Assembly: GCA_016201065.1 (NCBI GenBank)
Contig: JACQDL010000057.1
Coordinates: 100,572 to 164,571, forward strand
Source of the DNA: Actinomycetota bacterium
GTDB taxonomy: Bacteria > Actinomycetota > Actinomycetes > Mycobacteriales > JACQDL01
Direction of reading: 5' to 3'
Length of the DNA: 64,000 bases
Part shown: one piece after another, positions 1 to 64,000 of the stretch
Layout: every line of letters starts with the position of its first letter
Numbering within the stretch: position 1 is the stretch's first letter
Notes under the pieces: generated by a model
Database searches by the model: none
Told to the model about the DNA's origin: nothing
What the model saw: only the letters and a program-made list of their open reading frames with translations
Position numbers and translations under genes: made by a program

Positions 1-50
1 CGCAGCGGGGGATGAACCGGACGACATGCGGCACCGGAGCAGTGCGAACC

Positions 51-66
51 GGGGACCTTCGGCCCT
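51..66 (+). promoter_or_regulatory. DosR/DevR-like box 1, upstream of the CBS-BON gene
   Basis: GGGGACCTTCGGCCCT is an imperfect palindrome resembling the DosR box (GGGAC...GTCCC) of mycobacteria. It ends 78 bp before the chosen start of the CBS-BON gene. Five further copies lie in the first 7.3 kb, which makes chance unlikely. Binding by the local DevR-like regulator is inferred. Confidence 0.7.
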
Positions 67-144
67 CGCGAGGGGACTTCCGATTCCTTCCGCGGTACGA
101 CGGGTGACCTAACCTCTGCCGCAGAGACGACAATGGAGGCCGCC

Positions 145-765
145 ATGAAGGCTCGCGAGATCATGACGCGGCCGGTCGTCACCGTCTACCCGGACACCCT
201 GGTGAAGGAGGCCGCGGCGCGGCTCGCGCAGCACGACGTCGGGTCGATGCCGGTGGTCGACGACGACGACCGGCTGATCGGGATCGTCAGCGAGAGCGAC
301 CTGCTGCGCGATCGCCTCCCGCACGACCCACGGGCCCAGCCGCGCCGCGACACGCCCGACGGCACACCCACCGAACCGCCGCACACCGTCGCCCAGGTGA
401 TGACCCGCAACGTGCTCGCCATGGCGGAGAATGCCGACACCGCGGACATCGCGGAGGCCATGCTGCTACGCAACGTCCGGGCGGTGCCGATCGTCGACGG
501 TGCAGCCCTCGTCGGGATCGTCAGCCGGCAGGACCTGCTGCGCACCCTGATCCGGGACGACGACGTCATCGCCACCGAGGTCCGCGAACGCCTGGACGCC
601 TACACGGGCAGCCACGGCCGCTGGAACGTCGCCGTCAACGATGGCGCCGTGGTGATCACCGGCTACTTCGAGGACGACGCCGAACGCCGGGTGATCACCG
701 TGCTGGCCCGCACGGTACCGGGCGTGGGCATCGTGCACACGACCAACCGGCATCTGGTGACGTAG
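145..765 (+). CDS. CBS-domain pair plus BON domain protein (Hrp1-like)
   Basis: A 206-residue cytoplasmic protein. Two CBS motifs (about residues 5-60 and 85-140, the first starting MKAREIMTRPVV) form a Bateman module that in this family binds adenine nucleotides. A C-terminal BON-like segment (about 145-205) follows. The track starts 12 nt upstream at 133, but the GGAGG at 135-139 is ideally placed for the ATG at 145, so I use that. CBS proteins such as Hrp1 (Rv2626c) are classic DosR-regulon members. A DosR-like box lies upstream and the rest of a dormancy island follows, so hypoxic induction is likely. The ligand and partner are unknown. Confidence 0.88.
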   Translation: MKAREIMTRPVVTVYPDTLVKEAAARLAQHDVGSMPVVDDDDRLIGIVSESDLLRDRLPHDPRAQPRRDTPDGTPTEPPHTVAQVMTRNVLAMAENADTADIAEAMLLRNVRAVPIVDGAALVGIVSRQDLLRTLIRDDDVIATEVRERLDAYTGSHGRWNVAVNDGAVVITGYFEDDAERRVITVLARTVPGVGIVHTTNRHLVT

Positions 766-803
766 CCCCGGTCAGCTCTGCTGACGTAGCCCCCGGTCAG
801 CTC
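758..803. repeat. Tandem duplication at a convergent gene junction
   Basis: TGACGTAGCCCCGGTCAGCTC (758-778) is repeated as TGACGTAGCCCCCGGTCAGC plus TC (782-803), differing by one C. Each copy carries the TAG that ends the plus-strand gene and the complement of the TGA that ends the minus-strand gene. Confidence 0.85.
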
Positions 804-1771
804 CGCAACACCTGCTCCAGCGGCCGGCGGGTCGTCGCCGGCACGACGTCGACCGGGTGTCCGATGCGGAGCAGCGCCTGCGGCGGACCGGGCAGCCGCA
901 GCGCGGTGACAAGCCGGTCCCTGCTGTCAGGCACCTCCAACGCCTGGGTCAGCAGCGAGGCACCGAGCCCGCGGATCACCGCGTTCAGCAGCACCTGCAG
1001 CAGCGCCTCACCCCCAACCAGCCAGTCCCGCGGGGTGTCCGTCGAGGTACCGACGATGAGCAGCACATCGCGGGCGAAGGACTCCTCGTCGACCGACGGG
1101 TCACCGAGGAGCGCCCACGGCACACCGTTGACCGGGTACGGGGCCTCGCCCAGGCTGGCAAGCAGCAGCCCGTCACCGCTGCGCCGATCCCGGCGTGTCC
1201 AGGCGGTGAGCTCGGCCCGGTACGCCGGATCGGCCAGGAGCCGGCCCGCCGAGCTCGCCGCGACGTCCGCGACCAGCCGGCGTTCCGGCTGCCCGCGCAC
1301 CTCGTGGGCCCAGGAGCCATGGCCCCGCGCGGTCCGCATCAGCTCCGTGACCGCCTGGGGCCGGACCGGGCGGTCGGCGAAGGGTCGGCGATGCATCCGG
1401 CGGGTGAACAGCGCGGCGTACAGCCGCTCCTGCTCGGCGGTCGGTTTGCGCGGTGCTCCGCGCCGGACATCGGCGAGATGGTCGGCATCGCGAGGGTCCG
1501 GCTGCAACGTCACCCGGGGCTGGTAGCCGAGATGCGTCATCGCCAGCCTCAGGCCGGCCAGCGCCGCACCGCAGGAGAGGATCACCTCGCGGAGCGCCGG
1601 GTCGGCCGCCGGTAGCACCCGGTCACGGTCCAGATGTAGCTCGACGAGGTCGCCGGCCACCCCGAACTGCCATGGTTGGGCGTTGTGCACCGAGGGCGCG
1701 CTCGTCGCCGCACGCAGCAGGACCGCCACCTCGTCCGGCTCCAGCGGACCGGCCACGCTACCTCGGGTCAT
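797..1771 (-). CDS. Acg-family putative NAD(P)H nitroreductase
   Basis: A 324-residue protein of the Acg/Rv2032 family, a nitroreductase-fold group with an internal duplication. The N-terminal PSVHNAQPWQF motif and the late RDWLVGGEALLQVLL segment are typical. The track ORF runs to 2332, but ATG 1771 is preceded by GGAGGAGACCGTC, so the longer N-terminus is spurious. Family members are DosR-induced and thought to bind or sequester flavin; the substrate is not established. A DosR-like box lies 55 bp upstream. A second paralogue is encoded at 5430-6425. The family call is firm, the enzymatic activity is not. Confidence 0.85.
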   Translation of the reverse strand: MTRGSVAGPLEPDEVAVLLRAATSAPSVHNAQPWQFGVAGDLVELHLDRDRVLPAADPALREVILSCGAALAGLRLAMTHLGYQPRVTLQPDPRDADHLADVRRGAPRKPTAEQERLYAALFTRRMHRRPFADRPVRPQAVTELMRTARGHGSWAHEVRGQPERRLVADVAASSAGRLLADPAYRAELTAWTRRDRRSGDGLLLASLGEAPYPVNGVPWALLGDPSVDEESFARDVLLIVGTSTDTPRDWLVGGEALLQVLLNAVIRGLGASLLTQALEVPDSRDRLVTALRLPGPPQALLRIGHPVDVVPATTRRPLEQVLRS

Positions 1772-1825
1772 GACGGTCTCCTCCACTCGCGAACCCGACG
1801 CTAGGCAGCTCAGCGCGGGGCGGGC

Positions 1826-1840
1826 AGGGCCGAAGGTCCT
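1826..1840 (-). promoter_or_regulatory. DosR/DevR-like box 2, upstream of the first nitroreductase
   Basis: On the minus strand it reads AGGACCTTCGGCCCT, identical to box 1 except for the first base. It sits 55 bp before the ATG at 1771, a normal activator position. Confidence 0.72.
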
Positions 1841-1875
1841 GGCAGCGCCCGCGCACCGACGCGCGGGCCAGCGGA

Positions 1876-2529
1876 TCAGTGTCCGCTGGGGCGCCGCGCC
1901 CGCTGGGTCGCGTAGACCGCGGCCTCGGTGCGCCGCTCCATGCCGAGCTTGCGGAGCATCCCGGACACGTAGTTCTTGACCGTCTTCTCGGCCAGGAACA
2001 TCCGCTGCGCGATCTGCCGGTTCGTCAGACCTTCCGCGATCAGATCGAGGATTCGCCGCTCCTGCTCGGTCAGCGAGGCGTACCGCGGATCGTCCTGCTC
2101 CGGGCCGCGCCGCAACCGCTCCAGCACCGAGGCGGTCAACCGCGGGTCGAGCAGGGACTCGCCGGCCGCGAGCCGACGGACCGCACCAACCAGATCGGTG
2201 CCGGTGACCTGCTTGAGCAGGTACCCGGACGCCCCGGCCATGATCGCATCGAACAGCGCATCGTCGTCGGAGAACGAGGTGAGCATCAGGCAGGCTGGCG
2301 GCGGGTCCATCGCGGACCGGACATCCCGGCACACGCTCACGCCGTTGCCGTCCGGCAGCCGCACGTCGAGGATGGCCACGTCCGGCCGCAGGGCGGGGAT
2401 GCGCGCCCGGGCCTGTGCGGCCGTGGCCGCCTCACCGACGACATCGATGTCCGACTCGCCGCCAAGCAGCTGGATGAGGCCACGCCGTACGACCTCATGA
2501 TCGTCAAGCAGGAACACCCGAATCGTCAC
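1876..2529 (-). CDS. devR: DevR/DosR-like NarL-family response regulator
   Basis: 217 residues, the same length as M. tuberculosis DosR. The receiver domain (1-120) has the acidic pair [12 protein letters not shown] and phospho-acceptor D55 in [14 protein letters not shown]. The C-terminal LuxR-type helix-turn-helix contains [22 protein letters not shown], nearly identical to DosR. The track start at 2580 is too far upstream; GTG 2529 follows AGGGGTGGGACAGGC and matches the family N-terminus. The cognate kinase gene is at 3214-4986. It is the likely activator of the six boxes listed here. Box 3 in its upstream region suggests autoregulation. Confidence 0.92.
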
Positions 2530-2615
2530 GCCTGTCCCACCCCTCTCGTCGGGCCCGTGGGGCCCGCGACCTGATCCCACGACGGTACCGACCTCGGGCC
2601 GGTTGTCGAGGAGAC

Positions 2616-2630
2616 GGGACCTTCGCCCCT
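2616..2630 (+). promoter_or_regulatory. DosR/DevR-like box 3 in a divergent promoter
   Basis: GGGACCTTCGCCCCT lies between the divergent devR-like gene (start 2529) and the PNPOx-fold gene (start 2691). It could serve both directions. Confidence 0.68.
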
Positions 2631-2690
2631 GCCTGACCCCAGGTTCGCGCGCGAGGGTGACGTGACGGCGTAAATGTGATGAGGATGACG

Positions 2691-4986
<2,296 letters not shown>

Positions 4987-5406
4987 TCACTGACCGGGGA
5001 CGAGCACCACCGGGCACCGGGCCCGGCGCGCGCACTCCTGCGCCACCCCGCCGAGCAGCAGACCACGGTGTGCACCGAAACCCTGTCCCCCCATCACCAA
5101 CAGGTCGGCGTTGGCCGAGCGGGCCAGCAGCACCCCCGCCGGGTCACCCGTCGCGACCTGCGCCGTGACCGCCACCCCCTGGGATCTGATCCGTTCGGCG
5201 AGGTCCACCACCTGCTCCGCGGTGCGCTCGGCCGGAGGATGCCAGGGCGGCACCGAGGGCGGCTCGACGTGCAGCAGCACGAGCTCCGCCGACCATCGCC
5301 GCGCCTCCTCGGTGGCCCACCGCAACGCGGCACCGGACGTCAGCGAGCCATCCACGCCGACGATGATCCGTCGCCGTTCCCGGCCGTCTCGCACCGGTGC
5401 ACCCAT
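4987..5406 (-). CDS. Universal stress protein, single domain
   Basis: 139 residues, one UspA domain. The N-terminal strand is RIIVGVDGS. The C-terminal nucleotide-loop region is VMGGQGFGAHRGLLLGGVAQ, close to G-2x-G-9x-G(S/T), although the last position is G rather than S/T, so ATP binding is likely but not certain. The track start at 5484 was rejected: ATG 5406 follows GGGGAGG with a 10-nt spacer. It lies 23 nt downstream of the second Acg-like nitroreductase and is probably its operon partner, driven from box 4. Its stop abuts the stop of the converging histidine kinase gene. Confidence 0.85.
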   Translation of the reverse strand: MGAPVRDGRERRRIIVGVDGSLTSGAALRWATEEARRWSAELVLLHVEPPSVPPWHPPAERTAEQVVDLAERIRSQGVAVTAQVATGDPAGVLLARSANADLLVMGGQGFGAHRGLLLGGVAQECARRARCPVVLVPGQ

Positions 5407-5429
5407 GATCGCGGCGCCTCCCCGTCCAG

Positions 5430-6425
5430 TCACGAGTCCCGCAGCAACTCGGCGGGAGGCCGGCGGGGGGTGGCCGGTGGCCACGGTCCCAGCGGCCGAC
5501 CCAGCCGGAGCACCAGCTGCGCATGCCCCGAGAGGGCGAGTTCGGTCCGCACCTGGGCACGCAGGCCGCGGTGCTCCAATGGCTGGTTGAGATAGGACGC
5601 GGCCAGCCCGTGGCCGCTGGCAGCCAGCAGCAACCGCATCAGTGCCTCACCGGCCCGGAGCCAGTCGCGGGGGCCGTCCGAGCCGGTGGTGAGGACGGCC
5701 ACGACCGGATGGTGCTCGGGGCGCTGCGCGCTCGCGCGAAGGCGGCGGCGTCCGCCGCCGAAGTCCCGCATCGGGAACTCCGCCGCGTGCCCCGCCTCCC
5801 CGGCCGGACCCAGCGCGTAACCGGGCACGCCGGCGCCGGCGGCCAGCGCCTCGGCACCGACCCAGTAGGCGAGCTCCTCCAGGAATCGGGGATCTCGCTG
5901 CTGCGTGCGTTCCGCGAGCATCGCCAGGGTGGCGAGCGCTCGCCGGTCGGCCACCGCGTCCAGCCAGCGAAGGCCGCACCCCTCGGCGTTCACGTGCGCG
6001 GTGAGCTCGTGCCGGACCGTGGCGGCAACCTCGGCCCGCATCCGATCGCGAACCGTCCGTCGACGAGGTAGCTGGGCCCACAGCCGGTGCAGCGCCGGGT
6101 CCGGCGACGCCGTGCCGCTCGCCGTCACGACGGCCACGAGGTCAGGCCGCTCGCGGTCCGGGAGCAGCTCGACGACAGGTTCCAGCCCCAGCTCGGCCAG
6201 CTCCAGCCGGATCGAGTAGAGGGCCGCACCGAGGCTGATGGTCATCTGCCGACCGTCGGGGTCCGCGACCGCGGCCCGCCGGCTGGGGTCGGCCCACAGC
6301 TGCACCGCCCCGACATCGACCCACAGCGCCCACGGTTGCGCATTGTGCAGCGACGGTGCAGCGCCCGCGCTGCCGGCGATCCGCAACGCATGCGGACGCA
6401 AGTCGATCTCTGCGATCGCCGTCAT
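5430..6425 (-). CDS. Second Acg-family putative nitroreductase
   Basis: 331 residues, a paralogue of the gene at 797-1771. It shows PSLHNAQPWALWV near the N-terminus and GPRDWLRAGEALMRLLL in the second half, both diagnostic of the family. The start at ATG 6425 is supported by GGGGTGGGG just upstream; the longer track ORF to 6788 lacks support. Paired nitroreductase copies in one hypoxia locus also occur in mycobacteria (Rv2032, Rv3127, Rv3131). The gene is followed 23 nt later by a Usp gene. Box 4 lies 79 bp upstream. The substrate is unknown. Confidence 0.84.
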   Translation of the reverse strand: MTAIAEIDLRPHALRIAGSAGAAPSLHNAQPWALWVDVGAVQLWADPSRRAAVADPDGRQMTISLGAALYSIRLELAELGLEPVVELLPDRERPDLVAVVTASGTASPDPALHRLWAQLPRRRTVRDRMRAEVAATVRHELTAHVNAEGCGLRWLDAVADRRALATLAMLAERTQQRDPRFLEELAYWVGAEALAAGAGVPGYALGPAGEAGHAAEFPMRDFGGGRRRLRASAQRPEHHPVVAVLTTGSDGPRDWLRAGEALMRLLLAASGHGLAASYLNQPLEHRGLRAQVRTELALSGHAQLVLRLGRPLGPWPPATPRRPPAELLRDS

Positions 6426-6503
6426 GGTCCCCACCCCCTCTGGCCTCCAGGCGGAAGCACACCGCATCCGACCGAGCCTTGCCGGTGACCGATCCCACCG
6501 AGC

Positions 6504-6518
6504 AGGGTCGATGGTCCC
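6504..6518 (-). promoter_or_regulatory. DosR/DevR-like box 4, upstream of nitroreductase-usp
   Basis: On the minus strand GGGACCATCGACCCT, 79 bp before ATG 6425. It has the most symmetric arms of the set (GGGACC/GACCCT). Confidence 0.68.
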
Positions 6519-6588
6519 GCTCCGGACGCCGGGAGGCCCACCAGCAGCTGCCGACATCAGCCGATGATCGCGCACCCGCCCCCATTCG

Positions 6589-7098
6589 TCACTCGTGGAG
6601 CAGGCCGGCGAGCTCCCGGTCGAGGCTGTGCCGGCGCATCCGCCAGTGACCCAGCTCGCGGGCCAGCGGATGCGGCGGGACGACCAGCACCGGGCAGATC
6701 GCCGTGCGCAGGCAGTACCTGACCACTGGCGAGGTACGCCACCGCAGCAACCAGCGCGGATGTCCGGTGCCGAGCACCAGGAGATCATCGGGCCGCACCG
6801 CGCGGGTGGCCAGCGCCGCAGCGGGGCTCTCGGAGCCGGTCACGACCTGGGTGGTGTGCAGGTCGGCCGGCACCTCACCCAAGCCGTCCTGGAGGAAGCC
6901 GGCCAGCCGGTCCCGGGCGGCCTGTTCCAGGCTCCCCCGGCCCTCCGGGTAACCCAACGCCCACAGGGCGAGCGGGTAGACGTGCGCAACCTCCAGCGGG
7001 ACACCCCGCATCCGGGCCTCGGCCACGGCCCGACGTAGCGCATTCAGACTTGTCGGCGATCCCGACACTCCGACGATCACGCGCGGTGTGCCGCTCAT
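6589..7098 (-). CDS. Universal stress protein with C-terminal extension
   Basis: 169 residues. One Usp fold starts RVIVGVSGSPTS and contains LLVLGTGHPRWLLRWRTSPVVRYCLRTAICPVLVVP in the nucleotide-loop region. The canonical G-2x-G-9x-G(S/T) is degenerate (GTGHPRW...TSPV), so it may be a non-ATP-binding type. About 25 basic residues (ELGHWRMRRHSLDRELAGLL) extend past the fold. ATG 7098 is preceded by GGGAGG with a 6-nt spacer. It is divergent from the tandem Usp gene, and the 223-bp space between them holds two DosR-like boxes. Confidence 0.82.
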   Translation of the reverse strand: MSGTPRVIVGVSGSPTSLNALRRAVAEARMRGVPLEVAHVYPLALWALGYPEGRGSLEQAARDRLAGFLQDGLGEVPADLHTTQVVTGSESPAAALATRAVRPDDLLVLGTGHPRWLLRWRTSPVVRYCLRTAICPVLVVPPHPLARELGHWRMRRHSLDRELAGLLHE

Positions 7099-7195
7099 GA
7101 TGGACCTCCCAAAGCGGCCGGACCAGGCACGCCCCAGCGGGTCCAGTACACACCCTGGGTGGGCAGGGCCGGAGAGTCGTGCAGCCCGGCGGCGG

Positions 7196-7210
7196 TGGAC
7201 AAAGGTCCCC
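7196..7210 (-). promoter_or_regulatory. DosR/DevR-like box 5
   Basis: On the minus strand GGGGACCTTTGTCCA, 98 bp upstream of the minus-strand Usp gene at 7098. Its GGAC/GTCC arms are close to the mycobacterial consensus. Confidence 0.68.
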
Positions 7211-7254
7211 GACCGGCAGCCGGACCAGCAACGGGCCGACCGACGGGCAACCTC

Positions 7255-7269
7255 CGGACCTGTGGCCCT
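7255..7269 (+). promoter_or_regulatory. DosR/DevR-like box 6
   Basis: CGGACCTGTGGCCCT, 53 bp before the plus-strand tandem Usp gene at 7322, the same distance as box 2 from its gene. Confidence 0.65.
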
Positions 7270-7321
7270 GCCTCATGGCCGGCGCGCCGGACGAGCGTGG
7301 AGGGGACCGCAGGGAGTCGCC

Positions 7322-8209
7322 ATGTGGCAGGAGCAGTATCCAGTGGTAGTGGGCGTGGACGGCACCGAGGCCAGCGCGCTCGCGGTGCGGTGGGCCGTCC
7401 GGGAGGCGGTGGCCCGACACCGGCGGCTGAGGGTCGTGCACGCCTACTCCTGGCCGCCCGCGCTGGGGCCGGTACCGATGTACACCGAGCTCCCGGAGTA
7501 CGACCCGAAGGAGGTCCGGCTCGCCGCGGAGCGGGTGGTCGACGATTCGGTCCGGCTGGCCCGGGAGCTGGCCGACGACCGGATCGAGGTGACCGGCGGC
7601 GCGGTGGAGGGGCACCGGGTCAGCGTCCTGCTCACCGAGTCGGCGCAGGCGGAGGTCGTCGTGGTCGGGTCACGTCGGCTGCACGCCGTCGGGTCGGCCA
7701 TGCTCGGCTCGGTCGGGGCGGGACTCACCGCCCGCGCGGCCGGTCCGACCGTGGTGGTCCGCGGCCCGGCCGGCGAGGCCGCCGAGGGCACCTCCGTCAT
7801 CGCCGGTGTCGACGGTGGTGAGCGCTCCGCGACGGTGCTCCGGTACGCCTTCGAGCACGCCAGCCGGCACCGGGTCGGCGTGCGCGCGGTGCTGTGCCGG
7901 CATCCGCGCATGGTGGGGCCGGCGCGGTGGACCGCCGCCGCCGCGGAGCAGGCCAGGGTGCGGGCCGCGAGCTGGCTGGCCGAGGTGCTGGCCGGCTGGG
8001 AGCAGAAGTACCCCGACGTACCCGTCTCCCGGGCACTCCTCGACGACCACCCGGTCTCGGGCCTGGTCGCCGAGTCCGCGGCGCAGCAGCTGCTGGTGGT
8101 CGGCGGCCACCGACGGCATGCGGTCGCCGGAAGCCTGCTCGGCTCGGTCAGCCAGGGCGTCCTGCACCACGCCGACTGCCCGGTCGCGGTGGTGCCCACC
8201 GGCGACTGA
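7322..8209 (+). CDS. Tandem universal stress protein (two Usp domains)
   Basis: 295 residues with two UspA domains in series. Domain 1 (about 5-145) begins YPVVVGVDGTEAS and ends with VVVGSRRLHAVGSAMLGSVGAGL. Domain 2 (about 152-293) begins SVIAGVDGGERSA and ends LLVVGGHRRHAVAGSLLGSVSQGVLHHADCPVAVV. Both keep the G-2x-G-9x-G(S) loop, so both should bind ATP. This layout matches Rv2005c/Rv2623-type dormancy Usp proteins. The track start (7088) was shortened to ATG 7322, preceded by AGGGAG. It is divergent from the single-domain Usp gene across a region with two DosR-like boxes. Confidence 0.9.
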   Translation: MWQEQYPVVVGVDGTEASALAVRWAVREAVARHRRLRVVHAYSWPPALGPVPMYTELPEYDPKEVRLAAERVVDDSVRLARELADDRIEVTGGAVEGHRVSVLLTESAQAEVVVVGSRRLHAVGSAMLGSVGAGLTARAAGPTVVVRGPAGEAAEGTSVIAGVDGGERSATVLRYAFEHASRHRVGVRAVLCRHPRMVGPARWTAAAAEQARVRAASWLAEVLAGWEQKYPDVPVSRALLDDHPVSGLVAESAAQQLLVVGGHRRHAVAGSLLGSVSQGVLHHADCPVAVVPTGD

Positions 8210-8323
8210 CCCGGCTGTGCTGTTCAGCAAAGGATCGGCACGACCCGTCCGAACGTCCTGTCCGAGATGGTTGTCAGGGCCTTGGCGCCAGGCGTTCGGC
8301 GTGAGCAGGACCGGAGGTGACCC

Positions 8324-8351
8324 TTGACCCGTCCGGTGGTTGCGTCATGCT
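8324..8351 (+). promoter_or_regulatory. Possible promoter of the glutamate dehydrogenase gene
   Basis: A good -35 hexamer, TTGACC (8324-8329), is followed after 16 nt by CATGCT (8346-8351), a weaker -10. The gap between the Usp gene and this one (8210-8408) shows no DosR-like box, so the gene probably lies outside the hypoxia regulon. Confidence 0.35.
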
Positions 8352-8408
8352 CACGACTACGGTCGGCGTATCGAAGGCACGCAACGGCGCGTGACGGAGG
8401 CACGGAAC

Positions 8409-11400
8409 ATGCTGCATGAGCTCGACGAGGCGAAGCGAGAGGCCAAGAAGGATCTCCTGGGCCGGGCCTGCCTGGTCGCCCGGCAGGGTCAGCGAACCGG
8501 CACCCTGGACGACGAGGCGCTGAGCGGGTTCCTGCAGCGCTTCTATCGGCGCGTTCCAGTGGATGAGCTGCTCGAACGGGACCCACTGGACCTCTACGGC
8601 GCCGCGGTCGCCCACTACTCGCTGGCGCTGAGCCGGCCGGCCGGCCGGCCGGCGGTACGGGTGTACACCCCCACCGTCGAGGAGCACGGCTGGTCCTCCG
8701 GGCACACCGTGATCGAGATCGTCACCGACGACATGCCGTTCCTCGTGGACTCGGTGACCTCCGAGCTGACCCGGCAGAACCGCCCGATCCACGTCGTCAT
8801 CCACCCGCTGATCCCGGTCCGGCGGACCCTCACCGGCGATCTCGTCGAGATCTACCAGACCGACCGCGAGGGGGGCGCACCGCCGCCGCCCGACGCGCTC
8901 CTCGAGTCCTGGATGCACATCGAGATCGACCGGGAGAGCGACCGCGAGAACCTCGCCGGCATCCAGCAGCAACTCTTCCGGATCCTCGGGCACGTCCGCG
9001 ACGTCGTCGAGGACTGGCAGAAGATGCGCGGCGCGGCCCTGTCCATCGCCGACGCCCTCGGCACCGAGCCGGTGCCGGACACCGCCCAGGTGGCCGAGGC
9101 CCAGGAGTTCCTGCGCTGGCTGGCCGACGACCACTTCACCTTCATCGGGTACCGGGAGTACGAGCTCGCCACCGTCACCGAGGCCGACGGGGCGGAGCGG
9201 ATGGAGATGCGGGCCATGCCCGGCACCGGCCTTGGCGTCTCCCGCCCGGACAAGCTGATCTCGGCATCCTTCGCCCAGGCCTCACCCGAGGTGCAGGCCA
9301 AGATGCGGGATGGCCGGCTGCTCACCGTCAGCAAGGCCATGGACAAGTCGACGGTGCACCGGCCGAGCTACCTGGACTACGTCGGGGTCAAGCGGTACGA
9401 CCCGGACGGGAAGGCCATCGGCGAGCGTCGGTTCCTCGGCCTGCTGACCTCCGACTCGTTCACCCAGAGCATCAACCAGATCCCGATCATCAAGCGGAAG
9501 GTGGCTGACGTCTTCCGGGTCGCCGGGCTGGACCGGGCCGGGCACGACGGTCGCGACCTGATGGAGGTGCTGGAGACGTACCCGAGGGAGGAGCTCTTCC
9601 AGATCTCCACCGAGGACCTGACCGCGATCAGCACGTCGGTGCTGCACCTGGCGGAACGCCGCCGGCTGCGCCTCTACCTGCGCCGGGACCGGTACGGGCG
9701 GTACCTGTCCGCGCTGGTCTACCTGCCCAGGGACCGGTACAACACCCACGTCCGGCTGGCCATGCAGAAGATCCTGCTGGACGAGCTCGGCGGCGCGACC
9801 ATCGACTACACGCTGCGCAGCACCGAGTCCGCGCTGGCCCGGCTGCACTTCATGGTGCGGATGGCACCCGGTGCGGAGCTGCCCGCGGAGCTCGACGAGG
9901 AGCACATCGAGGCCCTGCTGAGCCAGGCCACCCGGCAGTGGGAGGACGACTTCGTCGACGCGCTGGTCGCGCAGTGCGGCGAGGAGCGCGCCAACCAGCT
10001 CCGGGAGCGGTACGCCGGCGCGGTTCCCGACGCCTACCGGGCCGACTTCCCCGCCCGGACCGCGGTCTTCGACCTCACCCAGATCGACGGGCTGGCCCCG
10101 TCCGACGGCTTCGCGATGAACCTCTACGAGCCGCTCGGCCTGGCCGAGCCCGGCCTTCGCCGTTTCAAGATCTACAAACTCGGCGAGCCGCTCTCGCTCT
10201 CGGCGTTGCTGCCGGTCCTGGCGCGGATGGGTGTCGAGGTCGTCGACGAGCGCCCGTACGAGTTCAGGCTGGGCGAGCACGGCACGGCCTGGGTGTACGA
10301 CCTGGGGCTGCGCTTCGACCCCGCCCTGGAGGCTGACCTGGAGGTGCGCCGGCAATGCTTCCAGGATGCCTTCGCCGCGGTGTCCACCGGGCAGGCCGAG
10401 AGCGACGGTTTCAACCAGCTCGTGCTGACCGCAGGCCTGTCCTGGCGCCAGGCCATGGTCCTGCGTGGCTTCGCCAAGTACCTGCGGCAGGCCGGCAGCA
10501 CGTTCAGCCAGAACTACATCGAGCAGTGCCTGGTGTCGAACTCCTCCACCGCCAGGCTGCTGACCGACCTGTTCGAGGCGCGCCTCGACCCGGCTCGCGA
10601 GCAGGACCGCGCGGCGACCGTCGACGCGCTGGTGGAACGGATCAATGCCGAGCTCGACGCGGTGGCCAGCCTCGACCAGGACCGGATCATGAGATCGCTG
10701 CTGCGGCTGATCGAGGCGACGCTGCGCACCAACTACTTCCAGCCGGACCTCGACGGATCGGTCAAACCGTACGTGTCCTTCAAGCTCGACCCGCTGTCGA
10801 TCCCGGAGCTGCCGGCACCCCGGCCGGCGTACGAGATCTGGGTGTACTCCCCCCGGGTCGAGGGGGTGCACCTCCGGTTCGGCAAGGTCGCCCGCGGCGG
10901 GCTGCGCTGGTCCGACCGGCGGGAGGACTTCCGCACCGAGATCCTCGGCCTGGTGAAGGCGCAGATGGTCAAGAACGCCGTCATCGTCCCGGTCGGCGCC
11001 AAGGGCGGGTTCGTGCTGAAGAACCCGCCGGACCAGGCGGACCGGGAGGCCGTCCAGGCCGAGGCCGTCGCGTGCTACACCCTCTTCGTCCGGGGCATGC
11101 TCGACCTCACCGACAACCTGGTGGTGTGCGACGGCAGGCAGCAGGTGCAGCCGCCGCCCAACGTGGTCCGGCACGACGGCGAGGACAGCTACCTGGTGGT
11201 GGCCGCCGACAAGGGCACCGCGACGTTCTCCGACGTCGCCAACGGCATCGCCGCCGACTACGGCTACTGGCTGGGTGACGCGTTCGCCTCGGGCGGCTCC
11301 ACCGGATACGACCACAAGGCGATCGGCATCACCGCGCGGGGCGCGTGGGAGTCCACCAAGCGGCACTTCCGGGAGCTCGGCGTCGACACCCAGTCCGAGG

Positions 11401-13319
11401 ACTTCACCTGCGTCGGCATCGGTGACATGTCCGGTGACGTGTTCGGCAACGGGATGCTGCTCAGCGAGCACATCCGGCTGGTCGCCGCGTTCGACCACCG
11501 GCACATCTTCCTCGACCCAGATCCCGACCCGGCGGTGTCCCACGCCGAGCGCGGCCGGTTGTTCGCGCTGCCCAGGTCGAGCTGGGCCGACTACGACACC
11601 GGGCTGCTCTCGCCCGGCGGTGGGGTGTTCCCGCGCAGCATGAAGGCGATCCCGATCACCGCCGAGGTGCAGCGCCGCCTCGGTATCAGTGCCGCAGACG
11701 CGACGATGACGCCGACCGAGCTGCTGCGGGCGATCCTGTCCGCCCCGGTCGACCTGCTCTGGAACGGCGGGATCGGCACCTACGTCAAGGCCACCACCGA
11801 GAACAACAGCGAGGTCGGCGACAAGGCCAACGACGCGATCCGGATCAACGGCGACCAGCTCCGGACCCGGGTCGTGGTCGAGGGCGGCAACCTCGGCTGC
11901 ACCCAGCTCGGCCGGATCGAGTACGCCCTCGCCGGTGGAAAGATCAACACCGATGCGATCGACAACTCGGCCGGTGTGGACACCTCCGACCACGAGGTCA
12001 ACATCAAGGTCCTGCTCGACTCCGTGGTCGCCCGCGGTGACCTGACCACCAAGCAACGCAACCGGTTGCTGGAGCAGATGACCGGCGAGGTCGCCGAGCT
12101 CGTCCTGCGGGACAACTACGACCAGAACGTGGCGCTGGCCACGGCGCTGGTGCAGGCCGGCAGCCTGGTCGATGTGCACGGCCGGTTCATCCGCCAGATG
12201 GAGCGCGACGGCAAGCTCAACCGCGAGCTGGAGTACCTGCCCAGCGAGCAACGGATCACCGAACGCCGCCTGGCCGGGCTCGGCATGGCGCAACCCGAAC
12301 TCGCGGTGCTGCTGGCCTACAACAAGATCACCATGACCGAGGATGTCATCGAGTCCGAGCTCCCCGAGGACGAGTTCCTCCGCGAGACCCTGCACAGCTA
12401 CTTCCCCACACCGCTGCGGGAACGGTTCCGCGACCAGATCGAGCAGCACCCGCTGCGCCGCGAGATCATCACGACCCGGGTGGTCAACCAGTACGTCAAC
12501 CGCACCGGCATCACCTCACTGTTCCGGCTGAAGGAGGAGACCGGGGCCACCGCCGCGGATGTCGCGCGGGCGCACACCGTGGCGTACGAGGTGTATGACG
12601 CCGAGGCGGTCCGGCATGCGGTGGAGGCGCTGGACAACCGGGTCGAGGCGGCTGCGCAGAGTCGGGTCCGGCTCGAAAGCCGGAAGCTGATCGAACGCAC
12701 CACCCGGTGGCTGCTGCTGAACCGGCGACCACCGCTGGACATCCGGGTCCAGGTCAGCACCTACCGCAACGGCGTCGCCGACGTCGTGGCCCACCTGCCG
12801 AAGCTGCTCAAGGGCATCGACCTCCAGCGGATGGAACAGGCACGCGACCAGCTGGTCAGCGCCGGCGTCCCGGACGACCTGGCGGTCACCGCAGCCGGGA
12901 TGCCCACCGCGTTCTCGGCGCTGGACATCTGCGAGGCATCCCGGTCCATCGGACAGGGTGTGATCGAGGTCGCCGAGGTGTACTTCGACCTGGCGGACCG
13001 GGTCGGGATCTCCGCGCTGCTGGACCGGATCGTCGCGCTGCCACGCACCGACCGCTGGACCTCGCTGGCCCGAACGGCGCTGCGCGACGACCTCTACCGG
13101 GCGCAGGCCGGACTCGCCAGCGACATCCTCCGCTGCGGGGGACCCGACGACACGCCGGAGCAGCGGTTCACCCTGTGGGTGGAGCGCAACTACCAGGTCC
13201 TGGAACGGACCGGCCAGACCATGGAGGACATCGAGGCCAGCGACACCTGGGACCTGGCGACGCTCTCCGTGGCGCTGCGGGTCATCAAGAACCTCTCCCG
13301 GCACAGCCGGCTGGCCTGA
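8409..13319 (+). CDS. gdh: NAD-specific glutamate dehydrogenase, large (180-kDa) class
   Basis: 1636 residues, the full length of the L-GDH180 family first described in Streptomyces and mycobacteria. It interconverts glutamate and 2-oxoglutarate + NH4+ with NAD, mainly catabolically. N-terminal ACT-like regulatory regions (for example DDMPFLVDSVTSEL) precede the catalytic domain. That domain has KVARGGLRWSDRREDFRTE, KAQMVKNAVIVPVGAKGGFV, then GIGDMSGDVFGNGMLL, and ends in a helical C-terminal domain. The track starts at TTG 8340. ATG 8409 has GGAGG 8 nt upstream and is preferred; GTG 8391 is an alternative. The large minus-strand ORF at 9282-12449 is its codon-bias shadow. Confidence 0.95.
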   Translation: MLHELDEAKREAKKDLLGRACLVARQGQRTGTLDDEALSGFLQRFYRRVPVDELLERDPLDLYGAAVAHYSLALSRPAGRPAVRVYTPTVEEHGWSSGHTVIEIVTDDMPFLVDSVTSELTRQNRPIHVVIHPLIPVRRTLTGDLVEIYQTDREGGAPPPPDALLESWMHIEIDRESDRENLAGIQQQLFRILGHVRDVVEDWQKMRGAALSIADALGTEPVPDTAQVAEAQEFLRWLADDHFTFIGYREYELATVTEADGAERMEMRAMPGTGLGVSRPDKLISASFAQASPEVQAKMRDGRLLTVSKAMDKSTVHRPSYLDYVGVKRYDPDGKAIGERRFLGLLTSDSFTQSINQIPIIKRKVADVFRVAGLDRAGHDGRDLMEVLETYPREELFQISTEDLTAISTSVLHLAERRRLRLYLRRDRYGRYLSALVYLPRDRYNTHVRLAMQKILLDELGGATIDYTLRSTESALARLHFMVRMAPGAELPAELDEEHIEALLSQATRQWEDDFVDALVAQCGEERANQLRERYAGAVPDAYRADFPARTAVFDLTQIDGLAPSDGFAMNLYEPLGLAEPGLRRFKIYKLGEPLSLSALLPVLARMGVEVVDERPYEFRLGEHGTAWVYDLGLRFDPALEADLEVRRQCFQDAFAAVSTGQAESDGFNQLVLTAGLSWRQAMVLRGFAKYLRQAGSTFSQNYIEQCLVSNSSTARLLTDLFEARLDPAREQDRAATVDALVERINAELDAVASLDQDRIMRSLLRLIEATLRTNYFQPDLDGSVKPYVSFKLDPLSIPELPAPRPAYEIWVYSPRVEGVHLRFGKVARGGLRWSDRREDFRTEILGLVKAQMVKNAVIVPVGAKGGFVLKNPPDQADREAVQAEAVACYTLFVRGMLDLTDNLVVCDGRQQVQPPPNVVRHDGEDSYLVVAADKGTATFSDVANGIAADYGYWLGDAFASGGSTGYDHKAIGITARGAWESTKRHFRELGVDTQSEDFTCVGIGDMSGDVFGNGMLLSEHIRLVAAFDHRHIFLDPDPDPAVSHAERGRLFALPRSSWADYDTGLLSPGGGVFPRSMKAIPITAEVQRRLGISAADATMTPTELLRAILSAPVDLLWNGGIGTYVKATTENNSEVGDKANDAIRINGDQLRTRVVVEGGNLGCTQLGRIEYALAGGKINTDAIDNSAGVDTSDHEVNIKVLLDSVVARGDLTTKQRNRLLEQMTGEVAELVLRDNYDQNVALATALVQAGSLVDVHGRFIRQMERDGKLNRELEYLPSEQRITERRLAGLGMAQPELAVLLAYNKITMTEDVIESELPEDEFLRETLHSYFPTPLRERFRDQIEQHPLRREIITTRVVNQYVNRTGITSLFRLKEETGATAADVARAHTVAYEVYDAEAVRHAVEALDNRVEAAAQSRVRLESRKLIERTTRWLLLNRRPPLDIRVQVSTYRNGVADVVAHLPKLLKGIDLQRMEQARDQLVSAGVPDDLAVTAAGMPTAFSALDICEASRSIGQGVIEVAEVYFDLADRVGISALLDRIVALPRTDRWTSLARTALRDDLYRAQAGLASDILRCGGPDDTPEQRFTLWVERNYQVLERTGQTMEDIEASDTWDLATLSVALRVIKNLSRHSRLA

Positions 13320-13360
13320 CCCGGTGCCACCCGGGGCCGGGGCTGGGGCCGGCTGCGCGG

Positions 13361-14134
13361 TCAGCCGACCGACATCCGGACCTGGGCGCCACCGTCGACA
13401 ACGAGGGTCTGACCGGTGATCCAACGGGACCCGTCACCGGCCAGGAACACCGCCGCCGCGGCGATGTCCGCCGGCTCGCCGATCCGGCCGAGCGGCATCA
13501 GCTCGTTCAGCCGGGGCTCGTCGTTCTCCCACAGGGCCCGGGCGAGCTGGGTCCGCACGATCCCCGGGGCGATCGCGTTGACCCGCACCGCCGGCGCCAG
13601 CTCGGCGGCGAGCTGGCGGGTCAGGTGGATGACGGCGGCCTTGGTGGCGTTGTAGTAGCCGATTCCGGGCTCGGTCAGCATCCCGCCGAGGGAGGCCATG
13701 TTCAGCACCACCCCGCCCCGGGTGGCCATCCCCAGCGCCCAGGCACGCTGCGTCCAGAGCACGACGCTGTAGAGGTTGACCTGCACGGTCTTCTCGGCGC
13801 GTGGCCCGTCGAGGTCGACCAGCGGCCCGTAGTAGGGGCTGGTCCCGGCGTTGTTGACCAGGATGTCGATCCCGCCGAACTCCGCGACCGTGGCGGCCAG
13901 GCACGCATCGGTCTGCTCCGGGTCGCCGACGTGCGCCGCGTGGGCGAGGACCCCGGCGCCCGGGTACGCCGACCGGAGCTCGCCGGCGACGACGTCCAGC
14001 GCCTCCTGCCGACGCGAGGAGAGCACCACGTTGGCGCCCTCGGCGGCGAAGGCCGTCGCGATCGCCCGGCCGATCCCTCGTGACGCGCCGGTGATGACCG
14101 CGGTCCGGCCGGCCAGCCCACTGTCCATGTCCAC
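13361..14134 (-). CDS. Short-chain dehydrogenase/reductase
   Basis: 257 residues, classical SDR. It has the Rossmann motif TGASRGIGRA near the N-terminus, the NNAG motif (ILVNNAGTS), the catalytic Ser in NMASLGG and YNATK (YxxxK), and ends in GQTLVVDGGAQ. Its C-terminal gene position follows an SDR-acyl-CoA dehydrogenase pair with a 33-nt gap, so it is the last gene of a three-gene operon. A role as a 3-hydroxyacyl-CoA or related alcohol dehydrogenase in a degradation pathway is inferred from context; the substrate is unknown. The start is supported by GAGAGGG upstream; a second ATG lies two codons in. Confidence 0.85.
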   Translation of the reverse strand: MDMDSGLAGRTAVITGASRGIGRAIATAFAAEGANVVLSSRRQEALDVVAGELRSAYPGAGVLAHAAHVGDPEQTDACLAATVAEFGGIDILVNNAGTSPYYGPLVDLDGPRAEKTVQVNLYSVVLWTQRAWALGMATRGGVVLNMASLGGMLTEPGIGYYNATKAAVIHLTRQLAAELAPAVRVNAIAPGIVRTQLARALWENDEPRLNELMPLGRIGEPADIAAAAVFLAGDGSRWITGQTLVVDGGAQVRMSVG

Positions 14135-14167
14135 GCCCTCTCGCTGTTCGCCGGGCCGGGCCGCCGC

Positions 14168-15328
14168 TCACCCGCCGACCCGCACGTGTCCCTTCAGCAG
14201 GTTGCGGGCAATGGTCCGGCGCTGGATCTCGTCGGTGCCCTCGTAGATCCGCAGCAGCCGCAGCTCGCGGTACCACCGCTCGATCGGCAGCTCCTTGGTG
14301 TAGCCCATCCCGCCGTGGATCTGGAGCACCCGGTCGACGATCTCGTTCGCCTTGGTCCCGCCGTACAACTTCGCGATGCTCGCGGCGTGCCGGGCGTCCC
14401 GGCCGGTCTCGGCCTGCCACGCGGCGTTGAGGACCAGCCAGCGCAGCGCCTCGATCTCCACCGCCGAGTCGGCGATCATCCACTGGATGGCCTGCCGTTC
14501 GGCGAGCTTGGCACCGAAGGTCTCCCGGGTGTTGGCGTGGTCGATGCCGAGCTGGAGCAGCCGCTCGCAGGCGCCCAGGGCCCGCGCGGGGAGCAGGTAC
14601 CGGCCTGCCTCGATCCACCGCATGGCCAGCGCGAACCCGGCACCGACCTCACCCAGCACGGTGCTGGCCGGGACCCGCACCCGGTCGAAGACCAGGGCCG
14701 CCGGGCCCCACTCGCCCATCGTGGCGATCGGTTCCGACCGCCACCCCAGCTCCCGGTCGACCAGGAAGCAGGTGACCCCGCGATCGGCGCGGTCCGCATG
14801 GTCGGTGACGGCGAACACGATCGCGAAGTCCGCGTCGGTCCCGTTGGTGATGAAGGTCTTCTCCCCGCTGAGGACGTAGTCGGTGCCGTCCCGCTCGGCC
14901 CGGGTCCGGATCGCCCGGGCGTCCGACCCGGCCCCCGGCTCGGTGATCGCGAAACAGGAGATCCGCTCGCCCGCGATGGTGGGCAGCAGGTAGCGCTGCT
15001 TCTGCTCCTCGGTGCCGGCGTAGAGGATGTTGTCGGCGCGGCCGCCGAACTCGAACGGCACGAACGACCGGCCGAGCTCGATCGACACGACCGCAAGCAT
15101 CATCGGACCGAGCCCCATGCCGCCGTACTCGGTGGGGGTGTCGACCCCCCAGAACCCGGCCTTCCGCGCCACCCGTTGCAGCTCCGCGAGCTCGGCCCTG
15201 GTCAGACCGGGCTCGCCGCCCCGCTCCCGCCGCAGGATCTCGGGTTCCAGCGGGCGGATCTCCTTGCGCACGAAGGCACGGACCCAGTCCTGGATCTCGG
15301 ACTGCTCCACGGTGAGATCGAAGTCCAT
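14168..15328 (-). CDS. Acyl-CoA dehydrogenase
   Basis: 386 residues, full length for the FAD-dependent acyl-CoA dehydrogenase family. The FAD/substrate loop ITEPGAGSDARAIRTRA and the C-terminal YEGTDEIQRRTIARNLL are present; the Glu in YEGTDE is the usual catalytic base. It introduces a trans-2,3 double bond into acyl-CoA. It starts 4 nt after the stop of the upstream SDR, so the two are translationally close. Flanking SDRs and the TetR gene upstream suggest a dedicated fatty-acid, terpenoid or steroid side-chain pathway, but chain specificity cannot be read from sequence. Confidence 0.9.
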   Translation of the reverse strand: MDFDLTVEQSEIQDWVRAFVRKEIRPLEPEILRRERGGEPGLTRAELAELQRVARKAGFWGVDTPTEYGGMGLGPMMLAVVSIELGRSFVPFEFGGRADNILYAGTEEQKQRYLLPTIAGERISCFAITEPGAGSDARAIRTRAERDGTDYVLSGEKTFITNGTDADFAIVFAVTDHADRADRGVTCFLVDRELGWRSEPIATMGEWGPAALVFDRVRVPASTVLGEVGAGFALAMRWIEAGRYLLPARALGACERLLQLGIDHANTRETFGAKLAERQAIQWMIADSAVEIEALRWLVLNAAWQAETGRDARHAASIAKLYGGTKANEIVDRVLQIHGGMGYTKELPIERWYRELRLLRIYEGTDEIQRRTIARNLLKGHVRVGG

Positions 15329-15332
15329 CCGC

Positions 15333-16094
15333 TCAGCCCCTCGGTCCGCCGGCCACGTAGATCACCTGGCCGGAGACGAACTCCGCGTCGGCACTGGCCA
15401 GGAACGACGCGACACCGGCGACGTCCGCTGGCGTGCCGACCCGACCGACCGGGATCTGGCTGGCCGCGAGCTGCTGGAACTGCTCGAAGTCGGCGCCGAC
15501 CCGGGCCGCGGTCGCCGCGGTCATCTCGGTGACGATGAACCCCGGGGCGATCGCGTTGGCGGTGATGCCGTACCGGCCGAGCTCGATGGCGAGGGTCTTG
15601 GTCAGCCCCTGCATCCCCGCCTTGGCGGCGGCGTAGTTCGCCTGGCCGCGGTTGCCCAGCGCGGAGGTGCTCGACAGGTTGATGATGCGACCCCAGCCGC
15701 CAGCGACCATGTGCCGCTGCGCCGCGTGGCTGCACAGGAAGGCGCCCCTGAGGTGCACCGCCAACACGGTGTCCCAGTCGTCGGCGGTCATCTTGTACAG
15801 CAGGTTGTCCCGCAGTACGCCGGCGTTGTTCACCAGGATGTCCAACCGGTCGAGGTCGACAACAGTCCGGGCGACGGCGGCCTCGACCTGGTCCTGGACG
15901 CTGACGTCGGCACCGATCGCCACCGCCCGGCCACCCTCGGCGGTGATGGCCGCCACCGTGCCGGCACAGGTGCCCTCGTCGAGATCGACGACCGCCACCG
16001 CGGCGCCGTCGGCGGCCAGCCTGGTCGCGATCGCCGCGCCGATCCCGCGTGCCGCCCCGGTGACCAAGGCGACCTTCCCGTCGAGTCCCGCCAC
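15333..16094 (-). CDS. FabG-like short-chain dehydrogenase
   Basis: 253 residues from GTG 16094. It carries TGAARGIGAA, ILVNNAGVLRDN, INLSSTSALGNRGQANYAAAKAG and a C-terminal GQVIYVAGG, typical of 3-oxoacyl-ACP/CoA reductases. The track uses ATG 16115, but GAGGAGAGGA lies inside that extension and fits GTG 16094. It is the first gene of the SDR-acyl-CoA dehydrogenase-SDR operon, with a 4-nt gap to the next gene. A 107-bp spacer separates it from the TetR gene upstream on the same strand. Confidence 0.83.
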   Translation of the reverse strand: MAGLDGKVALVTGAARGIGAAIATRLAADGAAVAVVDLDEGTCAGTVAAITAEGGRAVAIGADVSVQDQVEAAVARTVVDLDRLDILVNNAGVLRDNLLYKMTADDWDTVLAVHLRGAFLCSHAAQRHMVAGGWGRIINLSSTSALGNRGQANYAAAKAGMQGLTKTLAIELGRYGITANAIAPGFIVTEMTAATAARVGADFEQFQQLAASQIPVGRVGTPADVAGVASFLASADAEFVSGQVIYVAGGPRG

Positions 16095-16201
16095 GGCGGC
16101 CCGTCCTCTCCTCATCGAGAAAACTAGAATGCTGTTCGGAATCCTACCGACTCCGGTATCCGCTCGAACAGGGGCGGAACGGCCGTCGCCGACCCACCCG
16201 C

Positions 16202-16801
16202 TCAGCCGCCTTCGGCCCGGGGTAGCCCGGCCAGCAGGCCGATCACCGCGTCGATCAGCGCCGCCGCCTCGGCGTCGTCCCGGCAGGCAACGACCTCACG
16301 GCCGGCTCCAGCGAGCACCGTGGTGAGGATCGCGGCCATCGCCCGGTCCACCGCCCGCTCCTCCGCCCGCAGCAGGGTCACGTTGTGCCGGACCCACTGC
16401 TGGGTGCGCTGCCGGCGCAGCATGCCGAAACCCGGCGGACCGTCGCCATCGACGAACAACCGGGACACCACCCGGCGCTCCCAGCACCCCACCAGGAACG
16501 CCCGGGCGCCGGCGGCGAACTGGGCGACCGGATCGGCCTCGCCCGCCGCCCGGACCGCGGTGACCGCGCTGGCCGCCCGGGCGGCCAGCTCCCGGTCCCA
16601 CGCGTCGTACAGCGCGAGGAACAGCTCGTTCTTGCCACCGAAGTGGTGGTAGAGGCTGCCGACGCTGGAGCCGGCCCGACGGACGATCTCCGCCACACTC
16701 GCCGCACTGAAGCCCCGCTCGCCGAAGACCACGCGCGCCGCCTCCAGCAATGCATGGCGGGTCCCCACCGACCTGCCCTGCGGACGCGCCGCCGGTGTCA
16801 T
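16202..16801 (-). CDS. TetR-family transcriptional regulator
   Basis: 199 residues. The N-terminal helix-turn-helix RHALLEAARVVFGERGFSAASVAEIVRRAGSSVGSLYHHFGGKNELF is a canonical TetR signature; the C-terminal ligand domain is not assignable. The track ORF starts at 17038, but homology begins just after ATG 16801. No strong ribosome site is visible, so the start is only moderately sure. It precedes the SDR/acyl-CoA dehydrogenase operon on the same strand and probably controls it, perhaps sensing an acyl-CoA. I found no convincing palindrome in the 107-bp gap downstream. Confidence 0.83.
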   Translation of the reverse strand: MTPAARPQGRSVGTRHALLEAARVVFGERGFSAASVAEIVRRAGSSVGSLYHHFGGKNELFLALYDAWDRELAARAASAVTAVRAAGEADPVAQFAAGARAFLVGCWERRVVSRLFVDGDGPPGFGMLRRQRTQQWVRHNVTLLRAEERAVDRAMAAILTTVLAGAGREVVACRDDAEAAALIDAVIGLLAGLPRAEGG

Positions 16802-17097
16802 CCGGCCGGCCCGCGGCCAGCGAGCACCGGCCGGATCGGGGCACGTAGGAAGTGCCGATCCGGGACCAACTCGACGACGTCCACGCGGTGACGGTAGGGC
16901 GTCCCTGCCGGGCGCGCCCAGATGTATCCGATCGGCGGATCGGCAACCAGAGAATGCAGTCGTCACCGTCGATGATGCGCAGACGGTGGCCGTGGTGCTT
17001 CGGCGCGCCCTGAGCACGAAAGATGAGCTCGTGATCACCGCGTCACTGATCCCCCCGACACGGGGACGATCTCCGCCACCTACGATCCAGGAGGACG
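16802..17097. other. Gene-poor stretch between TetR and the decayed TA-like pair
   Basis: No supported coding sequence. The region upstream of the TetR gene contains the imperfect repeat GATCCGATCGGCGGATCGG near 16930. A -10-like TACGAT at 17081-17086 lies just before the leader ORF. Minus-strand reading is only an upstream extension of the TetR frame. Confidence 0.4.
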
Positions 17098-17187
17098 ATG
17101 TCTCACAGAACGGCTGCAGGCGTTGGTCACGGCGTGGCAGCGGTAATGATCATGGTGACAACGACACGATCATGGGTGGTGTCATGA
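17098..17187 (+). CDS. Possible 29-codon leader ORF
   Basis: The ATG is preceded by CAGGAGGACG, the best ribosome site in this stretch. It encodes 29 residues (starting MSHRTAAGVGHG) with no recognisable family. Its TGA overlaps the ATG of the next gene (ATGA at 17184-17187), so translation coupling is likely. It may be a leader peptide or the remnant of a longer first gene. It is too short for the ORF track. Confidence 0.4.
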   Translation: MSHRTAAGVGHGVAAVMIMVTTTRSWVVS

Positions 17188-17567
17188 CCGAGTACCGCGC
17201 TATGACGTTGGCCGGCTTGGCGGGGCATCTGAGGCGGGCAGATGACGACAGGCTCCGCTGGCGGCTGGTGGCCGAGTTCCTTGAGGAGTATCGGCACGAG
17301 CCGCTGGGCGAACGGGTCGGACTTCTGGCTGACGAGCCACGGTCGACATCTGACCCGAGGTGGGATGTGCTCCTGGCGGCGCTGGCTGAGCATCTGGCTG
17401 CACGGGACGATCGGGGCGCGCCGGTGTGGGCGCAGTCACGCCATTTGCGCCAGTTCTGGTTCCCGTTCGACACCTGGGCGGCCCGCGCCGACGCCCTGGT
17501 GCACTCGCCAGCGGCGTTCCGCAAGCGGGGGATCTTCGTCGCGCCGCAGGAACTGGAGGTCGCGTGA
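17184..17567 (+). CDS. Conserved hypothetical, partner of a DUF6036-like protein
   Basis: 127 residues, acidic and helical, with no catalytic motif. Blocks such as RWRLVAEFLEEYRHEP, LLADEPRSTSDPRWDVLLAALAEHLA and PAAFRKRGIFV resemble a small actinobacterial family that I recall lying upstream of DUF6036/AbiEii-like nucleotidyltransferase genes, presumably as the antitoxin-like partner. The track start at 16986 gives a low-complexity N-terminus. ATG 17184 overlaps a well-initiated leader ORF; ATG 17172 is possible. Its stop overlaps the next start (GTGA). Codon use is less extreme than in neighbours, in keeping with acquired DNA. The function is inferred only. Confidence 0.6.
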   Translation: MTEYRAMTLAGLAGHLRRADDDRLRWRLVAEFLEEYRHEPLGERVGLLADEPRSTSDPRWDVLLAALAEHLAARDDRGAPVWAQSRHLRQFWFPFDTWAARADALVHSPAAFRKRGIFVAPQELEVA

Positions 17568-17899
17568 ACGACGACGCTGTGCTGCTTGACCGCGCGGCGA
17601 TCGAGAGGATCTTCCGTCGGCTGGGTGAACGGTTGGCCCGGCGTGGTGTGGTCGCCACGGAGTTCGGGTTGCCCACATGGTGGCTGAACGAGCAAGCCAG
17701 CGTCTACGTCGCGCCGGGCGGAGACCCTGGCGCCCGGGTCGTCTTCGACCATCCGGGTCTGCGAGTCTCGGCCGCATCCCCGGAGCACCTGCTGGCGATG
17801 AAGGTCATCGCGGTGCGCCCGCAGCGGGCCTTGGCCGGCCCGTTCCTCGGCCTTTTCCAGCCGTCCGGCCGGCTCAGACGCCCAGGTCGCGGGCGATGA
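17564..17899 (+). pseudogene. Internally deleted DUF6036-like nucleotidyltransferase remnant
   Basis: 111 codons in frame. The N-terminus (AAIERIFRRLGERLARRGVV) jumps directly to ATEFGLPTWWLNEQASVYVAPGGD and FDHPGLRVSAASPEHLLAMKVIAVR. In the DUF6036/AbiEii-like family as I know it, a central segment with the GG-x-M nucleotide-binding motif and Asp residues lies between these parts, and a DxxD helix follows the MK motif. Both are missing here, and the last 26 bp overlap the 3' end of the acyl-CoA dehydrogenase gene. It is therefore probably an inactive toxin remnant that still has an intact frame. An alignment could show instead that it is a short subfamily. Confidence 0.55.
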
Positions 17900-19028
17900 G
17901 CATCCGCTGGACCTCGGAGGTGCCCTCACCGATCTCCAGGATCTTCGCGTCCCGGTAGAACCGGCCGACGGCGACGTCGTTCATGAAGCCCGAGCCGCCG
18001 AAGATCTGGGTGGCGTCGCGGGCGTTGTCCATCGCCGCGTTCGCCGCGACCAGCTTCGCGATGGCGGCCTCCTTCTTGATCGGTTCGCCCCGCAGCAGCT
18101 TGCTCGCCGCGTGGTAGTACGCCAGCCGTGCGGTGTGCACCCGGGCCTCCATGTCGGCGATCTTGAACCGGATCGCCTGGTAGTGCCCGATCCGGTGACC
18201 GAACGCCTCCCGCTGCCGGGCGTAGGTCAGCGACTCGTCCACGCACCCCTGGGCCAGCCCCACCGACAGCGCGGCGATCGCGATCCGCCCCTCGTCGAGG
18301 ATCTCCAGGAACTGCGCGTACCCGCGCCCCCGCTCACCGAGGAGGTTGGCCGCCGGGACCCGGCAGTCGGTGAACGACAGCTCGCGGGTGTCGGAGGCGC
18401 TCCAGCCGACCTTGGAGTACTTCTTCGCGGCCACGAAGCCCGGGGTGCCCGCCGGCACGATGATCGCCGAGATCTCCTTGGCCCCGGCCGGGCGGTGCGG
18501 CGCGGTGACCGCCGTGATCGTCACCAGTGCGGTGATGTCGGTGCCGGAGTTGGTGATGAACGCCTTCGACCCGTTGATCACCCACTCCCCGCCGGCCAGC
18601 TCACCGGTGGTCCGGGTCGCCCCGGCGTCCGAACCGCCGTCCGGCTCGGTCAGCCCGAAGGCGCCGAGCCGCTCACCCGCGCACAGCTGCGGCAGCCACC
18701 GCTCGCGCTGCCGCTGGTCCCCGAACCGGTAGATCGGCATCGCACCCAGCGACACCCCGGCCTCCAGGGTGATCGCCACCGAGGAGTCGACCCGGGCCAG
18801 CTCCTCCAGGGCCAGGCACAGCGCGAAGTAGTCCCCGCCCATGCCCCCGTACTCCTCCGGGAACGGCAACCCGAACAGCCCCATCTTCGCCATCCGGGCG
18901 ACCAACGGGTAGGGGAACTCCGCCCGCTCGTAGTACCCGGCGATGACCGGCGCCACCTCCTCCCGGGCGAACTCCCGGACCGTCGCCCGCAGCGCCTCGT
19001 ACTCCTCGCCGAGCCGGTGGTCGAGCAT
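17874..19028 (-). CDS. Acyl-CoA dehydrogenase of the leucine/isovalerate-type cluster (FadE19-like)
   Basis: 384 residues. FGLTEPDGGSDAGATRT forms the flavin/substrate loop. The C-terminus reads DAKILEIGEGTSEVQRMLIARDLGV. Context (HMG-CoA lyase and acyl-CoA carboxylase subunits) would suggest isovaleryl-CoA dehydrogenase. However, the catalytic Glu is at the short/medium-chain position (GEGTSE), while true isovaleryl enzymes have Gly or Ala there and a Glu in an earlier helix. A short or branched acyl-CoA substrate is therefore likely. ATG 19028 follows GGGGGA and lies 2 nt after the upstream stop. The 3' end overlaps the converging decayed gene by 26 bp. Confidence 0.88.
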   Translation of the reverse strand: MLDHRLGEEYEALRATVREFAREEVAPVIAGYYERAEFPYPLVARMAKMGLFGLPFPEEYGGMGGDYFALCLALEELARVDSSVAITLEAGVSLGAMPIYRFGDQRQRERWLPQLCAGERLGAFGLTEPDGGSDAGATRTTGELAGGEWVINGSKAFITNSGTDITALVTITAVTAPHRPAGAKEISAIIVPAGTPGFVAAKKYSKVGWSASDTRELSFTDCRVPAANLLGERGRGYAQFLEILDEGRIAIAALSVGLAQGCVDESLTYARQREAFGHRIGHYQAIRFKIADMEARVHTARLAYYHAASKLLRGEPIKKEAAIAKLVAANAAMDNARDATQIFGGSGFMNDVAVGRFYRDAKILEIGEGTSEVQRMLIARDLGV

Positions 19029-19030
19029 CG

Positions 19031-19963
19031 TCACTCCCCCTTCGCCAGCGCCCGCACGGTGCGCGACGGGCTGGGCCGGCCGAGCCGGTCGGCCAGCCAC
19101 CCGCTCGTCTGCACCAATGCGGGCAGGTCAACGCCGGTCCACACGCCCAAGCCGTCGAGCATCCACACCAGGTCCTCGGTGGCCAGGTTCCCTGTCGCGC
19201 TGCCGGCGAACGGGCAGCCGCCCAACCCGCCCGCCGAGGCGTCGACGGTGGTCACGCCGGCCCCGAGCGCGGCGAGGGTGTTCGCCAGCGCCTGGCCGTA
19301 GGTGTCGTGGAAGTGCACCCCGATCTCCTGCACCGGGACACCGGCACCGGTCAGCTCGGCCAGCAGCGCGACGACATGCCCAGGAGTGCCCACGCCGATG
19401 GTGTCGCCCAGGGACAGCTCGGTGCACCCCAGCTCGCGCAGCCGGACCGCCACCGCGACGACCTGCCGGATGTCGACCGCGCCCTCCCACGGGTCGCCGA
19501 AGCACATCGACAGGTAGCCGCGCACGGCCAGCCCGGCCCCGCGGGCCCGGGCGATCACGGGCGCGAACATCTCCAGCGAGGCGGCGACACTCCGGTTGAG
19601 GTTGCTCCGGGCGAAGGACTCGGTGACGCTGGCGAACACCGCGATGTCGGTGACACCGTGGGCGAGCGCCCGGTCCAGGCCACGCTCGTTGGGCACCAGC
19701 ACCGGGTACCGCACCCCGTCGCGCCGCCGCAGCGTCGTCATCAGCGCCTCGGCGTCGGCCAGCTGCGGCACCCACCGGGGATGCACGAACGCCGTCGTCT
19801 CGATGGTGGTCAGTCCGGCGTCGGCCAGCCGCGCCACGAACTCGGCCTTCACCGCGACGTCGACGGTGTGCGGCTCGTTCTGCAGGCCGTCGCGCGGCCC
19901 GACCTCCCAGATCCGTACCCGCTCCGGCAGGCCGGCCAACGGCACCCGCTGCGGCGCCCTCAC
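19031..19963 (-). CDS. mvaB: Hydroxymethylglutaryl-CoA lyase
   Basis: 310 residues, one HMGL-like TIM barrel. It has IWEVGPRDGLQNE at the N-terminus and GGLGGCPFAGSATGNLATED near the C-terminus, which carries the catalytic Cys. It cleaves HMG-CoA to acetyl-CoA and acetoacetate, the last step of leucine degradation. The GTG start overlaps the stop of the biotin carboxylase gene (GTGA), and the acyl-CoA dehydrogenase start follows 2 nt after its stop, so this is a tight operon. The related reaction of homocitrate-type enzymes is excluded by the intact HMGL signature. Confidence 0.9.
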   Translation of the reverse strand: MRAPQRVPLAGLPERVRIWEVGPRDGLQNEPHTVDVAVKAEFVARLADAGLTTIETTAFVHPRWVPQLADAEALMTTLRRRDGVRYPVLVPNERGLDRALAHGVTDIAVFASVTESFARSNLNRSVAASLEMFAPVIARARGAGLAVRGYLSMCFGDPWEGAVDIRQVVAVAVRLRELGCTELSLGDTIGVGTPGHVVALLAELTGAGVPVQEIGVHFHDTYGQALANTLAALGAGVTTVDASAGGLGGCPFAGSATGNLATEDLVWMLDGLGVWTGVDLPALVQTSGWLADRLGRPSPSRTVRALAKGE

Positions 19964-21969
19964 GGCTGCTCCCCCGCGGTCACCATGGCCAGCAACTCGT
20001 CGACCCGCACCTGCTGGCCGGTGCGGGCGTGCAACGCGCTGACGGTCCCGGCGACCGGCGCGGTCACGGTGTGCTCCATCTTCATCGCCTCCACGATCAG
20101 CAGCGGCTGGCCGGCGCCGACCCGCTCACCCTCGGCGACGGACACGGCGAGCACCGTGCCCGGCATCGGGCTGCGCACCGCCCCGCCGGCACCCGAACCC
20201 GCGCCGGCACCGGTTCCGGCGCCGGTGAGCTGGTCGGCCTCGGTCAGCGCCCAGGCCCGCCCGGCGTGCCCCAGCCACAGCACCGCGCCGTCGCGGGCCA
20301 CCACGTAGCGCGCGACCTGCCCGCCGTGCGAGACCTCCAGGGTCGCGCCGTCGAAGCGGGCGCTGGCCGGTGTGCTGGGACCGCCGCCCACCCGCGCTTC
20401 GGCGGCGGAGGACGGGCCGCGCAGCCCAACCGGGACCGGGTCGCTCCCCGGCGCCTGGAGCTGCCACGTCGTCCACACCGGCTCGCCGACCCGCCAGCCA
20501 CCGGGGAGCTGCCACGGGTCGACGACCGGACCGGTCGGGGTGAGCGCGAGCAGCCGCTCCAGCGCCGCCGCGACGAGCACGTCGGCCGGCACCTCCGCGT
20601 CGGCCAGCCCCGCCCGCCCGGGCTCGGCGAGCCGCCGCTCGACCAGACCGGTGTCCAACCGGCCGGCCACCACGTCCGGGTCGGCGAGCAGGGCACGCAG
20701 GAACCCCAGGTTGGTGGTCACCCCGAGCACGGCCATCGCGGCCAGCGCGCGGTCCAGCCGGCGGCGTGCCGTCTCCCGGTCCGGTCCCCAGGCGGTCACC
20801 TTCGCGAGCATCGGGTCGTACGCCGACCCGACCGTGTCACCGACCCGCAGCCCGGAGTCGACCCGGACGTGCGGCAACGCCGGCTCGGCCAGCGCGAGCA
20901 CCGACCCGCCGGTGGGCAGGAAGCCGCGGGCCGGGTCCTCGGCGTACACCCGGGCCTCGATCGCGTGGCCGGTCAGGGTGACCGGTGCGACCCCGACGCC
21001 GAGCCGCTCGCCCGCAGCCACCCGCAGCTGCCACTCCACCAGGTCCACCCCGGTGACCGCCTCGGTGACCGGGTGCTCGACCTGGAGCCGGGTGTTCATC
21101 TCCAGGAAGAAGAACTCCTCCGGGCGGTCGCCAGGGACGAGGAACTCCACCGTGCCGGCGCCGGTGTACCCCACCGAGCGGGCCACCCGCACGGCCGCCG
21201 CACCGATCCGGTCCCGGCCGGCGGTGTCCAGCAGCGGCGACGGCGCCTCCTCGATGATCTTCTGATGCCGGCGCTGCAGGCTGCACTCCCGCTCACCGAG
21301 GTGCACGACCGTGCCGTGGGTGTCGGCGAGGATCTGGACCTCGATATGCCGGGGCGCCTCGACGTACCGCTCCACCAGCAACGCGCCGTCCCCGAACGCG
21401 GCCACCGCCTCCCGCCTGGCCGCGGCGATCAGCTCGGCGAGCCCGCGCCCGTCCCGGACCAGCCGCATCCCCTTCCCCCCGCCGCCAGCAGACGGCTTCA
21501 GCAGCACCGGGACGCCGACCTCCCGGACCGCCTCGGCGATCTGCTCGTCGGACATCCCCAGCTCGGCCCGGCCGGGCAGCACCGGCACGCCGGCGGCGAC
21601 GGCGGCCTTCTTCGCCCGGATCTTGTCGCCCATCACCTCGATCGCGGGCACCGGAGGGCCGACGAACACCACACCCGACCGGGCGCAGGCGGCCGCGAAC
21701 CCGGCGTTCTCGGCGAGGAACCCGTACCCGGGATGGATCGCGTCCGCGCCAACCTGCGTCGCAGCCGCCAGCACCCGTTCGATGGACAGGTAGCTGGCGG
21801 TCGCCGGAGCCGGGCCGAGCCGGATGGCGACGTCGGCCTCGGCCACGTGCCGGGCGCGGGCGTCAACGTCGCTGTAGACGGCAACCGACCGGATGCCCAG
21901 GGCACGCAGGGTGCGCATGACCCGGACCGCGATCTCGCCGCGGTTGGCTACCAGCACGGTGTCGAACAC
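19960..21969 (-). CDS. accA1: Acyl-CoA carboxylase alpha subunit (biotin carboxylase + BCCP), MCC type
   Basis: 669 residues. The biotin carboxylase domain (1-445) starts FDTVLVANRGEIAVRVMRT, contains the ATP-grasp loop PSAGGGGKGMRLV and EMNTRLQVEHPVTE. A linker follows, then a C-terminal biotinyl domain with VEAMKMEHTV (biotinylated Lys). It carboxylates biotin using ATP and bicarbonate and works with the beta subunit encoded just upstream. Neighbouring HMG-CoA lyase points to 3-methylcrotonyl-CoA as substrate. The track starts far upstream (22221). GGGAGGG placed 6 nt before GTG 21969 fixes the start; ATG 21984 is the alternative. Confidence 0.9.
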   Translation of the reverse strand: MFDTVLVANRGEIAVRVMRTLRALGIRSVAVYSDVDARARHVAEADVAIRLGPAPATASYLSIERVLAAATQVGADAIHPGYGFLAENAGFAAACARSGVVFVGPPVPAIEVMGDKIRAKKAAVAAGVPVLPGRAELGMSDEQIAEAVREVGVPVLLKPSAGGGGKGMRLVRDGRGLAELIAAARREAVAAFGDGALLVERYVEAPRHIEVQILADTHGTVVHLGERECSLQRRHQKIIEEAPSPLLDTAGRDRIGAAAVRVARSVGYTGAGTVEFLVPGDRPEEFFFLEMNTRLQVEHPVTEAVTGVDLVEWQLRVAAGERLGVGVAPVTLTGHAIEARVYAEDPARGFLPTGGSVLALAEPALPHVRVDSGLRVGDTVGSAYDPMLAKVTAWGPDRETARRRLDRALAAMAVLGVTTNLGFLRALLADPDVVAGRLDTGLVERRLAEPGRAGLADAEVPADVLVAAALERLLALTPTGPVVDPWQLPGGWRVGEPVWTTWQLQAPGSDPVPVGLRGPSSAAEARVGGGPSTPASARFDGATLEVSHGGQVARYVVARDGAVLWLGHAGRAWALTEADQLTGAGTGAGAGSGAGGAVRSPMPGTVLAVSVAEGERVGAGQPLLIVEAMKMEHTVTAPVAGTVSALHARTGQQVRVDELLAMVTAGEQP

Positions 21970-22016
21970 CCGCAACCCTCCCATCGCTCGTCTCCCGCTG
22001 AGGCCACCGGCCCGGG

Positions 22017-23720
22017 TCACATCCGGAACACGCCGTACCGGACCGGCGCCAGGGGTGCGTTCGACGCCGTCGAAAGCGCCAGGCCGAGCACCATCCGGGT
22101 GTCCGCCGGGTCGATCACGCCGTCGTCCCACAACCGGGCGGTGGCGTAGTACGGGTTGCCCTGCGTCTCGTACTGCTCCCGGATCGGCCGCCGGAACTCC
22201 TCCTCCGCCTCCGCCGTCCACGAGCCGCCGCCGGTCTCGACCTGGTCACGGCGGACCGTGGCCAGCACGGCGGCGGCCTGCTCACCACCCATCACCGAGA
22301 TCCGGGCGTTCGGCCACATCCACAGGAATCTGGGCGAGTACGCCCGGCCGCACATCGAGTAGTTGCCGGCGCCGAACGACCCACCGATGATCACGGTCAG
22401 CTTCGGCACCCGGGCGCACGCGACCGCGGTGACCATCTTCGCGCCGTGCTTGGCGATCCCGCCCGCCTCGTACTCGCGCCCCACCATGAAACCGCTGATG
22501 TTCTGCAGGAACACCAGCGGCACCGACCGCTGGTCGCACAGCTCGATGAAGTGCGCACCCTTCACGGCCGACTCGGAGAACAGGATGCCGTTGTTCGCGA
22601 CGATCCCGACCGGGTGGCCGTGGATCCGGGCGAAGCCGGTGACCAGGGTCGCGCCGTACTCCCGCTTGAACTCCGCGAACCGCGATCCGTCGACCACCCG
22701 GGCGATGACCTCCCGCACGTCGTAGGGGGTGCGGGGATCGGTCGGCACCGCCGCGTACAGGTCGGCGGGGTCCACGGCGGGCTCCTGGGTGGCCACCACC
22801 TGCCACGGCCTGGGCGGCCGCGGTCCGAGCGTGGCGACGATCGTGCGCACGATCCGCAACGCGTGCGCGTCGTCGTCGGCGAGGTGGTCGGTGACGCCGG
22901 AGATCCGCGAGTGCAGCTCGCCACCGCCGAGCTCCTCGGCGGTGACCACCTCACCGGTTGCCGCCTGCACCAGTGGTGGGCCGCCAAGGAAGATGGTGCC
23001 CTGGCCGCGGACGATGACCGCCTCGTCGCTCATTGCCGGCACGTAGGCACCACCCGCCGTGCACGAGCCGAGGACGGCCGCGATCTGCGGGATGCCCGCC
23101 GCCGACATCGTCGCCTGGTTGTAGAAGATCCGACCGAAGTGGTCGCGGTCCGGGAACACCTCGTCCTGCCGGGGCAGGAAGGCCCCGCCGGAGTCGACCA
23201 GGTACAGGCAGGGCAGGTTGTTCGCCAGCGCGACCTCCTGGGCGCGCAGGTGCTTCTTGACCGTCAGCGGGTAGTAGGTGCCGCCCTTGACCGTGGGGTC
23301 GTTGGCCACGATCACGCACTCCCGGCCGGCCACCCGGCCGACTCCGGTGATGATCCCGGCGGCCGGCGCCTCATCGCCGTACAGCCCGGTCGCGGCCAGC
23401 GGGGACAGCTCCAGGAACGGCGAGCCCGGGTCGAGCAGGGCGTCCACCCGCTGCCGGGGCAGCAGCTTGCCGCGGGCGAGGTGCCGGGCCCGGGCGGTTT
23501 CCGAGCCGCCCAGCCGGGCTGCCGCCAGCCGGCTGCGCAGATCGGCCAGCAGCTCAGCGTGCTGGGCGGCCTGGTGACGGCTCACCGCGCTGGCCGGATC
23601 GAGGCGGCTGCGCAGGACCGGCGCGTCCGCCGCCGGTGCGTCCGCCGCCGGTGCGCCCGCTGCCGGTGCGCCCGCTGCCGCTGCCACGGTTGGGGGCGGC
23701 GCCACCTCGTTGTGAGCCAT
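22017..23720 (-). CDS. accD1: Acyl-CoA carboxylase beta subunit (carboxyltransferase), MCC type
   Basis: 567 residues. Tandem crotonase-fold halves: N-terminal [52 protein letters not shown], and C-terminal [23 protein letters not shown] and [16 protein letters not shown]. This pattern is typical of methylcrotonyl-CoA carboxylase beta chains, transferring CO2 from biotin to the acyl-CoA. ATG 23720 is preceded by GGAGGG with a 9-nt spacer. The N-terminal 35 residues are an Ala/Pro/Asp-rich tail encoded by a 15-bp tandem repeat, absent from most homologues. First gene of a four-gene operon, divergent from a TetR gene. Confidence 0.9.
23620..23679. repeat. 15-bp tandem repeat inside the carboxyltransferase N-terminus
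   Basis: Four consecutive 15-bp units (first GGCGCGTCCGCCGCC, last GGTGCGCCCGCTGCC). They encode alternating AADAP and AAGAP on the minus strand. The reading frame is kept. Confidence 0.85.
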
Positions 23721-23745
23721 CGTGAACAACCCTCCTCGCCGTGAT

Positions 23746-23761
23746 GTTAACGAACGCTAAC
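23746..23761. promoter_or_regulatory. Palindromic operator between the MCC-type operon and its TetR gene
   Basis: GTTAACGAACGCTAAC, an inverted repeat with TTAxCG/CGxTAA half-sites around a 2-bp centre. It lies 25 bp from the carboxyltransferase start and 21 bp from the TetR start. The position suits repression of both genes by the TetR protein. Confidence 0.6.
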
Positions 23762-23782
23762 CAGCGCGTCTAGCATGGTGCC

Positions 23783-24394
23783 ATGCGCACCGCGCCCACC
23801 CCGTCCCGCCGCGACCAGATCGTCACGGCGGCGGCGGCACTGTTCGCCGAACGCGGCTTCCACGGAGTGAGCATCGACGACATCGGCGCTGCCGTCGGCG
23901 TTTCCGGACCCGCGCTGTACCGCCACTTCCGCAACAAGGACGCGATGCTCGGCCACCTGCTGATCAGCATCAGCGAGCAGCTGCTGTCCGGCGCCCGGTA
24001 CCGGGCGGCCACCGCCGCCGACCCACCGGCAGCCCTGCGCGCGCTGGTCGGCTGGCAGGTCGACTTCGCGCTCGACAATCCCGCGCTCATCACGGTGCAC
24101 GCACGGGACCTCGCGAACCTCAACGACACCGACCGCGGCACGGTCCGCCGGCTTCAACGACAGTACGTCGAGGTCTGGGTCGACACCGTCGAGCAGGTCC
24201 TGCCGGGGGCCGACCAGGCGAGCGTGCGGGCCGCCGCGCACGCCGTCTTCGGGCTGATCAACTCAACCCCGCACAGCGCGCTGCTGGACCGCACCGAGAT
24301 GGCCGGCCTGCTGCGGCGGATGGCGCTGTCCGCGCTGCTCTCCCCCGGTGTGCTCAACCCGCCGGGGGAAGCGGCAGCACCGACCCGTCGGTGA
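23783..24394 (+). CDS. TetR-family regulator of the MCC-type cluster
   Basis: 203 residues. The HTH region RRDQIVTAAAALFAERGFHGVSIDDIGAAVGVSGPALYRHFRNKDAML is a clear TetR_N domain. The C-terminal part has a pattern (NPALITVHARDLANL) seen in acyl-CoA-responsive regulators near accA/accD clusters, as with Rv2506 in M. tuberculosis. It is divergent from the carboxylase operon with a palindromic operator in the 62-bp gap. It likely represses the operon and itself and is released by a pathway acyl-CoA. The 3' end overlaps the converging membrane-protein gene by 41 bp. Confidence 0.88.
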   Translation: MRTAPTPSRRDQIVTAAAALFAERGFHGVSIDDIGAAVGVSGPALYRHFRNKDAMLGHLLISISEQLLSGARYRAATAADPPAALRALVGWQVDFALDNPALITVHARDLANLNDTDRGTVRRLQRQYVEVWVDTVEQVLPGADQASVRAAAHAVFGLINSTPHSALLDRTEMAGLLRRMALSALLSPGVLNPPGEAAAPTRR

Positions 24395-26573
24395 GCACCG
24401 CGCCGATCCACACCGGGATCTCGGCGCCTTCCGGGTGCTGCGGTACGTCCGTCAGCCGGGTCGGCCAGCGCTGCTCGTGCGCCGTGTAGGTCGGCGCGGG
24501 CTGTCCGGGTGGCAGGCCCTGGCCGGGCCGGCTGCCAAGCACCGACGGGATCGGAACACCCTGGCCACCGCCGGCGCTCGCCGCGAGCCCGAGGCTCCCC
24601 GCTGGGGACCAGCTCACCTCCGCGACGTCCTGGGTGATCACGAACAACCGCCGGCCGTGCGACCCGACGGTCCTGCGCACGGCAGCCAGTTCCTCGGCCG
24701 AGATGTGATCGACCCCCTGCACCGGGATGCCGCAGGTGGCGCGCACGGTCTGCAGGTACGCCTCGGACATCGCGGACCCGACCACGAGGACCGCACCGAG
24801 CTCACCGCCGGTCCGGTCACAGATCTCCCGGACCTGCGCGAGCTGCGGCACATACTGCCGGACCGTCTCCATCGGGTGCGTGATCGCGGCCGGCACGAGG
24901 ACAAGCAGGCCCGCCAGCCCCACGGCGACCGGCCGGGCCCCACGCCGCGGCCGAACCCAAATCTGCGAGATCGCGTACGCGGCACCGCCGAGCAGTCCGG
25001 GCAGCACCACGGGCAGGTACCGCCGCATCGCCCACACCTGGTCCGGCGTGATGGCCGGCCGGTACAGGTACAGGCCGGCCATCCCGAGCAGCATCAGCAC
25101 CGGGCCGAGCAGCCGGAGGTCACCGTGCCGCACCGCGCGGTGGGCGAGCAGGGCAATGCCGGCCACACCCAGCACGACGGTGGGCCAGCCGACGTACCAC
25201 GCCAGCCAGTGCACCGCGTACTCGCCATAGCTCCGGCACGGCTGGATCGGCGTCCCCAGCGAGGCCTGCACCTGTGGGATGAAGGTGTTGCAGGCGCCCT
25301 CGGCAGCACCAGGCTCGTAGACCGTCTGCCAGAACGGGCGGCTGACCAGCACGGCGAAGGAGCCGAGGATGCCCAGGACCGCAACCCTGGCCAGCGCGGC
25401 CCGGGGCCGCGCGCCGGCCAGCCGCCGGACCCGTTCCGAGCGCCACGCCAGCACCACAAGCACCGCGCCCAGCACGCAGGCGAGCACGCCGAACTCCAGC
25501 AGCGGCAGGATTCGCTGCCGCTCGTTGCGGTAGTAGTCACCGGCGAGGGTGGTCACGTCGATGAAGCCGAGCACCGCGGGGCCGGCCATCCCGGCCAGCA
25601 GCAGCCCGCTGCGCGCCGCGGCGGCATCCCGTTGGCCGACCGCCGCACGGGCGGCGTACCCGGCGGCGACACCGACGATCGCGACCAGCGACGCGTACCC
25701 GTCGATCCGGTCCAGCGCGACCGTGCCCGCGGTGAGACCGGCGAGGAGGAACTCCACCGCACGGCCGGAGGCGAGCGCCCGCCACAGCACGGACAGCCCC
25801 CCCAGGAGCAGCAGCAGCGCGAGCGGCTCGGTGTAGGCGTCGCGGCTGAAGGCGATCATCGGCATGGACACCGCGAGCGCCGCGGTGGCGGCGAAGGCGA
25901 GCGGCTCCCCGGTGACACGGCGGACGAGTCCGAACGCGCCGAGCAGCGCCACCGCGCCCACCAGCGCATTGGCCTTCAGCAGCACCGCTGTGCCACCCAG
26001 CCAGCCGGCGACCGCGAGCAGCGCCGGTAGCAGGTGGTTGCCCTGAGCGTCGACGTGTCCGGGGTCGGTCAGGCTCGCGGCGAATCCGGCCGATGTGCCG
26101 TGGATCGGTCCCCCGTCAGCGGCCGGCCCGAACAAGCCGGGTTGGGTGTCGATGGGAAGGCTGTGGTGACCCGCCAGCCACTGCCCGGCGAGCACGTAGG
26201 TGCCGGGGTCGCGCACCGCGTACAGGTCCTGGTTGGCCATCCGGGCGTTCGCGACGAAGGCCAGCCCGGCCAGCGCCACCGTGGCGAGCAACCACCGGCT
26301 GGCCGGTGGCGAGCCCGCCTCCGGACCGAGGACCCGAACCGCCACCGCCGCCGTGACCAGACCGATGCCGAGCACCCAGGGCAGCCGGAACTGGCCGAGC
26401 AGGAGCAGCACCATCGCCGGCAGACCGAAGCCCGCGACCGCGACGGCACACAGCTCAGGGATCGATCCGCCCCACCGACGCCACAGTGACCGCCCGGACG
26501 GCATCCGGCCGGGCGCGGCGGTGAACTGCGGCCCTGCCACTCCAGCGGCGGGCAGACTCTCGGTCAGCGACAT
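24354..26573 (-). CDS. Large polytopic membrane protein, probable GT-C-type glycosyltransferase
   Basis: 739 residues with about 12-13 predicted membrane segments followed by a soluble C-terminal part of about 160 residues. Early loop NQDLYAVRDPGTYVLAGQWLAGHHSLPI and the downstream SRDAYTEPLALLLLLGGLS resemble the first periplasmic loop of GT-C (family 39/PMT-like) lipid-linked sugar transferases, but no diagnostic motif proves this. The C-terminal part (LGAVLVVGSAMSEAYLQTVR) is predicted extracytoplasmic. GGAG five nt before ATG 26573 sets the start; the track uses 26588. It is divergent from the MoaB-like gene. Function uncertain. Confidence 0.7.
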   Translation of the reverse strand: MSLTESLPAAGVAGPQFTAAPGRMPSGRSLWRRWGGSIPELCAVAVAGFGLPAMVLLLLGQFRLPWVLGIGLVTAAVAVRVLGPEAGSPPASRWLLATVALAGLAFVANARMANQDLYAVRDPGTYVLAGQWLAGHHSLPIDTQPGLFGPAADGGPIHGTSAGFAASLTDPGHVDAQGNHLLPALLAVAGWLGGTAVLLKANALVGAVALLGAFGLVRRVTGEPLAFAATAALAVSMPMIAFSRDAYTEPLALLLLLGGLSVLWRALASGRAVEFLLAGLTAGTVALDRIDGYASLVAIVGVAAGYAARAAVGQRDAAAARSGLLLAGMAGPAVLGFIDVTTLAGDYYRNERQRILPLLEFGVLACVLGAVLVVLAWRSERVRRLAGARPRAALARVAVLGILGSFAVLVSRPFWQTVYEPGAAEGACNTFIPQVQASLGTPIQPCRSYGEYAVHWLAWYVGWPTVVLGVAGIALLAHRAVRHGDLRLLGPVLMLLGMAGLYLYRPAITPDQVWAMRRYLPVVLPGLLGGAAYAISQIWVRPRRGARPVAVGLAGLLVLVPAAITHPMETVRQYVPQLAQVREICDRTGGELGAVLVVGSAMSEAYLQTVRATCGIPVQGVDHISAEELAAVRRTVGSHGRRLFVITQDVAEVSWSPAGSLGLAASAGGGQGVPIPSVLGSRPGQGLPPGQPAPTYTAHEQRWPTRLTDVPQHPEGAEIPVWIGAVLTDGSVLPLPPAG

Positions 26574-26671
26574 CGGGGCTCCGGACATCGGGTGGGCGAG
26601 GCGACAGTAGCCGACGTCCCACCGGACCGCAGCGGGTCCGGTCCGGGCCGGCCCCGGGTAGGCTCACGGCC

Positions 26672-27160
26672 ATGGCCGACCGTCCGATTTCCGCGTGGGT
26701 GGTCGTCGCCTCGAACCGCGCCTCGGCCGGAGTGTACGAGGACACCAGCGGGCCGCTCATCGTCGAGCGGCTGCGCGCGCTCGGCTGCCACGTCGACGAT
26801 CCGCTCGTCGTCGCCGACGGCGAGCCGGTGGGCGCCGCGATCCGGCGGGCCGTGGCGGCGGGCGCGGACGTCGTGATCACCTCTGGCGGCACCGGCATCT
26901 CGCCGACCGACCGCACCCCCGAGGTCACCCGGGCACTGCTGGACTACGAGGTGCCCGGGGTGGCCGAGGCGATCCGGGCCGCCGGGATGGCCACGGTGCC
27001 CACCGCGATGCTCTCCCGTGGCCTTGCCGGTGTGGTCGGGCGCGCCCTGGTGGTGAACCTGCCCGGCTCGCGGGGCGGTGCCCGGGATGGCATGACGGTG
27101 CTCGCCGGCATCCTCGACCACGCGGTCAGCCAGCTCGGCGGCGGCGACCACGTGGGGTGA
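26672..27160 (+). CDS. moaB: Molybdenum cofactor biosynthesis protein MoaB/MogA-like
   Basis: 162 residues, a single MoCF_biosynth domain. It has TSGGTGISPTDRTPEV and the MLSRGLAGVVGRALVVNLPGS loop that binds molybdopterin. The family adenylylates molybdopterin (MogA) or is a MoaB paralogue; the two cannot be separated here. It converges on moaA with 17 bp between stops, so the two Moco genes share a locus but not a transcript. The start ATG 26672 is the first plausible one; no strong GGAGG is visible. Confidence 0.9.
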   Translation: MADRPISAWVVVASNRASAGVYEDTSGPLIVERLRALGCHVDDPLVVADGEPVGAAIRRAVAAGADVVITSGGTGISPTDRTPEVTRALLDYEVPGVAEAIRAAGMATVPTAMLSRGLAGVVGRALVVNLPGSRGGARDGMTVLAGILDHAVSQLGGGDHVG

Positions 27161-27177
27161 CGCCTGTGCTGACCGGA

Positions 27178-28197
27178 TCACCCGCCGATTGCTGACATCG
27201 GGCGGTCCGGCTGCAGGAAGGTCGGGTCGTTGATGCCGTGCCCGGGCAGCTTGCCGAGCATCGCCGCCCGCCACTGCTCGGCGAGCTCTACGTCGGTCGC
27301 TCCGGCTCGCAGGGCACCGCGCAGATCTGACTCCTCGCGGGCGAACAGGCAGTTCCGGACCTGCCCGTCGGCGGTCAGCCGGACCCGGTCGCAGGTGCCG
27401 CAGAACGGTCTGGTCACCGAGGCGATGACGCCGACCCGGGCCGGGCCGCCGTCCACCAGCCAGGTCTCGGCAGGCGCGGTACCCCGGGCAACCGGATCCC
27501 GGGACAGGGTGAACCGTTCGGCCAGGCGGCCCAGGATCTCCTCGGCGCTGACCATCCGGGAGCGGCTCCAGGCATGCTGGGCGTCCAATGGCATCTGCTC
27601 GATGAACCGCAGCTCGTAGCCGTGCTCGACGGCGTACTCCAGCAGCGGGACAGCCTCGTCATCGTTCACGCCGTGCAGCAACACCGAGTTGATCTTCACC
27701 GGGGCGAGCCCCGCGGCCCTGACCCCGGCCAGGCCAGCGAGCACCTCCGCCAACCGGTCCCGCCGGGTCAGCCTGACGAACCGTTCCGGGTCGAGGGTGT
27801 CGAGCGAGACGTTCACCCGGTCGAGGCCGGCCGACGCCAACGCCCCGGCGGACATCTCCAGCCCGATGCCGTTGGTGGTCAGGCCGAGCTGCGGCCGGGG
27901 ACGTAAGGTGGCGGCCGTCCGGACCAGCTCGACCAGGGTCGGCCGGAGCAGCGGCTCCCCGCCGGTGAAGCGGATCTCGGTGATCCCGAGCCGCTCCACA
28001 GCCACCCGTAGCAAGCGGAGGATCTCCTGATCGTCGAGCAGCTGAGGGCCGGGCAGCCACGGTACCCCCTCGGCAGGCATGCAGTAGGAGCAGCGCAGAT
28101 TGCACCGGTCGGTCAGCGAGACCCGAAGGTCGGTGGCGACCCTGCCGTGCCGATCCGCCAAGGGGAGCGCCGTACCAACGGCAGCCGGAGCGTGCAT
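27178..28197 (-). CDS. moaA: GTP 3',8-cyclase MoaA (radical SAM)
   Basis: 339 residues. The N-terminal radical-SAM cluster motif is CNLRCSYC (CxxxCxxC). The C-terminal second [4Fe-4S] ligands are in FCGTCDRVRLTADGQVRNCLF. The protein ends in a GG pair (SAIGG) that in MoaA is needed for activity. It makes (8S)-3',8-cyclo-7,8-dihydro-GTP, the first step of molybdenum cofactor synthesis. FTGGEPLLRP is the SAM-binding GGE motif. Full length for the family. It is the last gene before the fluoride channel block. Confidence 0.95.
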   Translation of the reverse strand: MHAPAAVGTALPLADRHGRVATDLRVSLTDRCNLRCSYCMPAEGVPWLPGPQLLDDQEILRLLRVAVERLGITEIRFTGGEPLLRPTLVELVRTAATLRPRPQLGLTTNGIGLEMSAGALASAGLDRVNVSLDTLDPERFVRLTRRDRLAEVLAGLAGVRAAGLAPVKINSVLLHGVNDDEAVPLLEYAVEHGYELRFIEQMPLDAQHAWSRSRMVSAEEILGRLAERFTLSRDPVARGTAPAETWLVDGGPARVGVIASVTRPFCGTCDRVRLTADGQVRNCLFAREESDLRGALRAGATDVELAEQWRAAMLGKLPGHGINDPTFLQPDRPMSAIGG

Positions 28198-28252
28198 TGG
28201 GTGAGCCTACGCTGACCGACCAGGCACCGCCCGGTGATCCCCGCGGTGGCGC

Positions 28253-28621
28253 TCAGCCCACGAGGGCGACACCCGCCCAGTACCCGACGGCACCCGCGGC
28301 GAGACCGGCCGCCAGGTTGCCGGCGACGTTCAGCAGCGCGTACCCGGGAGCTGCGTCCTCGATCAACCGGACCGTCTCGAAACCGAAGGTGCTGTAGGTG
28401 GTCAGCGCGCCGCAGAAACCGACGCCCAGCAACGGCGCGACGTAGCCGGGCAGGCTCGTGCTACCACCGGCGAGCGTACCGAGGACGAGCGATCCGCCCG
28501 TGTTCACGGCAAAGGTCCCCCACGGCAGCAGCGATCCGGTCCGGGCCGCCAGCGCGCGGTCCACGAGGTAGCGCACCGGCGCACCGAACGCCCCGCCGAG
28601 CAGGACCAGCAGGGCGGTCAC
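28253..28621 (-). CDS. fluC1: Fluoride ion channel FluC/CrcB, copy 1
   Basis: 122 residues, four membrane segments. The family blocks [32 protein letters not shown] and [16 protein letters not shown] (TTFSTF-type) form the double-barrelled pore of dual-topology F- channels. Its start overlaps the stop of the DUF190 gene by 4 nt (ATGA). With the second copy at 28959-29393 it probably forms a heterodimer, as in other actinobacteria that carry two copies. No fluoride riboswitch was recognised upstream. Confidence 0.92.
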
Positions 28622-28962
28622 GGCTGCGGTGCCCGCCCCACGTACCGGACGACCTCGACCTCGTCGATGAGCACCATGCCCTCGCTGATGAGCTCCGCCA
28701 GCTGCGGCAGGAACGCGCGGACACGCTCGTCCGCGTCGACGATCACGATCAGCAGCGGCAGGTCCCCGGACAGGCTGAGCAGCCTGGTGGTGTGGATCCT
28801 GCTGGAGGCGCCGTACCCCTCGATTCCCCGCAGGACGGTCGCCCCGGCGAGACCGGCGGCGTGCGCCCGGTGCACGATCTCCCGGTACAGCGGCTTGTGA
28901 TGCCAGGTGTCGTCCTCGCCGATGAAGATCGACAATCTGGTCGAGCGTCCGTTCAGTCTCAC
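28618..28962 (-). CDS. DUF190 (UPF0166) PII-like protein
   Basis: 114 residues. [43 protein letters not shown] and [19 protein letters not shown] are characteristic of DUF190, a ferredoxin-like/PII-like fold often placed with fluC genes. GTG 28962 has GGAGG 8 nt upstream and overlaps the stop of the second fluC gene (GTGA). It sits between the two channel genes in a tightly overlapping trio. A regulatory role on the channel, or nucleotide sensing, is only an inference. Confidence 0.9.
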
Positions 28963-29393
28963 CGGCGGCGCCTCCTCAGCGTGATCATGCGGGTCGCGGT
29001 CACACCCAGCATGACCGAGGTGACCGCAGCCAGCGCCGTACCACCGAAGTACGCCGCGGCGAGCCCGCCCCGGCCATGCCGCCCGAGCGAGATCGTGTCC
29101 ATGACGGTGGTCGAGAACGTGGTGAACCCACCGAGCACACCGATGCCGAGGAACGGCCGGACCAGCCGGTGGACGGCCCATACCTCGGTGACCGCCACCA
29201 TCAGGGCACCGATCAGCACGCACCCGGCTGTGTTGACCAGGACGGTCGCCCAGTCGATCGCGTCGGCCCAGTCGATCGCGTCGGCCCAGTCGATCGCGTC
29301 GGCACGGTGCGGCAGCGCCACCGCGATGCCGTAGCGGGCCAGACTGCCCACCGCCCCGCCTGCCGCGACTGCCACCAGCACCGCACCGCGCAC
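28959..29393 (-). CDS. fluC2: Fluoride ion channel FluC/CrcB, copy 2, with a repeat insertion
   Basis: 144 residues. [18 protein letters not shown] and [11 protein letters not shown], with [13 protein letters not shown], give the FluC pattern and four membrane segments. Between the first and second segments lies a three-fold repeat of DAIDWA, encoded by exact 18-bp units, which lengthens that loop by about 18 residues. GTG 29393 is preceded by GGTGGAGG; the track start at 29465 has no support. It starts a three-gene overlapping operon with DUF190 and FluC copy 1. Confidence 0.88.
29249..29302. repeat. Exact 18-bp tandem repeat (3 units) in fluC2
   Basis: CCCAGTCGATCGCGTCGG occurs three times without a mismatch. 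It encodes DAIDWA repeats on the minus strand in a loop of the channel protein. Confidence 0.95.
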
Positions 29394-29536
29394 GCCGCCT
29401 CCACCCCGTCGTGATCGCACCGACCCACCGGTCCCGCAACACGATAGCCGCGGCCCACCCGGCACCGGCTCGGCCGTCGCGGTGGTCAGACCGTCCGGCT
29501 TGGGGATGGTCTACGATCCAGACGGAGAGGACATCC

Positions 29537-30556
29537 ATGACCTCGGCAGCCGACGGCGCGGCGGGCCCGACCGGTGGACCACCACGCAACGGTCCAGCCG
29601 TGGCGGTCCGGGGGCTGGTGAAGCGGTACGGCGCGCTGGTCGCGGTTGACGGCGTCGACTTCGAGGTCCGCCCGGGCGAGACGTTTGGTTTCCTCGGTCC
29701 GAACGGCGCCGGCAAGTCGACCACCATCAACATTCTCTGCACGCTGACCCGCCCCACGTCGGGGGTGGCCACGGTCGCCGGACACGACGTCGTCCGGGAC
29801 CGCGACGAGGTCCGGCGCAACATCGGCGTCGTCTTCCAGGACCCGACCCTGGACGGGTACCTGTCGGCCGAGCAGAACCTGCGCTTCCACGCGGAGCTCT
29901 ACGGGGTGCCGCGCGCGGTCACCGCCGACCGCCTCCGGCAGGTGCTGGAGCTGGTCAACCTGTGGGACCGACGCGCCGACCTGGTCGGCAGGTTCTCCGG
30001 CGGCATGAAACGCCGGCTTGAGATCGCGCGGGGGCTGCTCCACTCGCCACGGGTACTCTTCCTCGACGAGCCGACGGTCGGCCTGGACCCCCAGACCCGC
30101 TCGGCGATCTGGCGTTACATCACGCAGCTGAAGCAGACCGAGGACATCACCATCTTCCTCACCACGCACTACATGGAGGAGGCCGAGTACTGCGACCGGA
30201 TCGCGATCATCGACTCCGGGCGGATCGTCGTGCTCGACACCCCGCAGGCGTTGAAGGCGTCGGTGGGTGCGGACCGGGTCCAGATCGCGACCGCCGACGA
30301 CCGGGCGGCGATGGCCGCGCTCGCTGACCGGTTCGGCATCGCCGCCGCCGTACACGATGGCGCGGTCACCCTCTCGGTGCCCTCCGGCCGGGAGTTCATC
30401 CCCCGGCTGTTCGCGGAGCTCGGCGTGCCGATCCGGTCGGTGAGCGTGTCCCGGCCGTCACTGGATGACGTGTTCATGTCCTACACCGGCTCCACGATCC
30501 GGGATGCCGACGAGGTGTCCGGATCGGAGTGGATACGCCGGATGGCACGGAGGTGA
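29537..30556 (+). CDS. ABC transporter ATP-binding protein, DrrA type
   Basis: 339 residues. Walker [11 protein letters not shown]-loop [12 protein letters not shown], signature [16 protein letters not shown], Walker [15 protein letters not shown] and the H-loop [15 protein letters not shown] all agree with the DrrA/daunorubicin-resistance family. A C-terminal domain of about 90 residues ([12 protein letters not shown]) is typical of that family. It pairs with the permease encoded 1 nt before its stop. GGAGAGG precedes ATG 29537, and TACGAT at 29513-29518 is a plausible -10. It may export a lipid or drug; the substrate is not readable. Confidence 0.92.
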
Positions 30557-31419
30557 TGGGCGTGGCGGCCGGCACGGTTGTCGGCGTGCGGGTCCCGGAC
30601 CGGGGCCTGCGGCGCGACCTGCGGGCGGTCCGGGTGGTCCTGCACCGCGAGCTGATCCGCTACGGGCGGGACCGGACCCGGATGATCTCCGGGCTCTCGC
30701 AGCCGATCCTGTGGCTGCTGGTGCTCGGCACCGGCCTGTCCTCACTGGTGTCGCGCAGCGGACCGGGAGTGAACCTGCGGACCTTCATGTTCCCTGGCGT
30801 GCTGGTCATGTCGGTGATGTTCACGGCGCTGTTCTCGGCGGCCTCGATCGTGTGGGACCGGGAGTTCGGCTTCCTGCGGGAGATGATGGTGGCGCCGGTC
30901 GGCCGGACCGCGATCTTGCTCGGCAAGTGCCTCGGCGGTGCCGTGGTGGCGACCCTCCAGGGCGCGTTCATCCTGATCCTGGCCGGCCTCGCCGGGGTGC
31001 CCTACTCGCCGCCGCTGATGGCGACGTTGCTGGTGGAGATGTTCCTCACGGCGCTCATGCTCACCGCGTTCGGCCTCGCCATCGCCGCCCGGATCAAGAA
31101 CATGCAGGCCTTCATGGGCGTGATGCAGATGGCCGCGATGCCGATGATGTTCCTCTCCGGTGCCCTGTTCCCGCTGGCAAACCTGCCGGGCTGGCTGACG
31201 GTGCTGACCCGGGTCAACCCGCTGACCTATGCGGTCGACCCCATGCGGCACGCCGTCTTCCAGCGCATCGCGGTCGCGCCACCCCTCCGTGCGACGCTGA
31301 GCCCGGGCGTCACGTGGGGCGGGTGGCGGGTACCGGTGCCGCTGGAACTCGGTGCGGTCATGGCACTCACGCTGGGCTTCCTCGCGCTGGCCATCCTGCA
31401 GTTCCGACGCGCCGACTGA
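30556..31419 (+). CDS. ABC-2 type permease partner of the DrrA-like ATPase
   Basis: 287 residues with six predicted membrane helices. The segment ILLGKCLGGAVVATLQGAFIL and FLSGALFPLANLPGWLTVLTRVNPLTYAVDPMRH are the ABC-2 signature. The ATG overlaps the upstream TGA (TGATG); GTG 30562 is a good alternative because GGAGG lies 8 nt before it. The track start (30529) would overlap the ATPase more. With the ATPase it forms a complete homodimeric-type exporter. The gap downstream to the cold-shock gene (31420-31522) holds a short 5-bp hairpin only. Confidence 0.9.
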   Translation: MGVAAGTVVGVRVPDRGLRRDLRAVRVVLHRELIRYGRDRTRMISGLSQPILWLLVLGTGLSSLVSRSGPGVNLRTFMFPGVLVMSVMFTALFSAASIVWDREFGFLREMMVAPVGRTAILLGKCLGGAVVATLQGAFILILAGLAGVPYSPPLMATLLVEMFLTALMLTAFGLAIAARIKNMQAFMGVMQMAAMPMMFLSGALFPLANLPGWLTVLTRVNPLTYAVDPMRHAVFQRIAVAPPLRATLSPGVTWGGWRVPVPLELGAVMALTLGFLALAILQFRRAD

Positions 31420-31522
31420 GCGGCACCCGGACACCGAGGGATCCCTCACGACGGCACCGGCCGGCCCAAAGCCAGCGGGAACACCCGCGAGCCCGGACCG
31501 GCCGGCACCGTGATCGTGATCG

Positions 31523-31729
<207 letters not shown>

Positions 31730-31877
31730 TTACCCCTTTGTTGAGTTCCTCCGGCGCCGTGCGGCACCGGTCCAAACCGTTCATGGCTTGCCCGGCCTGG
31801 TAGGGACAGCGTAGGCCACAATCGCCCGGCACGGGGTATCGGCACGCGCGAAGGGTCCGGACGGCGAGCCCCGGCCC

Positions 31878-33458
31878 TCAGAGCTCCGGGTGTGACACGG
31901 TCCCGGCAGCCCCGCCGGCCGCCAGGTGGATCGCCCGTACCGCGTCGATGGTGTCCGCGTCCGCAGCCGACCTGTCTGGGCGATAGCGAACGATTCGGGC
32001 GAACCTCAGGGCGAGCCCGGCCGGGTATCGCGGTGAGCGCTGCACCCCGTCAAAGGCCACCTCGACCACCAGCTCGGGCCGGACCGTGACGACCCACTGC
32101 TCCAGCGGTGATGCGGCCAGCTCGCGCAGCCGCTCGGTCTGCCAGCGCAGGGTGTCGTCGGTCATCCCCTTGAACGTCTTGCCCAGCATCGCGAAGCCAC
32201 CGGCGGGGTCGCGGGCGCCGAGGTGCAGGTTGGACAGCCAACCCTGGCGCCGCCCGTGCCCCCACTCCGCGGCGAGCACCACGAGGTCGAGGGTGTGCCG
32301 TGGCTTGACCTTCAACCAGCCGGTGCCACGCCGACCCGCCTCGTAGCCGGCGTCCAGCGCCTTGACCACGACACCCTCGTGTCCCCGGCGCAGCGTCTCG
32401 GCAAGGAACCGTCGGGCGTCCTCGATGTCGTCGGTGACCAGCCGGCGGACCCGCAGCCGTTCGGGTACCAGCTCGCTCAGCACGGCCATCCGCTCCACCG
32501 CCGGCCGGTCGAGCAGGTCCACCCCGTCGGCGTGCAGCACGTCGAAGAACGCCGGCTGCAGCGGCAGGCCGTCGCTGTCGCCGGTGCTACCGGTGCGGCT
32601 GCCGACCCGCCCCGCGGTGACCTGGAACGGCTGTGGTCGCCCGTCCGCACGCCAGGTGAGAGCCTCGCCGTCCAGGACGAGGTCACCACCGCGCAGCGCC
32701 AGCACAAGGGTCACCAGCTCGGGCACCCGGTCGGTGATGTCGTCCAGGCTGCGGGTGAACACGGCAACGGTGCCAGCCGAGCGATGCACCTGGATCCGCA
32801 CGCCGTCCAGCTTCTCCTCCAGCCCCACCGGTCCGCTCCCGTCCACGGCGCTGTCCAGGTCGGGCACCGGTTGGGCCAGCATGGGCTGCAACGGACGGCC
32901 GATCTGAAGCCCGAGCGCGGCCAGCCCGACCGCGCCGTCCCGCAACGCGACCTCGGCAACCGCCCGCAGGTCGCCGCGGAGCAGCAGGGCGCGACGGATC
33001 GCCTGCGGTGGCACCGCCGCGGCCTGTGCGACCGCATCGGCCATCACACCCTCCAAGGCACCCTGCCGGAGCTCACCCGAGAGCAGTCCGACCAGGAACT
33101 GCCGCTCCGGCCCGGTGGCCCGATCGAGCAGGTCCGCCAGCAACCCACGCCGGACCCGCTGCGAGCCGGCCCCGGAGACCGCGCCAACCTGCGCGAACGT
33201 CGCATCCACCTCGGCCAGGGTCAGGGCAGCCGGCCTCGGTTGTGCGGTCGGCGCCGGGTGGGCGGCGACGTCGCGGAGGGTCGCCCAGCCAACACCGATC
33301 TGGCGCTGCCGCAGCTCGCCGGAGAGGAACGCCACCGCCGGCACCACCTCATCCGGACGGAGCCGGCGCAGGAGGTCGGCCAACGCTGCGGCCTTGGCCC
33401 GTCGCGAGCTGGACTCGGCGACGGTGCGCGAGGTGGTGACGAGATCGGTCAGCAGCAC
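31878..33458 (-). CDS. ligB: ATP-dependent DNA ligase, LigB type
   Basis: 526 residues, close to Rv3062 LigB. An N-terminal DNA-binding domain (about 1-190) precedes the adenylation domain. Nucleotidyl motif I is EEKLDGVR with adenylated Lys at K216; motif III DLVLDGEALTW, motif IV GHEGVVVKA and motif V GWLKVKPRHTLDL follow, then an OB-fold with the ARIVRYRPDR end. It seals nicks with ATP and is a secondary ligase next to NAD-dependent LigA. GTG 33458 matches the family N-terminus (LLTDLV); the track start at 33473 is also possible. Neighbours are unrelated. Confidence 0.93.
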   Translation of the reverse strand: MLLTDLVTTSRTVAESSSRRAKAAALADLLRRLRPDEVVPAVAFLSGELRQRQIGVGWATLRDVAAHPAPTAQPRPAALTLAEVDATFAQVGAVSGAGSQRVRRGLLADLLDRATGPERQFLVGLLSGELRQGALEGVMADAVAQAAAVPPQAIRRALLLRGDLRAVAEVALRDGAVGLAALGLQIGRPLQPMLAQPVPDLDSAVDGSGPVGLEEKLDGVRIQVHRSAGTVAVFTRSLDDITDRVPELVTLVLALRGGDLVLDGEALTWRADGRPQPFQVTAGRVGSRTGSTGDSDGLPLQPAFFDVLHADGVDLLDRPAVERMAVLSELVPERLRVRRLVTDDIEDARRFLAETLRRGHEGVVVKALDAGYEAGRRGTGWLKVKPRHTLDLVVLAAEWGHGRRQGWLSNLHLGARDPAGGFAMLGKTFKGMTDDTLRWQTERLRELAASPLEQWVVTVRPELVVEVAFDGVQRSPRYPAGLALRFARIVRYRPDRSAADADTIDAVRAIHLAAGGAAGTVSHPEL

Positions 33459-33535
33459 ACCCCGATCATGCACGGCAGCACCGACCGGACCGCAAGCCCG
33501 GGCCGGTGGCGGCGCGGCGCTACCTGACGACGGCG

Positions 33536-34207
33536 CTACCGCCGGCCCCGGCCAGCCCCGCGGGTGGGCCCGGCTCCCCAGTGCGAGTAGCGGCAGTCGA
33601 CGGTCTCCATGGCCGTGTGATCGGTCCCCGAGGCCGTCAGGCTGACCCGCGTCGGACGCTTCGCCTGGTCCAGCCAGATGTCGACCCCTACGGCTGCGAA
33701 GCCCGCCTGCCGCAGCTCGGCCATCGGCTCGGGAGCCGCCCGGTCGGAGAGGGAGCTGAGATCGACGTCCAGCCGGTACCGGACCGTCACCTGTCCGCCG
33801 ACCCGGGCTGGTCCCAGCCGCCGCACCTCGGTCGCGACGGTGAACAAGGCGGCGGCAGCGCGCGGGTCCAGGCAGCTGGCGAGGCGCCGCACGGCGTCCG
33901 CCGGCTCACCCGCCACCGCGGCGGCACGGGTCGCCGGTCCGCCCGCGGTGACCGGCGGCACCGCGAACCACGATGAGGCGGTGGCCCGCTCCTCCCCCAC
34001 CACCTCGGTGACGGTGGCCCGCCCGGAGCCCGCGGCCTCGACGGCCGCCAGGCTCTGCCGGCTCAGGTTCGCGGCGCGCGGCGGAATCCTGCGATTGGCG
34101 GGTGGCCGCTGGTGGCCGCCGGCCGCGCCGTGCGGCGCCGGGATCGCCGAGCCGCCACCGAGCGCAATGGCGAACAGCGTGGCCGCTGCGGCAAACCTCC
34201 GCATCAT
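33536..34207 (-). CDS. Secreted hypothetical protein, LppX/LprG-like fold possible
   Basis: 223 residues. An N-terminal signal peptide is visible (MMRRFAAAATLFAIALGGGSAIPA), without a lipobox Cys. The C-terminal part contains GQVTVRYRLDVDLSS and VDIWLDQAKRPTRVSLTASG, a pattern seen in the LppX/LprAFG and related bacterial LolA-like lipid carriers. Only two Cys remain. A lipid or cell-envelope role is inferred and weak. It sits between ligB and a small YciI gene with no operon link. Start ATG 34207 or 34204; GGGGGA is immediately upstream. Confidence 0.55.
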   Translation of the reverse strand: MMRRFAAAATLFAIALGGGSAIPAPHGAAGGHQRPPANRRIPPRAANLSRQSLAAVEAAGSGRATVTEVVGEERATASSWFAVPPVTAGGPATRAAAVAGEPADAVRRLASCLDPRAAAALFTVATEVRRLGPARVGGQVTVRYRLDVDLSSLSDRAAPEPMAELRQAGFAAVGVDIWLDQAKRPTRVSLTASGTDHTAMETVDCRYSHWGAGPTRGAGRGRR

Positions 34208-34375
34208 TCCCCCAGATCTCGCACAGTGGTGATTCTATCGAGGGCCGGTGGCGGCTCGCGGGCCGCAGGTCCGGTCTGGCAAGCTCAGCAGCGGCGGCCC
34301 GGGGAACCTCGGGGCCGCCATCTCGTGGCACCGGTCCCGGACCGGACCGTTCGGAACGATCCGGGAGGGAGTGCG

Positions 34376-34651
34376 ATGGCCCGGTTCGTCGTGGAACTCC
34401 GGTATCTCGACCCCGACCGGCGGACCGAGGTGCGCCCGCAGCACCTGGTGTACGTCCGCGATCTCGCCGCCCGCGGCTCCGTGGTCTCCGCAGGACCGTG
34501 GGCGGACGGCACCGGATCATTGACGATCTACGACACAGCGACCGAGGACCACGTCCGGCGCCTTGTGGCCGACGATCCCTACACCGTGGCGGGCGTCGTG
34601 GAACTCGTCTCGCTGCGCGAGTGGACCCCGGTCGTGCACCGCGAACTTTGA
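34376..34651 (+). CDS. YciI family protein
   Basis: 91 residues. A ferredoxin-like YciI domain: MARFVVELRYLDPDRR, VRPQHLVYVRDLAARGSVVSAGPWADGTG and VADDPYTVAGVVELVSLREWTPV. Its conserved His (HLVYVRDL) and Asp (ADDPY) are the residues discussed for the family active site, whose reaction is unknown. The track uses a start at 34112; the strong GGGAGGGAGTGCG before ATG 34376 rules that out. It is a monocistronic gene flanked by unrelated genes. Confidence 0.9.
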   Translation: MARFVVELRYLDPDRRTEVRPQHLVYVRDLAARGSVVSAGPWADGTGSLTIYDTATEDHVRRLVADDPYTVAGVVELVSLREWTPVVHREL

Positions 34652-34680
34652 TCTCGACGCCGCCTCCCGGTCGCGGTCGG

Positions 34681-35796
34681 TCAGCCCAGCTCGGTCTGTC
34701 CCTCGGCGTCAGCGGCAGCCGACCGGGTCGCCACCTCGTCCGGCCTGCCGCCGTACCACTCGCTTGTGTCGATCTTCTCGCGGGGCTTGGCCGGTGTCGC
34801 CGGACCGCTGGCGGCCGCGGCCCTCAGCCAGGACGCCGAGACCTCGCCACCTTCTGCCCCGCGGCCTGACCCGCCGGCCAGGCCGGCCAGCCCCTCCAGG
34901 GCCTTGCCGAACTCGCTGGGAACGATCCATAGCTTGTTGGCATCGCCCTGGGCGATCTGGGGCAGCGTCTGCAGGTACTGGTAGGCCAGCAGCTTCGGGT
35001 CCGGATCCGCGTCGTGGATGGCGTTGAAGACGACCTCGATGGCCTTGGCCTGCCCCTGCGCGGCGAGGTAGCGGGCCGCGCGCTCACCCTCGGCCCGCAG
35101 GATCCGGCTCTGCCGGTCCGCCTCGGCGGCAAGGATCACCGCCCGTCGCTGCCCCTCGGCGGCAAGGATCGCGGCCTGCTTCTGCCCCTCGGCGGTCTTG
35201 ATCGCGCTCTCCCGCTGCCCTTCGGCCTGGAGGATCATCGCCCGCTTGTCCCGGTCCGCCCGCATCTGCTTTTCCATCGAGTCCTGGATGGACGGCGGCG
35301 GGTCGATGGCCTTCAGCTCCACCCGGTTGACCCTGATCCCCCACCGCCCGGTCGCCTCGTCCAGCACGCCACGCAGCTGCCCGTTGATCTGGTCCCGGCT
35401 GGTCAGGGTCTCCTCCAGGTTCATCCCACCGACCACGTTGCGCAGGGTCGTGACGGTGAGCTGCTCGACCGCCTGGATGTAGTTGGAGATCTCGTATGTC
35501 GCCGACCGGGGATCGGTGACCTGGAAATAGATCACGGTGTCGATGCTCACCGTCAGGTTGTCCTCGGTGATGACCGGTTGCGGGGGAAAGGACACCACCT
35601 GCTCACGGAGGTCGATCCGGGCGCGCACCGCGTCGAAGAACGGCACGACGAAGTTCAGACCGGGGTCCAGCACGCTGTGGAACTTCCCGAGTCGCTCGAT
35701 CACGTAGGCCTGTGCCTGCTGCACGCGGACGAGCGCCCGGGCCATGACGACGAGCACCAGCACCACGAGTACGGCCAGCGCGATGAGCACATCCAC
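34681..35796 (-). CDS. SPFH/Band-7 (stomatin/QmcA-like) membrane protein
   Basis: 371 residues. One N-terminal membrane helix (about 3-22), the SPFH domain (QQAQAYVIERLGKFHSVLDPGLNFVVPFFD to IDPPPSIQDSMEKQM), then a long Ala/Glu/Gln-rich coiled coil with a repeated AEGQR/AAEG pattern (about 190-260). Stomatins scaffold membrane microdomains and bind partner proteases. The GTG start overlaps the NfeD stop by one nucleotide (TAGTG), forming the usual NfeD-SPFH pair. The C-terminal Pro/Ala region is likely disordered. Confidence 0.92.
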   Translation of the reverse strand: MDVLIALAVLVVLVLVVMARALVRVQQAQAYVIERLGKFHSVLDPGLNFVVPFFDAVRARIDLREQVVSFPPQPVITEDNLTVSIDTVIYFQVTDPRSATYEISNYIQAVEQLTVTTLRNVVGGMNLEETLTSRDQINGQLRGVLDEATGRWGIRVNRVELKAIDPPPSIQDSMEKQMRADRDKRAMILQAEGQRESAIKTAEGQKQAAILAAEGQRRAVILAAEADRQSRILRAEGERAARYLAAQGQAKAIEVVFNAIHDADPDPKLLAYQYLQTLPQIAQGDANKLWIVPSEFGKALEGLAGLAGGSGRGAEGGEVSASWLRAAAASGPATPAKPREKIDTSEWYGGRPDEVATRSAAADAEGQTELG

Positions 35797-36227
35797 TACG
35801 GTTCACCCCACACGATCGCGGTCGCACCCCGGATTTCCATCACTGCCACATCCTGGCCGACCTCCAGCACCTGCAACGGATCATATGGCCGCGCCGACCA
35901 TTCCTCGCCGCGCAGCTTCACCAACCCCCCATTCGCGTCAACCTTCCGCAAGACGGTTGCGTGCGCACCGATCAGGGCGCCGATCCCAATCTTGACCGGC
36001 TGGGCCCGCTCCAGATGCCGCCGCGCCGCGGGTCGGGCGAGCAGCAGCAACATCAACGCGCTGCCGGCGAAGACGGCGAGCTGCAGGGCGACCGGGCCGC
36101 CGAGCGCGGCGCTACCCGCCGCCACGACGGCGGCACCCGCACACATGATCAAGATAAGGTCGAGGGACAGAACCTCAGCGATGGCCAGGACACCGGCCGC
36201 AATCAGCCACAACAACCAGGTGGGCAC
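35796..36227 (-). CDS. NfeD-like membrane protein
   Basis: 143 residues, the short NfeD class without a ClpP-like protease domain. Three membrane segments (about 3-72) precede a C-terminal OB-fold (LIGAHATVLRKVDANGGLVKLRGEEWSARPYD to VAVMEIRGATAIV). It is encoded directly before the SPFH protein with a 1-nt overlap, and the pair is known to act together at membranes. Start GTG 36227. The next 137 bp upstream (36228-36364) contains no supported gene. Confidence 0.9.
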   Translation of the reverse strand: MPTWLLWLIAAGVLAIAEVLSLDLILIMCAGAAVVAAGSAALGGPVALQLAVFAGSALMLLLLARPAARRHLERAQPVKIGIGALIGAHATVLRKVDANGGLVKLRGEEWSARPYDPLQVLEVGQDVAVMEIRGATAIVWGEP

Positions 36228-36364
36228 ATCGATTATCCTGCCAGAAATGGCGCCCCCCGGACGATCACCGATCGTTTCGACTTCGACACGTTCTGGGGTG
36301 GTCCCCCACCGGCACGCCGCGGTACGCCGCTGCGAACGAGCGGATCGCGACCGGGGTGCCGCCG

Positions 36365-36766
36365 CTAGCCCGCAGCACGGCCGACCGCCGCGCCGACCAG
36401 GTACCTGGCCACCACGGCAAAGCCGAGCCCCACCAGCACGAGCACGCCGCGTTCAGTCCAGTCCCGGCTGCGCATCGGATACGCCGCACCGTGGTACACG
36501 TGGGCGAGCATCCGGGTGCCCGGGTCCGCGCGACCGGCGAGCTCACCGTGCCCGGGTGTCTTCCCGCCCCAGGTTGCATAGCAGGTGGTCACCCCCTTGC
36601 TGGCGCCGCACCGGGTGACGGTGACCGTCGTCTGCTCACCCTGCGCCAGCGCCCGTACCGGCTTGACCAGGTAGGTCAGCCAGAAGAGCAACGCGATGCC
36701 GAACAGCGCGAGGCCGATCACCCCGAAGAGCAGCCGGCTGCCCGACCCGAGGCTACGGCGTGCCAT
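36365..36766 (-). CDS. Small membrane protein, DUF3592-like
   Basis: 133 residues with membrane helices at about 13-33 and 105-127 and a 60-residue extracytoplasmic loop between them containing two Cys (VTRCGASKGVTTCYATW), which could form a disulfide. The arrangement resembles DUF3592. The start overlaps the end of the DUF3097 gene by 14 bp, which suggests co-transcription. Function unknown. Confidence 0.7.
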   Translation of the reverse strand: MARRSLGSGSRLLFGVIGLALFGIALLFWLTYLVKPVRALAQGEQTTVTVTRCGASKGVTTCYATWGGKTPGHGELAGRADPGTRMLAHVYHGAAYPMRSRDWTERGVLVLVGLGFAVVARYLVGAAVGRAAG

Positions 36767-37571
36767 CGGCGGTCACGAAGTCGATGAGCTCCTCCACGGC
36801 CCGCAACAGCGGCACCTCCACATCGCCGTAGCCGCGCACCCCACGCTGCACCCGACGCCACATCTCGGCAGTGCCGGGCACCCCGAGCGCGCGGCAGACC
36901 CCTTCCTTCCACGGCACGCCCCGGGGGATCTCCGGCCATCCGGCGATCCCCACCGCCGCGGGCTTGACCGCCTGCCAGACATCGACGTAGGGGTGACCGG
37001 TCACCAGGACATGTGGCCCCTCGACCTCGGCCACGATCCGGGTCTCCTTGCTGCCCGCCACGAGGTGGTCCACGAGCACGCCAAGCCGACGGCCCGGGCC
37101 GGGCCGGAAGCCCCGCACGATGCCCGGGAGATCGTCAATGCCGTCCAGCGGCTCGACGACCACTCCCTCGACCCGCAGGTCGTCGCCCCAGATCCGTTCC
37201 ACGAGCGTGGCGTCGTGCACACCCTCGACATAGATCCGGCTGGCCCGTGCCACCCGGGCCGGCGCGCCCGGCACCGCGATCGAGCCGGACGCGGTGCGCT
37301 GCCGGGCCACCGGTCCGGCTCGACCCACCGGTGGCACCAGTGTGACGAGCGAGCCGTCGAGCAGGAACCCGGCCGCCACCATCGGGAAGACCCGCCGGCG
37401 GCCGTGCCGGTCCTCCAGCGTGACCGCGCCCTTGGCGCAGTCCACGACCGCGCCACAGAAACCGGAACCCGCATCCTCGACGACGAGGTCCCGGTCGGCC
37501 GCCACCTCGACCACCCTGGGCGCTCGCCGGGTGGTCAGCACATCGCGGGCGTACCGGTCGTCCGCACCCAT
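36753..37571 (-). CDS. DUF3097 domain protein
   Basis: 272 residues, matching the actinobacterial DUF3097 family. Conserved blocks are RYARDVLTTRRAPRV, IYVEGVHDATLVERIWGDDLR (DHD-like metal or nucleic-acid binding loop), GVLVDHLVAGSKETRI and HPYVDVWQAVKP. The TOPRIM-like EGxxD and DHLV motifs suggest nucleic-acid or nucleotide chemistry, but no activity is known to me. The track starts at GTG 37589; ATG 37571 fits the family start better. Divergent from the gene at 37631 with a 59-bp gap. Confidence 0.85.
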   Translation of the reverse strand: MGADDRYARDVLTTRRAPRVVEVAADRDLVVEDAGSGFCGAVVDCAKGAVTLEDRHGRRRVFPMVAAGFLLDGSLVTLVPPVGRAGPVARQRTASGSIAVPGAPARVARASRIYVEGVHDATLVERIWGDDLRVEGVVVEPLDGIDDLPGIVRGFRPGPGRRLGVLVDHLVAGSKETRIVAEVEGPHVLVTGHPYVDVWQAVKPAAVGIAGWPEIPRGVPWKEGVCRALGVPGTAEMWRRVQRGVRGYGDVEVPLLRAVEELIDFVTADGTP

Positions 37572-37630
37572 CCTCCGCACGCCTGTCACGCTATCGGCCG
37601 GCCGCGGGTACGAGCCGTAAGCTGCACGGT

Positions 37631-38383
37631 ATGTCCCACCTGCGTTCTGGTCTGGTGGCGGCCTGGGGCACCGCGTGGTTGGCCGGTCGGGTCGGGTACG
37701 ACGAGGTGGCGGCGCGGGTCACCGGCACCGACGAGCCACACCGGGTGACCGGCCTGGACGAGATGGCGCCGGACGGCGTACCACTGCTGTGGGCCCTCTA
37801 CGCCTGGCGTGAGCGGGGCACCGCCGCGCTGCGCTCGGTGCTTCCGGTCCCCGGTGACCCGCGTGGCCTGCCCGCACCCGGCGCGTTCAGCGCGGCCGCC
37901 ATGTCGGCCGGCGAGGCGGTGTTCGGCGCTGATCTCGGCCTGGTGCCCGAGATCGGCCGGCACGGTCCGGCTCGGGACCAGCGGTCCGTCACGGTGCGGT
38001 GGCGTGCCTACGCCGGGGTGCCGCCGGTTCCCAGGGACGACCTGGTGAGCCTGCGTGAGGCCGAACGCGACCTCACCGTCGCGATCCGCGCGGCGACCGA
38101 GGCGCTGTCCGGTCCGGGCGCGGCATCGTGGCACCCACGCCCGATCGGTGGCGTGGCACGCCTGCCGCAGCGCCCGGTGGCGCCACCGCTGCCGTCCGGG
38201 CACGATCCGCGTGCGGTGCGGCTGCTCGCCCAGGCCGACCGGTTGGCCGCCATCCTCGAGCGGACCGGCGCGGCGGGCGCCGGCGACGGACTGTCGGCGT
38301 CCGCGACCGCCGCGCGCCAGTCCGCGCTGCGCCCGCTGTGGACGGCGGTGCGGCGCGCCCGGATCGCGGCGTACAACGCGTGA
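37631..38383 (+). CDS. Conserved actinobacterial hypothetical protein
   Basis: 250 residues, no signal peptide or membrane segment. The N-terminal half (LRSGLVAAWGTAWLAGRVGYDEVAARVTGTDEPHRV) recurs in actinobacteria next to DUF3097 genes. The middle VTVRWRAYAGVPPVPRDDLVSLREAERDL and a Pro-rich linker are unassigned. It is the divergent partner of the DUF3097 gene, which may reflect a shared role. The start ATG 37631 is the first in frame; function unknown. Confidence 0.75.
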   Translation: MSHLRSGLVAAWGTAWLAGRVGYDEVAARVTGTDEPHRVTGLDEMAPDGVPLLWALYAWRERGTAALRSVLPVPGDPRGLPAPGAFSAAAMSAGEAVFGADLGLVPEIGRHGPARDQRSVTVRWRAYAGVPPVPRDDLVSLREAERDLTVAIRAATEALSGPGAASWHPRPIGGVARLPQRPVAPPLPSGHDPRAVRLLAQADRLAAILERTGAAGAGDGLSASATAARQSALRPLWTAVRRARIAAYNA

Positions 38384-38406
38384 ACCCGGCCGCATGGCGA
38401 CCCCGG

Positions 38407-39447
38407 TCATCGGGTGGGCGGGGCGCTTCGCCCCGGCTGCGGGCAACAGCCGACCGGACATGCGTCGAGGCCGGCCGCCAGCCGCCCGAGCGCCAACCGG
38501 GGAGCCCGCGGGTCCTGCCGCTCGTCGACGAGCTCCCTGATCATCTCGACGAACCGGGGACGCACCCCCACCGTGGCGGCGCGGGCATAGGCCATGCCGA
38601 GCCGCTCGGCCGTCTGCCGCGCCTCCCGGTCCAGGTCCCACGCCACCTCGACGTGATCGCTGACGAAGCCGACGGGTGACACCACCACGGCCCGCGTCCC
38701 CCGTGCGGCGAGGGTCTCCAGCCAGTCGTTGACGTCCGGTTCCAGCCAGGGCACGTGCGGTGGACCGGACCGGGACTGCCACACGACGTCGTGGTCGGCG
38801 TCGGCGTCTGCGCCGTCGCGCACCATGGCCGCGATCAGCCGGGCCGCCTCCGCCACCTGCTCGGTGTACCGGCCATACCCGGCGACCCCTGATCCGGCGT
38901 CCATGGCAACCGGGATGCTGTGCGCGGTGAAGACCAGCCGAGCCTGGGCGCGGAGCTCCACCGGCAGCTCGGCCAGCGCCCGACGCACCGCCTCGGCGCT
39001 GGGTTCGATGAAGCCGGGGTGGTGGTAGAAGTGCCGGATCTTGTCGATCTCCGGAGCCCCGGGGCCGACCGCGGCCCGGGCCTGCTCGATGTCCGCCAGG
39101 TACTGCCGGCAGCTGGAGTAGGAGGCGTACGCGCTGGTGACGAACGCGAGTGCGTGGCGCACCCCGGCGCTGGCCATCCGGGCCACGGTGTCAGCGAGGA
39201 ACGGGTGCCAGTTGCGGTTTCCCCAGTACACCGGCAGGTCGACCGCGGTCCGCAACGCATCCACCAGGGCGGTGTTCTGGACGTTGATCGGCGAGACACC
39301 GTCGAAGTGCCGGTAGTGCTCGGCGACCTCCAGCAGCCGCTCGTGGGGCACCCCACGACCACGGACGACGTTCTCCAGGAACGGCAGCACGTCCGCCGGG
39401 CCGTCCGGACCGCCGAAGGAGACCACGAGCAGGGCGTCGTAGGCCAT
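38407..39447 (-). CDS. hemH: Ferrochelatase (HemH/CpfC)
   Basis: 346 residues. Inserts Fe2+ into (copro)porphyrin; actinobacteria use the coproporphyrin route, so CpfC is the better functional name. Catalytic His is in VFTAHSIPVAMD and the metal/acid Glu in SPVGFVSDHVEVAWDLD. The C-terminus ends LDACPVGCCPQP, giving three Cys, and SSCRQYL gives a fourth; together they match the [2Fe-2S] ligands of mycobacterial ferrochelatase. It lies 9 nt after inhA, as in the fabG1-inhA-hemZ operon of mycobacteria. Confidence 0.95.
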   Translation of the reverse strand: MAYDALLVVSFGGPDGPADVLPFLENVVRGRGVPHERLLEVAEHYRHFDGVSPINVQNTALVDALRTAVDLPVYWGNRNWHPFLADTVARMASAGVRHALAFVTSAYASYSSCRQYLADIEQARAAVGPGAPEIDKIRHFYHHPGFIEPSAEAVRRALAELPVELRAQARLVFTAHSIPVAMDAGSGVAGYGRYTEQVAEAARLIAAMVRDGADADADHDVVWQSRSGPPHVPWLEPDVNDWLETLAARGTRAVVVSPVGFVSDHVEVAWDLDREARQTAERLGMAYARAATVGVRPRFVEMIRELVDERQDPRAPRLALGRLAAGLDACPVGCCPQPGRSAPPTR

Positions 39448-39456
39448 CGGAGCCGC

Positions 39457-40227
39457 TCAGACTCCCACCGCGTGGAAGCCGCCGTCCACGTGCACGATCT
39501 CGCCCGTGGTGGCCGGGAACCAGTCCGACATCAACGCGAGGCTGGCACGGGCCGCCGGTTCGGTGTCCCGCACGTCCCACCCCAGCGGCGCCCGGCCCTC
39601 CCAGGCGTCCTCGAACTGCTCGAACCCCGGGATGCTCTTGGCCGCCATCGTGCGCAGCGGGCCGGCCGCGACCAGGTTCACCCGGATCCCGCGCGGGCCG
39701 AGCTCCCGGGCCAGGTACCGCGCCACGGACTCCAGGCCCGCCTTGGCCACCCCCATCCAGTCGTAGGCCGGCCAGGCCTGGGATGCGTCGAAGTCCATCC
39801 CCACCAGCGAGCTGCCCCGATCCATCAGTGGCAGGCAGGCCACCGCGAGCGACTTCAGCGAGTACGTGGAGATCTGCACGGCGGTGGCCACGTCCTCCCA
39901 CGGCGCTGTCAGGAACTCCCCACCCAGGCAGGACTGCGGGGCGTACCCGATGGAGTGCAGCACCCCGTCCAGGCCGTCCACCCCGGCCTCCGCGCGCACC
40001 CGCCCGGCCAGCGAGCCGAGGTGCTCGGCGTTGGTCACGTCCAGCTCCACGATGGCTGCCGGCTTGGGGAGCTTCGCGGCCACCCGCTCCACCAGCGACA
40101 TCCGGCCGAACCCGGTGAGGACGACCTCCGCGCCCTGCTCCTGGGCCAGCCTCGCCGTCCCGAACGCGATCGACGCATCCGTGATGACCCCGGTGATCAG
40201 CAGCCGCTTGCCTTCGACGATGCCCAC
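39457..40227 (-). CDS. inhA: Enoyl-ACP reductase InhA/FabI
   Basis: 256 residues. NADH site GKRLLITGVITDASIAFGTARL, then LTGFGRMSL and LDVTNAEHL as in mycobacterial InhA. The catalytic YxxMxxxK is YDWMGVAK. GEIVHVDGGFHAVGV closes the fold. It performs the last step of each fatty-acid elongation cycle. Start GTG 40227 with GGAGGTACGGC upstream. It is between fabG and hemH with gaps of 60 and 9 nt. The mycobacterial InhA-like sequence and gene order suggest a related elongation system; I see no evidence for mycolic acids in this window. Confidence 0.95.
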   Translation of the reverse strand: MGIVEGKRLLITGVITDASIAFGTARLAQEQGAEVVLTGFGRMSLVERVAAKLPKPAAIVELDVTNAEHLGSLAGRVRAEAGVDGLDGVLHSIGYAPQSCLGGEFLTAPWEDVATAVQISTYSLKSLAVACLPLMDRGSSLVGMDFDASQAWPAYDWMGVAKAGLESVARYLARELGPRGIRVNLVAAGPLRTMAAKSIPGFEQFEDAWEGRAPLGWDVRDTEPAARASLALMSDWFPATTGEIVHVDGGFHAVGV

Positions 40228-40287
40228 GCCGTACCTCCGCCTTCGCCCGTGACCCGTGTGGTGACCTGTGTGGTGACCGCGTTCTGG

Positions 40288-41028
<741 letters not shown>

Positions 41029-41078
41029 CTATCGGCTACCCAGTGGTAACCCTCGCCCGCCTCGTGGCGGAGGTCGGT

Positions 41079-42041
41079 TCACACCAACCGGTTGCTCCAC
41101 CACAGCGCGAGACCAGCGGCGCTGAACGCGAACAGCAGGCCGGTCCCCACCAGCCAGGTCGTCACCTCGCGGCGGGCCGTCGTGTAGCCGATCTGGCTGC
41201 CGAGGTCCCGGTACACCGCGCGCAGCTCGTCCGCGCTGGCCGCCGAGTGGAAGCTGCCGCCGGTCTGCACGGCGATGCCGCGCAGGCTGGCCTTGTCCGC
41301 CGGGACCGACACCGACTCACCACCGATGTCCACCGTGCCGCTGTCGGTGCCGAAGGCGATCGTCGAGACCGGCACGCCGGCCGACCGCGCCGCCTGCACC
41401 GCGGAGTCGACCGGACGGCCGTCGGTCGTCGTCCCGTCCGACATCAGCACGATACGGGCGGGTACCGGCCTGGCCGCCTCCTGCCCACCGACCTGCTGCC
41501 GGAAGGTCTGGACCGCGCCGAGTGAGGAGTAGATCGCCTCGCCGATCGCGGTGCGCTCGGCGAGCTGCATCCCCTCGATCGACCGCAACACGGCATCCCG
41601 CTCGGTCGTCGGTGAGACCAGCACGCTGGCGGTCCCGGCGAAGCTGACCAGGCCGAGGTTGATCCGCGGCGGCAGCAGCCGGACGAACTCCTCGGCCGCC
41701 AGCTTCGCCGCCTCGATGCGGCTCGGCGCCACGTCGGTGGCCTGCATGGACAGCGACACGTCGATCGCCATGATCACCGTCGCCCGGTCACGCGCCACCC
41801 TGACCTGGGCGGTGGGGCGCGCCATCGCCACGGTCAGGGCGCTCAGCGCGAGCAGCAGCAGCGCGAACGCGACGTGCCGGCGCCAGCCCGGACGCCTCGG
41901 CACCAGGCTGGCCAGCAGCGCGGCGTTGCTGAACCGCACCGCGTACCTGGCCCGGCGCGCGTGCTGCAGGACGTACAGGCCGGCCAGGGCGGCGACCGCG
42001 AGCAGCAGCAGGAGCCAGACCGGGGCGAGGAAGAGGCTCAT
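41079..42041 (-). CDS. VWA-domain membrane protein (BatA-like)
   Basis: 320 residues. Membrane helices near the N-terminus (about 7-25 and 58-77) and at the C-terminus (about 296-315). The VWA domain has the MIDAS motif DVSLS (AIDVSLSMQATD), with LMSDGTTTDG later. It usually acts with MoxR and DUF58 proteins in a chaperone-like complex at the membrane. Its start overlaps the DUF58 stop (ATGA), so it is part of that operon. Same order as Rv1479-Rv1481. Confidence 0.92.
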   Translation of the reverse strand: MSLFLAPVWLLLLLAVAALAGLYVLQHARRARYAVRFSNAALLASLVPRRPGWRRHVAFALLLLALSALTVAMARPTAQVRVARDRATVIMAIDVSLSMQATDVAPSRIEAAKLAAEEFVRLLPPRINLGLVSFAGTASVLVSPTTERDAVLRSIEGMQLAERTAIGEAIYSSLGAVQTFRQQVGGQEAARPVPARIVLMSDGTTTDGRPVDSAVQAARSAGVPVSTIAFGTDSGTVDIGGESVSVPADKASLRGIAVQTGGSFHSAASADELRAVYRDLGSQIGYTTARREVTTWLVGTGLLFAFSAAGLALWWSNRLV

Positions 42042-43006
42042 CGCGCGGCTCCCCCGCTGACCCCGCGGCGGCGCGCCGCGACGAACCGCACGATGTCAAG
42101 CAGCCAGTCCCCGTCGGTGGACAACCTCAGCTGTGCGGCCCCGGCGCGCCGCAGCGAGCCGGCGATCGCCGCCCGCTGCGCGGCCGCCGCGGCCGCGTAA
42201 CGATCCCGCAGGCGCCGGTCCGAGGTCTGCACCTCGACCTCCTGGCCGGTCTCCGGATCCACCACGGTGAGCATGCCGACCGCCGGCAGGCTCAGCTCCC
42301 GCGGGTCGACGACCTCGACCGCGAGCACCTCGTGATGCGCCGCCAACGCCCTCGTCGGCCGCTCCCAGTCGTAGCCGTCGACGTACTCGCCGAGGAAGTC
42401 GGAGACCAGCACGACCAGGCCGCGCCGGCGCGGCGGGCGACGCATCAGCTCCGCCGCGGCGGCCAGGTCGCCCCGCTGCCCGGTGGCGGCCCGCGGTGTC
42501 CGCGCGACCCGTCGCAGCAGCCCCTGGGCGTGCGCCCGGCCGGGGAGCGCGGGCACCCGCACCGCCTCCCCGCCACCTATGATCAACGCGCCGATCCGGT
42601 TGCCACCCCGCTGGGTCAGGTACACCACGGCGGCGAGCGCGGCGACGGCGAGATCCCGCTTCTCGCAGCCCGCCGTGCCGAAGTCGAGGCTGGGCGAGAG
42701 GTCCATCACCACCCAGGTCTCCAGTTCCCGGTCGGCGATGGTCTGCCGCACATGCGGGACGGTGGTCCGGGCCGTCACCGGCCAGTCCATCCGGCGCACG
42801 TCATCGCCGGGGTCGTACTGCCGCGACTCCCCCGACTCGCTGCCGGGTCCGGGGAGCAGCCCCACGTAGTTGCCGTGCAGCAGGCCGTCCAACCTGACCC
42901 GCACGGTCAGCTCAAGGTGTGCCAGCGCCGCGTCGAACTCGCGGCCGGCGGGATCCCGCGGTAGCCGCGGTGGGGCACCCTGCCGGCTCACATCCTGCCG
43001 GCTCAC
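42038..43006 (-). CDS. DUF58 domain protein
   Basis: 322 residues. YDPGDDVRRMDWPVTARTTVPHVRQTIADRELETWVVMDLSPSLDFG is the DUF58 signature; a vWA-like fold with GGLVVLVSDFLGEY-type strand follows. No membrane helix. The GTG start overlaps the MoxR stop (GTGA); a second GTG lies five codons on. The track's longer start (43333) overlaps moxR and is unsupported. Partner of MoxR and the VWA protein. Confidence 0.92.
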   Translation of the reverse strand: MSRQDVSRQGAPPRLPRDPAGREFDAALAHLELTVRVRLDGLLHGNYVGLLPGPGSESGESRQYDPGDDVRRMDWPVTARTTVPHVRQTIADRELETWVVMDLSPSLDFGTAGCEKRDLAVAALAAVVYLTQRGGNRIGALIIGGGEAVRVPALPGRAHAQGLLRRVARTPRAATGQRGDLAAAAELMRRPPRRRGLVVLVSDFLGEYVDGYDWERPTRALAAHHEVLAVEVVDPRELSLPAVGMLTVVDPETGQEVEVQTSDRRLRDRYAAAAAAQRAAIAGSLRRAGAAQLRLSTDGDWLLDIVRFVAARRRGVSGGAAR

Positions 43007-44127
43007 GTCCCGTCGCCACCAGCGAACCCACCCGGCTCGAAGCCGGTCGGCGGGCCGGGAGGGAGCATCGGCACCGGCGGTCCGCCGGCCTGCTGCCGGG
43101 GGGTGACCTGCGGCAGCGGCACGGTTTGCAGCACCCGCCGGACCACATGCTCGGCCGGCACGCCGTCCGCGAGCGCGTCGTAGGACAGGACGAGCCGGTG
43201 CCGCAGGACGTCGGCGGCGATGTCGAGGACATCCTGCGGCAGCACATAGTCCCGGCCCCGGGTCAGCGCGACGGCACGGGCCGCCGCGATCATGCCGAGC
43301 GACGCGCGCGGGCTGGCCCCGTAGGCGACCCACCCGGCCACATCGACCATCCCGTGCTCGGCCGGCAGGCGGGTCGCCAGCACCACCCGCACCACGTAGT
43401 CGACCAGCGCGTGGTGCACGAACACCCGGCTGGCCGTGCGCTGCAATCGGATCAGGTCGCCTGTGCCGAGCACCTGCTCGGCCACCGGCGGATCGGCACC
43501 CATCCGGTAGACGATCTCCCGCTCCTCCTCGGCGGTCGGGTAGTCGACCACGATCTTCATGAGGAAACGGTCCCGCTGCGCCTCCGGCAGCGGGTAGACG
43601 CCCTCGTGCTCGATCGGGTTCTGGGTGGCGAGCACGAGGAACGGCGCCGGCATCGGGTAGGTCGCCCCGCCGATGGAGACCTGCTGCTCGGCCATCACCT
43701 CCAGCAACGCCGACTGGACCTTCGCCGGAGCCCGGTTGATCTCGTCCGCGAGCACGAAGTTCGCGAACACCGGTCCGAGCTCGGTGTCGAACTTCTCCGC
43801 GCCGGGCCGGTAGATCCGGGTACCGACGATGTCGCTGGGCACCAGGTCGGGGGTGAACTGCAGCCGCGCGAAGCTTCCGCCGACCACCGTGGCGAGGGTC
43901 TCCACGGCCAACGTCTTGGCCACCCCGGGCACACCTTCCAGCAGGCAGTGCCCCCTGGCCAGCAGCGAGACGAGCAGCCGCTCCACCATCCGGTCCTGCC
44001 CGACGATCACCCGCTTGATCTCGAACATCGTTCGTTCGAGCAGGCCGGCATCCTGCGCGGGCGTGCTCACCGGCACGCTACCAGCGGATCTCTCGTCCCA
44101 CTCCGGCCCCGACGGGCTCTGCGTCAC
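43003..44127 (-). CDS. moxR: MoxR-family AAA+ ATPase
   Basis: 374 residues. Walker A GVPGVAKT (the MoxR variant with VAK), Walker B VLADEINRAPAKVQSALLEVMAEQQVSI, sensor 1 LATQNPIEHEG and Arg finger EAQRDRFLMK. It works with the DUF58 and VWA proteins in maturation or activation of cell-envelope complexes. GTG 44127 with GAGGGGGACGGC upstream is the start; the longer track N-terminus has no support. The C-terminal 40 residues are Pro/Gly rich and variable. First gene of the block ending in hemH. Confidence 0.93.
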   Translation of the reverse strand: MTQSPSGPEWDERSAGSVPVSTPAQDAGLLERTMFEIKRVIVGQDRMVERLLVSLLARGHCLLEGVPGVAKTLAVETLATVVGGSFARLQFTPDLVPSDIVGTRIYRPGAEKFDTELGPVFANFVLADEINRAPAKVQSALLEVMAEQQVSIGGATYPMPAPFLVLATQNPIEHEGVYPLPEAQRDRFLMKIVVDYPTAEEEREIVYRMGADPPVAEQVLGTGDLIRLQRTASRVFVHHALVDYVVRVVLATRLPAEHGMVDVAGWVAYGASPRASLGMIAAARAVALTRGRDYVLPQDVLDIAADVLRHRLVLSYDALADGVPAEHVVRRVLQTVPLPQVTPRQQAGGPPVPMLPPGPPTGFEPGGFAGGDGT

Positions 44128-44231
44128 GCCGTCCCCCTCACGCTGTGGCTCGGTGGCCGGGTCCCTACCGGGACCGCACCGCGCCGCCGACCGCACCATC
44201 CCCACCGGGAACAGCATGACGGGTGAGCTCA

Positions 44232-44270
44232 CCGGTGAGGTCGAGTGTGGTCGGCACCCGACCTCACCGG
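44232..44270 (-). promoter_or_regulatory. Long inverted repeat in the moxR upstream region
   Basis: Perfect 12-bp arms CCGGTGAGGTCG and CGACCTCACCGG separated by 15 nt, about 105 bp before the moxR start. It could be a 5' UTR stem or an operator; adjacent GGTGAGCTCACC repeats the same bases. Confidence 0.55.
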
Positions 44271-44354
44271 CATCGGAACGGAGCCGGCACCAGCCATTCG
44301 GGTGACATTTGGGGGCGACCGGTCGCCTTTGCGCGCGAACGTGGTGTAGCGTTC

Positions 44355-44440
44355 ACCTCACGTCGGGCAGCTCCCCCCGTGGCTGCCCGACGCTTCGTGT
44401 TCCCGGTCACGGTGTCGCGGTTGACCTGGCCTTTTGTGCG
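44355..44440 (+). ncRNA. Candidate small RNA with a 6C-type hairpin
   Basis: On the plus strand an 11-bp perfect stem (CGTCGGGCAGC/GCTGCCCGACG) encloses a loop with six consecutive C, the hallmark of the actinobacterial 6C RNA. A second hairpin (GGTCA/TGACC, 44405-44426) precedes CCTTTTGTG. TAGCGT at 44347-44352 is a possible -10. The second hairpin lacks a C-run, so it is 6C-like at best. Confidence 0.4.
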
Positions 44441-44454
44441 AATCCGTCGCTGGC

Positions 44455-45852
44455 TCAGCTACCGGGTCGCACCGCGCCGAAGTAGCCCGAGTACCACATC
44501 GAGGAGATCTTCACGACGTCTCCGCTCTGTGGCGCCTGGATGATCTGTCCGCCGCCGAGATAGATGGCCACGTGGTGGATGCCGCCGGCGGTGCCGTCAT
44601 ACGACCAGAACACCAGGTCCCCGGGCATCAGGCCGCCGACCGACGGGTGGACGGAACCCTGGAAGTACTGGTACCCCGAGTAGTGCGGTAGCGGCGCCCC
44701 GGCCTGCGCCCAGGCCCACAGGGTCAGTCCCGAGCAGTCGAACCCGTACACCTGGGAGTCATTCCAGCCGCCATCCGGCCCGTTGACCCCGTAGGTCGGG
44801 CCCTGGGCGTTTCCACCGCCCCAGGCGTAGGGCTGGCCGAGCCACCGCAACGCCGCCCGCGCCACGAACTCGCCCTTGGCCGCGCTCCACCCGCCCCGGC
44901 CACCGGTCCAGGTGCCGCTGCCGCCGTGGCTCGCGCCCGCGCCCACCTTCCGGCGCAGTTCCGCCTGCCGGGCACGCTCCCGCGCGGCCGCGGCGGCCTG
45001 CTCCTGCCGCCATGCCTCGTACCGGCGGCGCTCGGCACGCAGGCCGTTGGCCCGCACCCGTGCCTGCTCCAGCTCGGCTTCCAGGGATGCCTTCTGCGCT
45101 CGCAGCGCGGTGAGCTGGGTACGGGAGTCCGCGACCCGGCGGGCCGCCACCACCTTCGCCCGATCGGCCTCCGCAGCGGCAAGCCGGCGCTCCACGACCG
45201 CGAGGCGGGCCGCCGAGTCGGCGTTCGCGTTGCGGACCTTCGCCCGGTCCACCTGACCGAGCAGATCGACCTGATGGCGGGAGGTGTACCCGACGTAGTC
45301 GGCCCGCAGCAGGAACTCCGTCGGGTTGGCCGCGGTGAACAGCGCTCCGTAGGAGCCGACGAGGCCGCCCGCGACGTAGGCGCTGCGGGCGAAGTCCTGC
45401 GCCGCCTGCCGGCTGCGCCGGACCTCGGCCTGGGCCGCGGTGGCGGCGACCTTGGTCCGCTGCTGGGCGGCGTCGGCCGCCTGCAGGTCGGCCTGGGCCT
45501 TGTTGTACTGCTCCATGGCGAGCTCGGCCAGGTCCTGGAGCCGCTGGATCTCGGCGTCCTTGCTCGCCACCTGGGCGGTGAGCCGGCCCACGGCCGCGGC
45601 ACGCTGCGCGACCTGGGCGCCGGCGGAGCGGAGCTGCCCATCGCTGGGATTCGCGGGCGCCGCGCTGGCCACCGGGACCTGGACCAGCGTCGCCGTCACG
45701 ATGGCAACCAGTCCGACCAGCACCAACCGGCCGAGACGGGCTCCGCCCGCCCGCAACCGCCTCCGGCCGCGAGCGCCCTGCGGGCGCCCCGGGCGCGTTG
45801 CGTGCGTTGCCCGCGTTGCGCGCGTTGCCTGCGTTGCTGCTGCCACCGACAT
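44455..45852 (-). CDS. ripA: NlpC/P60 cell-wall peptidase, RipA-like
   Basis: 465 residues. A long Arg/Ala-rich N-terminus, a membrane/signal helix (RLVLVGLVAIVTATLVQVPVASA, about 45-65), a coiled-coil region (about 75-290) and a C-terminal NlpC/P60 domain. Its catalytic Cys is in YGFDCSGLTLWAWAQAG, the His in HHVAIYLGGGQIIQAP. It should cleave peptidoglycan stem peptides during division, as RipA does. Position upstream of moxR matches Rv1477. ATG 45852 is chosen; the track extends to 46038. No c-di-AMP riboswitch was confirmed in the 248-bp upstream region. Confidence 0.9.
   Translation of the reverse strand: MSVAAATQATRATRATHATRPGRPQGARGRRRLRAGGARLGRLVLVGLVAIVTATLVQVPVASAAPANPSDGQLRSAGAQVAQRAAAVGRLTAQVASKDAEIQRLQDLAELAMEQYNKAQADLQAADAAQQRTKVAATAAQAEVRRSRQAAQDFARSAYVAGGLVGSYGALFTAANPTEFLLRADYVGYTSRHQVDLLGQVDRAKVRNANADSAARLAVVERRLAAAEADRAKVVAARRVADSRTQLTALRAQKASLEAELEQARVRANGLRAERRRYEAWRQEQAAAAARERARQAELRRKVGAGASHGGSGTWTGGRGGWSAAKGEFVARAALRWLGQPYAWGGGNAQGPTYGVNGPDGGWNDSQVYGFDCSGLTLWAWAQAGAPLPHYSGYQYFQGSVHPSVGGLMPGDLVFWSYDGTAGGIHHVAIYLGGGQIIQAPQSGDVVKISSMWYSGYFGAVRPGS
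45795..45837. repeat. 9-bp tandem repeat in the RipA-like N-terminus
   Basis: GCGTTGCNN occurs five times at a 9-bp period (45795, 45804, 45813, 45822, 45831). It encodes ATR/ATH repeats just after the initiator, in the cytoplasmic tail before the signal helix. Confidence 0.85.
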
Positions 45853-46100
45853 CCCCCGGTTGAGAGCACCGATCTCCTCAGGGCGCGCCGGTGCACCCAC
45901 CGCCGCGCGCGAGCACCCGGTCCCGACCCGGGTGCGGGTGCCGGTTCCGCCGGCACCAACGGCTCGCGCCAGCCACATCGGCAGCGCACGTCCGGCCGTA
46001 AGGTGAATCGCTCGACTGGTCGGACCGACACGCCTCACCCGACCGCCCGCCCCGGCCGGCCGGTGCGGGAGGATGGGCCGAGCCCAGAGAGGAGTTCGCC

Positions 46101-48791
<2,691 letters not shown>

Positions 48792-48850
48792 GCGGGTCAA
48801 CCGCGCGTCGAACTGCCTCGGCCGGCGCCGGCGGCGGGCAGGATGTGGCC

Positions 48851-49285
48851 ATGATCGTGTGGCTGAACGGGCCCGACACCGCGGGCCGGACCGGTGTGGT
48901 GCGGGAGCTGCTCAGTCGCTGGCCGGGCGCACTGCTGTTCGACCCGGACCGCATCGGCGAGCTGTGCCAGCGGCACCTGCTCCCGGCACCCGTCGCCGAT
49001 GTGTGCCAGCTACCGGTGTGGCGGGAGCTGGTGGTCACCGCCGCGGACGGGTTGCTGCAGACGTACGGTCGCCCGCTGATCATGCCGCTGACGCTGCTGG
49101 ATCGGGCCGTCGCCACCGGGGTCTACCGTGCCCTGGACGCGCTGAGCTGGCCGGTCCTCCAGGTCGTCGTCGACCTGCCCCAGGCTGAGGCCGGGTGGCT
49201 GGCCGACGAGGCGACATTCCTGACCGCGACCGGGCGCGACCCCGGCGAGGTGGCGGAGACGATCCTCGCGCTGGCCCAGGGGTAG
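48851..49285 (+). CDS. Short P-loop kinase-like protein with an altered Walker A
   Basis: 144 residues, beginning MIVWLNGPDTAGRTGVVREL. This is the TmrB-like/AAA nucleoside-kinase start (MIVWLNGxxGAGKT), but the Walker A Lys is replaced by Arg (TAGRT) and the spacing Gly by Thr/Ala. The FDPDRIGELCQRHLLP and VVTAADGLLQTYGRPLIMPLTLLDR blocks follow the family. The protein is about 30 residues shorter than the usual 170-180 and lacks the late Arg-rich lid. ATP hydrolysis is therefore doubtful. It lies 59 nt after aconitase and could share its transcript. The track's start at 47972 lies inside aconitase. Confidence 0.6.
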   Translation: MIVWLNGPDTAGRTGVVRELLSRWPGALLFDPDRIGELCQRHLLPAPVADVCQLPVWRELVVTAADGLLQTYGRPLIMPLTLLDRAVATGVYRALDALSWPVLQVVVDLPQAEAGWLADEATFLTATGRDPGEVAETILALAQG

Positions 49286-49302
49286 ACCTGGCCCCGCGGC
49301 GA

Positions 49303-51189
49303 CTACGGGACGGCCGGCTCCTCGGTCGCCCGGCCGGCGAACTGGGTCCGGTACAGCTCGGCGTACAGCCCGCCGCGGGCGAGCAGCTCGTCGTGGTCGC
49401 CGGACTCCACGATCCGCCCGCCGTCGACCACCAGGATCCGGTCGGCGTCCCGGATCGTGGACAGCCGGTGCGCGATGACCAGCGAGGTGCGGCCGGCCAG
49501 GGCTGCCGCGAGGGCTCGCTGCACGGCCGCCTCGGACTCGCTGTCCAGGTGCGCGGTCGCCTCGTCCAGGATCACGATCGTGGGCTGCTTGAGCAGCAGC
49601 CGGGCAATCGCGAGCCGCTGCTTCTCGCCACCCGACAGCCGGTATCCGCGGTCACCGACCACCGTGTCCAGACCGTCCGGAAGGGACCGGACGAGGTCAG
49701 CCACCTGGGCCGCCTCCAGGGCCCGCCACAACTGCTGCTCGTCGGCGTCCGGGTGGGCATAGCGGAGGTTGTCCCCGATCGTCTCGTGGAACAGATGGGC
49801 GTCCTGGGTCACCACACCGATGACCCGCCGCAGCGATGCCACCGTGACCTCCCGCACGTCGCGCCCGCCCACCAGGACCTGCCCGGCGGAGGCGTCGTAG
49901 ATCCGGGGCACCAGCATGCTGACTGTGCTCTTCCCGGCGCCCGACGGACCGACCAGGGCGACCAGCTCCCCCGGCCTGACCCGGAAGCTCACCCCGTGCA
50001 GCACCTCCTGGGCGGGCGCGCCGTCGAGCACCGCGACGTCCTCCAGCGAGGCCAGCGACACCTCCGCGGCGGTCGGGTAGCTGAACCGGACGTCCCGGAA
50101 CTCGATGGTGCGCGCGTCCGGTGGGAGCTCGACCGCTCCCGGACCGTCGTCGATCATCGGCGGCAGGTCGAGCACCTCGAACACCCGCTCGAAGCTGACC
50201 AGCGCGCTCATCACGTCGACCCGGACGTTGGACAGCGCGGTGAGCGGGCCGTACAGCCGGCTCAGCAGCAGGGCCAAGGTGACGACAGTACCGGCGTCGA
50301 GCACCCCGTGCACGGCGTACCAGCCGCCCAGCCCGTAGGTCAGCGCCTGGGCGAGCGCCGCGACGAGGGTCAGCGCGACGAAGAACGCCCGCCCGTACAT
50401 GGCCGAGGTCACGCCGATGTCGCGCACCCGCCCGGCCCGCGACCCGAACGACCTCGCCTCCACCGCCGGACGCCCGAACAGCGCCACCAGCAGCGCCCCC
50501 GCGACGTTGAAGCGCTCCGTCATCGTGGTGTTCATCGAGGCGTTGAGCTGGTAGCTCTCCCGGGTGATGGCCTGCAGCTTCCGGCCGACGAAGCGGGCCG
50601 GCAGCAGGAACAGCGGCACCAGGACCAGCGACAGGACGGTGACCTGCCAGGACAGGGTCAGCATCACCCCGGCGGTGAGCACCACCCCGATGGCGTTGGA
50701 GACCACCCCGGACAGCGTCGAGGTGAAGGCCTGCTGCGCCCCGATGACGTCGTGGTTCAGCCGGCTGATCAGCGCACCGGTCTGGGTCCGGGTGAAGAAC
50801 GCGATCGGCATCCGCTGGACGTGCTCGAAGACCCGGGTGCGCAGGTCGTAGATGAGGCCCTCGCCGATCCGGGAGGAGTACCACCGCTGGACCAGCGACA
50901 GCCCGGCGTCGACAACGGCGAGCGTCGCGATGATCAGCGCGATCCGCACGATCGCCGCGCCGGAACGCTGCCCGCCCGAGATTTCGTTGATCACCCGCCC
51001 GGCGAGCACCGGAGTGGCCACTCCGATCAGCGCGTCGGCCGTCACCGCCACCAGGAAGACGGCCAGCTCCCGCCGGTACGGCGCGGCGAATGCCAGCACC
51101 CGCCGGAGCGTGCCGGCGGCGAGCTTCCGGTCGACCAGCGACGAGTCCTGGCGGAACGAGCGCATCATCCGCCACTGCTCCGGGCCCAT
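49303..51189 (-). CDS. ABC exporter, fused membrane and ATPase domains
   Basis: 628 residues. Six membrane helices (about 38-330) then the ATPase domain: Walker A LVGPSGAGKST, Q-loop GVVTQDAHLFHETI, signature RLSGGEKQRLAIARLLL, Walker B TIVILDEATAHLD and H-loop IAHRLSTIRDADRI. A homodimeric or heterodimeric half-transporter of the lipid/multidrug exporter type; substrate unknown. The gene lies 15 nt after the enoyl-CoA hydratase gene, so they are probably co-transcribed. Start ATG 51189. Confidence 0.93.
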   Translation of the reverse strand: MGPEQWRMMRSFRQDSSLVDRKLAAGTLRRVLAFAAPYRRELAVFLVAVTADALIGVATPVLAGRVINEISGGQRSGAAIVRIALIIATLAVVDAGLSLVQRWYSSRIGEGLIYDLRTRVFEHVQRMPIAFFTRTQTGALISRLNHDVIGAQQAFTSTLSGVVSNAIGVVLTAGVMLTLSWQVTVLSLVLVPLFLLPARFVGRKLQAITRESYQLNASMNTTMTERFNVAGALLVALFGRPAVEARSFGSRAGRVRDIGVTSAMYGRAFFVALTLVAALAQALTYGLGGWYAVHGVLDAGTVVTLALLLSRLYGPLTALSNVRVDVMSALVSFERVFEVLDLPPMIDDGPGAVELPPDARTIEFRDVRFSYPTAAEVSLASLEDVAVLDGAPAQEVLHGVSFRVRPGELVALVGPSGAGKSTVSMLVPRIYDASAGQVLVGGRDVREVTVASLRRVIGVVTQDAHLFHETIGDNLRYAHPDADEQQLWRALEAAQVADLVRSLPDGLDTVVGDRGYRLSGGEKQRLAIARLLLKQPTIVILDEATAHLDSESEAAVQRALAAALAGRTSLVIAHRLSTIRDADRILVVDGGRIVESGDHDELLARGGLYAELYRTQFAGRATEEPAVP

Positions 51190-51204
51190 CTGCGGTGCAC
51201 CTCC

Positions 51205-52002
51205 TCAGTCCTCGGCAAGCCCGGCCAGGTCGGCCAGCCGGCGCCGCTGGGCCGCCCGCTCGGCGGCCTCCTGCTCCGACCGGCTGCGCCCGCCCGCGCC
51301 GGCCAGCAACGCCTTGATCTCGGCCACCGCGCCGCGCGGTGCGGCAAGAACGGTGGCCACCAGGTCACTGGTCGCGGCGGCGAGCTCGGCGGCCGGCACG
51401 ACCAGGTTGGCCAGCCCGATCCGCTCGGCTTCGGCCGCCTCCACTCGCCGCCCGGACAGGCAGATCTCCAGGGCCCGAGCGTAGCCGACCGTGTCGACCA
51501 GCGGCTTGGTGCCGCCGAGGTCGGGCACCAGCCCGAGGCTGCCCTCGGCCATCTGCAGCCGGGCATCGTCGGCGAGTATCCGCAGGTCACATGCGAGGGC
51601 GAGCTGGAAGCCGGCACCGATCGCGTGCCCCTGGACGGCCGCGATCGACACCAGGTCGGTCCGGCGCAGCCAACCGAACCCCCGCTGGTAGCTCTCGATG
51701 ACCGCCTCGGCCCGCTCGGCCGGCATCCGCGCCAGCTCGCCGGGCCCGACCGCGCCGGGCCCGACCGCGCCGGTGAGGTACGCCCGGTCCAGGCCGGCCG
51801 AGAAGGCCCGTCCGCTGCCGCGCACGACCACCACCCGCACGGTGCCCACCAGCGCCCGGCCGATCTCGGCGAGGAGCAGCCACATCCGCGGTGTCTGGGC
51901 GTTCAGCCGCTCGGGCCGGTCAAGCGTGATCGTCGCAACCTCCTCACCGAGGTCGAGTCGCAGCCCGGCCTCTGCCAGCTCGACCTCGGCGAGTTCCGTC
52001 AC
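51205..52002 (-). CDS. Enoyl-CoA hydratase/isomerase family protein
   Basis: 265 residues, crotonase fold. Oxyanion-hole segments VVRGSGRAFSAGLDR and AVQGHAIGAGFQLALACDLRI are intact; the Glu residues of QMAEGSLGLVPDLGG and ALEICLSG match the two catalytic Glu of enoyl-CoA hydratase. It probably hydrates 2-enoyl-CoA. GTG 52002 overlaps the stop of the small HTH gene (GTGA). The pairing corresponds to EchA12 (Rv1472) next to Rv1473A in mycobacteria. Confidence 0.9.
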   Translation of the reverse strand: MTELAEVELAEAGLRLDLGEEVATITLDRPERLNAQTPRMWLLLAEIGRALVGTVRVVVVRGSGRAFSAGLDRAYLTGAVGPGAVGPGELARMPAERAEAVIESYQRGFGWLRRTDLVSIAAVQGHAIGAGFQLALACDLRILADDARLQMAEGSLGLVPDLGGTKPLVDTVGYARALEICLSGRRVEAAEAERIGLANLVVPAAELAAATSDLVATVLAAPRGAVAEIKALLAGAGGRSRSEQEAAERAAQRRRLADLAGLAED

Positions 52003-52208
52003 CCCTTCTTCCGGCGGGTGGCGCCACCCCGGCCACGCAGGGTCGCACCAGATTCGGTGAGGATGCGGTGCACGAACCCGTAGGAGCGGCCATGCGTCTC
52101 GGCCAGAGCTCGAATGCTCTCTCCCTGGTCGTACCTCTTCTTCAGCTCCGTGGCGAGCTTGTCACGTGCGGTGCCGGTAATCCGGGCACCCTTCTTGAGA
52201 TCTGCCAC
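51999..52208 (-). CDS. Small helix-turn-helix protein (Rv1473A-like)
   Basis: 69 residues, basic. The HTH is SIRALAETHGRSYGFVHRILTESGATLRGRGGATRRKKG. It resembles a short, very conserved actinobacterial family, annotated as a possible transcriptional regulator, that sits between echA12-like and TetR/ABC-F genes. The stop overlaps the enoyl-CoA hydratase start. ATG 52208 is preceded by AGGGTTTAGGTGGCAG. A DNA-binding role is likely; targets are unknown. Confidence 0.85.
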   Translation of the reverse strand: MADLKKGARITGTARDKLATELKKRYDQGESIRALAETHGRSYGFVHRILTESGATLRGRGGATRRKKG

Positions 52209-52326
52209 CTAAACCCTCCGGACAGGACGGACGGACGTGAGTCACCGGATGTGTCCGGCTGAAGACATGATCACGCAGGAACGCCCGTTCGGCCACCTGA
52301 CCGGCGATACCCGTAGGCTGACCGCC

Positions 52327-53667
52327 ATGTCTTCGGGCCCCCGCCAGGCGCCACGCAGCGGATGGTGGGCCGACCGGACCGACCGGACCGACCTGCTGGG
52401 CTGGCTGGGGCTGGCAGGCGCCGGGCTCGCCGCGAGCTGGCTGGCCAGCCAGACGCAGCTGCGGGTCGGCACCGCGAGCCCGCCGTTCAGCGGCAGCTAC
52501 CTCCTGCGGGTGGGTCCGCCGAGCCTGCTCGCCCCGGCTGTGGCCGCGGTCGTGCTGGTCGCCGCGGCACGCTCGGTCACCGACCGCTGGCCGTGGCGGA
52601 TGGTGCTGCTCGGCTCGTACCTCGCGGCCACGGCGTGGGCCCTCGCGCTGGCGCTCGCGGACGGCCGGGCGGGCCTCGCCGCCCCGGTCAACGCCCCGGA
52701 GGAGTACCTCGCCGACCTTGACCGGGTCAACGGCGGGCCGCTCCGCTACCTGCAGGACTTCGTGGCCGACGGTGCCTCGCTGACCGTGGCGACCCGGTCG
52801 CACCCACCGCTTCCGCTGCTGCTGCTGTGGCTGCTGGAGCGGGTCGGCGTGCGTTCGCCGCTGGCCCTCGGTGTGGTCCTCACCATGGTGGCCTCGCTGA
52901 CGGTGCCGGCCGTGCTCGTTGCGGTGCGCTCGCTGTGCGGCGGGGCGGCGGCTCGCCAGCTGGCGCCGGTGCTGGCGCTGGCGCCGTACGCGGTGTGGGT
53001 CGCGGTGAGCATGGATGGCGTGACCGCCGCGCTGGCGGCTGGCTCGGTCACGGCAGCGGTGATCGGCAGCGAGCACGGCCGGCGCTGGTGGGTGAGCCTG
53101 ACCGGAGCGTCGGTCGCCGGCCTGCTGCTCGGGGTGGCCGCCCTGTTCTCCTACTCGGTCGCCTGGCTCGCGGTGAGCGTGATGTGCGTGTACTTCGTGC
53201 GGCGCCGACCGTTGCTCAACGTGGTCACCGCGGCCTTCGCGCTGCTCCCGCTGGCCCTTGCCGAGCTGGCCGGGTTCAGCTGGCCAGCCGGCCTCGCGGC
53301 CGCCCAGCGCGATGTGGTCACCCGGATCGCACCGCACCGCTCGGCCCTGCTGTGGGGTCTGCTCGGGCTCGCCGTACTCGTGCTGGCCTGCGGCCCGGCC
53401 CTGGTCCGCAGCGCACGGCGGGTCCGGGCCACGCCAGGCTGGCCGTTCCTGGTTGGCGCGGCCGCGGGTGTGGCGTTCGCCGTGCTGGCCGGGCTGGCCC
53501 GGTCCGACGTCGAGCGGAGCTGGCTGCCGTTCTTTCCGTGGCTGCTGGTGGCCTCGGTGGCGCCGGTGCGGCCCGCGGGTGAGCCGCCACCGGCGCCGAT
53601 CTGGCTCATCGCAGCAGGTGCGCTGACCGGTGTGGTGATCCAGGCGGTGCTGGTCAGCCCCTGGTGA
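52327..53667 (+). CDS. Polytopic membrane protein, probable GT-C-type glycosyltransferase
   Basis: 446 residues with about 10 membrane segments. SHPPLPLLLLWLLERVG contains the HPP motif found after the first extracytoplasmic loop in ArnT/GT-C transferases, and LARSDVERSWLPFFPWLLVASV resembles their final transmembrane part. This suggests lipid-linked sugar transfer, for example onto lipoglycans, without proof. ATG 52327 is preferred over the track's 52237, which has no membrane or homology content. The 3' end overlaps the epimerase gene by 14 bp. Confidence 0.65.
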   Translation: MSSGPRQAPRSGWWADRTDRTDLLGWLGLAGAGLAASWLASQTQLRVGTASPPFSGSYLLRVGPPSLLAPAVAAVVLVAAARSVTDRWPWRMVLLGSYLAATAWALALALADGRAGLAAPVNAPEEYLADLDRVNGGPLRYLQDFVADGASLTVATRSHPPLPLLLLWLLERVGVRSPLALGVVLTMVASLTVPAVLVAVRSLCGGAAARQLAPVLALAPYAVWVAVSMDGVTAALAAGSVTAAVIGSEHGRRWWVSLTGASVAGLLLGVAALFSYSVAWLAVSVMCVYFVRRRPLLNVVTAAFALLPLALAELAGFSWPAGLAAAQRDVVTRIAPHRSALLWGLLGLAVLVLACGPALVRSARRVRATPGWPFLVGAAAGVAFAVLAGLARSDVERSWLPFFPWLLVASVAPVRPAGEPPPAPIWLIAAGALTGVVIQAVLVSPW

Positions 53668-54634
53668 CCCGGTCGGGGGCGCTTCCGGCAAGCCGCCGCC
53701 GCCACCACGCCACCGTCTCGGCCAGGGCCTGATCGAACGGCGTTGCGTGCTCACCGAACGTGGCCGTGTACGCGGTGGAGTCGAGCACGAACGGTCGATC
53801 GTGCTGGTACCGGACCTCCTCCAGCTCGCGCAGCAGGGGTGAGAACACGCCGAGGGTCCTGATCACGACCCAGGGCAGGCTTCGCACGGTCGGCTGGTCG
53901 ACGCCGGCGGCACGGGCCAGCCGGGCGACCAGGTCCCGAGCCGACAGGGGTGGCTCGGTGGGGACGTGCCAGGCCCGTCCCCAGGCCCGCTCGTCGGTGC
54001 CGAGCCGCACCAATGCCCGCGCCACGTCCGGGATGTACGTCCAGCTGTGTGGCGCGTCGGCCCTGCCGAGCAGCTGGACCGGACGGCCGGCCAGCATCCG
54101 TGGCATCACCCGGTCGCCGAACTGGCCACCCGACAGCACCTCGGGGCCGAAGAAGTCCGAGGCGCGGGCCTCGGTGACCCGGACCCGGCCGGCCTCGTGC
54201 CGGGTCAGTGCCTCACGCCACATGCCGGCCCGGACCTTGCCCTTGGTGCCGGGGGCGGCCAGCGGGAGCGACTCGGTGAGCGGCCCGTCGACCGGGCCGT
54301 AGCCGTAGAGGTTGCTCATGGTCACCAGCACCGCGCCGGTCCGCTCTGCCGCTCCGAGCAGCGCGGTGGCGATGGGCGGCCAGTCGGTGGCCCAGCGGTG
54401 GTAGAGCGGGTTCGCGCAGTTGTAGAGGACCGCCGCGCCATCCGCGGCGGCGGTCAGCGCCCGCTCGTCGGCGGCGTCGACCGCCAGCTGCTCGATCGAC
54501 GGGTGCGCGATCGGCGGTTGGGCCGTGGATCCGCCGGACCGGCTGAGGATGCGAACAGTGTGGCCACGGTCGGCGAGCTGGGTCGCGGTGGTCGACCCGA
54601 CCGGGCCCTTGCCAACGATGACGTGGAGTGCCAT
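53654..54634 (-). CDS. NAD-dependent epimerase/dehydratase-family protein
   Basis: 326 residues, extended SDR fold. Nucleotide site MALHVIVGKGPVGSTTATQLADRGH (GxGxxG variant), then SNLYGYGPVDGPLTE with the YxxxK-like Tyr and SDFFGPEVLSGGQFGDR. It may reduce or isomerise a sugar or a lactone; substrate unknown. It is divergent from a TetR gene whose intergenic space carries three repeats of one operator motif, so it is likely its direct target. Confidence 0.85.
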   Translation of the reverse strand: MALHVIVGKGPVGSTTATQLADRGHTVRILSRSGGSTAQPPIAHPSIEQLAVDAADERALTAAADGAAVLYNCANPLYHRWATDWPPIATALLGAAERTGAVLVTMSNLYGYGPVDGPLTESLPLAAPGTKGKVRAGMWREALTRHEAGRVRVTEARASDFFGPEVLSGGQFGDRVMPRMLAGRPVQLLGRADAPHSWTYIPDVARALVRLGTDERAWGRAWHVPTEPPLSARDLVARLARAAGVDQPTVRSLPWVVIRTLGVFSPLLRELEEVRYQHDRPFVLDSTAYTATFGEHATPFDQALAETVAWWRRRLAGSAPDRVTRG

Positions 54635-54669
54635 GCGTGCCTCACAGTAGAGAGCGGCGATCTATGTCA

Positions 54670-54684
54670 AGAGCACTGTTCTCT
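54670..54684. promoter_or_regulatory. TetR operator copy 1
   Basis: AGAGCACTGTTCTCT, a near-perfect palindrome (AGAGCxxTGyTCTC). It is 36 bp from the epimerase start, suited to repress it. Confidence 0.65.
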
Positions 54685-54702
54685 GCCAACACCAAACTGT
54701 CA

Positions 54703-54716
54703 AGAGCGGTGCTCTC
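54703..54716. promoter_or_regulatory. TetR operator copy 2
   Basis: AGAGCGGTGCTCTC, same motif as copy 1, 33 bp further on (about three helical turns), so on the same DNA face. Confidence 0.65.
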
Positions 54717-54722
54717 GATTGC

Positions 54723-54736
54723 GAACAGCGCTCTCC
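54723..54736. promoter_or_regulatory. TetR operator copy 3
   Basis: GAACAGCGCTCTCC, the reverse orientation of the same AGAGCGCTGTTC motif, 19 bp before the TetR ATG. Confidence 0.6.
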
Positions 54737-54754
54737 ATAGTGGAGACTCCTCCC

Positions 54755-55519
54755 ATGGAGGTGCTCCGTGCCCGCGACCTGGCCCGTGCCGAGCTCACCC
54801 GGCAGATCACCGACACCGCCCGCCGGCAGCTCGCCACGGCCGGCGCGCAGGGGTTGTCGCTGCGGGCGGTGGCCCGCGAGATGGGGCTGGCCTCCTCGGC
54901 GCTGTACCGGTACTTCAGCAGCCGCGACCACCTGCTCACCGCCCTGATCATCGATGCCTACAACGCGATCGGCGAGACCGCCGAGCGTGTCGACACCGCC
55001 GAACGCGGCGCGGGAGCGGGAGTCGGTAGCCGGTGGCTCGCGGTCTGCCGGGCCGTCCGCGGCTGGGCACTGGACCACCAGCACGAGTTCGCCCTCGTCT
55101 ACGGGTCGCCCGTCGTCGGCTACCGGGCCCCGAGCGACACCGTCGGCCCGGCCACCCGGACCGCCCGTGTGCTCGCCGACATCCTTGCCACCGCCATCGC
55201 CGAGGGCGTCCTCCGGCCACCGGACCGGCCGATCCCCGAACCCCGGCTGGTCACCCGGGAGGTCCGCGCCCTCGCCGGTGAGGCACCCGAGGCGCCGTAC
55301 GAGGACGTCCCCGAGCGGGCCATGGTGCTGTTGACCAACCTGGTCGGCGCGATCAACTTCGAGCTTTTCGGGCACCTGCACAACACGGTCACCGACTACG
55401 ACCGCTACTTCGACGCCGTGATCATGATGACCGCCGCGATCGCCGGGCTCGACGTACCGCTGGAACCGGCGATGACTCAGGAGAGCGCGACCAGGTCCGC
55501 CAGGTCGGGGCTCCAGTAG
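54755..55519 (+). CDS. TetR-family regulator
   Basis: 254 residues. RQITDTARRQLATAGAQGLSLRAVAREMGLASSALYRYFSSRDHLLTALI is the TetR HTH; the C-terminal part includes WALDHQHEFALVYGSPVVGYRAP, as in TetR_C_33-like regulators. ATG 54755 has GGAG at 54742-54745; the track start (53966) lies inside the epimerase gene. It probably binds the three nearby palindromes and controls the divergent epimerase. The 3' end overlaps the ABC-F gene by 43 bp. Position matches Rv1474c. Confidence 0.87.
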   Translation: MEVLRARDLARAELTRQITDTARRQLATAGAQGLSLRAVAREMGLASSALYRYFSSRDHLLTALIIDAYNAIGETAERVDTAERGAGAGVGSRWLAVCRAVRGWALDHQHEFALVYGSPVVGYRAPSDTVGPATRTARVLADILATAIAEGVLRPPDRPIPEPRLVTREVRALAGEAPEAPYEDVPERAMVLLTNLVGAINFELFGHLHNTVTDYDRYFDAVIMMTAAIAGLDVPLEPAMTQESATRSARSGLQ

Positions 55520-57078
55520 TCCTCCACGCCGTCCGGCAGCAGCAGCACCTTCTCCGGGGCCAGCGCGGTGACGGCCCCCTCGTCGTGCGTGACCAGGACG
55601 ATCGCGCCCCGGTAGCTGCGCAGCGCACCCAGCACCTGCTCCCGTGACGCCGGGTCGAGGTTGTTGGTCGGCTCATCCAGCAGCAGGACGTTGGCCGAGG
55701 AGCACACCAGGATCGCCATCGCCAGCCGGGTCTTCTCGCCGCCCGAGAGGGTCCCCGCCGGCTGGTCGGCCGTCTCCCCGGAGAACAGGAACGAGCCGAG
55801 GATCTTGCGCAGCTCGGAGTCCGTCCGGTCCGGAGCCGCGGCCCGCATGTTCTCCAGCACCGTCCGGTCGTGGTCCAGCGTCTCGTGCTCCTGCGCGTAG
55901 TACCCGATCCGCAGCCCGTGGCCTGCCCGGACCTCACCTGTGTCGGCGTCCTGGACGCCCGCCAGGATCCGCAGCAACGTGGTCTTGCCGGCACCGTTCA
56001 GACCGAGGATGACCACCCGGGCGCCCCGGTCGATGGCAAGCTCGACATCGGTGAAGACCTCCAGCGACCCGTAGGACTTCGACAGCCCGTCCGCGGTCAG
56101 CGGCACCTTGCCGCACGGCGCCGGGTCGGGGAAGCGGAGCTTGGCCACCCGGTCGGCGACCCGGACCTCCGCCATGCCAGCCGACAGGGCGGCGGCGCGG
56201 CGGTCCATCTGGTGCGCGGCCCGGGCCTTGGTGGCCTTGGCCCGCATCTTGTCCGCCTGCGACCTGAGTGCGTCGATCTTGCGTTCGGCGTTCGCCCGCT
56301 CCCGCTTGCGACGCCGCTCGTCGGCCTCCCGGGCGGCGAGGTACGCGGTCCACCCCATGTTGTAGACGTCCATCTCCGCGCGGTTGGCGTCCAGGTGCCA
56401 CACCTTGTTGCAGACGTGCCCGATCAGGTCGACGTCGTGGCTGATCACGATCAGCCCGCCGTTGTGGGTCCGGAGGAAGTCGCGCAGCCAGCCGATGGAG
56501 TCGGCGTCGAGGTGGTTGGTGGGCTCGTCCAGCAGCAGCGTTCCGGCATCGGAGAAGAGGATCCGGGCCAGCTCCACCCGGCGCCGCTGACCACCGGAAA
56601 GGGTGCCCAGAGTCTGCGCGAGCACCCGGTCCGGCAACCCCAGGTTGGCACAGATCCGGGCCGCATCGCTCTCGGCGGCGTACCCGCCCAGCGCCGCGAA
56701 CCGGTCCTCGCACCGGCCGTAGGCTCGCACCAGTCGGTTGCGCTCACCGTCGTCGGCGACCTCGGCGAGATCGACCTGGAGCTTCGCCATCTCGTGCAGC
56801 AGGGTGTCCAGGCCGCGGGCGGACAACACCCGGTCGTGTGCGGTGGTGTCCAGGTCGCCGGTGCGCGGGTCCTGGGGCAGGTAGCCGATCGTCCCGCTGC
56901 GCTGCACCGCACCGGCATGCGGGACGCCCTCACCGCCGAGCACCTTCAGGGTCGTCGTCTTGCCCGCACCGTTTCGGCCGACCAGACCGATCCGGTCACC
57001 GGCCTGAACGCGCAGCGTGAGGCCGGAAAGGAGGATGCGTGAGCCAGCCCGGAGCTCGAGGTCGGCGGTGGTGATCAC
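55477..57078 (-). CDS. ABC-F family ATPase (ribosome-associated)
   Basis: 533 residues, no membrane domain. Two ATPase cassettes: GRNGAGKTTTLKVL and GTLSGGQRRRVELARILF with LLLDEPTNHLD; then GLNGAGKTTLLRILAG and GTLSGGEKTRLAMAILV with LLLDEPTNNLD. A charged linker between them (EADERRRKRERANAERKIDALRSQ) contacts the ribosome in ABC-F proteins. Family functions are translation rescue or resistance to ribosome-binding antibiotics; which applies here is unknown. GTG 57078 fits the family start ITTADLELRAGSRILL; the track start at 57108 adds 10 residues. Confidence 0.92.
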   Translation of the reverse strand: MITTADLELRAGSRILLSGLTLRVQAGDRIGLVGRNGAGKTTTLKVLGGEGVPHAGAVQRSGTIGYLPQDPRTGDLDTTAHDRVLSARGLDTLLHEMAKLQVDLAEVADDGERNRLVRAYGRCEDRFAALGGYAAESDAARICANLGLPDRVLAQTLGTLSGGQRRRVELARILFSDAGTLLLDEPTNHLDADSIGWLRDFLRTHNGGLIVISHDVDLIGHVCNKVWHLDANRAEMDVYNMGWTAYLAAREADERRRKRERANAERKIDALRSQADKMRAKATKARAAHQMDRRAAALSAGMAEVRVADRVAKLRFPDPAPCGKVPLTADGLSKSYGSLEVFTDVELAIDRGARVVILGLNGAGKTTLLRILAGVQDADTGEVRAGHGLRIGYYAQEHETLDHDRTVLENMRAAAPDRTDSELRKILGSFLFSGETADQPAGTLSGGEKTRLAMAILVCSSANVLLLDEPTNNLDPASREQVLGALRSYRGAIVLVTHDEGAVTALAPEKVLLLPDGVEDYWSPDLADLVALS

Positions 57079-57240
57079 GGAAGTGCACTCGTTTCGGCGG
57101 GTGGGCAACGGCGGCCACGGCGGTGTGCGGCCCGGTCAACGCGTCGGCGCGATCACCGCGTCAGTGTACGGGACGGGCCGGCCGAGGCTCCCCGGCATGG
57201 GCCCCCCTGGGGATGACCCCGCACGAGGAGCTGCCGCGCG

Positions 57241-57290
57241 GGTCAACCGCTGCGCAGATGACCGCCGCACAGGTCAACCGTTACGCAGAT
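57241..57290 (+). promoter_or_regulatory. Direct repeat upstream of the cytosine deaminase gene
   Basis: GGTCAACCGCTGCGCAGAT (57241-57259) and GGTCAACCGTTACGCAGAT (57272-57290) differ at two bases and are 31 bp apart, about three helical turns. Likely activator or repressor sites. Confidence 0.6.
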
Positions 57291-57307
57291 CGGCCGTTGC
57301 CTTCTCT

Positions 57308-57331
57308 CCGCATACCCGTCACCGTATGCGG
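57308..57331 (+). promoter_or_regulatory. Inverted repeat covering the cytosine deaminase start
   Basis: CCGCATAC-8 nt-GTATGCGG, with the ATG of 57326 inside the right arm. No ribosome site precedes it, so the stem could hide the start or be an operator. Confidence 0.45.
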
Positions 57332-57793
57332 ATGGACCCTGACGATCGTCCTGAGGTGCGCGAGCTGCTCGCGGTCGCCGTGGCGGAGGCACGAGCCGGT
57401 CTCGCCGAGGGCGGCATCCCGATCGGCGCCGCGCTGTTCGGCCCCGGTGGCGAGCTGCTCGGCCGTGGTCACAACCGGCGGGTGCAGGACGGCGACCCGT
57501 CGATGCACGCCGAGACCGCGGCGTTCCGGGCCGCCGGACGGCAGCGCGGCTACCGCCGCACCACCATGGTCACCACGCTGTCGCCGTGCTGGTACTGCAG
57601 CGGCCTGGTCCGCCAGTTCGGGATCGGCCGGGTCGTCATCGGCGAGGCACAGACGTTTGCCGGCGGCCACGACTGGCTCGCCGAGCACGGGGTCGAGGTC
57701 ATCCTGCTCGACGATCCGGAGTGCGTGGGACTGATGCGGGCGTTCCTCGCCGACCGCCCCGAGCTGTGGGCCGAGGACATCGGCGAGGAGTAG
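57326..57793 (+). CDS. Yeast-type cytosine deaminase
   Basis: 155 residues. The zinc site is HAE (MHAETAAF) and PCxxC (TLSPCWYCSGLVRQFGI). GRGHNRRVQDGD and the C-terminal DRPELWAEDIGEE closely match yeast Fcy1, which ends RPQDWFEDIGE. It converts cytosine to uracil + NH3. Bacterial CodA is unrelated to this fold. No strong ribosome site: ATG 57326 or 57332. The next gene is an NCS1 permease, 60 nt on, so cytosine salvage is a coherent two-gene unit. Confidence 0.88.
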   Translation: MRMDPDDRPEVRELLAVAVAEARAGLAEGGIPIGAALFGPGGELLGRGHNRRVQDGDPSMHAETAAFRAAGRQRGYRRTTMVTTLSPCWYCSGLVRQFGIGRVVIGEAQTFAGGHDWLAEHGVEVILLDDPECVGLMRAFLADRPELWAEDIGEE

Positions 57794-57853
57794 GCGTGCG
57801 CTCAGTTGTCGGGACGCGCTCGGTGGTCGGGACGATCGAAGGGCAGGCCAGCC

Positions 57854-59290
57854 ATGTCAGTCACGAGTCAGGGCACCCCCGGGCCGGGTGCCGCGCTGGA
57901 GATACGACCGGGTGAGTACGGCGAGCGGGTGGCTGCCGTCGAGCCGGGTGGCGTGGAGTTCATCCCGACCGCCGAGCGGCACGGCCGACCCCGCCAGCTG
58001 CTGTGGACCTGGGCGTCGCCGAACCTGGAGTTCGCCACCATCTTCGTGGGCGTGATCTCCGTGGAGTTCTTCGGCCTGAGTTTCTGGCAGGCGCTGCTCG
58101 CGCTGTTCGTCGGCACCGTGCTCGGGTCGGTGACCCACGGCGTGCTCTCCGCCCGCGGCCCCGGGCACGGTGTCCCGCAGATGGTGCTCGGCCGGGTCGC
58201 CTTCGGTCACTGGGGCAACCTGCTGCCCGCCGGGCTGATGTCACTGATGGCCGGGATCGGCTGGTTCGCGGTGAACAGCGTGAGCGGGGCGTTCGCGCTG
58301 GCCGCCCTCACCCACCTACCCGACCTGGCCAGCCTGGCGCTCGTCGTCGCGGCACAGATCGCGGTGGCGTTCTTCGGGCACAACCTGGTCCACGTCTTCG
58401 AGCGGCTGATGTTTCCGTTCCTGGCCGTGGTCTTCGCCGTCGGCGCGGTGGTCATCTTCAGCAAGTCGCACCCGGGTGCCCCGGGCACCGGCGGTGGCAC
58501 CGGCGGCATGCTGATCACCGCGGCGGCGGCGTTCGGCTACGCCGCGGGGTGGAACCCCTACGCCGCCGACTACACCCGCTACCTGCCGGCCGACGCCCGC
58601 CGCCGCCTCGTCGGCGGCTACGCCGGCCTGGGCATGTTCCTCTCCTGTTTCCTGCTGGAGGCCGTCGGTGCCGCCTCGGTGACCATCGGCGCCCCCGAAG
58701 GCAATCCGACGGCGGCGTTCACCGGCAACCTGCCGAGCATCCTCGCCCAGCTCACCCTGCTCGCGATCGCGGTGGGCGCGGTGTCGGCCAACGTTCTCAA
58801 CATCTACTCCGGCGCGATGGCGTTCCTCACGATGGGGCTGCGGGTCTCCCTGGCCTTCCGCCGCGCCCTGGTGGGGTTGATCTTCGGTGTGCTCGGGTTC
58901 CTCGTGGCGTGGTCCGGGCTGAGCGACGCGGGCACGAAGTACGAGAACTTCCTGCTGGTCGTCGCCTACTGGGTCGGTCCGTGGCTCGGCGTCGTCTTCG
59001 CCGACCAGTGGCTGCGCCGCGGCCAGCGCATCGACGGCATGTTCTTCGACCGCGCATACCGGAACTTGGCCGGTCCGGCGTCGATGCTGGTGGGGATGGC
59101 GATCTCGATCCCGCTCTTCTCCAACCAACAGCTGTACGTCGGGGTGGTGGCCAGGCACGTGCCCGCAGTCGGTGACATCACCTTCCTGGTCGGGTTCGTG
59201 CTGTCCCTGCTCAGCTACCTGCTGCTGACCCGCCGGGTGCGGCAACCCGCGGCGCAGCGACTGGAACCCTCGCCGGACCGCACGGTGTGA
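57854..59290 (+). CDS. NCS1-family cytosine/purine permease
   Basis: 478 residues with 12 predicted membrane helices. WTWASPNLEFATIFVGVISVEFFG and AAGWNPYAADYTRYLP are NCS1 motifs (the second is in helix 6-7). It imports cytosine or related nucleobases with a cation. GGCAGG precedes ATG 57854; the track start at 57806 is weaker. It follows the deaminase gene directly and completes an import-deamination pair. Confidence 0.9.
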   Translation: MSVTSQGTPGPGAALEIRPGEYGERVAAVEPGGVEFIPTAERHGRPRQLLWTWASPNLEFATIFVGVISVEFFGLSFWQALLALFVGTVLGSVTHGVLSARGPGHGVPQMVLGRVAFGHWGNLLPAGLMSLMAGIGWFAVNSVSGAFALAALTHLPDLASLALVVAAQIAVAFFGHNLVHVFERLMFPFLAVVFAVGAVVIFSKSHPGAPGTGGGTGGMLITAAAAFGYAAGWNPYAADYTRYLPADARRRLVGGYAGLGMFLSCFLLEAVGAASVTIGAPEGNPTAAFTGNLPSILAQLTLLAIAVGAVSANVLNIYSGAMAFLTMGLRVSLAFRRALVGLIFGVLGFLVAWSGLSDAGTKYENFLLVVAYWVGPWLGVVFADQWLRRGQRIDGMFFDRAYRNLAGPASMLVGMAISIPLFSNQQLYVGVVARHVPAVGDITFLVGFVLSLLSYLLLTRRVRQPAAQRLEPSPDRTV

Positions 59291-59336
59291 CCCATCCGGC
59301 GGCGCGGCACCACCTCCGCGCCGCCACCAGCCACCA

Positions 59337-59352
59337 ATACCCCTAGGGGTAT
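59337..59352. promoter_or_regulatory. Perfect CsoR/CstR-like palindrome
   Basis: ATACCCCTAGGGGTAT is a perfect 16-bp palindrome and the form of sites bound by copper sensor CsoR or persulfide sensor CstR. TAGGCT (59356-59361) just after it is a plausible -10, so the protein would block a promoter. No CsoR-like gene is in the window. Confidence 0.65.
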
Positions 59353-59464
59353 CTGTTAGGCTGAGCCCAGCCGCCCATGCGCGGACCGTGGCCGCAGGCC
59401 GTCGACGTCGTGGCGCGGTTCTGTCTTGTCGCCGCCCTACCCAGGATGACCCCGAGGAGATCAC

Positions 59465-59635
59465 ATGTGCCAGCCCGCCACCTGCCGGACCTGCGGCAAG
59501 GCCTCCTACACCGGCTGTGGTCAGCACGTCGAGCAGGTCCTGCGCGGTGTCGCCAGGAACCAGCGGTGCTCCTGCCCACCGAGCGCGCGGCGCGCCAGCG
59601 GTGGCTCACTGCTGTCCCGGCTTCTGGGCCGCTGA
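59465..59635 (+). CDS. Small Cys-rich protein, likely metal-binding
   Basis: 56 residues, too short for the ORF track. It has six Cys (C2, C7, C10, C18, C35, C37), with CRTCGK forming a CxxC knuckle and CSC another pair, and a conserved GCGQHVEQVL segment. ATG 59465 has GAGGAGATCAC upstream. A zinc or copper site, or a persulfide-sensitive thiol cluster, is likely. The perfect CsoR/CstR-like palindrome about 113 bp upstream suggests control by copper or sulfane sulfur. The 3' end overlaps the converging ackA gene by 30 bp. The biochemical role is unknown. Confidence 0.75.
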   Translation: MCQPATCRTCGKASYTGCGQHVEQVLRGVARNQRCSCPPSARRASGGSLLSRLLGR

Positions 59636-60778
59636 CCCCACACCCACGCCAGGCTCATCGACCGGGCCGTGCGCGGTGCCGGTGGTGAGGGTGGCCCGGA
59701 CCTCCCGGGCGATCTCCAGATCCTCCCGGGCGGCCACCACGACGGTCGCCGCGTGGGCGCCGGCCGCGCTGATGTCCGCGTCCGCACCCGACCGCACCGC
59801 CTCGTTGCGGTCGGGTGCGACCCGGACCCCGAGGAAGGCCAACCCCCCGGCCGCCTCGGCCCGGGTCCACGGGTCGTGCTCGCCCACCCCGCCGGTGAAC
59901 ACCAGCACGTCCAGCCCGTTCATGGCCGCGGCCATGGCCGCGATCTCGCGGCGCAGCCGGTGCTGGTAGACCTCCACCGCGAGCCGGGCCCCGCTGTCGC
60001 CGGCCGCAGCGGCACGCCGGACGTCGCGCAGGTCACCGCTGCCAGCCAGCCCGGTCAGCCCGGACTCGTGCTCCAACGCCTCCGACACCTCCGACACGGT
60101 GAGCCCACCGCGCTGCAGCAGCCACAGCAGCAGGCCCGGGTCGACGCTGCCGGAGCGGGTCGCCATCACCAGCCCCTCCAGTGGGGTGAATCCCATCGTG
60201 GTGTCCACCGACCGCCCACCGGCCACCGCCGCCAGCGACGCGCCGGCGCCGAGGTGGCAGCTCACGATGCGCAGCCCCGCCAGGTCCCTCCCGAGCAGCT
60301 CGGCCGCCCGCCGGGTGGCGTGGGCGTGGGAGAGGCCGTGGAAGCCGTACCGTCGCAGCGGCCACCGCTGCCGCCACCGCGCGGGCAGCGCGTACGTCGT
60401 CGCTGCGGCGGGCAGGTCGGCGTGGAACGCGGTGTCGAAGCAGGCCACCGCCGGCGCGTCGGGCAACGCCGCCCGCACCGCGTCGATGCCGGCGAGGGCC
60501 TGCGGCTGGTGCAGCGGTGCCAGGTCGGTGAGCGCGGCGATCCGCTCCCGGACGACGGGGTCCAGCACCGCCGGGCCACGGAAGTCGGCACCGCCGTGCA
60601 CCACGCGGTGCCCCACCGCGTCGATCCGGTCCGTCTGCCGCACGAACCGGGCGACCTCGTCGGCCGCGCCGTCACCGGACCACCGCGACACCGTGTGCGC
60701 GGCCAGCACCGTGCCGGCCGGGTCCAGCACGCTCAGCTTGAGGCTGGACGAGCCGGCGTTCACCACGAGCACCCGCAT
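59606..60778 (-). CDS. ackA: Acetate kinase
   Basis: 390 residues, ASKHA fold. LVVNAGSSSLKLSVL at the N-terminus, GHRVVHGG, YGFHGLSHAHATRRAAE and SCHLGAGASLAAVAGGRSVDTTMGFTPLEGL are the acetate-kinase signatures. It converts acetyl-phosphate + ADP to acetate + ATP. ATG 60778 is the homologous start; the track's 61771 runs through the phosphoketolase gene. Gap to the phosphoketolase stop is 20 nt, so one operon. Together they give ATP from pentose or hexose phosphates without pyruvate oxidation. Confidence 0.93.
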   Translation of the reverse strand: MRVLVVNAGSSSLKLSVLDPAGTVLAAHTVSRWSGDGAADEVARFVRQTDRIDAVGHRVVHGGADFRGPAVLDPVVRERIAALTDLAPLHQPQALAGIDAVRAALPDAPAVACFDTAFHADLPAAATTYALPARWRQRWPLRRYGFHGLSHAHATRRAAELLGRDLAGLRIVSCHLGAGASLAAVAGGRSVDTTMGFTPLEGLVMATRSGSVDPGLLLWLLQRGGLTVSEVSEALEHESGLTGLAGSGDLRDVRRAAAAGDSGARLAVEVYQHRLRREIAAMAAAMNGLDVLVFTGGVGEHDPWTRAEAAGGLAFLGVRVAPDRNEAVRSGADADISAAGAHAATVVVAAREDLEIAREVRATLTTGTAHGPVDEPGVGVGSAAQKPGQQ

Positions 60779-60798
60779 GTCGGCGGGGCCGATGGTGG

Positions 60799-63171
60799 TC
60801 AGAACGGCCACCGCCAGTCGCGGATCTCCGGCAGGTCCTCCCCGTAGGTCCGGGTCCACTGATGGTGCTGGATGCGCTTGTCCCGCATGAGCTGCTGGAC
60901 CCGGGCACCCCGGGAGCCGAGGCCGGGGATGCGGTCGAGCACGTCGACGACCAGCTGAAACCGGTCCATGTCGTTGATCACCAACATGTCGAACGGCGTG
61001 GTCGTGGTGCCCTCCTCCTTGTACCCGCGCACGTGCAGGTTGGCGTGGTTGGTACGCCGGTAGGTCAGCCGGTGGATCAGCCAGGGGTAGCCGTGGAAGG
61101 CGAAGATCACCGGCCGGTCGGTGGTGAACAGCGCGTCGAACTCGCTGTCGGTCAGGCCGTGCGGGTGCTCGGTGTCGGGTTGCAACCGCATCAGGTCGAC
61201 CACGTTGACGACCCGGATCTTCAGCTCCGGCAGCTGCTCGCGGAGCAGCGCCGCAGCCGCCAGCACCTCCAGCGTCGGCGCGTCCCCGGCGCAGCCGAGC
61301 ACCGCATCCGGCTCCCCATCGTCCTCGGTACCGGCCCACTGCCAGACGCCAACGCCACGGGTGCAGTGCAGCACCGCCTCCTCGACGCTCAGCCAGTCCG
61401 GTGTCAGGTTCTTGCCGGCCACGATGACGTTGACGTAGTTGCGGCTGCGCAGGCAGTGGTCGGCAACCGACAGCAACGTGTTGGTGTCCGGCGGCAGGTA
61501 GACCCGGACCACCTCGGCCTTCTTGTTCACCACATGGTCGAGGAACCCGGGGTCCTGGTGCGAGAACCCGTTGTGGTCCTGCCGCCATACGTGCGAGGTG
61601 AGCAGGTAGTTCAGGGAGGCGACCGAACGCCGCCAGTCCAGCCGCTGGTGCGTCTTGAGCCACTTCGCGTGCTGGTTGAACATCGAGTCGACGATGTGGA
61701 TGAATGCCTCGTAGCAGGAGAAGAGGCCGTGCCGGCCGGTGAGCAGGTACCCCTCCAGCCAGCCCTGGCACAGATGCTCCGACAGCACCTCCAGCACCCG
61801 GCCGTCGCGGGCCAGGTGCTCATCGACGTCCAGCGTCGGCAGCTGCCACTGCTTGCCGGTGACCTCGTACACCGCGTCGAGCCGGTTGGAGGCGGTCTCG
61901 TCGGGTCCGAACAGCCGGAAGTTGCGCGCCTCGGCGTTGGCCGACATCACCTCCCGCAGCATCGCCCCGAGCACCCGGGTCGGCTCGGAGACGCTCTCGC
62001 CGTGCCCGGTCACCTTGACGCCGTAGTCGCGGAAGTCCGGCAGGATCAGGTCCCGCAGCAGCAGGCCACCGTTGGCGTGCGGGTTGGCACCCATCCGCCG
62101 CGCCCCGTCCGGGACGAGGTCCAGCAGCTCCGGAACCGGCCGGCCGCGGTCGTCGAACAGTTCCTCCGGGCGGTAGCTACGCAGCCACGCCTCCAGCATC
62201 CGCAGGTGGTCGGGGTTCTCCCGGACCGCCGCCAGCGGCACCTGGTGCGCCCGCCAGGTCCCCTCCACCGGCACCCCGTCCACGACGGCCGGGCCGGTCC
62301 AGCCCTTCGGCGAACGCAACACGACCATCGGCCAGCGGGGACGGTCCGCCGACTCCCCGGACCGCGCGCGGCGTTGGATGTCGTGGATGTCGGCCACGAC
62401 CCGGTCCAGCGTGCTCGCCATCTGCTGGTGCATCGACTCCGGCTCGCTTCCCTGCACGCTGTACGGCTGGTAGCCGTAGCCGCGCAGCAGTGACTCCAGC
62501 TCCTCCTGCGGGAGCCGGGCCAGCACCGTCGGGTTGGCGATCTTGTATCCGTTGAGGTGCAGGATCGGCAGGACCGCGCCGTCGTGGATCGGGTCGAGGA
62601 ACTTGTTCGCGTGCCAGCTCGCCGCCAGCGGACCGGTCTCCGCCTCGCCGTCGCCGACGACGCAGGCGACCGTGAGGTCGGGGTTGTCGAACGCCGCCCC
62701 GAAGGCGTGCGCCAGGGAGTACCCCAGCTCACCGCCCTCATGGATCGAACCCGGGATCTCGGGGGCGACGTGGCTGGGCACCCCGCCCGGGAAGGAGAAC
62801 TGCCGGAACAGCTCCCGCATCCCCCGGGCGTCCCGGGCGATGTTCGGGTACGCCTCGCTGTAGCTCCCCTCCAGCCAGGTGTTGGCGAGGATGGCCGGTC
62901 CGCCGTGCCCCGGCCCGATCACGTACATCATGTTCAGGTCCCGAGCCTTGATCACCCGGTTGAGGTGGGCGTAGATGAAGTTCAGGCCGGGCGTGGTGCC
63001 CCAGTGACCGAGCAACCGGGCCTTGAGGTGCTCACGGGCCAGCGGCTCGGTCAGCAGCGGGTTGTCCAGCAGGTAGATCTGCCCCACCGACAGGTAGTTC
63101 GCCGCGCGCCAGTAGGCGTCGGTCAGGTGCAGCTCCTCGGCACCCAGCGGCGTGTCCAGCTGTACGGGCAT
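60799..63171 (-). CDS. xfp: Phosphoketolase (xylulose-5-/fructose-6-phosphate)
   Basis: 790 residues, full length. Thiamine-diphosphate motif [46 protein letters not shown] and [22 protein letters not shown]. The C-terminal [24 protein letters not shown] completes the fold. It forms acetyl-phosphate from xylulose-5-P (and usually fructose-6-P) with Pi. Start ATG 63171 follows GGGGGA; ATG 63198 is possible. Acetate kinase is encoded next, 20 nt on. I see no DosR-like box in the 254-bp upstream region. Confidence 0.95.
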
Positions 63172-63425
63172 GACGCGCTGTCCCCCAGTCCTGGTCATGG
63201 GTCATCCCTGGCGTCGGATCACGGTGTGCGACCGACCTCGGCCAGCCAGGTTGCACCCCGAACCTATCCCTGACCGACGTGCTGCCCCACCCGACGCACC
63301 GAGCCAGGAGCGAGCATTCGATGCCACACCGCGGTCATCCGAGTCTGGCAGGGTGTGTGACATGACCGACCACCCGCTCGAGCGGCACAGCAGTGCCGGC
63401 GCCTGACCCGGGAGATCCGAACACA

Positions 63426-63902
63426 GTGTCCAAGGGCCGCGAGCCTGCGGGACCGGTACCCGACCAGGGTCGACCCACCCTGCGGGCTGACTGCGAGAGC
63501 TGTTTCGCGCTGTGCTGTGTCGCGCCAGCCTTCCTGGCCTCGGCGGACTTCGCGATCAGCAAGGACGCCGGACACCCCTGTCCCCAGCTCCAACCGGACT
63601 TCCGCTGCACCATCCACCCCCGCCTCAGGCAGCAGGGATTTCCGGGTTGCACCGTCTACGACTGCTTCGGAGCGGGTCAGAAGGTCTCCCAGGTCACCTT
63701 CGGTGGACAGGACTGGCGGAGCGTCCCGCACACCGCGGACCAGATGTTCGACGTATTCCCGATCATGCGACAGCTGCATGAGCTGCTCTGGTACCTGACC
63801 GAGGCGCTGACCCGACCGGCGGCTCACCCGGTTCACGGCGAGCTCCGCAGCACGCTCGACGACATTGAGGCATTCCGCGTAACTGGTGCTCACGGTGTGT
63901 GA
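63426..63902 (+). pseudogene. Truncated N-terminal part of a pentapeptide-repeat-family protein
   Basis: 158 codons. The head DCESCFALCCVAPAFLASADFAISKDAGHPCPQL, FRCTIHPRLRQQGFPGCTVYDCFGAGQKVSQVTFGG and PIMRQLHELLWYLTEALTRPAAHPVHGELRS match the Cys-rich N-terminal region of actinobacterial pentapeptide-repeat proteins of about 270-280 residues. After DDIEAF homology stops (RVTGAHGV) and a stop follows; the A(D/N)LxX repeats are missing. GTG 63426 with GGGAG upstream is the likely start; the track begins at 63393. The break lies about 20-35 bp from a transposase-like 3' end, suggesting an insertion. The head may still fold as a metal-binding module. Confidence 0.65.
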
Positions 63903-63915
63903 TTGCCGGTGTGGG

Positions 63916-63999
63916 TCAGGTGGTGCGGTGGTGCTCGTGGTGAAGCAGGACCAGGGCTGCGGCGACGATATCGCCGATGCGTTGCGGGCAGCCACGCCA
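63916..63999 (-). mobile_element. Possible 3' end of a transposase gene, cut by the window edge
   Basis: The minus strand reads WRGCPQRIGDIVAAALVLLHHEHHRTT-stop and continues past position 64000. This looks like the C-terminal end of an IS transposase (IVAAALVLLHxEHHR pattern). It starts only 14 bp after the truncated pentapeptide gene, and terminal repeats cannot be defined from the visible part. Low sequence content makes the assignment tentative. Confidence 0.4.
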
Positions 64000-64000
64000 G

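Follow-up and report, generated by a model that had tools for sequence, protein, structure and literature searches.

The question raised by this locus is which gene, and which response, is served by the palindrome ATACCCCTAGGGGTAT at positions 59337-59352 of the 64,000-nucleotide stretch of DNA that was analysed (the window). The 16-bp palindrome is perfect, as the preliminary description had it, shows the form TACCC-N4-GGGTA and is regarded, by its sequence, its genome-wide count and the form of the published ScCsoR site in the available part of that source (PMC7533328), as a putative CstR-type operator without strand assignment. It is followed, after 112 bp (about 113 bp in the preliminary description), by the ATG of an open reading frame for a protein of 56 residues (59465-59635, + strand), which is preceded by a ribosome-binding site GAGGAG (59454-59459, +) and carries cysteines at positions 2, 7, 10, 18, 35 and 37 and a histidine, H21. 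The GC content of this six-Cys ORF by codon position, 0.64/0.68/0.88, is the pattern expected for a coding gene of high GC, and its start and Cys pattern are kept in homologues. Short genes such as this tend to be missed in gene tables. As the upstream NCS1-type permease gene on the same strand (57806-59290, +) stops short of the palindrome and the downstream acetate kinase gene is convergent, the six-Cys gene is the sole gene that the site could head. The proposed overlap of the palindrome with a likely promoter holds in part: a scan for sigma-70 consensus promoters around the site gave no match, but two putative -10 elements occupy positions 59350-59362 on the + strand: TATCTG, which overlaps the right half-site, and TAGGCT at 59357-59362. 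At other sites of the same genome, the right half-site runs into TATACT (contig C43), TATGAT (C45) and TATTGT (C31), and such TANNNT-like elements suggest a promoter over the palindrome.

Throughout the 3.65 Mb genome, TACCC-N4-GGGTA was found in nine places versus none for the reversed control, and the 16-mer with at most two mismatches in seven. Eight of the nine N4 sites fall at sulfur genes that form a largely coherent group, the exception being a weaker copy on C52. Besides the site of the window before the six-Cys gene (C17), these are the site ATACCCCTGCGGGTAT before a CsoR-family gene at its own promoter (C45), the sites at genes for a metallo-beta-lactamase-rhodanese protein of the persulfide dioxygenase (PDO) type (C31), a thioredoxin-like/rhodanese fusion (C43) and a rhodanese with a YgaP-type membrane domain (C9, where site and gene are about 490 bp apart), two sites at a rhodanese gene followed by a thioredoxin gene (C41), and one at a PIG-L deacetylase gene, the sulfur role of which is not evident (C38). 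PIG-L enzymes include mycothiol enzymes; the leader and first residues of the C38 gene (L020:5633-6461) resemble those of the C41 rhodanese gene (L018), which looks like a capture of promoter and N-terminus.

The three CsoR-family genes of the genome are located on C45, C16 and C46 and none is found in the window, in agreement with the preliminary description, which had seen no CsoR gene nearby and had proposed the search for csoR and further site copies that yielded the regulators and the nine N4 sites, most of them at sulfur genes. The C45 regulator possesses C-G-C at the three positions which are Cys-His-Cys in copper CsoR, is therefore CstR-like, and is the only CsoR-family regulator of the genome without the copper histidine. 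The C16 and C46 genes, on the other hand, encode C-H-C proteins, adjoin copper ATPase genes and are associated with sites that have an N5 spacer, which is also the spacer of the RicR motif. Since ATACCCCTAGGGGTAT shares its N4 spacer with the site at the C45 CstR gene, while the copper CsoR sites are N5, it is of the CstR kind. The features of a CstR regulon occur together in this genome, namely an operator of the ATACC-n6-GGTAT form, a two-Cys, no-His regulator with its own site (C45), and the same site at persulfide dioxygenase and rhodanese genes (C31, C41, C43 and C9).

A copper output, for which a CsoR/RicR-type copper repressor would bind the site and the six-Cys protein would be a MymT-like copper metallothionein, has to be weighed at this point, as the half-sites TACCC/GGGTA are common to copper CsoR sites, two copper-type C-H-C CsoRs are encoded in the genome, and the protein is as small and Cys-rich as a copper metallothionein would be; yet the copper loci of this very genome have the N5 spacer and the site before the six-Cys gene has N4. 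The homologues bear on this alternative as well as on the CstR assignment.

A profile built from eight members matched in 48 of 397 sampled actinobacterial genomes, and seven further records were found in Humibacillus, Nocardioides, Ferrithrix, a Thermoleophilia MAG, an Acidimicrobiaceae MAG and two Acidobacteria MAGs; the resulting homologue set comprises 61 genes, the window's own included, with some contigs short. No homologue was found in viral contigs. A conserved, uncharacterised actinobacterial type had been proposed, which is apt as regards conservation and the lack of a named family, but too narrow in view of the two Acidobacteria MAGs. Within 250 bp upstream, 22 of the 61 loci carry ATACCC-N4-GGGTAT with no more than one of its 12 letters changed, and 20 of these match it exactly; the chance expectation is about 0.005 when the genome-wide density is taken as about 347 sites (a hand-made sum) over an estimated 1.15 Gb. 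An N5-spaced site in the 250 bp upstream, and an N4 site in the 250 bp downstream, were each found at none of the 61 loci. Likewise, 40 random regions of the same size, drawn from 20 of the same genomes, contained neither N4 sites nor the sulfur genes considered below. Genomes with the six-Cys protein harbour N4 sites in 28 of 48 cases versus 76 of 349 (Fisher p = 6e-7, with phylogeny ignored). That the palindrome does not control the six-Cys gene, being a chance or unrelated site with an ORF that is spurious or separately expressed, is hardly credible: the 112-bp distance and the missing consensus promoter would suit such a reading, but the same N4 site stands directly upstream of homologues in many families and no other gene could be headed by it. 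A chance palindrome was rejected on the nine sites against none for the reversed control, the sites upstream of homologues and the empty control regions.

The end of the operator coincides exactly with the start codon (ATACCC-N4-GGGTATG) in ten loci, and in an eleventh if one mismatch is allowed (L030, L031, L032, L062, L064, L068, L069, L070, L072, L075 and L082). As TACCCT is placed as a -10-like box in this fused 17-bp element, the genes with fused operator, promoter and start codon look leaderless, the promoter being read from the sequence. An operator which doubles as start codon in several lineages would represent a very compact regulatory design. On the Rhodococcus plasmid pREL1, the site ATACCCCTACGGGTAT is located 52 bp before the six-Cys gene. 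As an observation in its own right, four genomes of one family (G080, G263, G294 and G349; family f23) carry 17 to 33 exact ATACCC-N4-GGGTAT sites each, compared with the usual one to six.

Genes for CstR, PDO, rhodanese or thioredoxin are found within 4 kb at 28 of the 61 loci, and an N4 site or a sulfur neighbour, taken together, at 41; the 20 loci with neither include both acidobacterial ones. The six-Cys gene is often located beside cstR, and all 22 distinct CsoR-family neighbours are Cys-x-Cys proteins without the copper histidine, none being C-H-C. On the Curtobacterium plasmid pC1a, the order is CstR, six-Cys gene, rhodanese, DsrE and TauE, then trx and an MBL gene. Proteins with combined CoA-disulfide-reductase and rhodanese parts, called by a CGLPY-type motif with one confirmed by Pfam, are encoded near the six-Cys gene in L083, L084, L086, L088 and L091 and, 0.9 kb upstream on the opposite strand, in L110; PDO-rhodanese proteins occupy that upstream place in other loci, and TauE recurs. 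In addition, genes for MMPL-like transporters, called by eye on the basis of a single cluster, lie near the six-Cys gene or CstR in nine loci (L027, L032, L072, L075, L100, L101, L104, L111 and L113), and the transporter is a possible further regulon member.

Copper-ATPase-like (CopA-like) genes, on the other hand, are not enriched near homologues, with 2 of 61 loci compared with 1 of 40 controls. With this, with the copper histidine missing from every one of the 22 neighbouring regulators, and with no N5 site upstream of any homologue, the metallothionein alternative becomes highly improbable, and the copper reading of the six-Cys gene was rejected on spacer, regulator residues and neighbours. 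From the stand-alone copper or sulfane-sulfur output that the preliminary description had offered, the genome and the 61 loci thus favour the sulfane-sulfur half, while the copper half falls with the N5 spacers and the lack of copper ATPase enrichment.

At some loci, the N4 site appears to have been replaced. In five loci without it (L063, L067, L071, L081 and L094), the palindrome WTGTCCGKACAW precedes the six-Cys gene, and other copies of WTGTCCGKACAW in such genomes (L167-L172) are located at PDO, SulP, SQR-like and rhodanese genes; the control regions contained none. This location at sulfur genes where N4 is absent seems to place the six-Cys gene under another sulfur-linked switch, by which a lost CstR operator would have been substituted. 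GntR-UTRA regulator genes adjoin PDO or TauE in such genomes, and our guess is that GntR proteins bind WTGTCCGKACAW, the sites of which perhaps constitute an undescribed sulfur-responsive GntR regulon. A third palindrome, CTCACGCACGGCGCGTGAG, was observed 70-84 bp before the six-Cys gene in two related genomes (L077 and L087).

The protein itself has no family in Pfam or NCBIfam at its cut-off, and no sequence match among solved structures. The motif GCGQHV was not found in the literature searched, nor was a paper linking a small Cys protein to CstR. Invariant in all 61 homologues are C2, C7, C10, G17, C18, G19, H21 and C35, while position 37 varies between Cys (47 homologues) and Gly (14). 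AlphaFold, run on eight sequences, gave a hairpin-helix model of moderate confidence (mean pLDDT 72, pTM 0.47), in which C7-x2-C10 is located at the turn of the hairpin, while C18-x2-H21 precedes a short helix; in this model, C7, C10, C18 and H21 fit a single structural zinc site. As the model is moderate and the fold search gave no significant match, the zinc and persulfide chemistry is read from conservation. C2, which removal of the initiator Met should leave as the N-terminal residue, and C35 are invariant outside the zinc-finger-like motif, which suggests thiol chemistry. Our best guess, if a tentative one, is a thiol protein serving as acceptor, carrier or guard of sulfane sulfur. The main rival is a regulon member that would act as a zinc-finger adaptor or regulator, for example on CstR, thioredoxin or a reductase, instead of as a sulfur carrier. 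It is the C-x2-C...C-x2-H pattern with the hairpin-helix model, a weak resemblance to the C5HC2 zinc finger as closest Pfam entry (E = 0.008, two of eight members) and the frequent vicinity to cstR that speak for an adaptor, but C2 and C35 outside the pattern are equally invariant and the CW zinc fingers matched by fold in the PDB fall short of significance (E >= 4.5), so that no significant match to a named zinc finger or zinc ribbon family or fold exists. An adaptor seems somewhat less likely than a sulfur carrier.

The six-Cys protein is thus very probably a conserved member of the CstR sulfane-sulfur regulon, most likely an overlooked part of the sulfane-sulfur detoxification response and not a copper gene, and may be a small zinc-binding thiol protein; as comparative genomics, the support for such a regulatory role is strong. 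The CstR-type repressor encoded on C45 would recognize ATACCCCTAGGGGTAT as its operator and, in the reduced state, bind over the promoter and repress the six-Cys gene. Persulfide or polysulfide would modify the CstR cysteines and release the DNA, whereby the six-Cys protein would be induced together with persulfide dioxygenase, rhodaneses and thioredoxin-like proteins; it is this shared operator and induction that would make the protein a component of the sulfane-sulfur detoxification regulon. The gene stands alone here and lies elsewhere within CstR-rhodanese-TauE or persulfide-reductase operons. C7, C10, C18 and H21 would hold a structural metal, and C2 and C35(-x-C37) would serve to take up or carry sulfane sulfur or to protect thiols. 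In a broader and more speculative proposal, this unnamed Cys3His-plus-free-thiol family might be a core and widespread effector in the sulfane-sulfur homeostasis of bacteria. It would be dedicated to carrying or accepting persulfide for PDO, rhodanese or CoA-persulfide reductase, and would have been recruited independently to CstR and, probably, GntR-type sulfur regulons and spread on plasmids. As the sulfane-sulfur response has so far been described via few enzymes, PDO, rhodanese, TauE and SQR, a conserved six-Cys protein that tracks this response in many families of actinobacteria would supply a protein component that has been missing.

Among known systems, Staphylococcus aureus CstR is a persulfide sensor of CsoR fold which, like the C45 regulator, has two cysteines without the copper histidine and sulfur targets, but controls sulfurtransferase, PDO-rhodanese and TauE genes in one single compact operon; we know of no six-Cys homologue in that system. 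TTHA1953 of Thermus thermophilus, a CsoR-family repressor of sulfur genes via cysteine reactivity, shares the TAC-GTA inverted repeats, but has a longer operator, TACNNTACNNNNGTANNGTA, and sulfur-oxidation targets, with a small Cys protein not mentioned in the available part of the source (PMC10318464). The RicR regulon of Mycobacterium tuberculosis shows a similar architecture, as a CsoR-like repressor acts there at scattered promoters, one of which drives the small Cys-rich MymT; however, RicR is copper-responsive and MymT is a copper metallothionein (PMC10961391), whereas an N4 site and sulfur partners are found here. Streptomyces coelicolor ScCsoR (SCO0620), according to the available part of its description, binds ATACC-n6-GGTAT before PDO, rhodanese and its own genes and is released by polysulfide via Cys37 and Cys66, which derepresses the targets (PMC7533328). 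The likeness extends from the operator form, which matches that of ATACCCCTAGGGGTAT exactly, and the two-Cys CsoR-family repressor to the targets, its own gene, persulfide dioxygenase, rhodanese and a TauE-type transporter; that part of the source names these four target genes and mentions no small Cys protein (PMC7533328), whereas the targets here lie dispersed through the genome, with the six-Cys gene among them.

Follow-up and report, generated by a model that had tools for sequence, protein, structure and literature searches.

A pentapeptide-repeat gene split by an IS5-family insertion sequence, its two halves on separate contigs of an Actinomycetota genome

Why does a gene with intact relatives in many genomes break off just before the end of a contig, beside what resembles the end of a transposase? 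The gene lies at the right-hand end of the window, as we call the whole stretch of 64,000 nucleotides analysed here (G000:C17:100572-164571), which finishes together with its contig, C17 (164,571 bp), in a 3.65 Mb assembly of 65 contigs. The original prediction held that a pentapeptide-family gene had been cut off at this point and that its expected A(D/N)LxX repeats were gone, and both statements are borne out. What the window retains of this pentapeptide-repeat protein (63426..63866, + strand) is its N-terminal half: 147 codons, counted from a probable GTG start at 63426 in a frame that is already open at 63393, which encode a Cys-rich head with a helical linker. This half has 72-79% identity to the intact relatives L074-L081. 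The surrounding open reading frame (63393/63426-63902, +) is genuine: the search covered our own genome and 40 from the same order, and 23 of these 41 have a homologue of the head, nearly always with the repeat half behind it. Eighty more homologous loci were fetched from other phyla. The relatives, mostly 260-310 aa long when measured from the head onward, share one layout, in which A(D/N)LxX repeats come after a Cys-rich head and a helical linker. Pentapeptide repeats are lacking in the window frame, and a Pfam search of it returned no match.

Homology to the relatives finishes at the codon ATT (63864-63866), that is, after 'DDI'. The break had been placed after DDIEAF; that homology stops here is correct, but with GAG GCA TTC ('EAF') an insertion sequence (IS) has already begun, and the agreement of the E with the relatives is a coincidence. 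The interrupted gene now closes with eleven codons taken from the IS (EAFRVTGAHGV), followed by the stop codon TGA at 63900-63902 (63867..63902, +; frame 63393-63902). The left end of the element, ended by the contig end, occupies 63867..64000, and these same bases recur at 20 other sites of the genome with 97-100% identity, nearly always at contig ends. Altogether 21 or more left junctions and 17 or more right junctions of the IS are present, nearly all of them located at contig ends, and the interior of the element is absent from the assembly. An element that recurs at 20 or more further sites broke the assembly, which is the reason for the end of the window 134 bp into it and for the need to seek the far side of the gene on a separate contig.

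The transposase-like C-terminus that had been noticed on the other strand is confirmed by a longer copy. In the window the tail comprises about 27 codons (63916..64000, -), ends ...VAAALVLLHHEHHRTT* and has its stop codon at 63916-63918, 13 bp past the stop of the head frame and in keeping with the predicted 14 bp; the longest tail in the assembly, 72 aa on contig C18, matches PF13359 (DDE_Tnp_4, E=1.5e-9) above the curated cut-off. The terminal inverted repeat starts GAGGCATTCCGCGTAAC. The left end opens GAGGCATTCCGCGTAACTGGTGCTCACGGTGTGTGATTG and the right end, in inward reading, GAGGCATTCCGCGTAACCGGTTGTGACTGTGTGTGATTG, the first 17 bases being identical at both ends and most of the first 40 agreeing; the transposase frame runs right to left across the element. 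At all 38 junctions ANT stands next to the element, mostly within CANTG, the preferred target. On the host side, the base before ANT differs from C at 3 of 21 left ends and the one after it from G at 2 of 17 right ends; on the IS side, every left end has G and every right end C. Because the IS-side base never varies and the host-side base does, the invariant G and C belong to the element and the target duplication is the 3-bp ANT; a 5-bp CANTG duplication is rejected on the same grounds.

A DDE transposase of the IS5 type, terminal inverted repeats and a fixed short target duplication place the element in the IS5 family, with whose members it shares a DDE_Tnp_4 tail, short inverted repeats, a 3-bp duplication and a single end-to-end transposase, an assignment that rests on the ends and the transposase tail of an element that is not assembled in full. 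The ANT duplication presumably points to the ISL2-like subgroup of that family as given in ISfinder; a literature search on the ISL2/ANT subgroup found nothing useful. Annotated full-length relatives on Streptomyces plasmids match the NCBIfam IS5 family at 1e-21, below the equivalog cut-off. Since the nearest plasmid relatives are only 67-78% identical in DNA, the element is probably an unnamed one.

The original prediction had directed attention beyond position 64000, to the IS, its terminal repeats and the missing half of the gene; all three were found, the far side on contig C48. When the C-terminal half of an intact relative was compared with our own genome, the sole strong match (E=1.9e-41) was a stretch of 142 codons at G000:C48:30751-31152 (-). 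Its first codons, ATT GAA CGC (IERLTHGSPES...), abut the right IS end; it runs to a natural stop and carries tandem A(D/N)LxX repeats; this detached half is like other pentapeptide-repeat proteins in matching PF00805 (E=4.8e-23). The other pentapeptide matches in the genome, on C62 and C9, are different proteins. The same ATT duplication stands at the left junction on C17 (63864..63866, in the target CATTG) and at the right junction on C48 (~31150-31152). Only four ANT duplications are possible, ATT among them, so this agreement by itself is weak, and we take the codon-exact continuity of the two flanks as the main argument for an insertion. Joined with a single ATT, they form an unbroken frame of 300 codons that aligns without a gap to L074 (76% over 286 aa) and to L081 (75% over 282 aa); nothing is missing where they meet, and neither half of the gene shows damage.

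Taken together, these observations leave us in very little doubt that a pentapeptide-repeat gene has been split by an IS5-family insertion and that its halves lie on C17 and C48. A high-copy element would have transposed into CATTG inside a single-copy gene, duplicating ATT and parting the Cys-rich head, which lies to the left and within the window, from the repeat half of 142 codons to the right on C48; the left frame would then have come to terminate 11 codons into the element. Such an insertion would account for both of the oddities that the original prediction had attributed to it, the lost repeats and the adjacent transposase frame. What was directly observed comprises the two junctions, the inverted repeats and target duplication, a join free of gaps, and the number of IS copies. 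The physical link from C17 through the IS to C48 is deduced, no one contig or read covering the whole element here, and the two junctions would on this deduction come from one IS copy. As proposed originally, the insertion appears to be recent, with which the absence of decay in either half and the near-identity of the IS ends are in accord. No second copy of the head was found in the genome, where the gene is single-copy, and the other pentapeptide matches are different proteins; loss of the intact protein is therefore probable. The repeat half could conceivably be expressed as a fusion product, since a 205-codon open frame runs from the right IS end into it and has an ATG inside the element.

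Undecayed halves and near-identical IS ends would also be seen if the insertion were a minority or recent variant, with the intact gene persisting in the sampled population or in other strains and the assembly displaying just one state. The assembly itself holds no intact copy, and we regard this alternative as unlikely, though it is the strongest of those considered. Less probable is that recombination between IS copies, by inversion or deletion, followed the insertion, so that the two halves are no longer chromosomal neighbours. At least 21 copies offer ample substrate for such an exchange and the link between C17 and C48 is not displayed by the assembly; however, the ATT duplication is present at both junctions, the left and right sequences represent the opposite ends of one IS, oriented as expected, and the original event would still have been the same insertion. 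That the truncated head is a working protein alone, its Cys-rich module functioning without repeats, seems to us the least probable of all, because although no other part is as well conserved as the head, whose frame is also undamaged, nearly all relatives keep the repeats in frame, the two apparent head-only relatives that were examined (L055 and L123) have repeats in a shifted frame, and the event seems too recent for selection to be read.

Returning to the insertion as the preferred reading, two variants of the element merit description. The right IS end beside the repeat half (G000:C48:31152-31506) contains a 67-bp tandem duplication (GTGCGACAAAAGACGCGG...) that is missing from the other right ends, whose sequence breaks off close to there; it is either a true variant or an assembly artefact of the contig end. 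Additional to the 17 right junctions, a single older and diverged copy lies inside contig C13 (~80277-80567), about 90% identical near the right end and apparently decayed, with a tRNA-like stretch not far beyond.

The insertion is an ordinary event, one of at least 21 by an expanding IS of a known kind, but it illustrates that a contig end can conceal an interrupted gene whose other half is recoverable by sequence. Of greater interest is the uncharacterised protein family that it struck, a widespread combination of Cys-rich head and pentapeptide repeats whose head has no Pfam model and for which the libraries searched gave no functional description. The head had been described as a conserved module in its own right, and the sequences bear this out: eight Cys and one His stay unchanged throughout 43 members drawn from Actinomycetota, Bacillales and Ktedonobacter, arranged as C-x2-C-x3-CC ... 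C ... C-x2-H ... C-x4-C. The head is covered by no Pfam family in any of these 43 members, and the head profile matched no solved structure. Structure prediction for an intact relative gave a model with high confidence in the linker and repeats and poor confidence in the Cys region (pLDDT 49-80 in the first 60 residues); a fold search with this model returned, among PDB entries, pentapeptide proteins only, by way of the repeats. Two loci, L055 (1501-2600) and L123 (6300-7000), seem truncated after the head, with the repeats frame-shifted either by a frameshift mutation or by a sequencing error.

Over the repeats, the model of the intact relative resembles solved pentapeptide proteins such as MfpA. 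By contrast, MfpA and Qnr are without the Cys-rich head and helical linker that this family carries, and because the protein scores far below the NCBIfam cut-offs for both, we make no claim of quinolone resistance. The order of cysteines in the head is similar to that of the YkgJ/CxxCxxCC putative metal-binding domain (PF03692), a similarity confined to about the first 45 residues. CxxC-x(2,3)-CC and the further conserved Cys are present and invariant in the head, and its alignment to YkgJ-like proteins is weak: a YkgJ-like protein from Ktedonobacter gives E=1.5e-5 with the L074 head in a four-sequence comparison and scores 28.7 against the head profile, where shuffled columns reach at most 16. 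None of the 43 head members matches PF03692 even at E<=10, nor does anything in our own genome, and membership of the head in that family is not supported by the family profile. On the pattern of cysteines we judge it more probable than not that the head binds a metal or a cluster, whereas true kinship with YkgJ is a possibility we would place a little below even chances. More speculative still is the combined proposal that the head is an undescribed metal- or cluster-binding domain, remotely related to YkgJ and joined to the pentapeptide-repeat fold in Actinomycetota, Bacillales and Ktedonobacter; if this is true, the present genome holds a natural separation of the two modules. A literature search found no papers that describe a Cys-rich and pentapeptide family or that tie YkgJ to pentapeptide repeats.

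A motif search of the sequences flanking some 100 homologue loci, a method that can miss divergent genes, found neither suf nor phosphoketolase genes as conserved neighbours of the family. In this genome, genes of both kinds, judged by eye, adjoin the two halves. In the window, the interrupted gene is divergently upstream of a phosphoketolase-like gene (60799-63198), downstream of which is an acetate-kinase-like gene (together 59606-63198, -). On C48, past the repeat half and on the opposite strand (~30300-30750), are SufT-like (MIP18/DUF59-type) and SufU-like genes.
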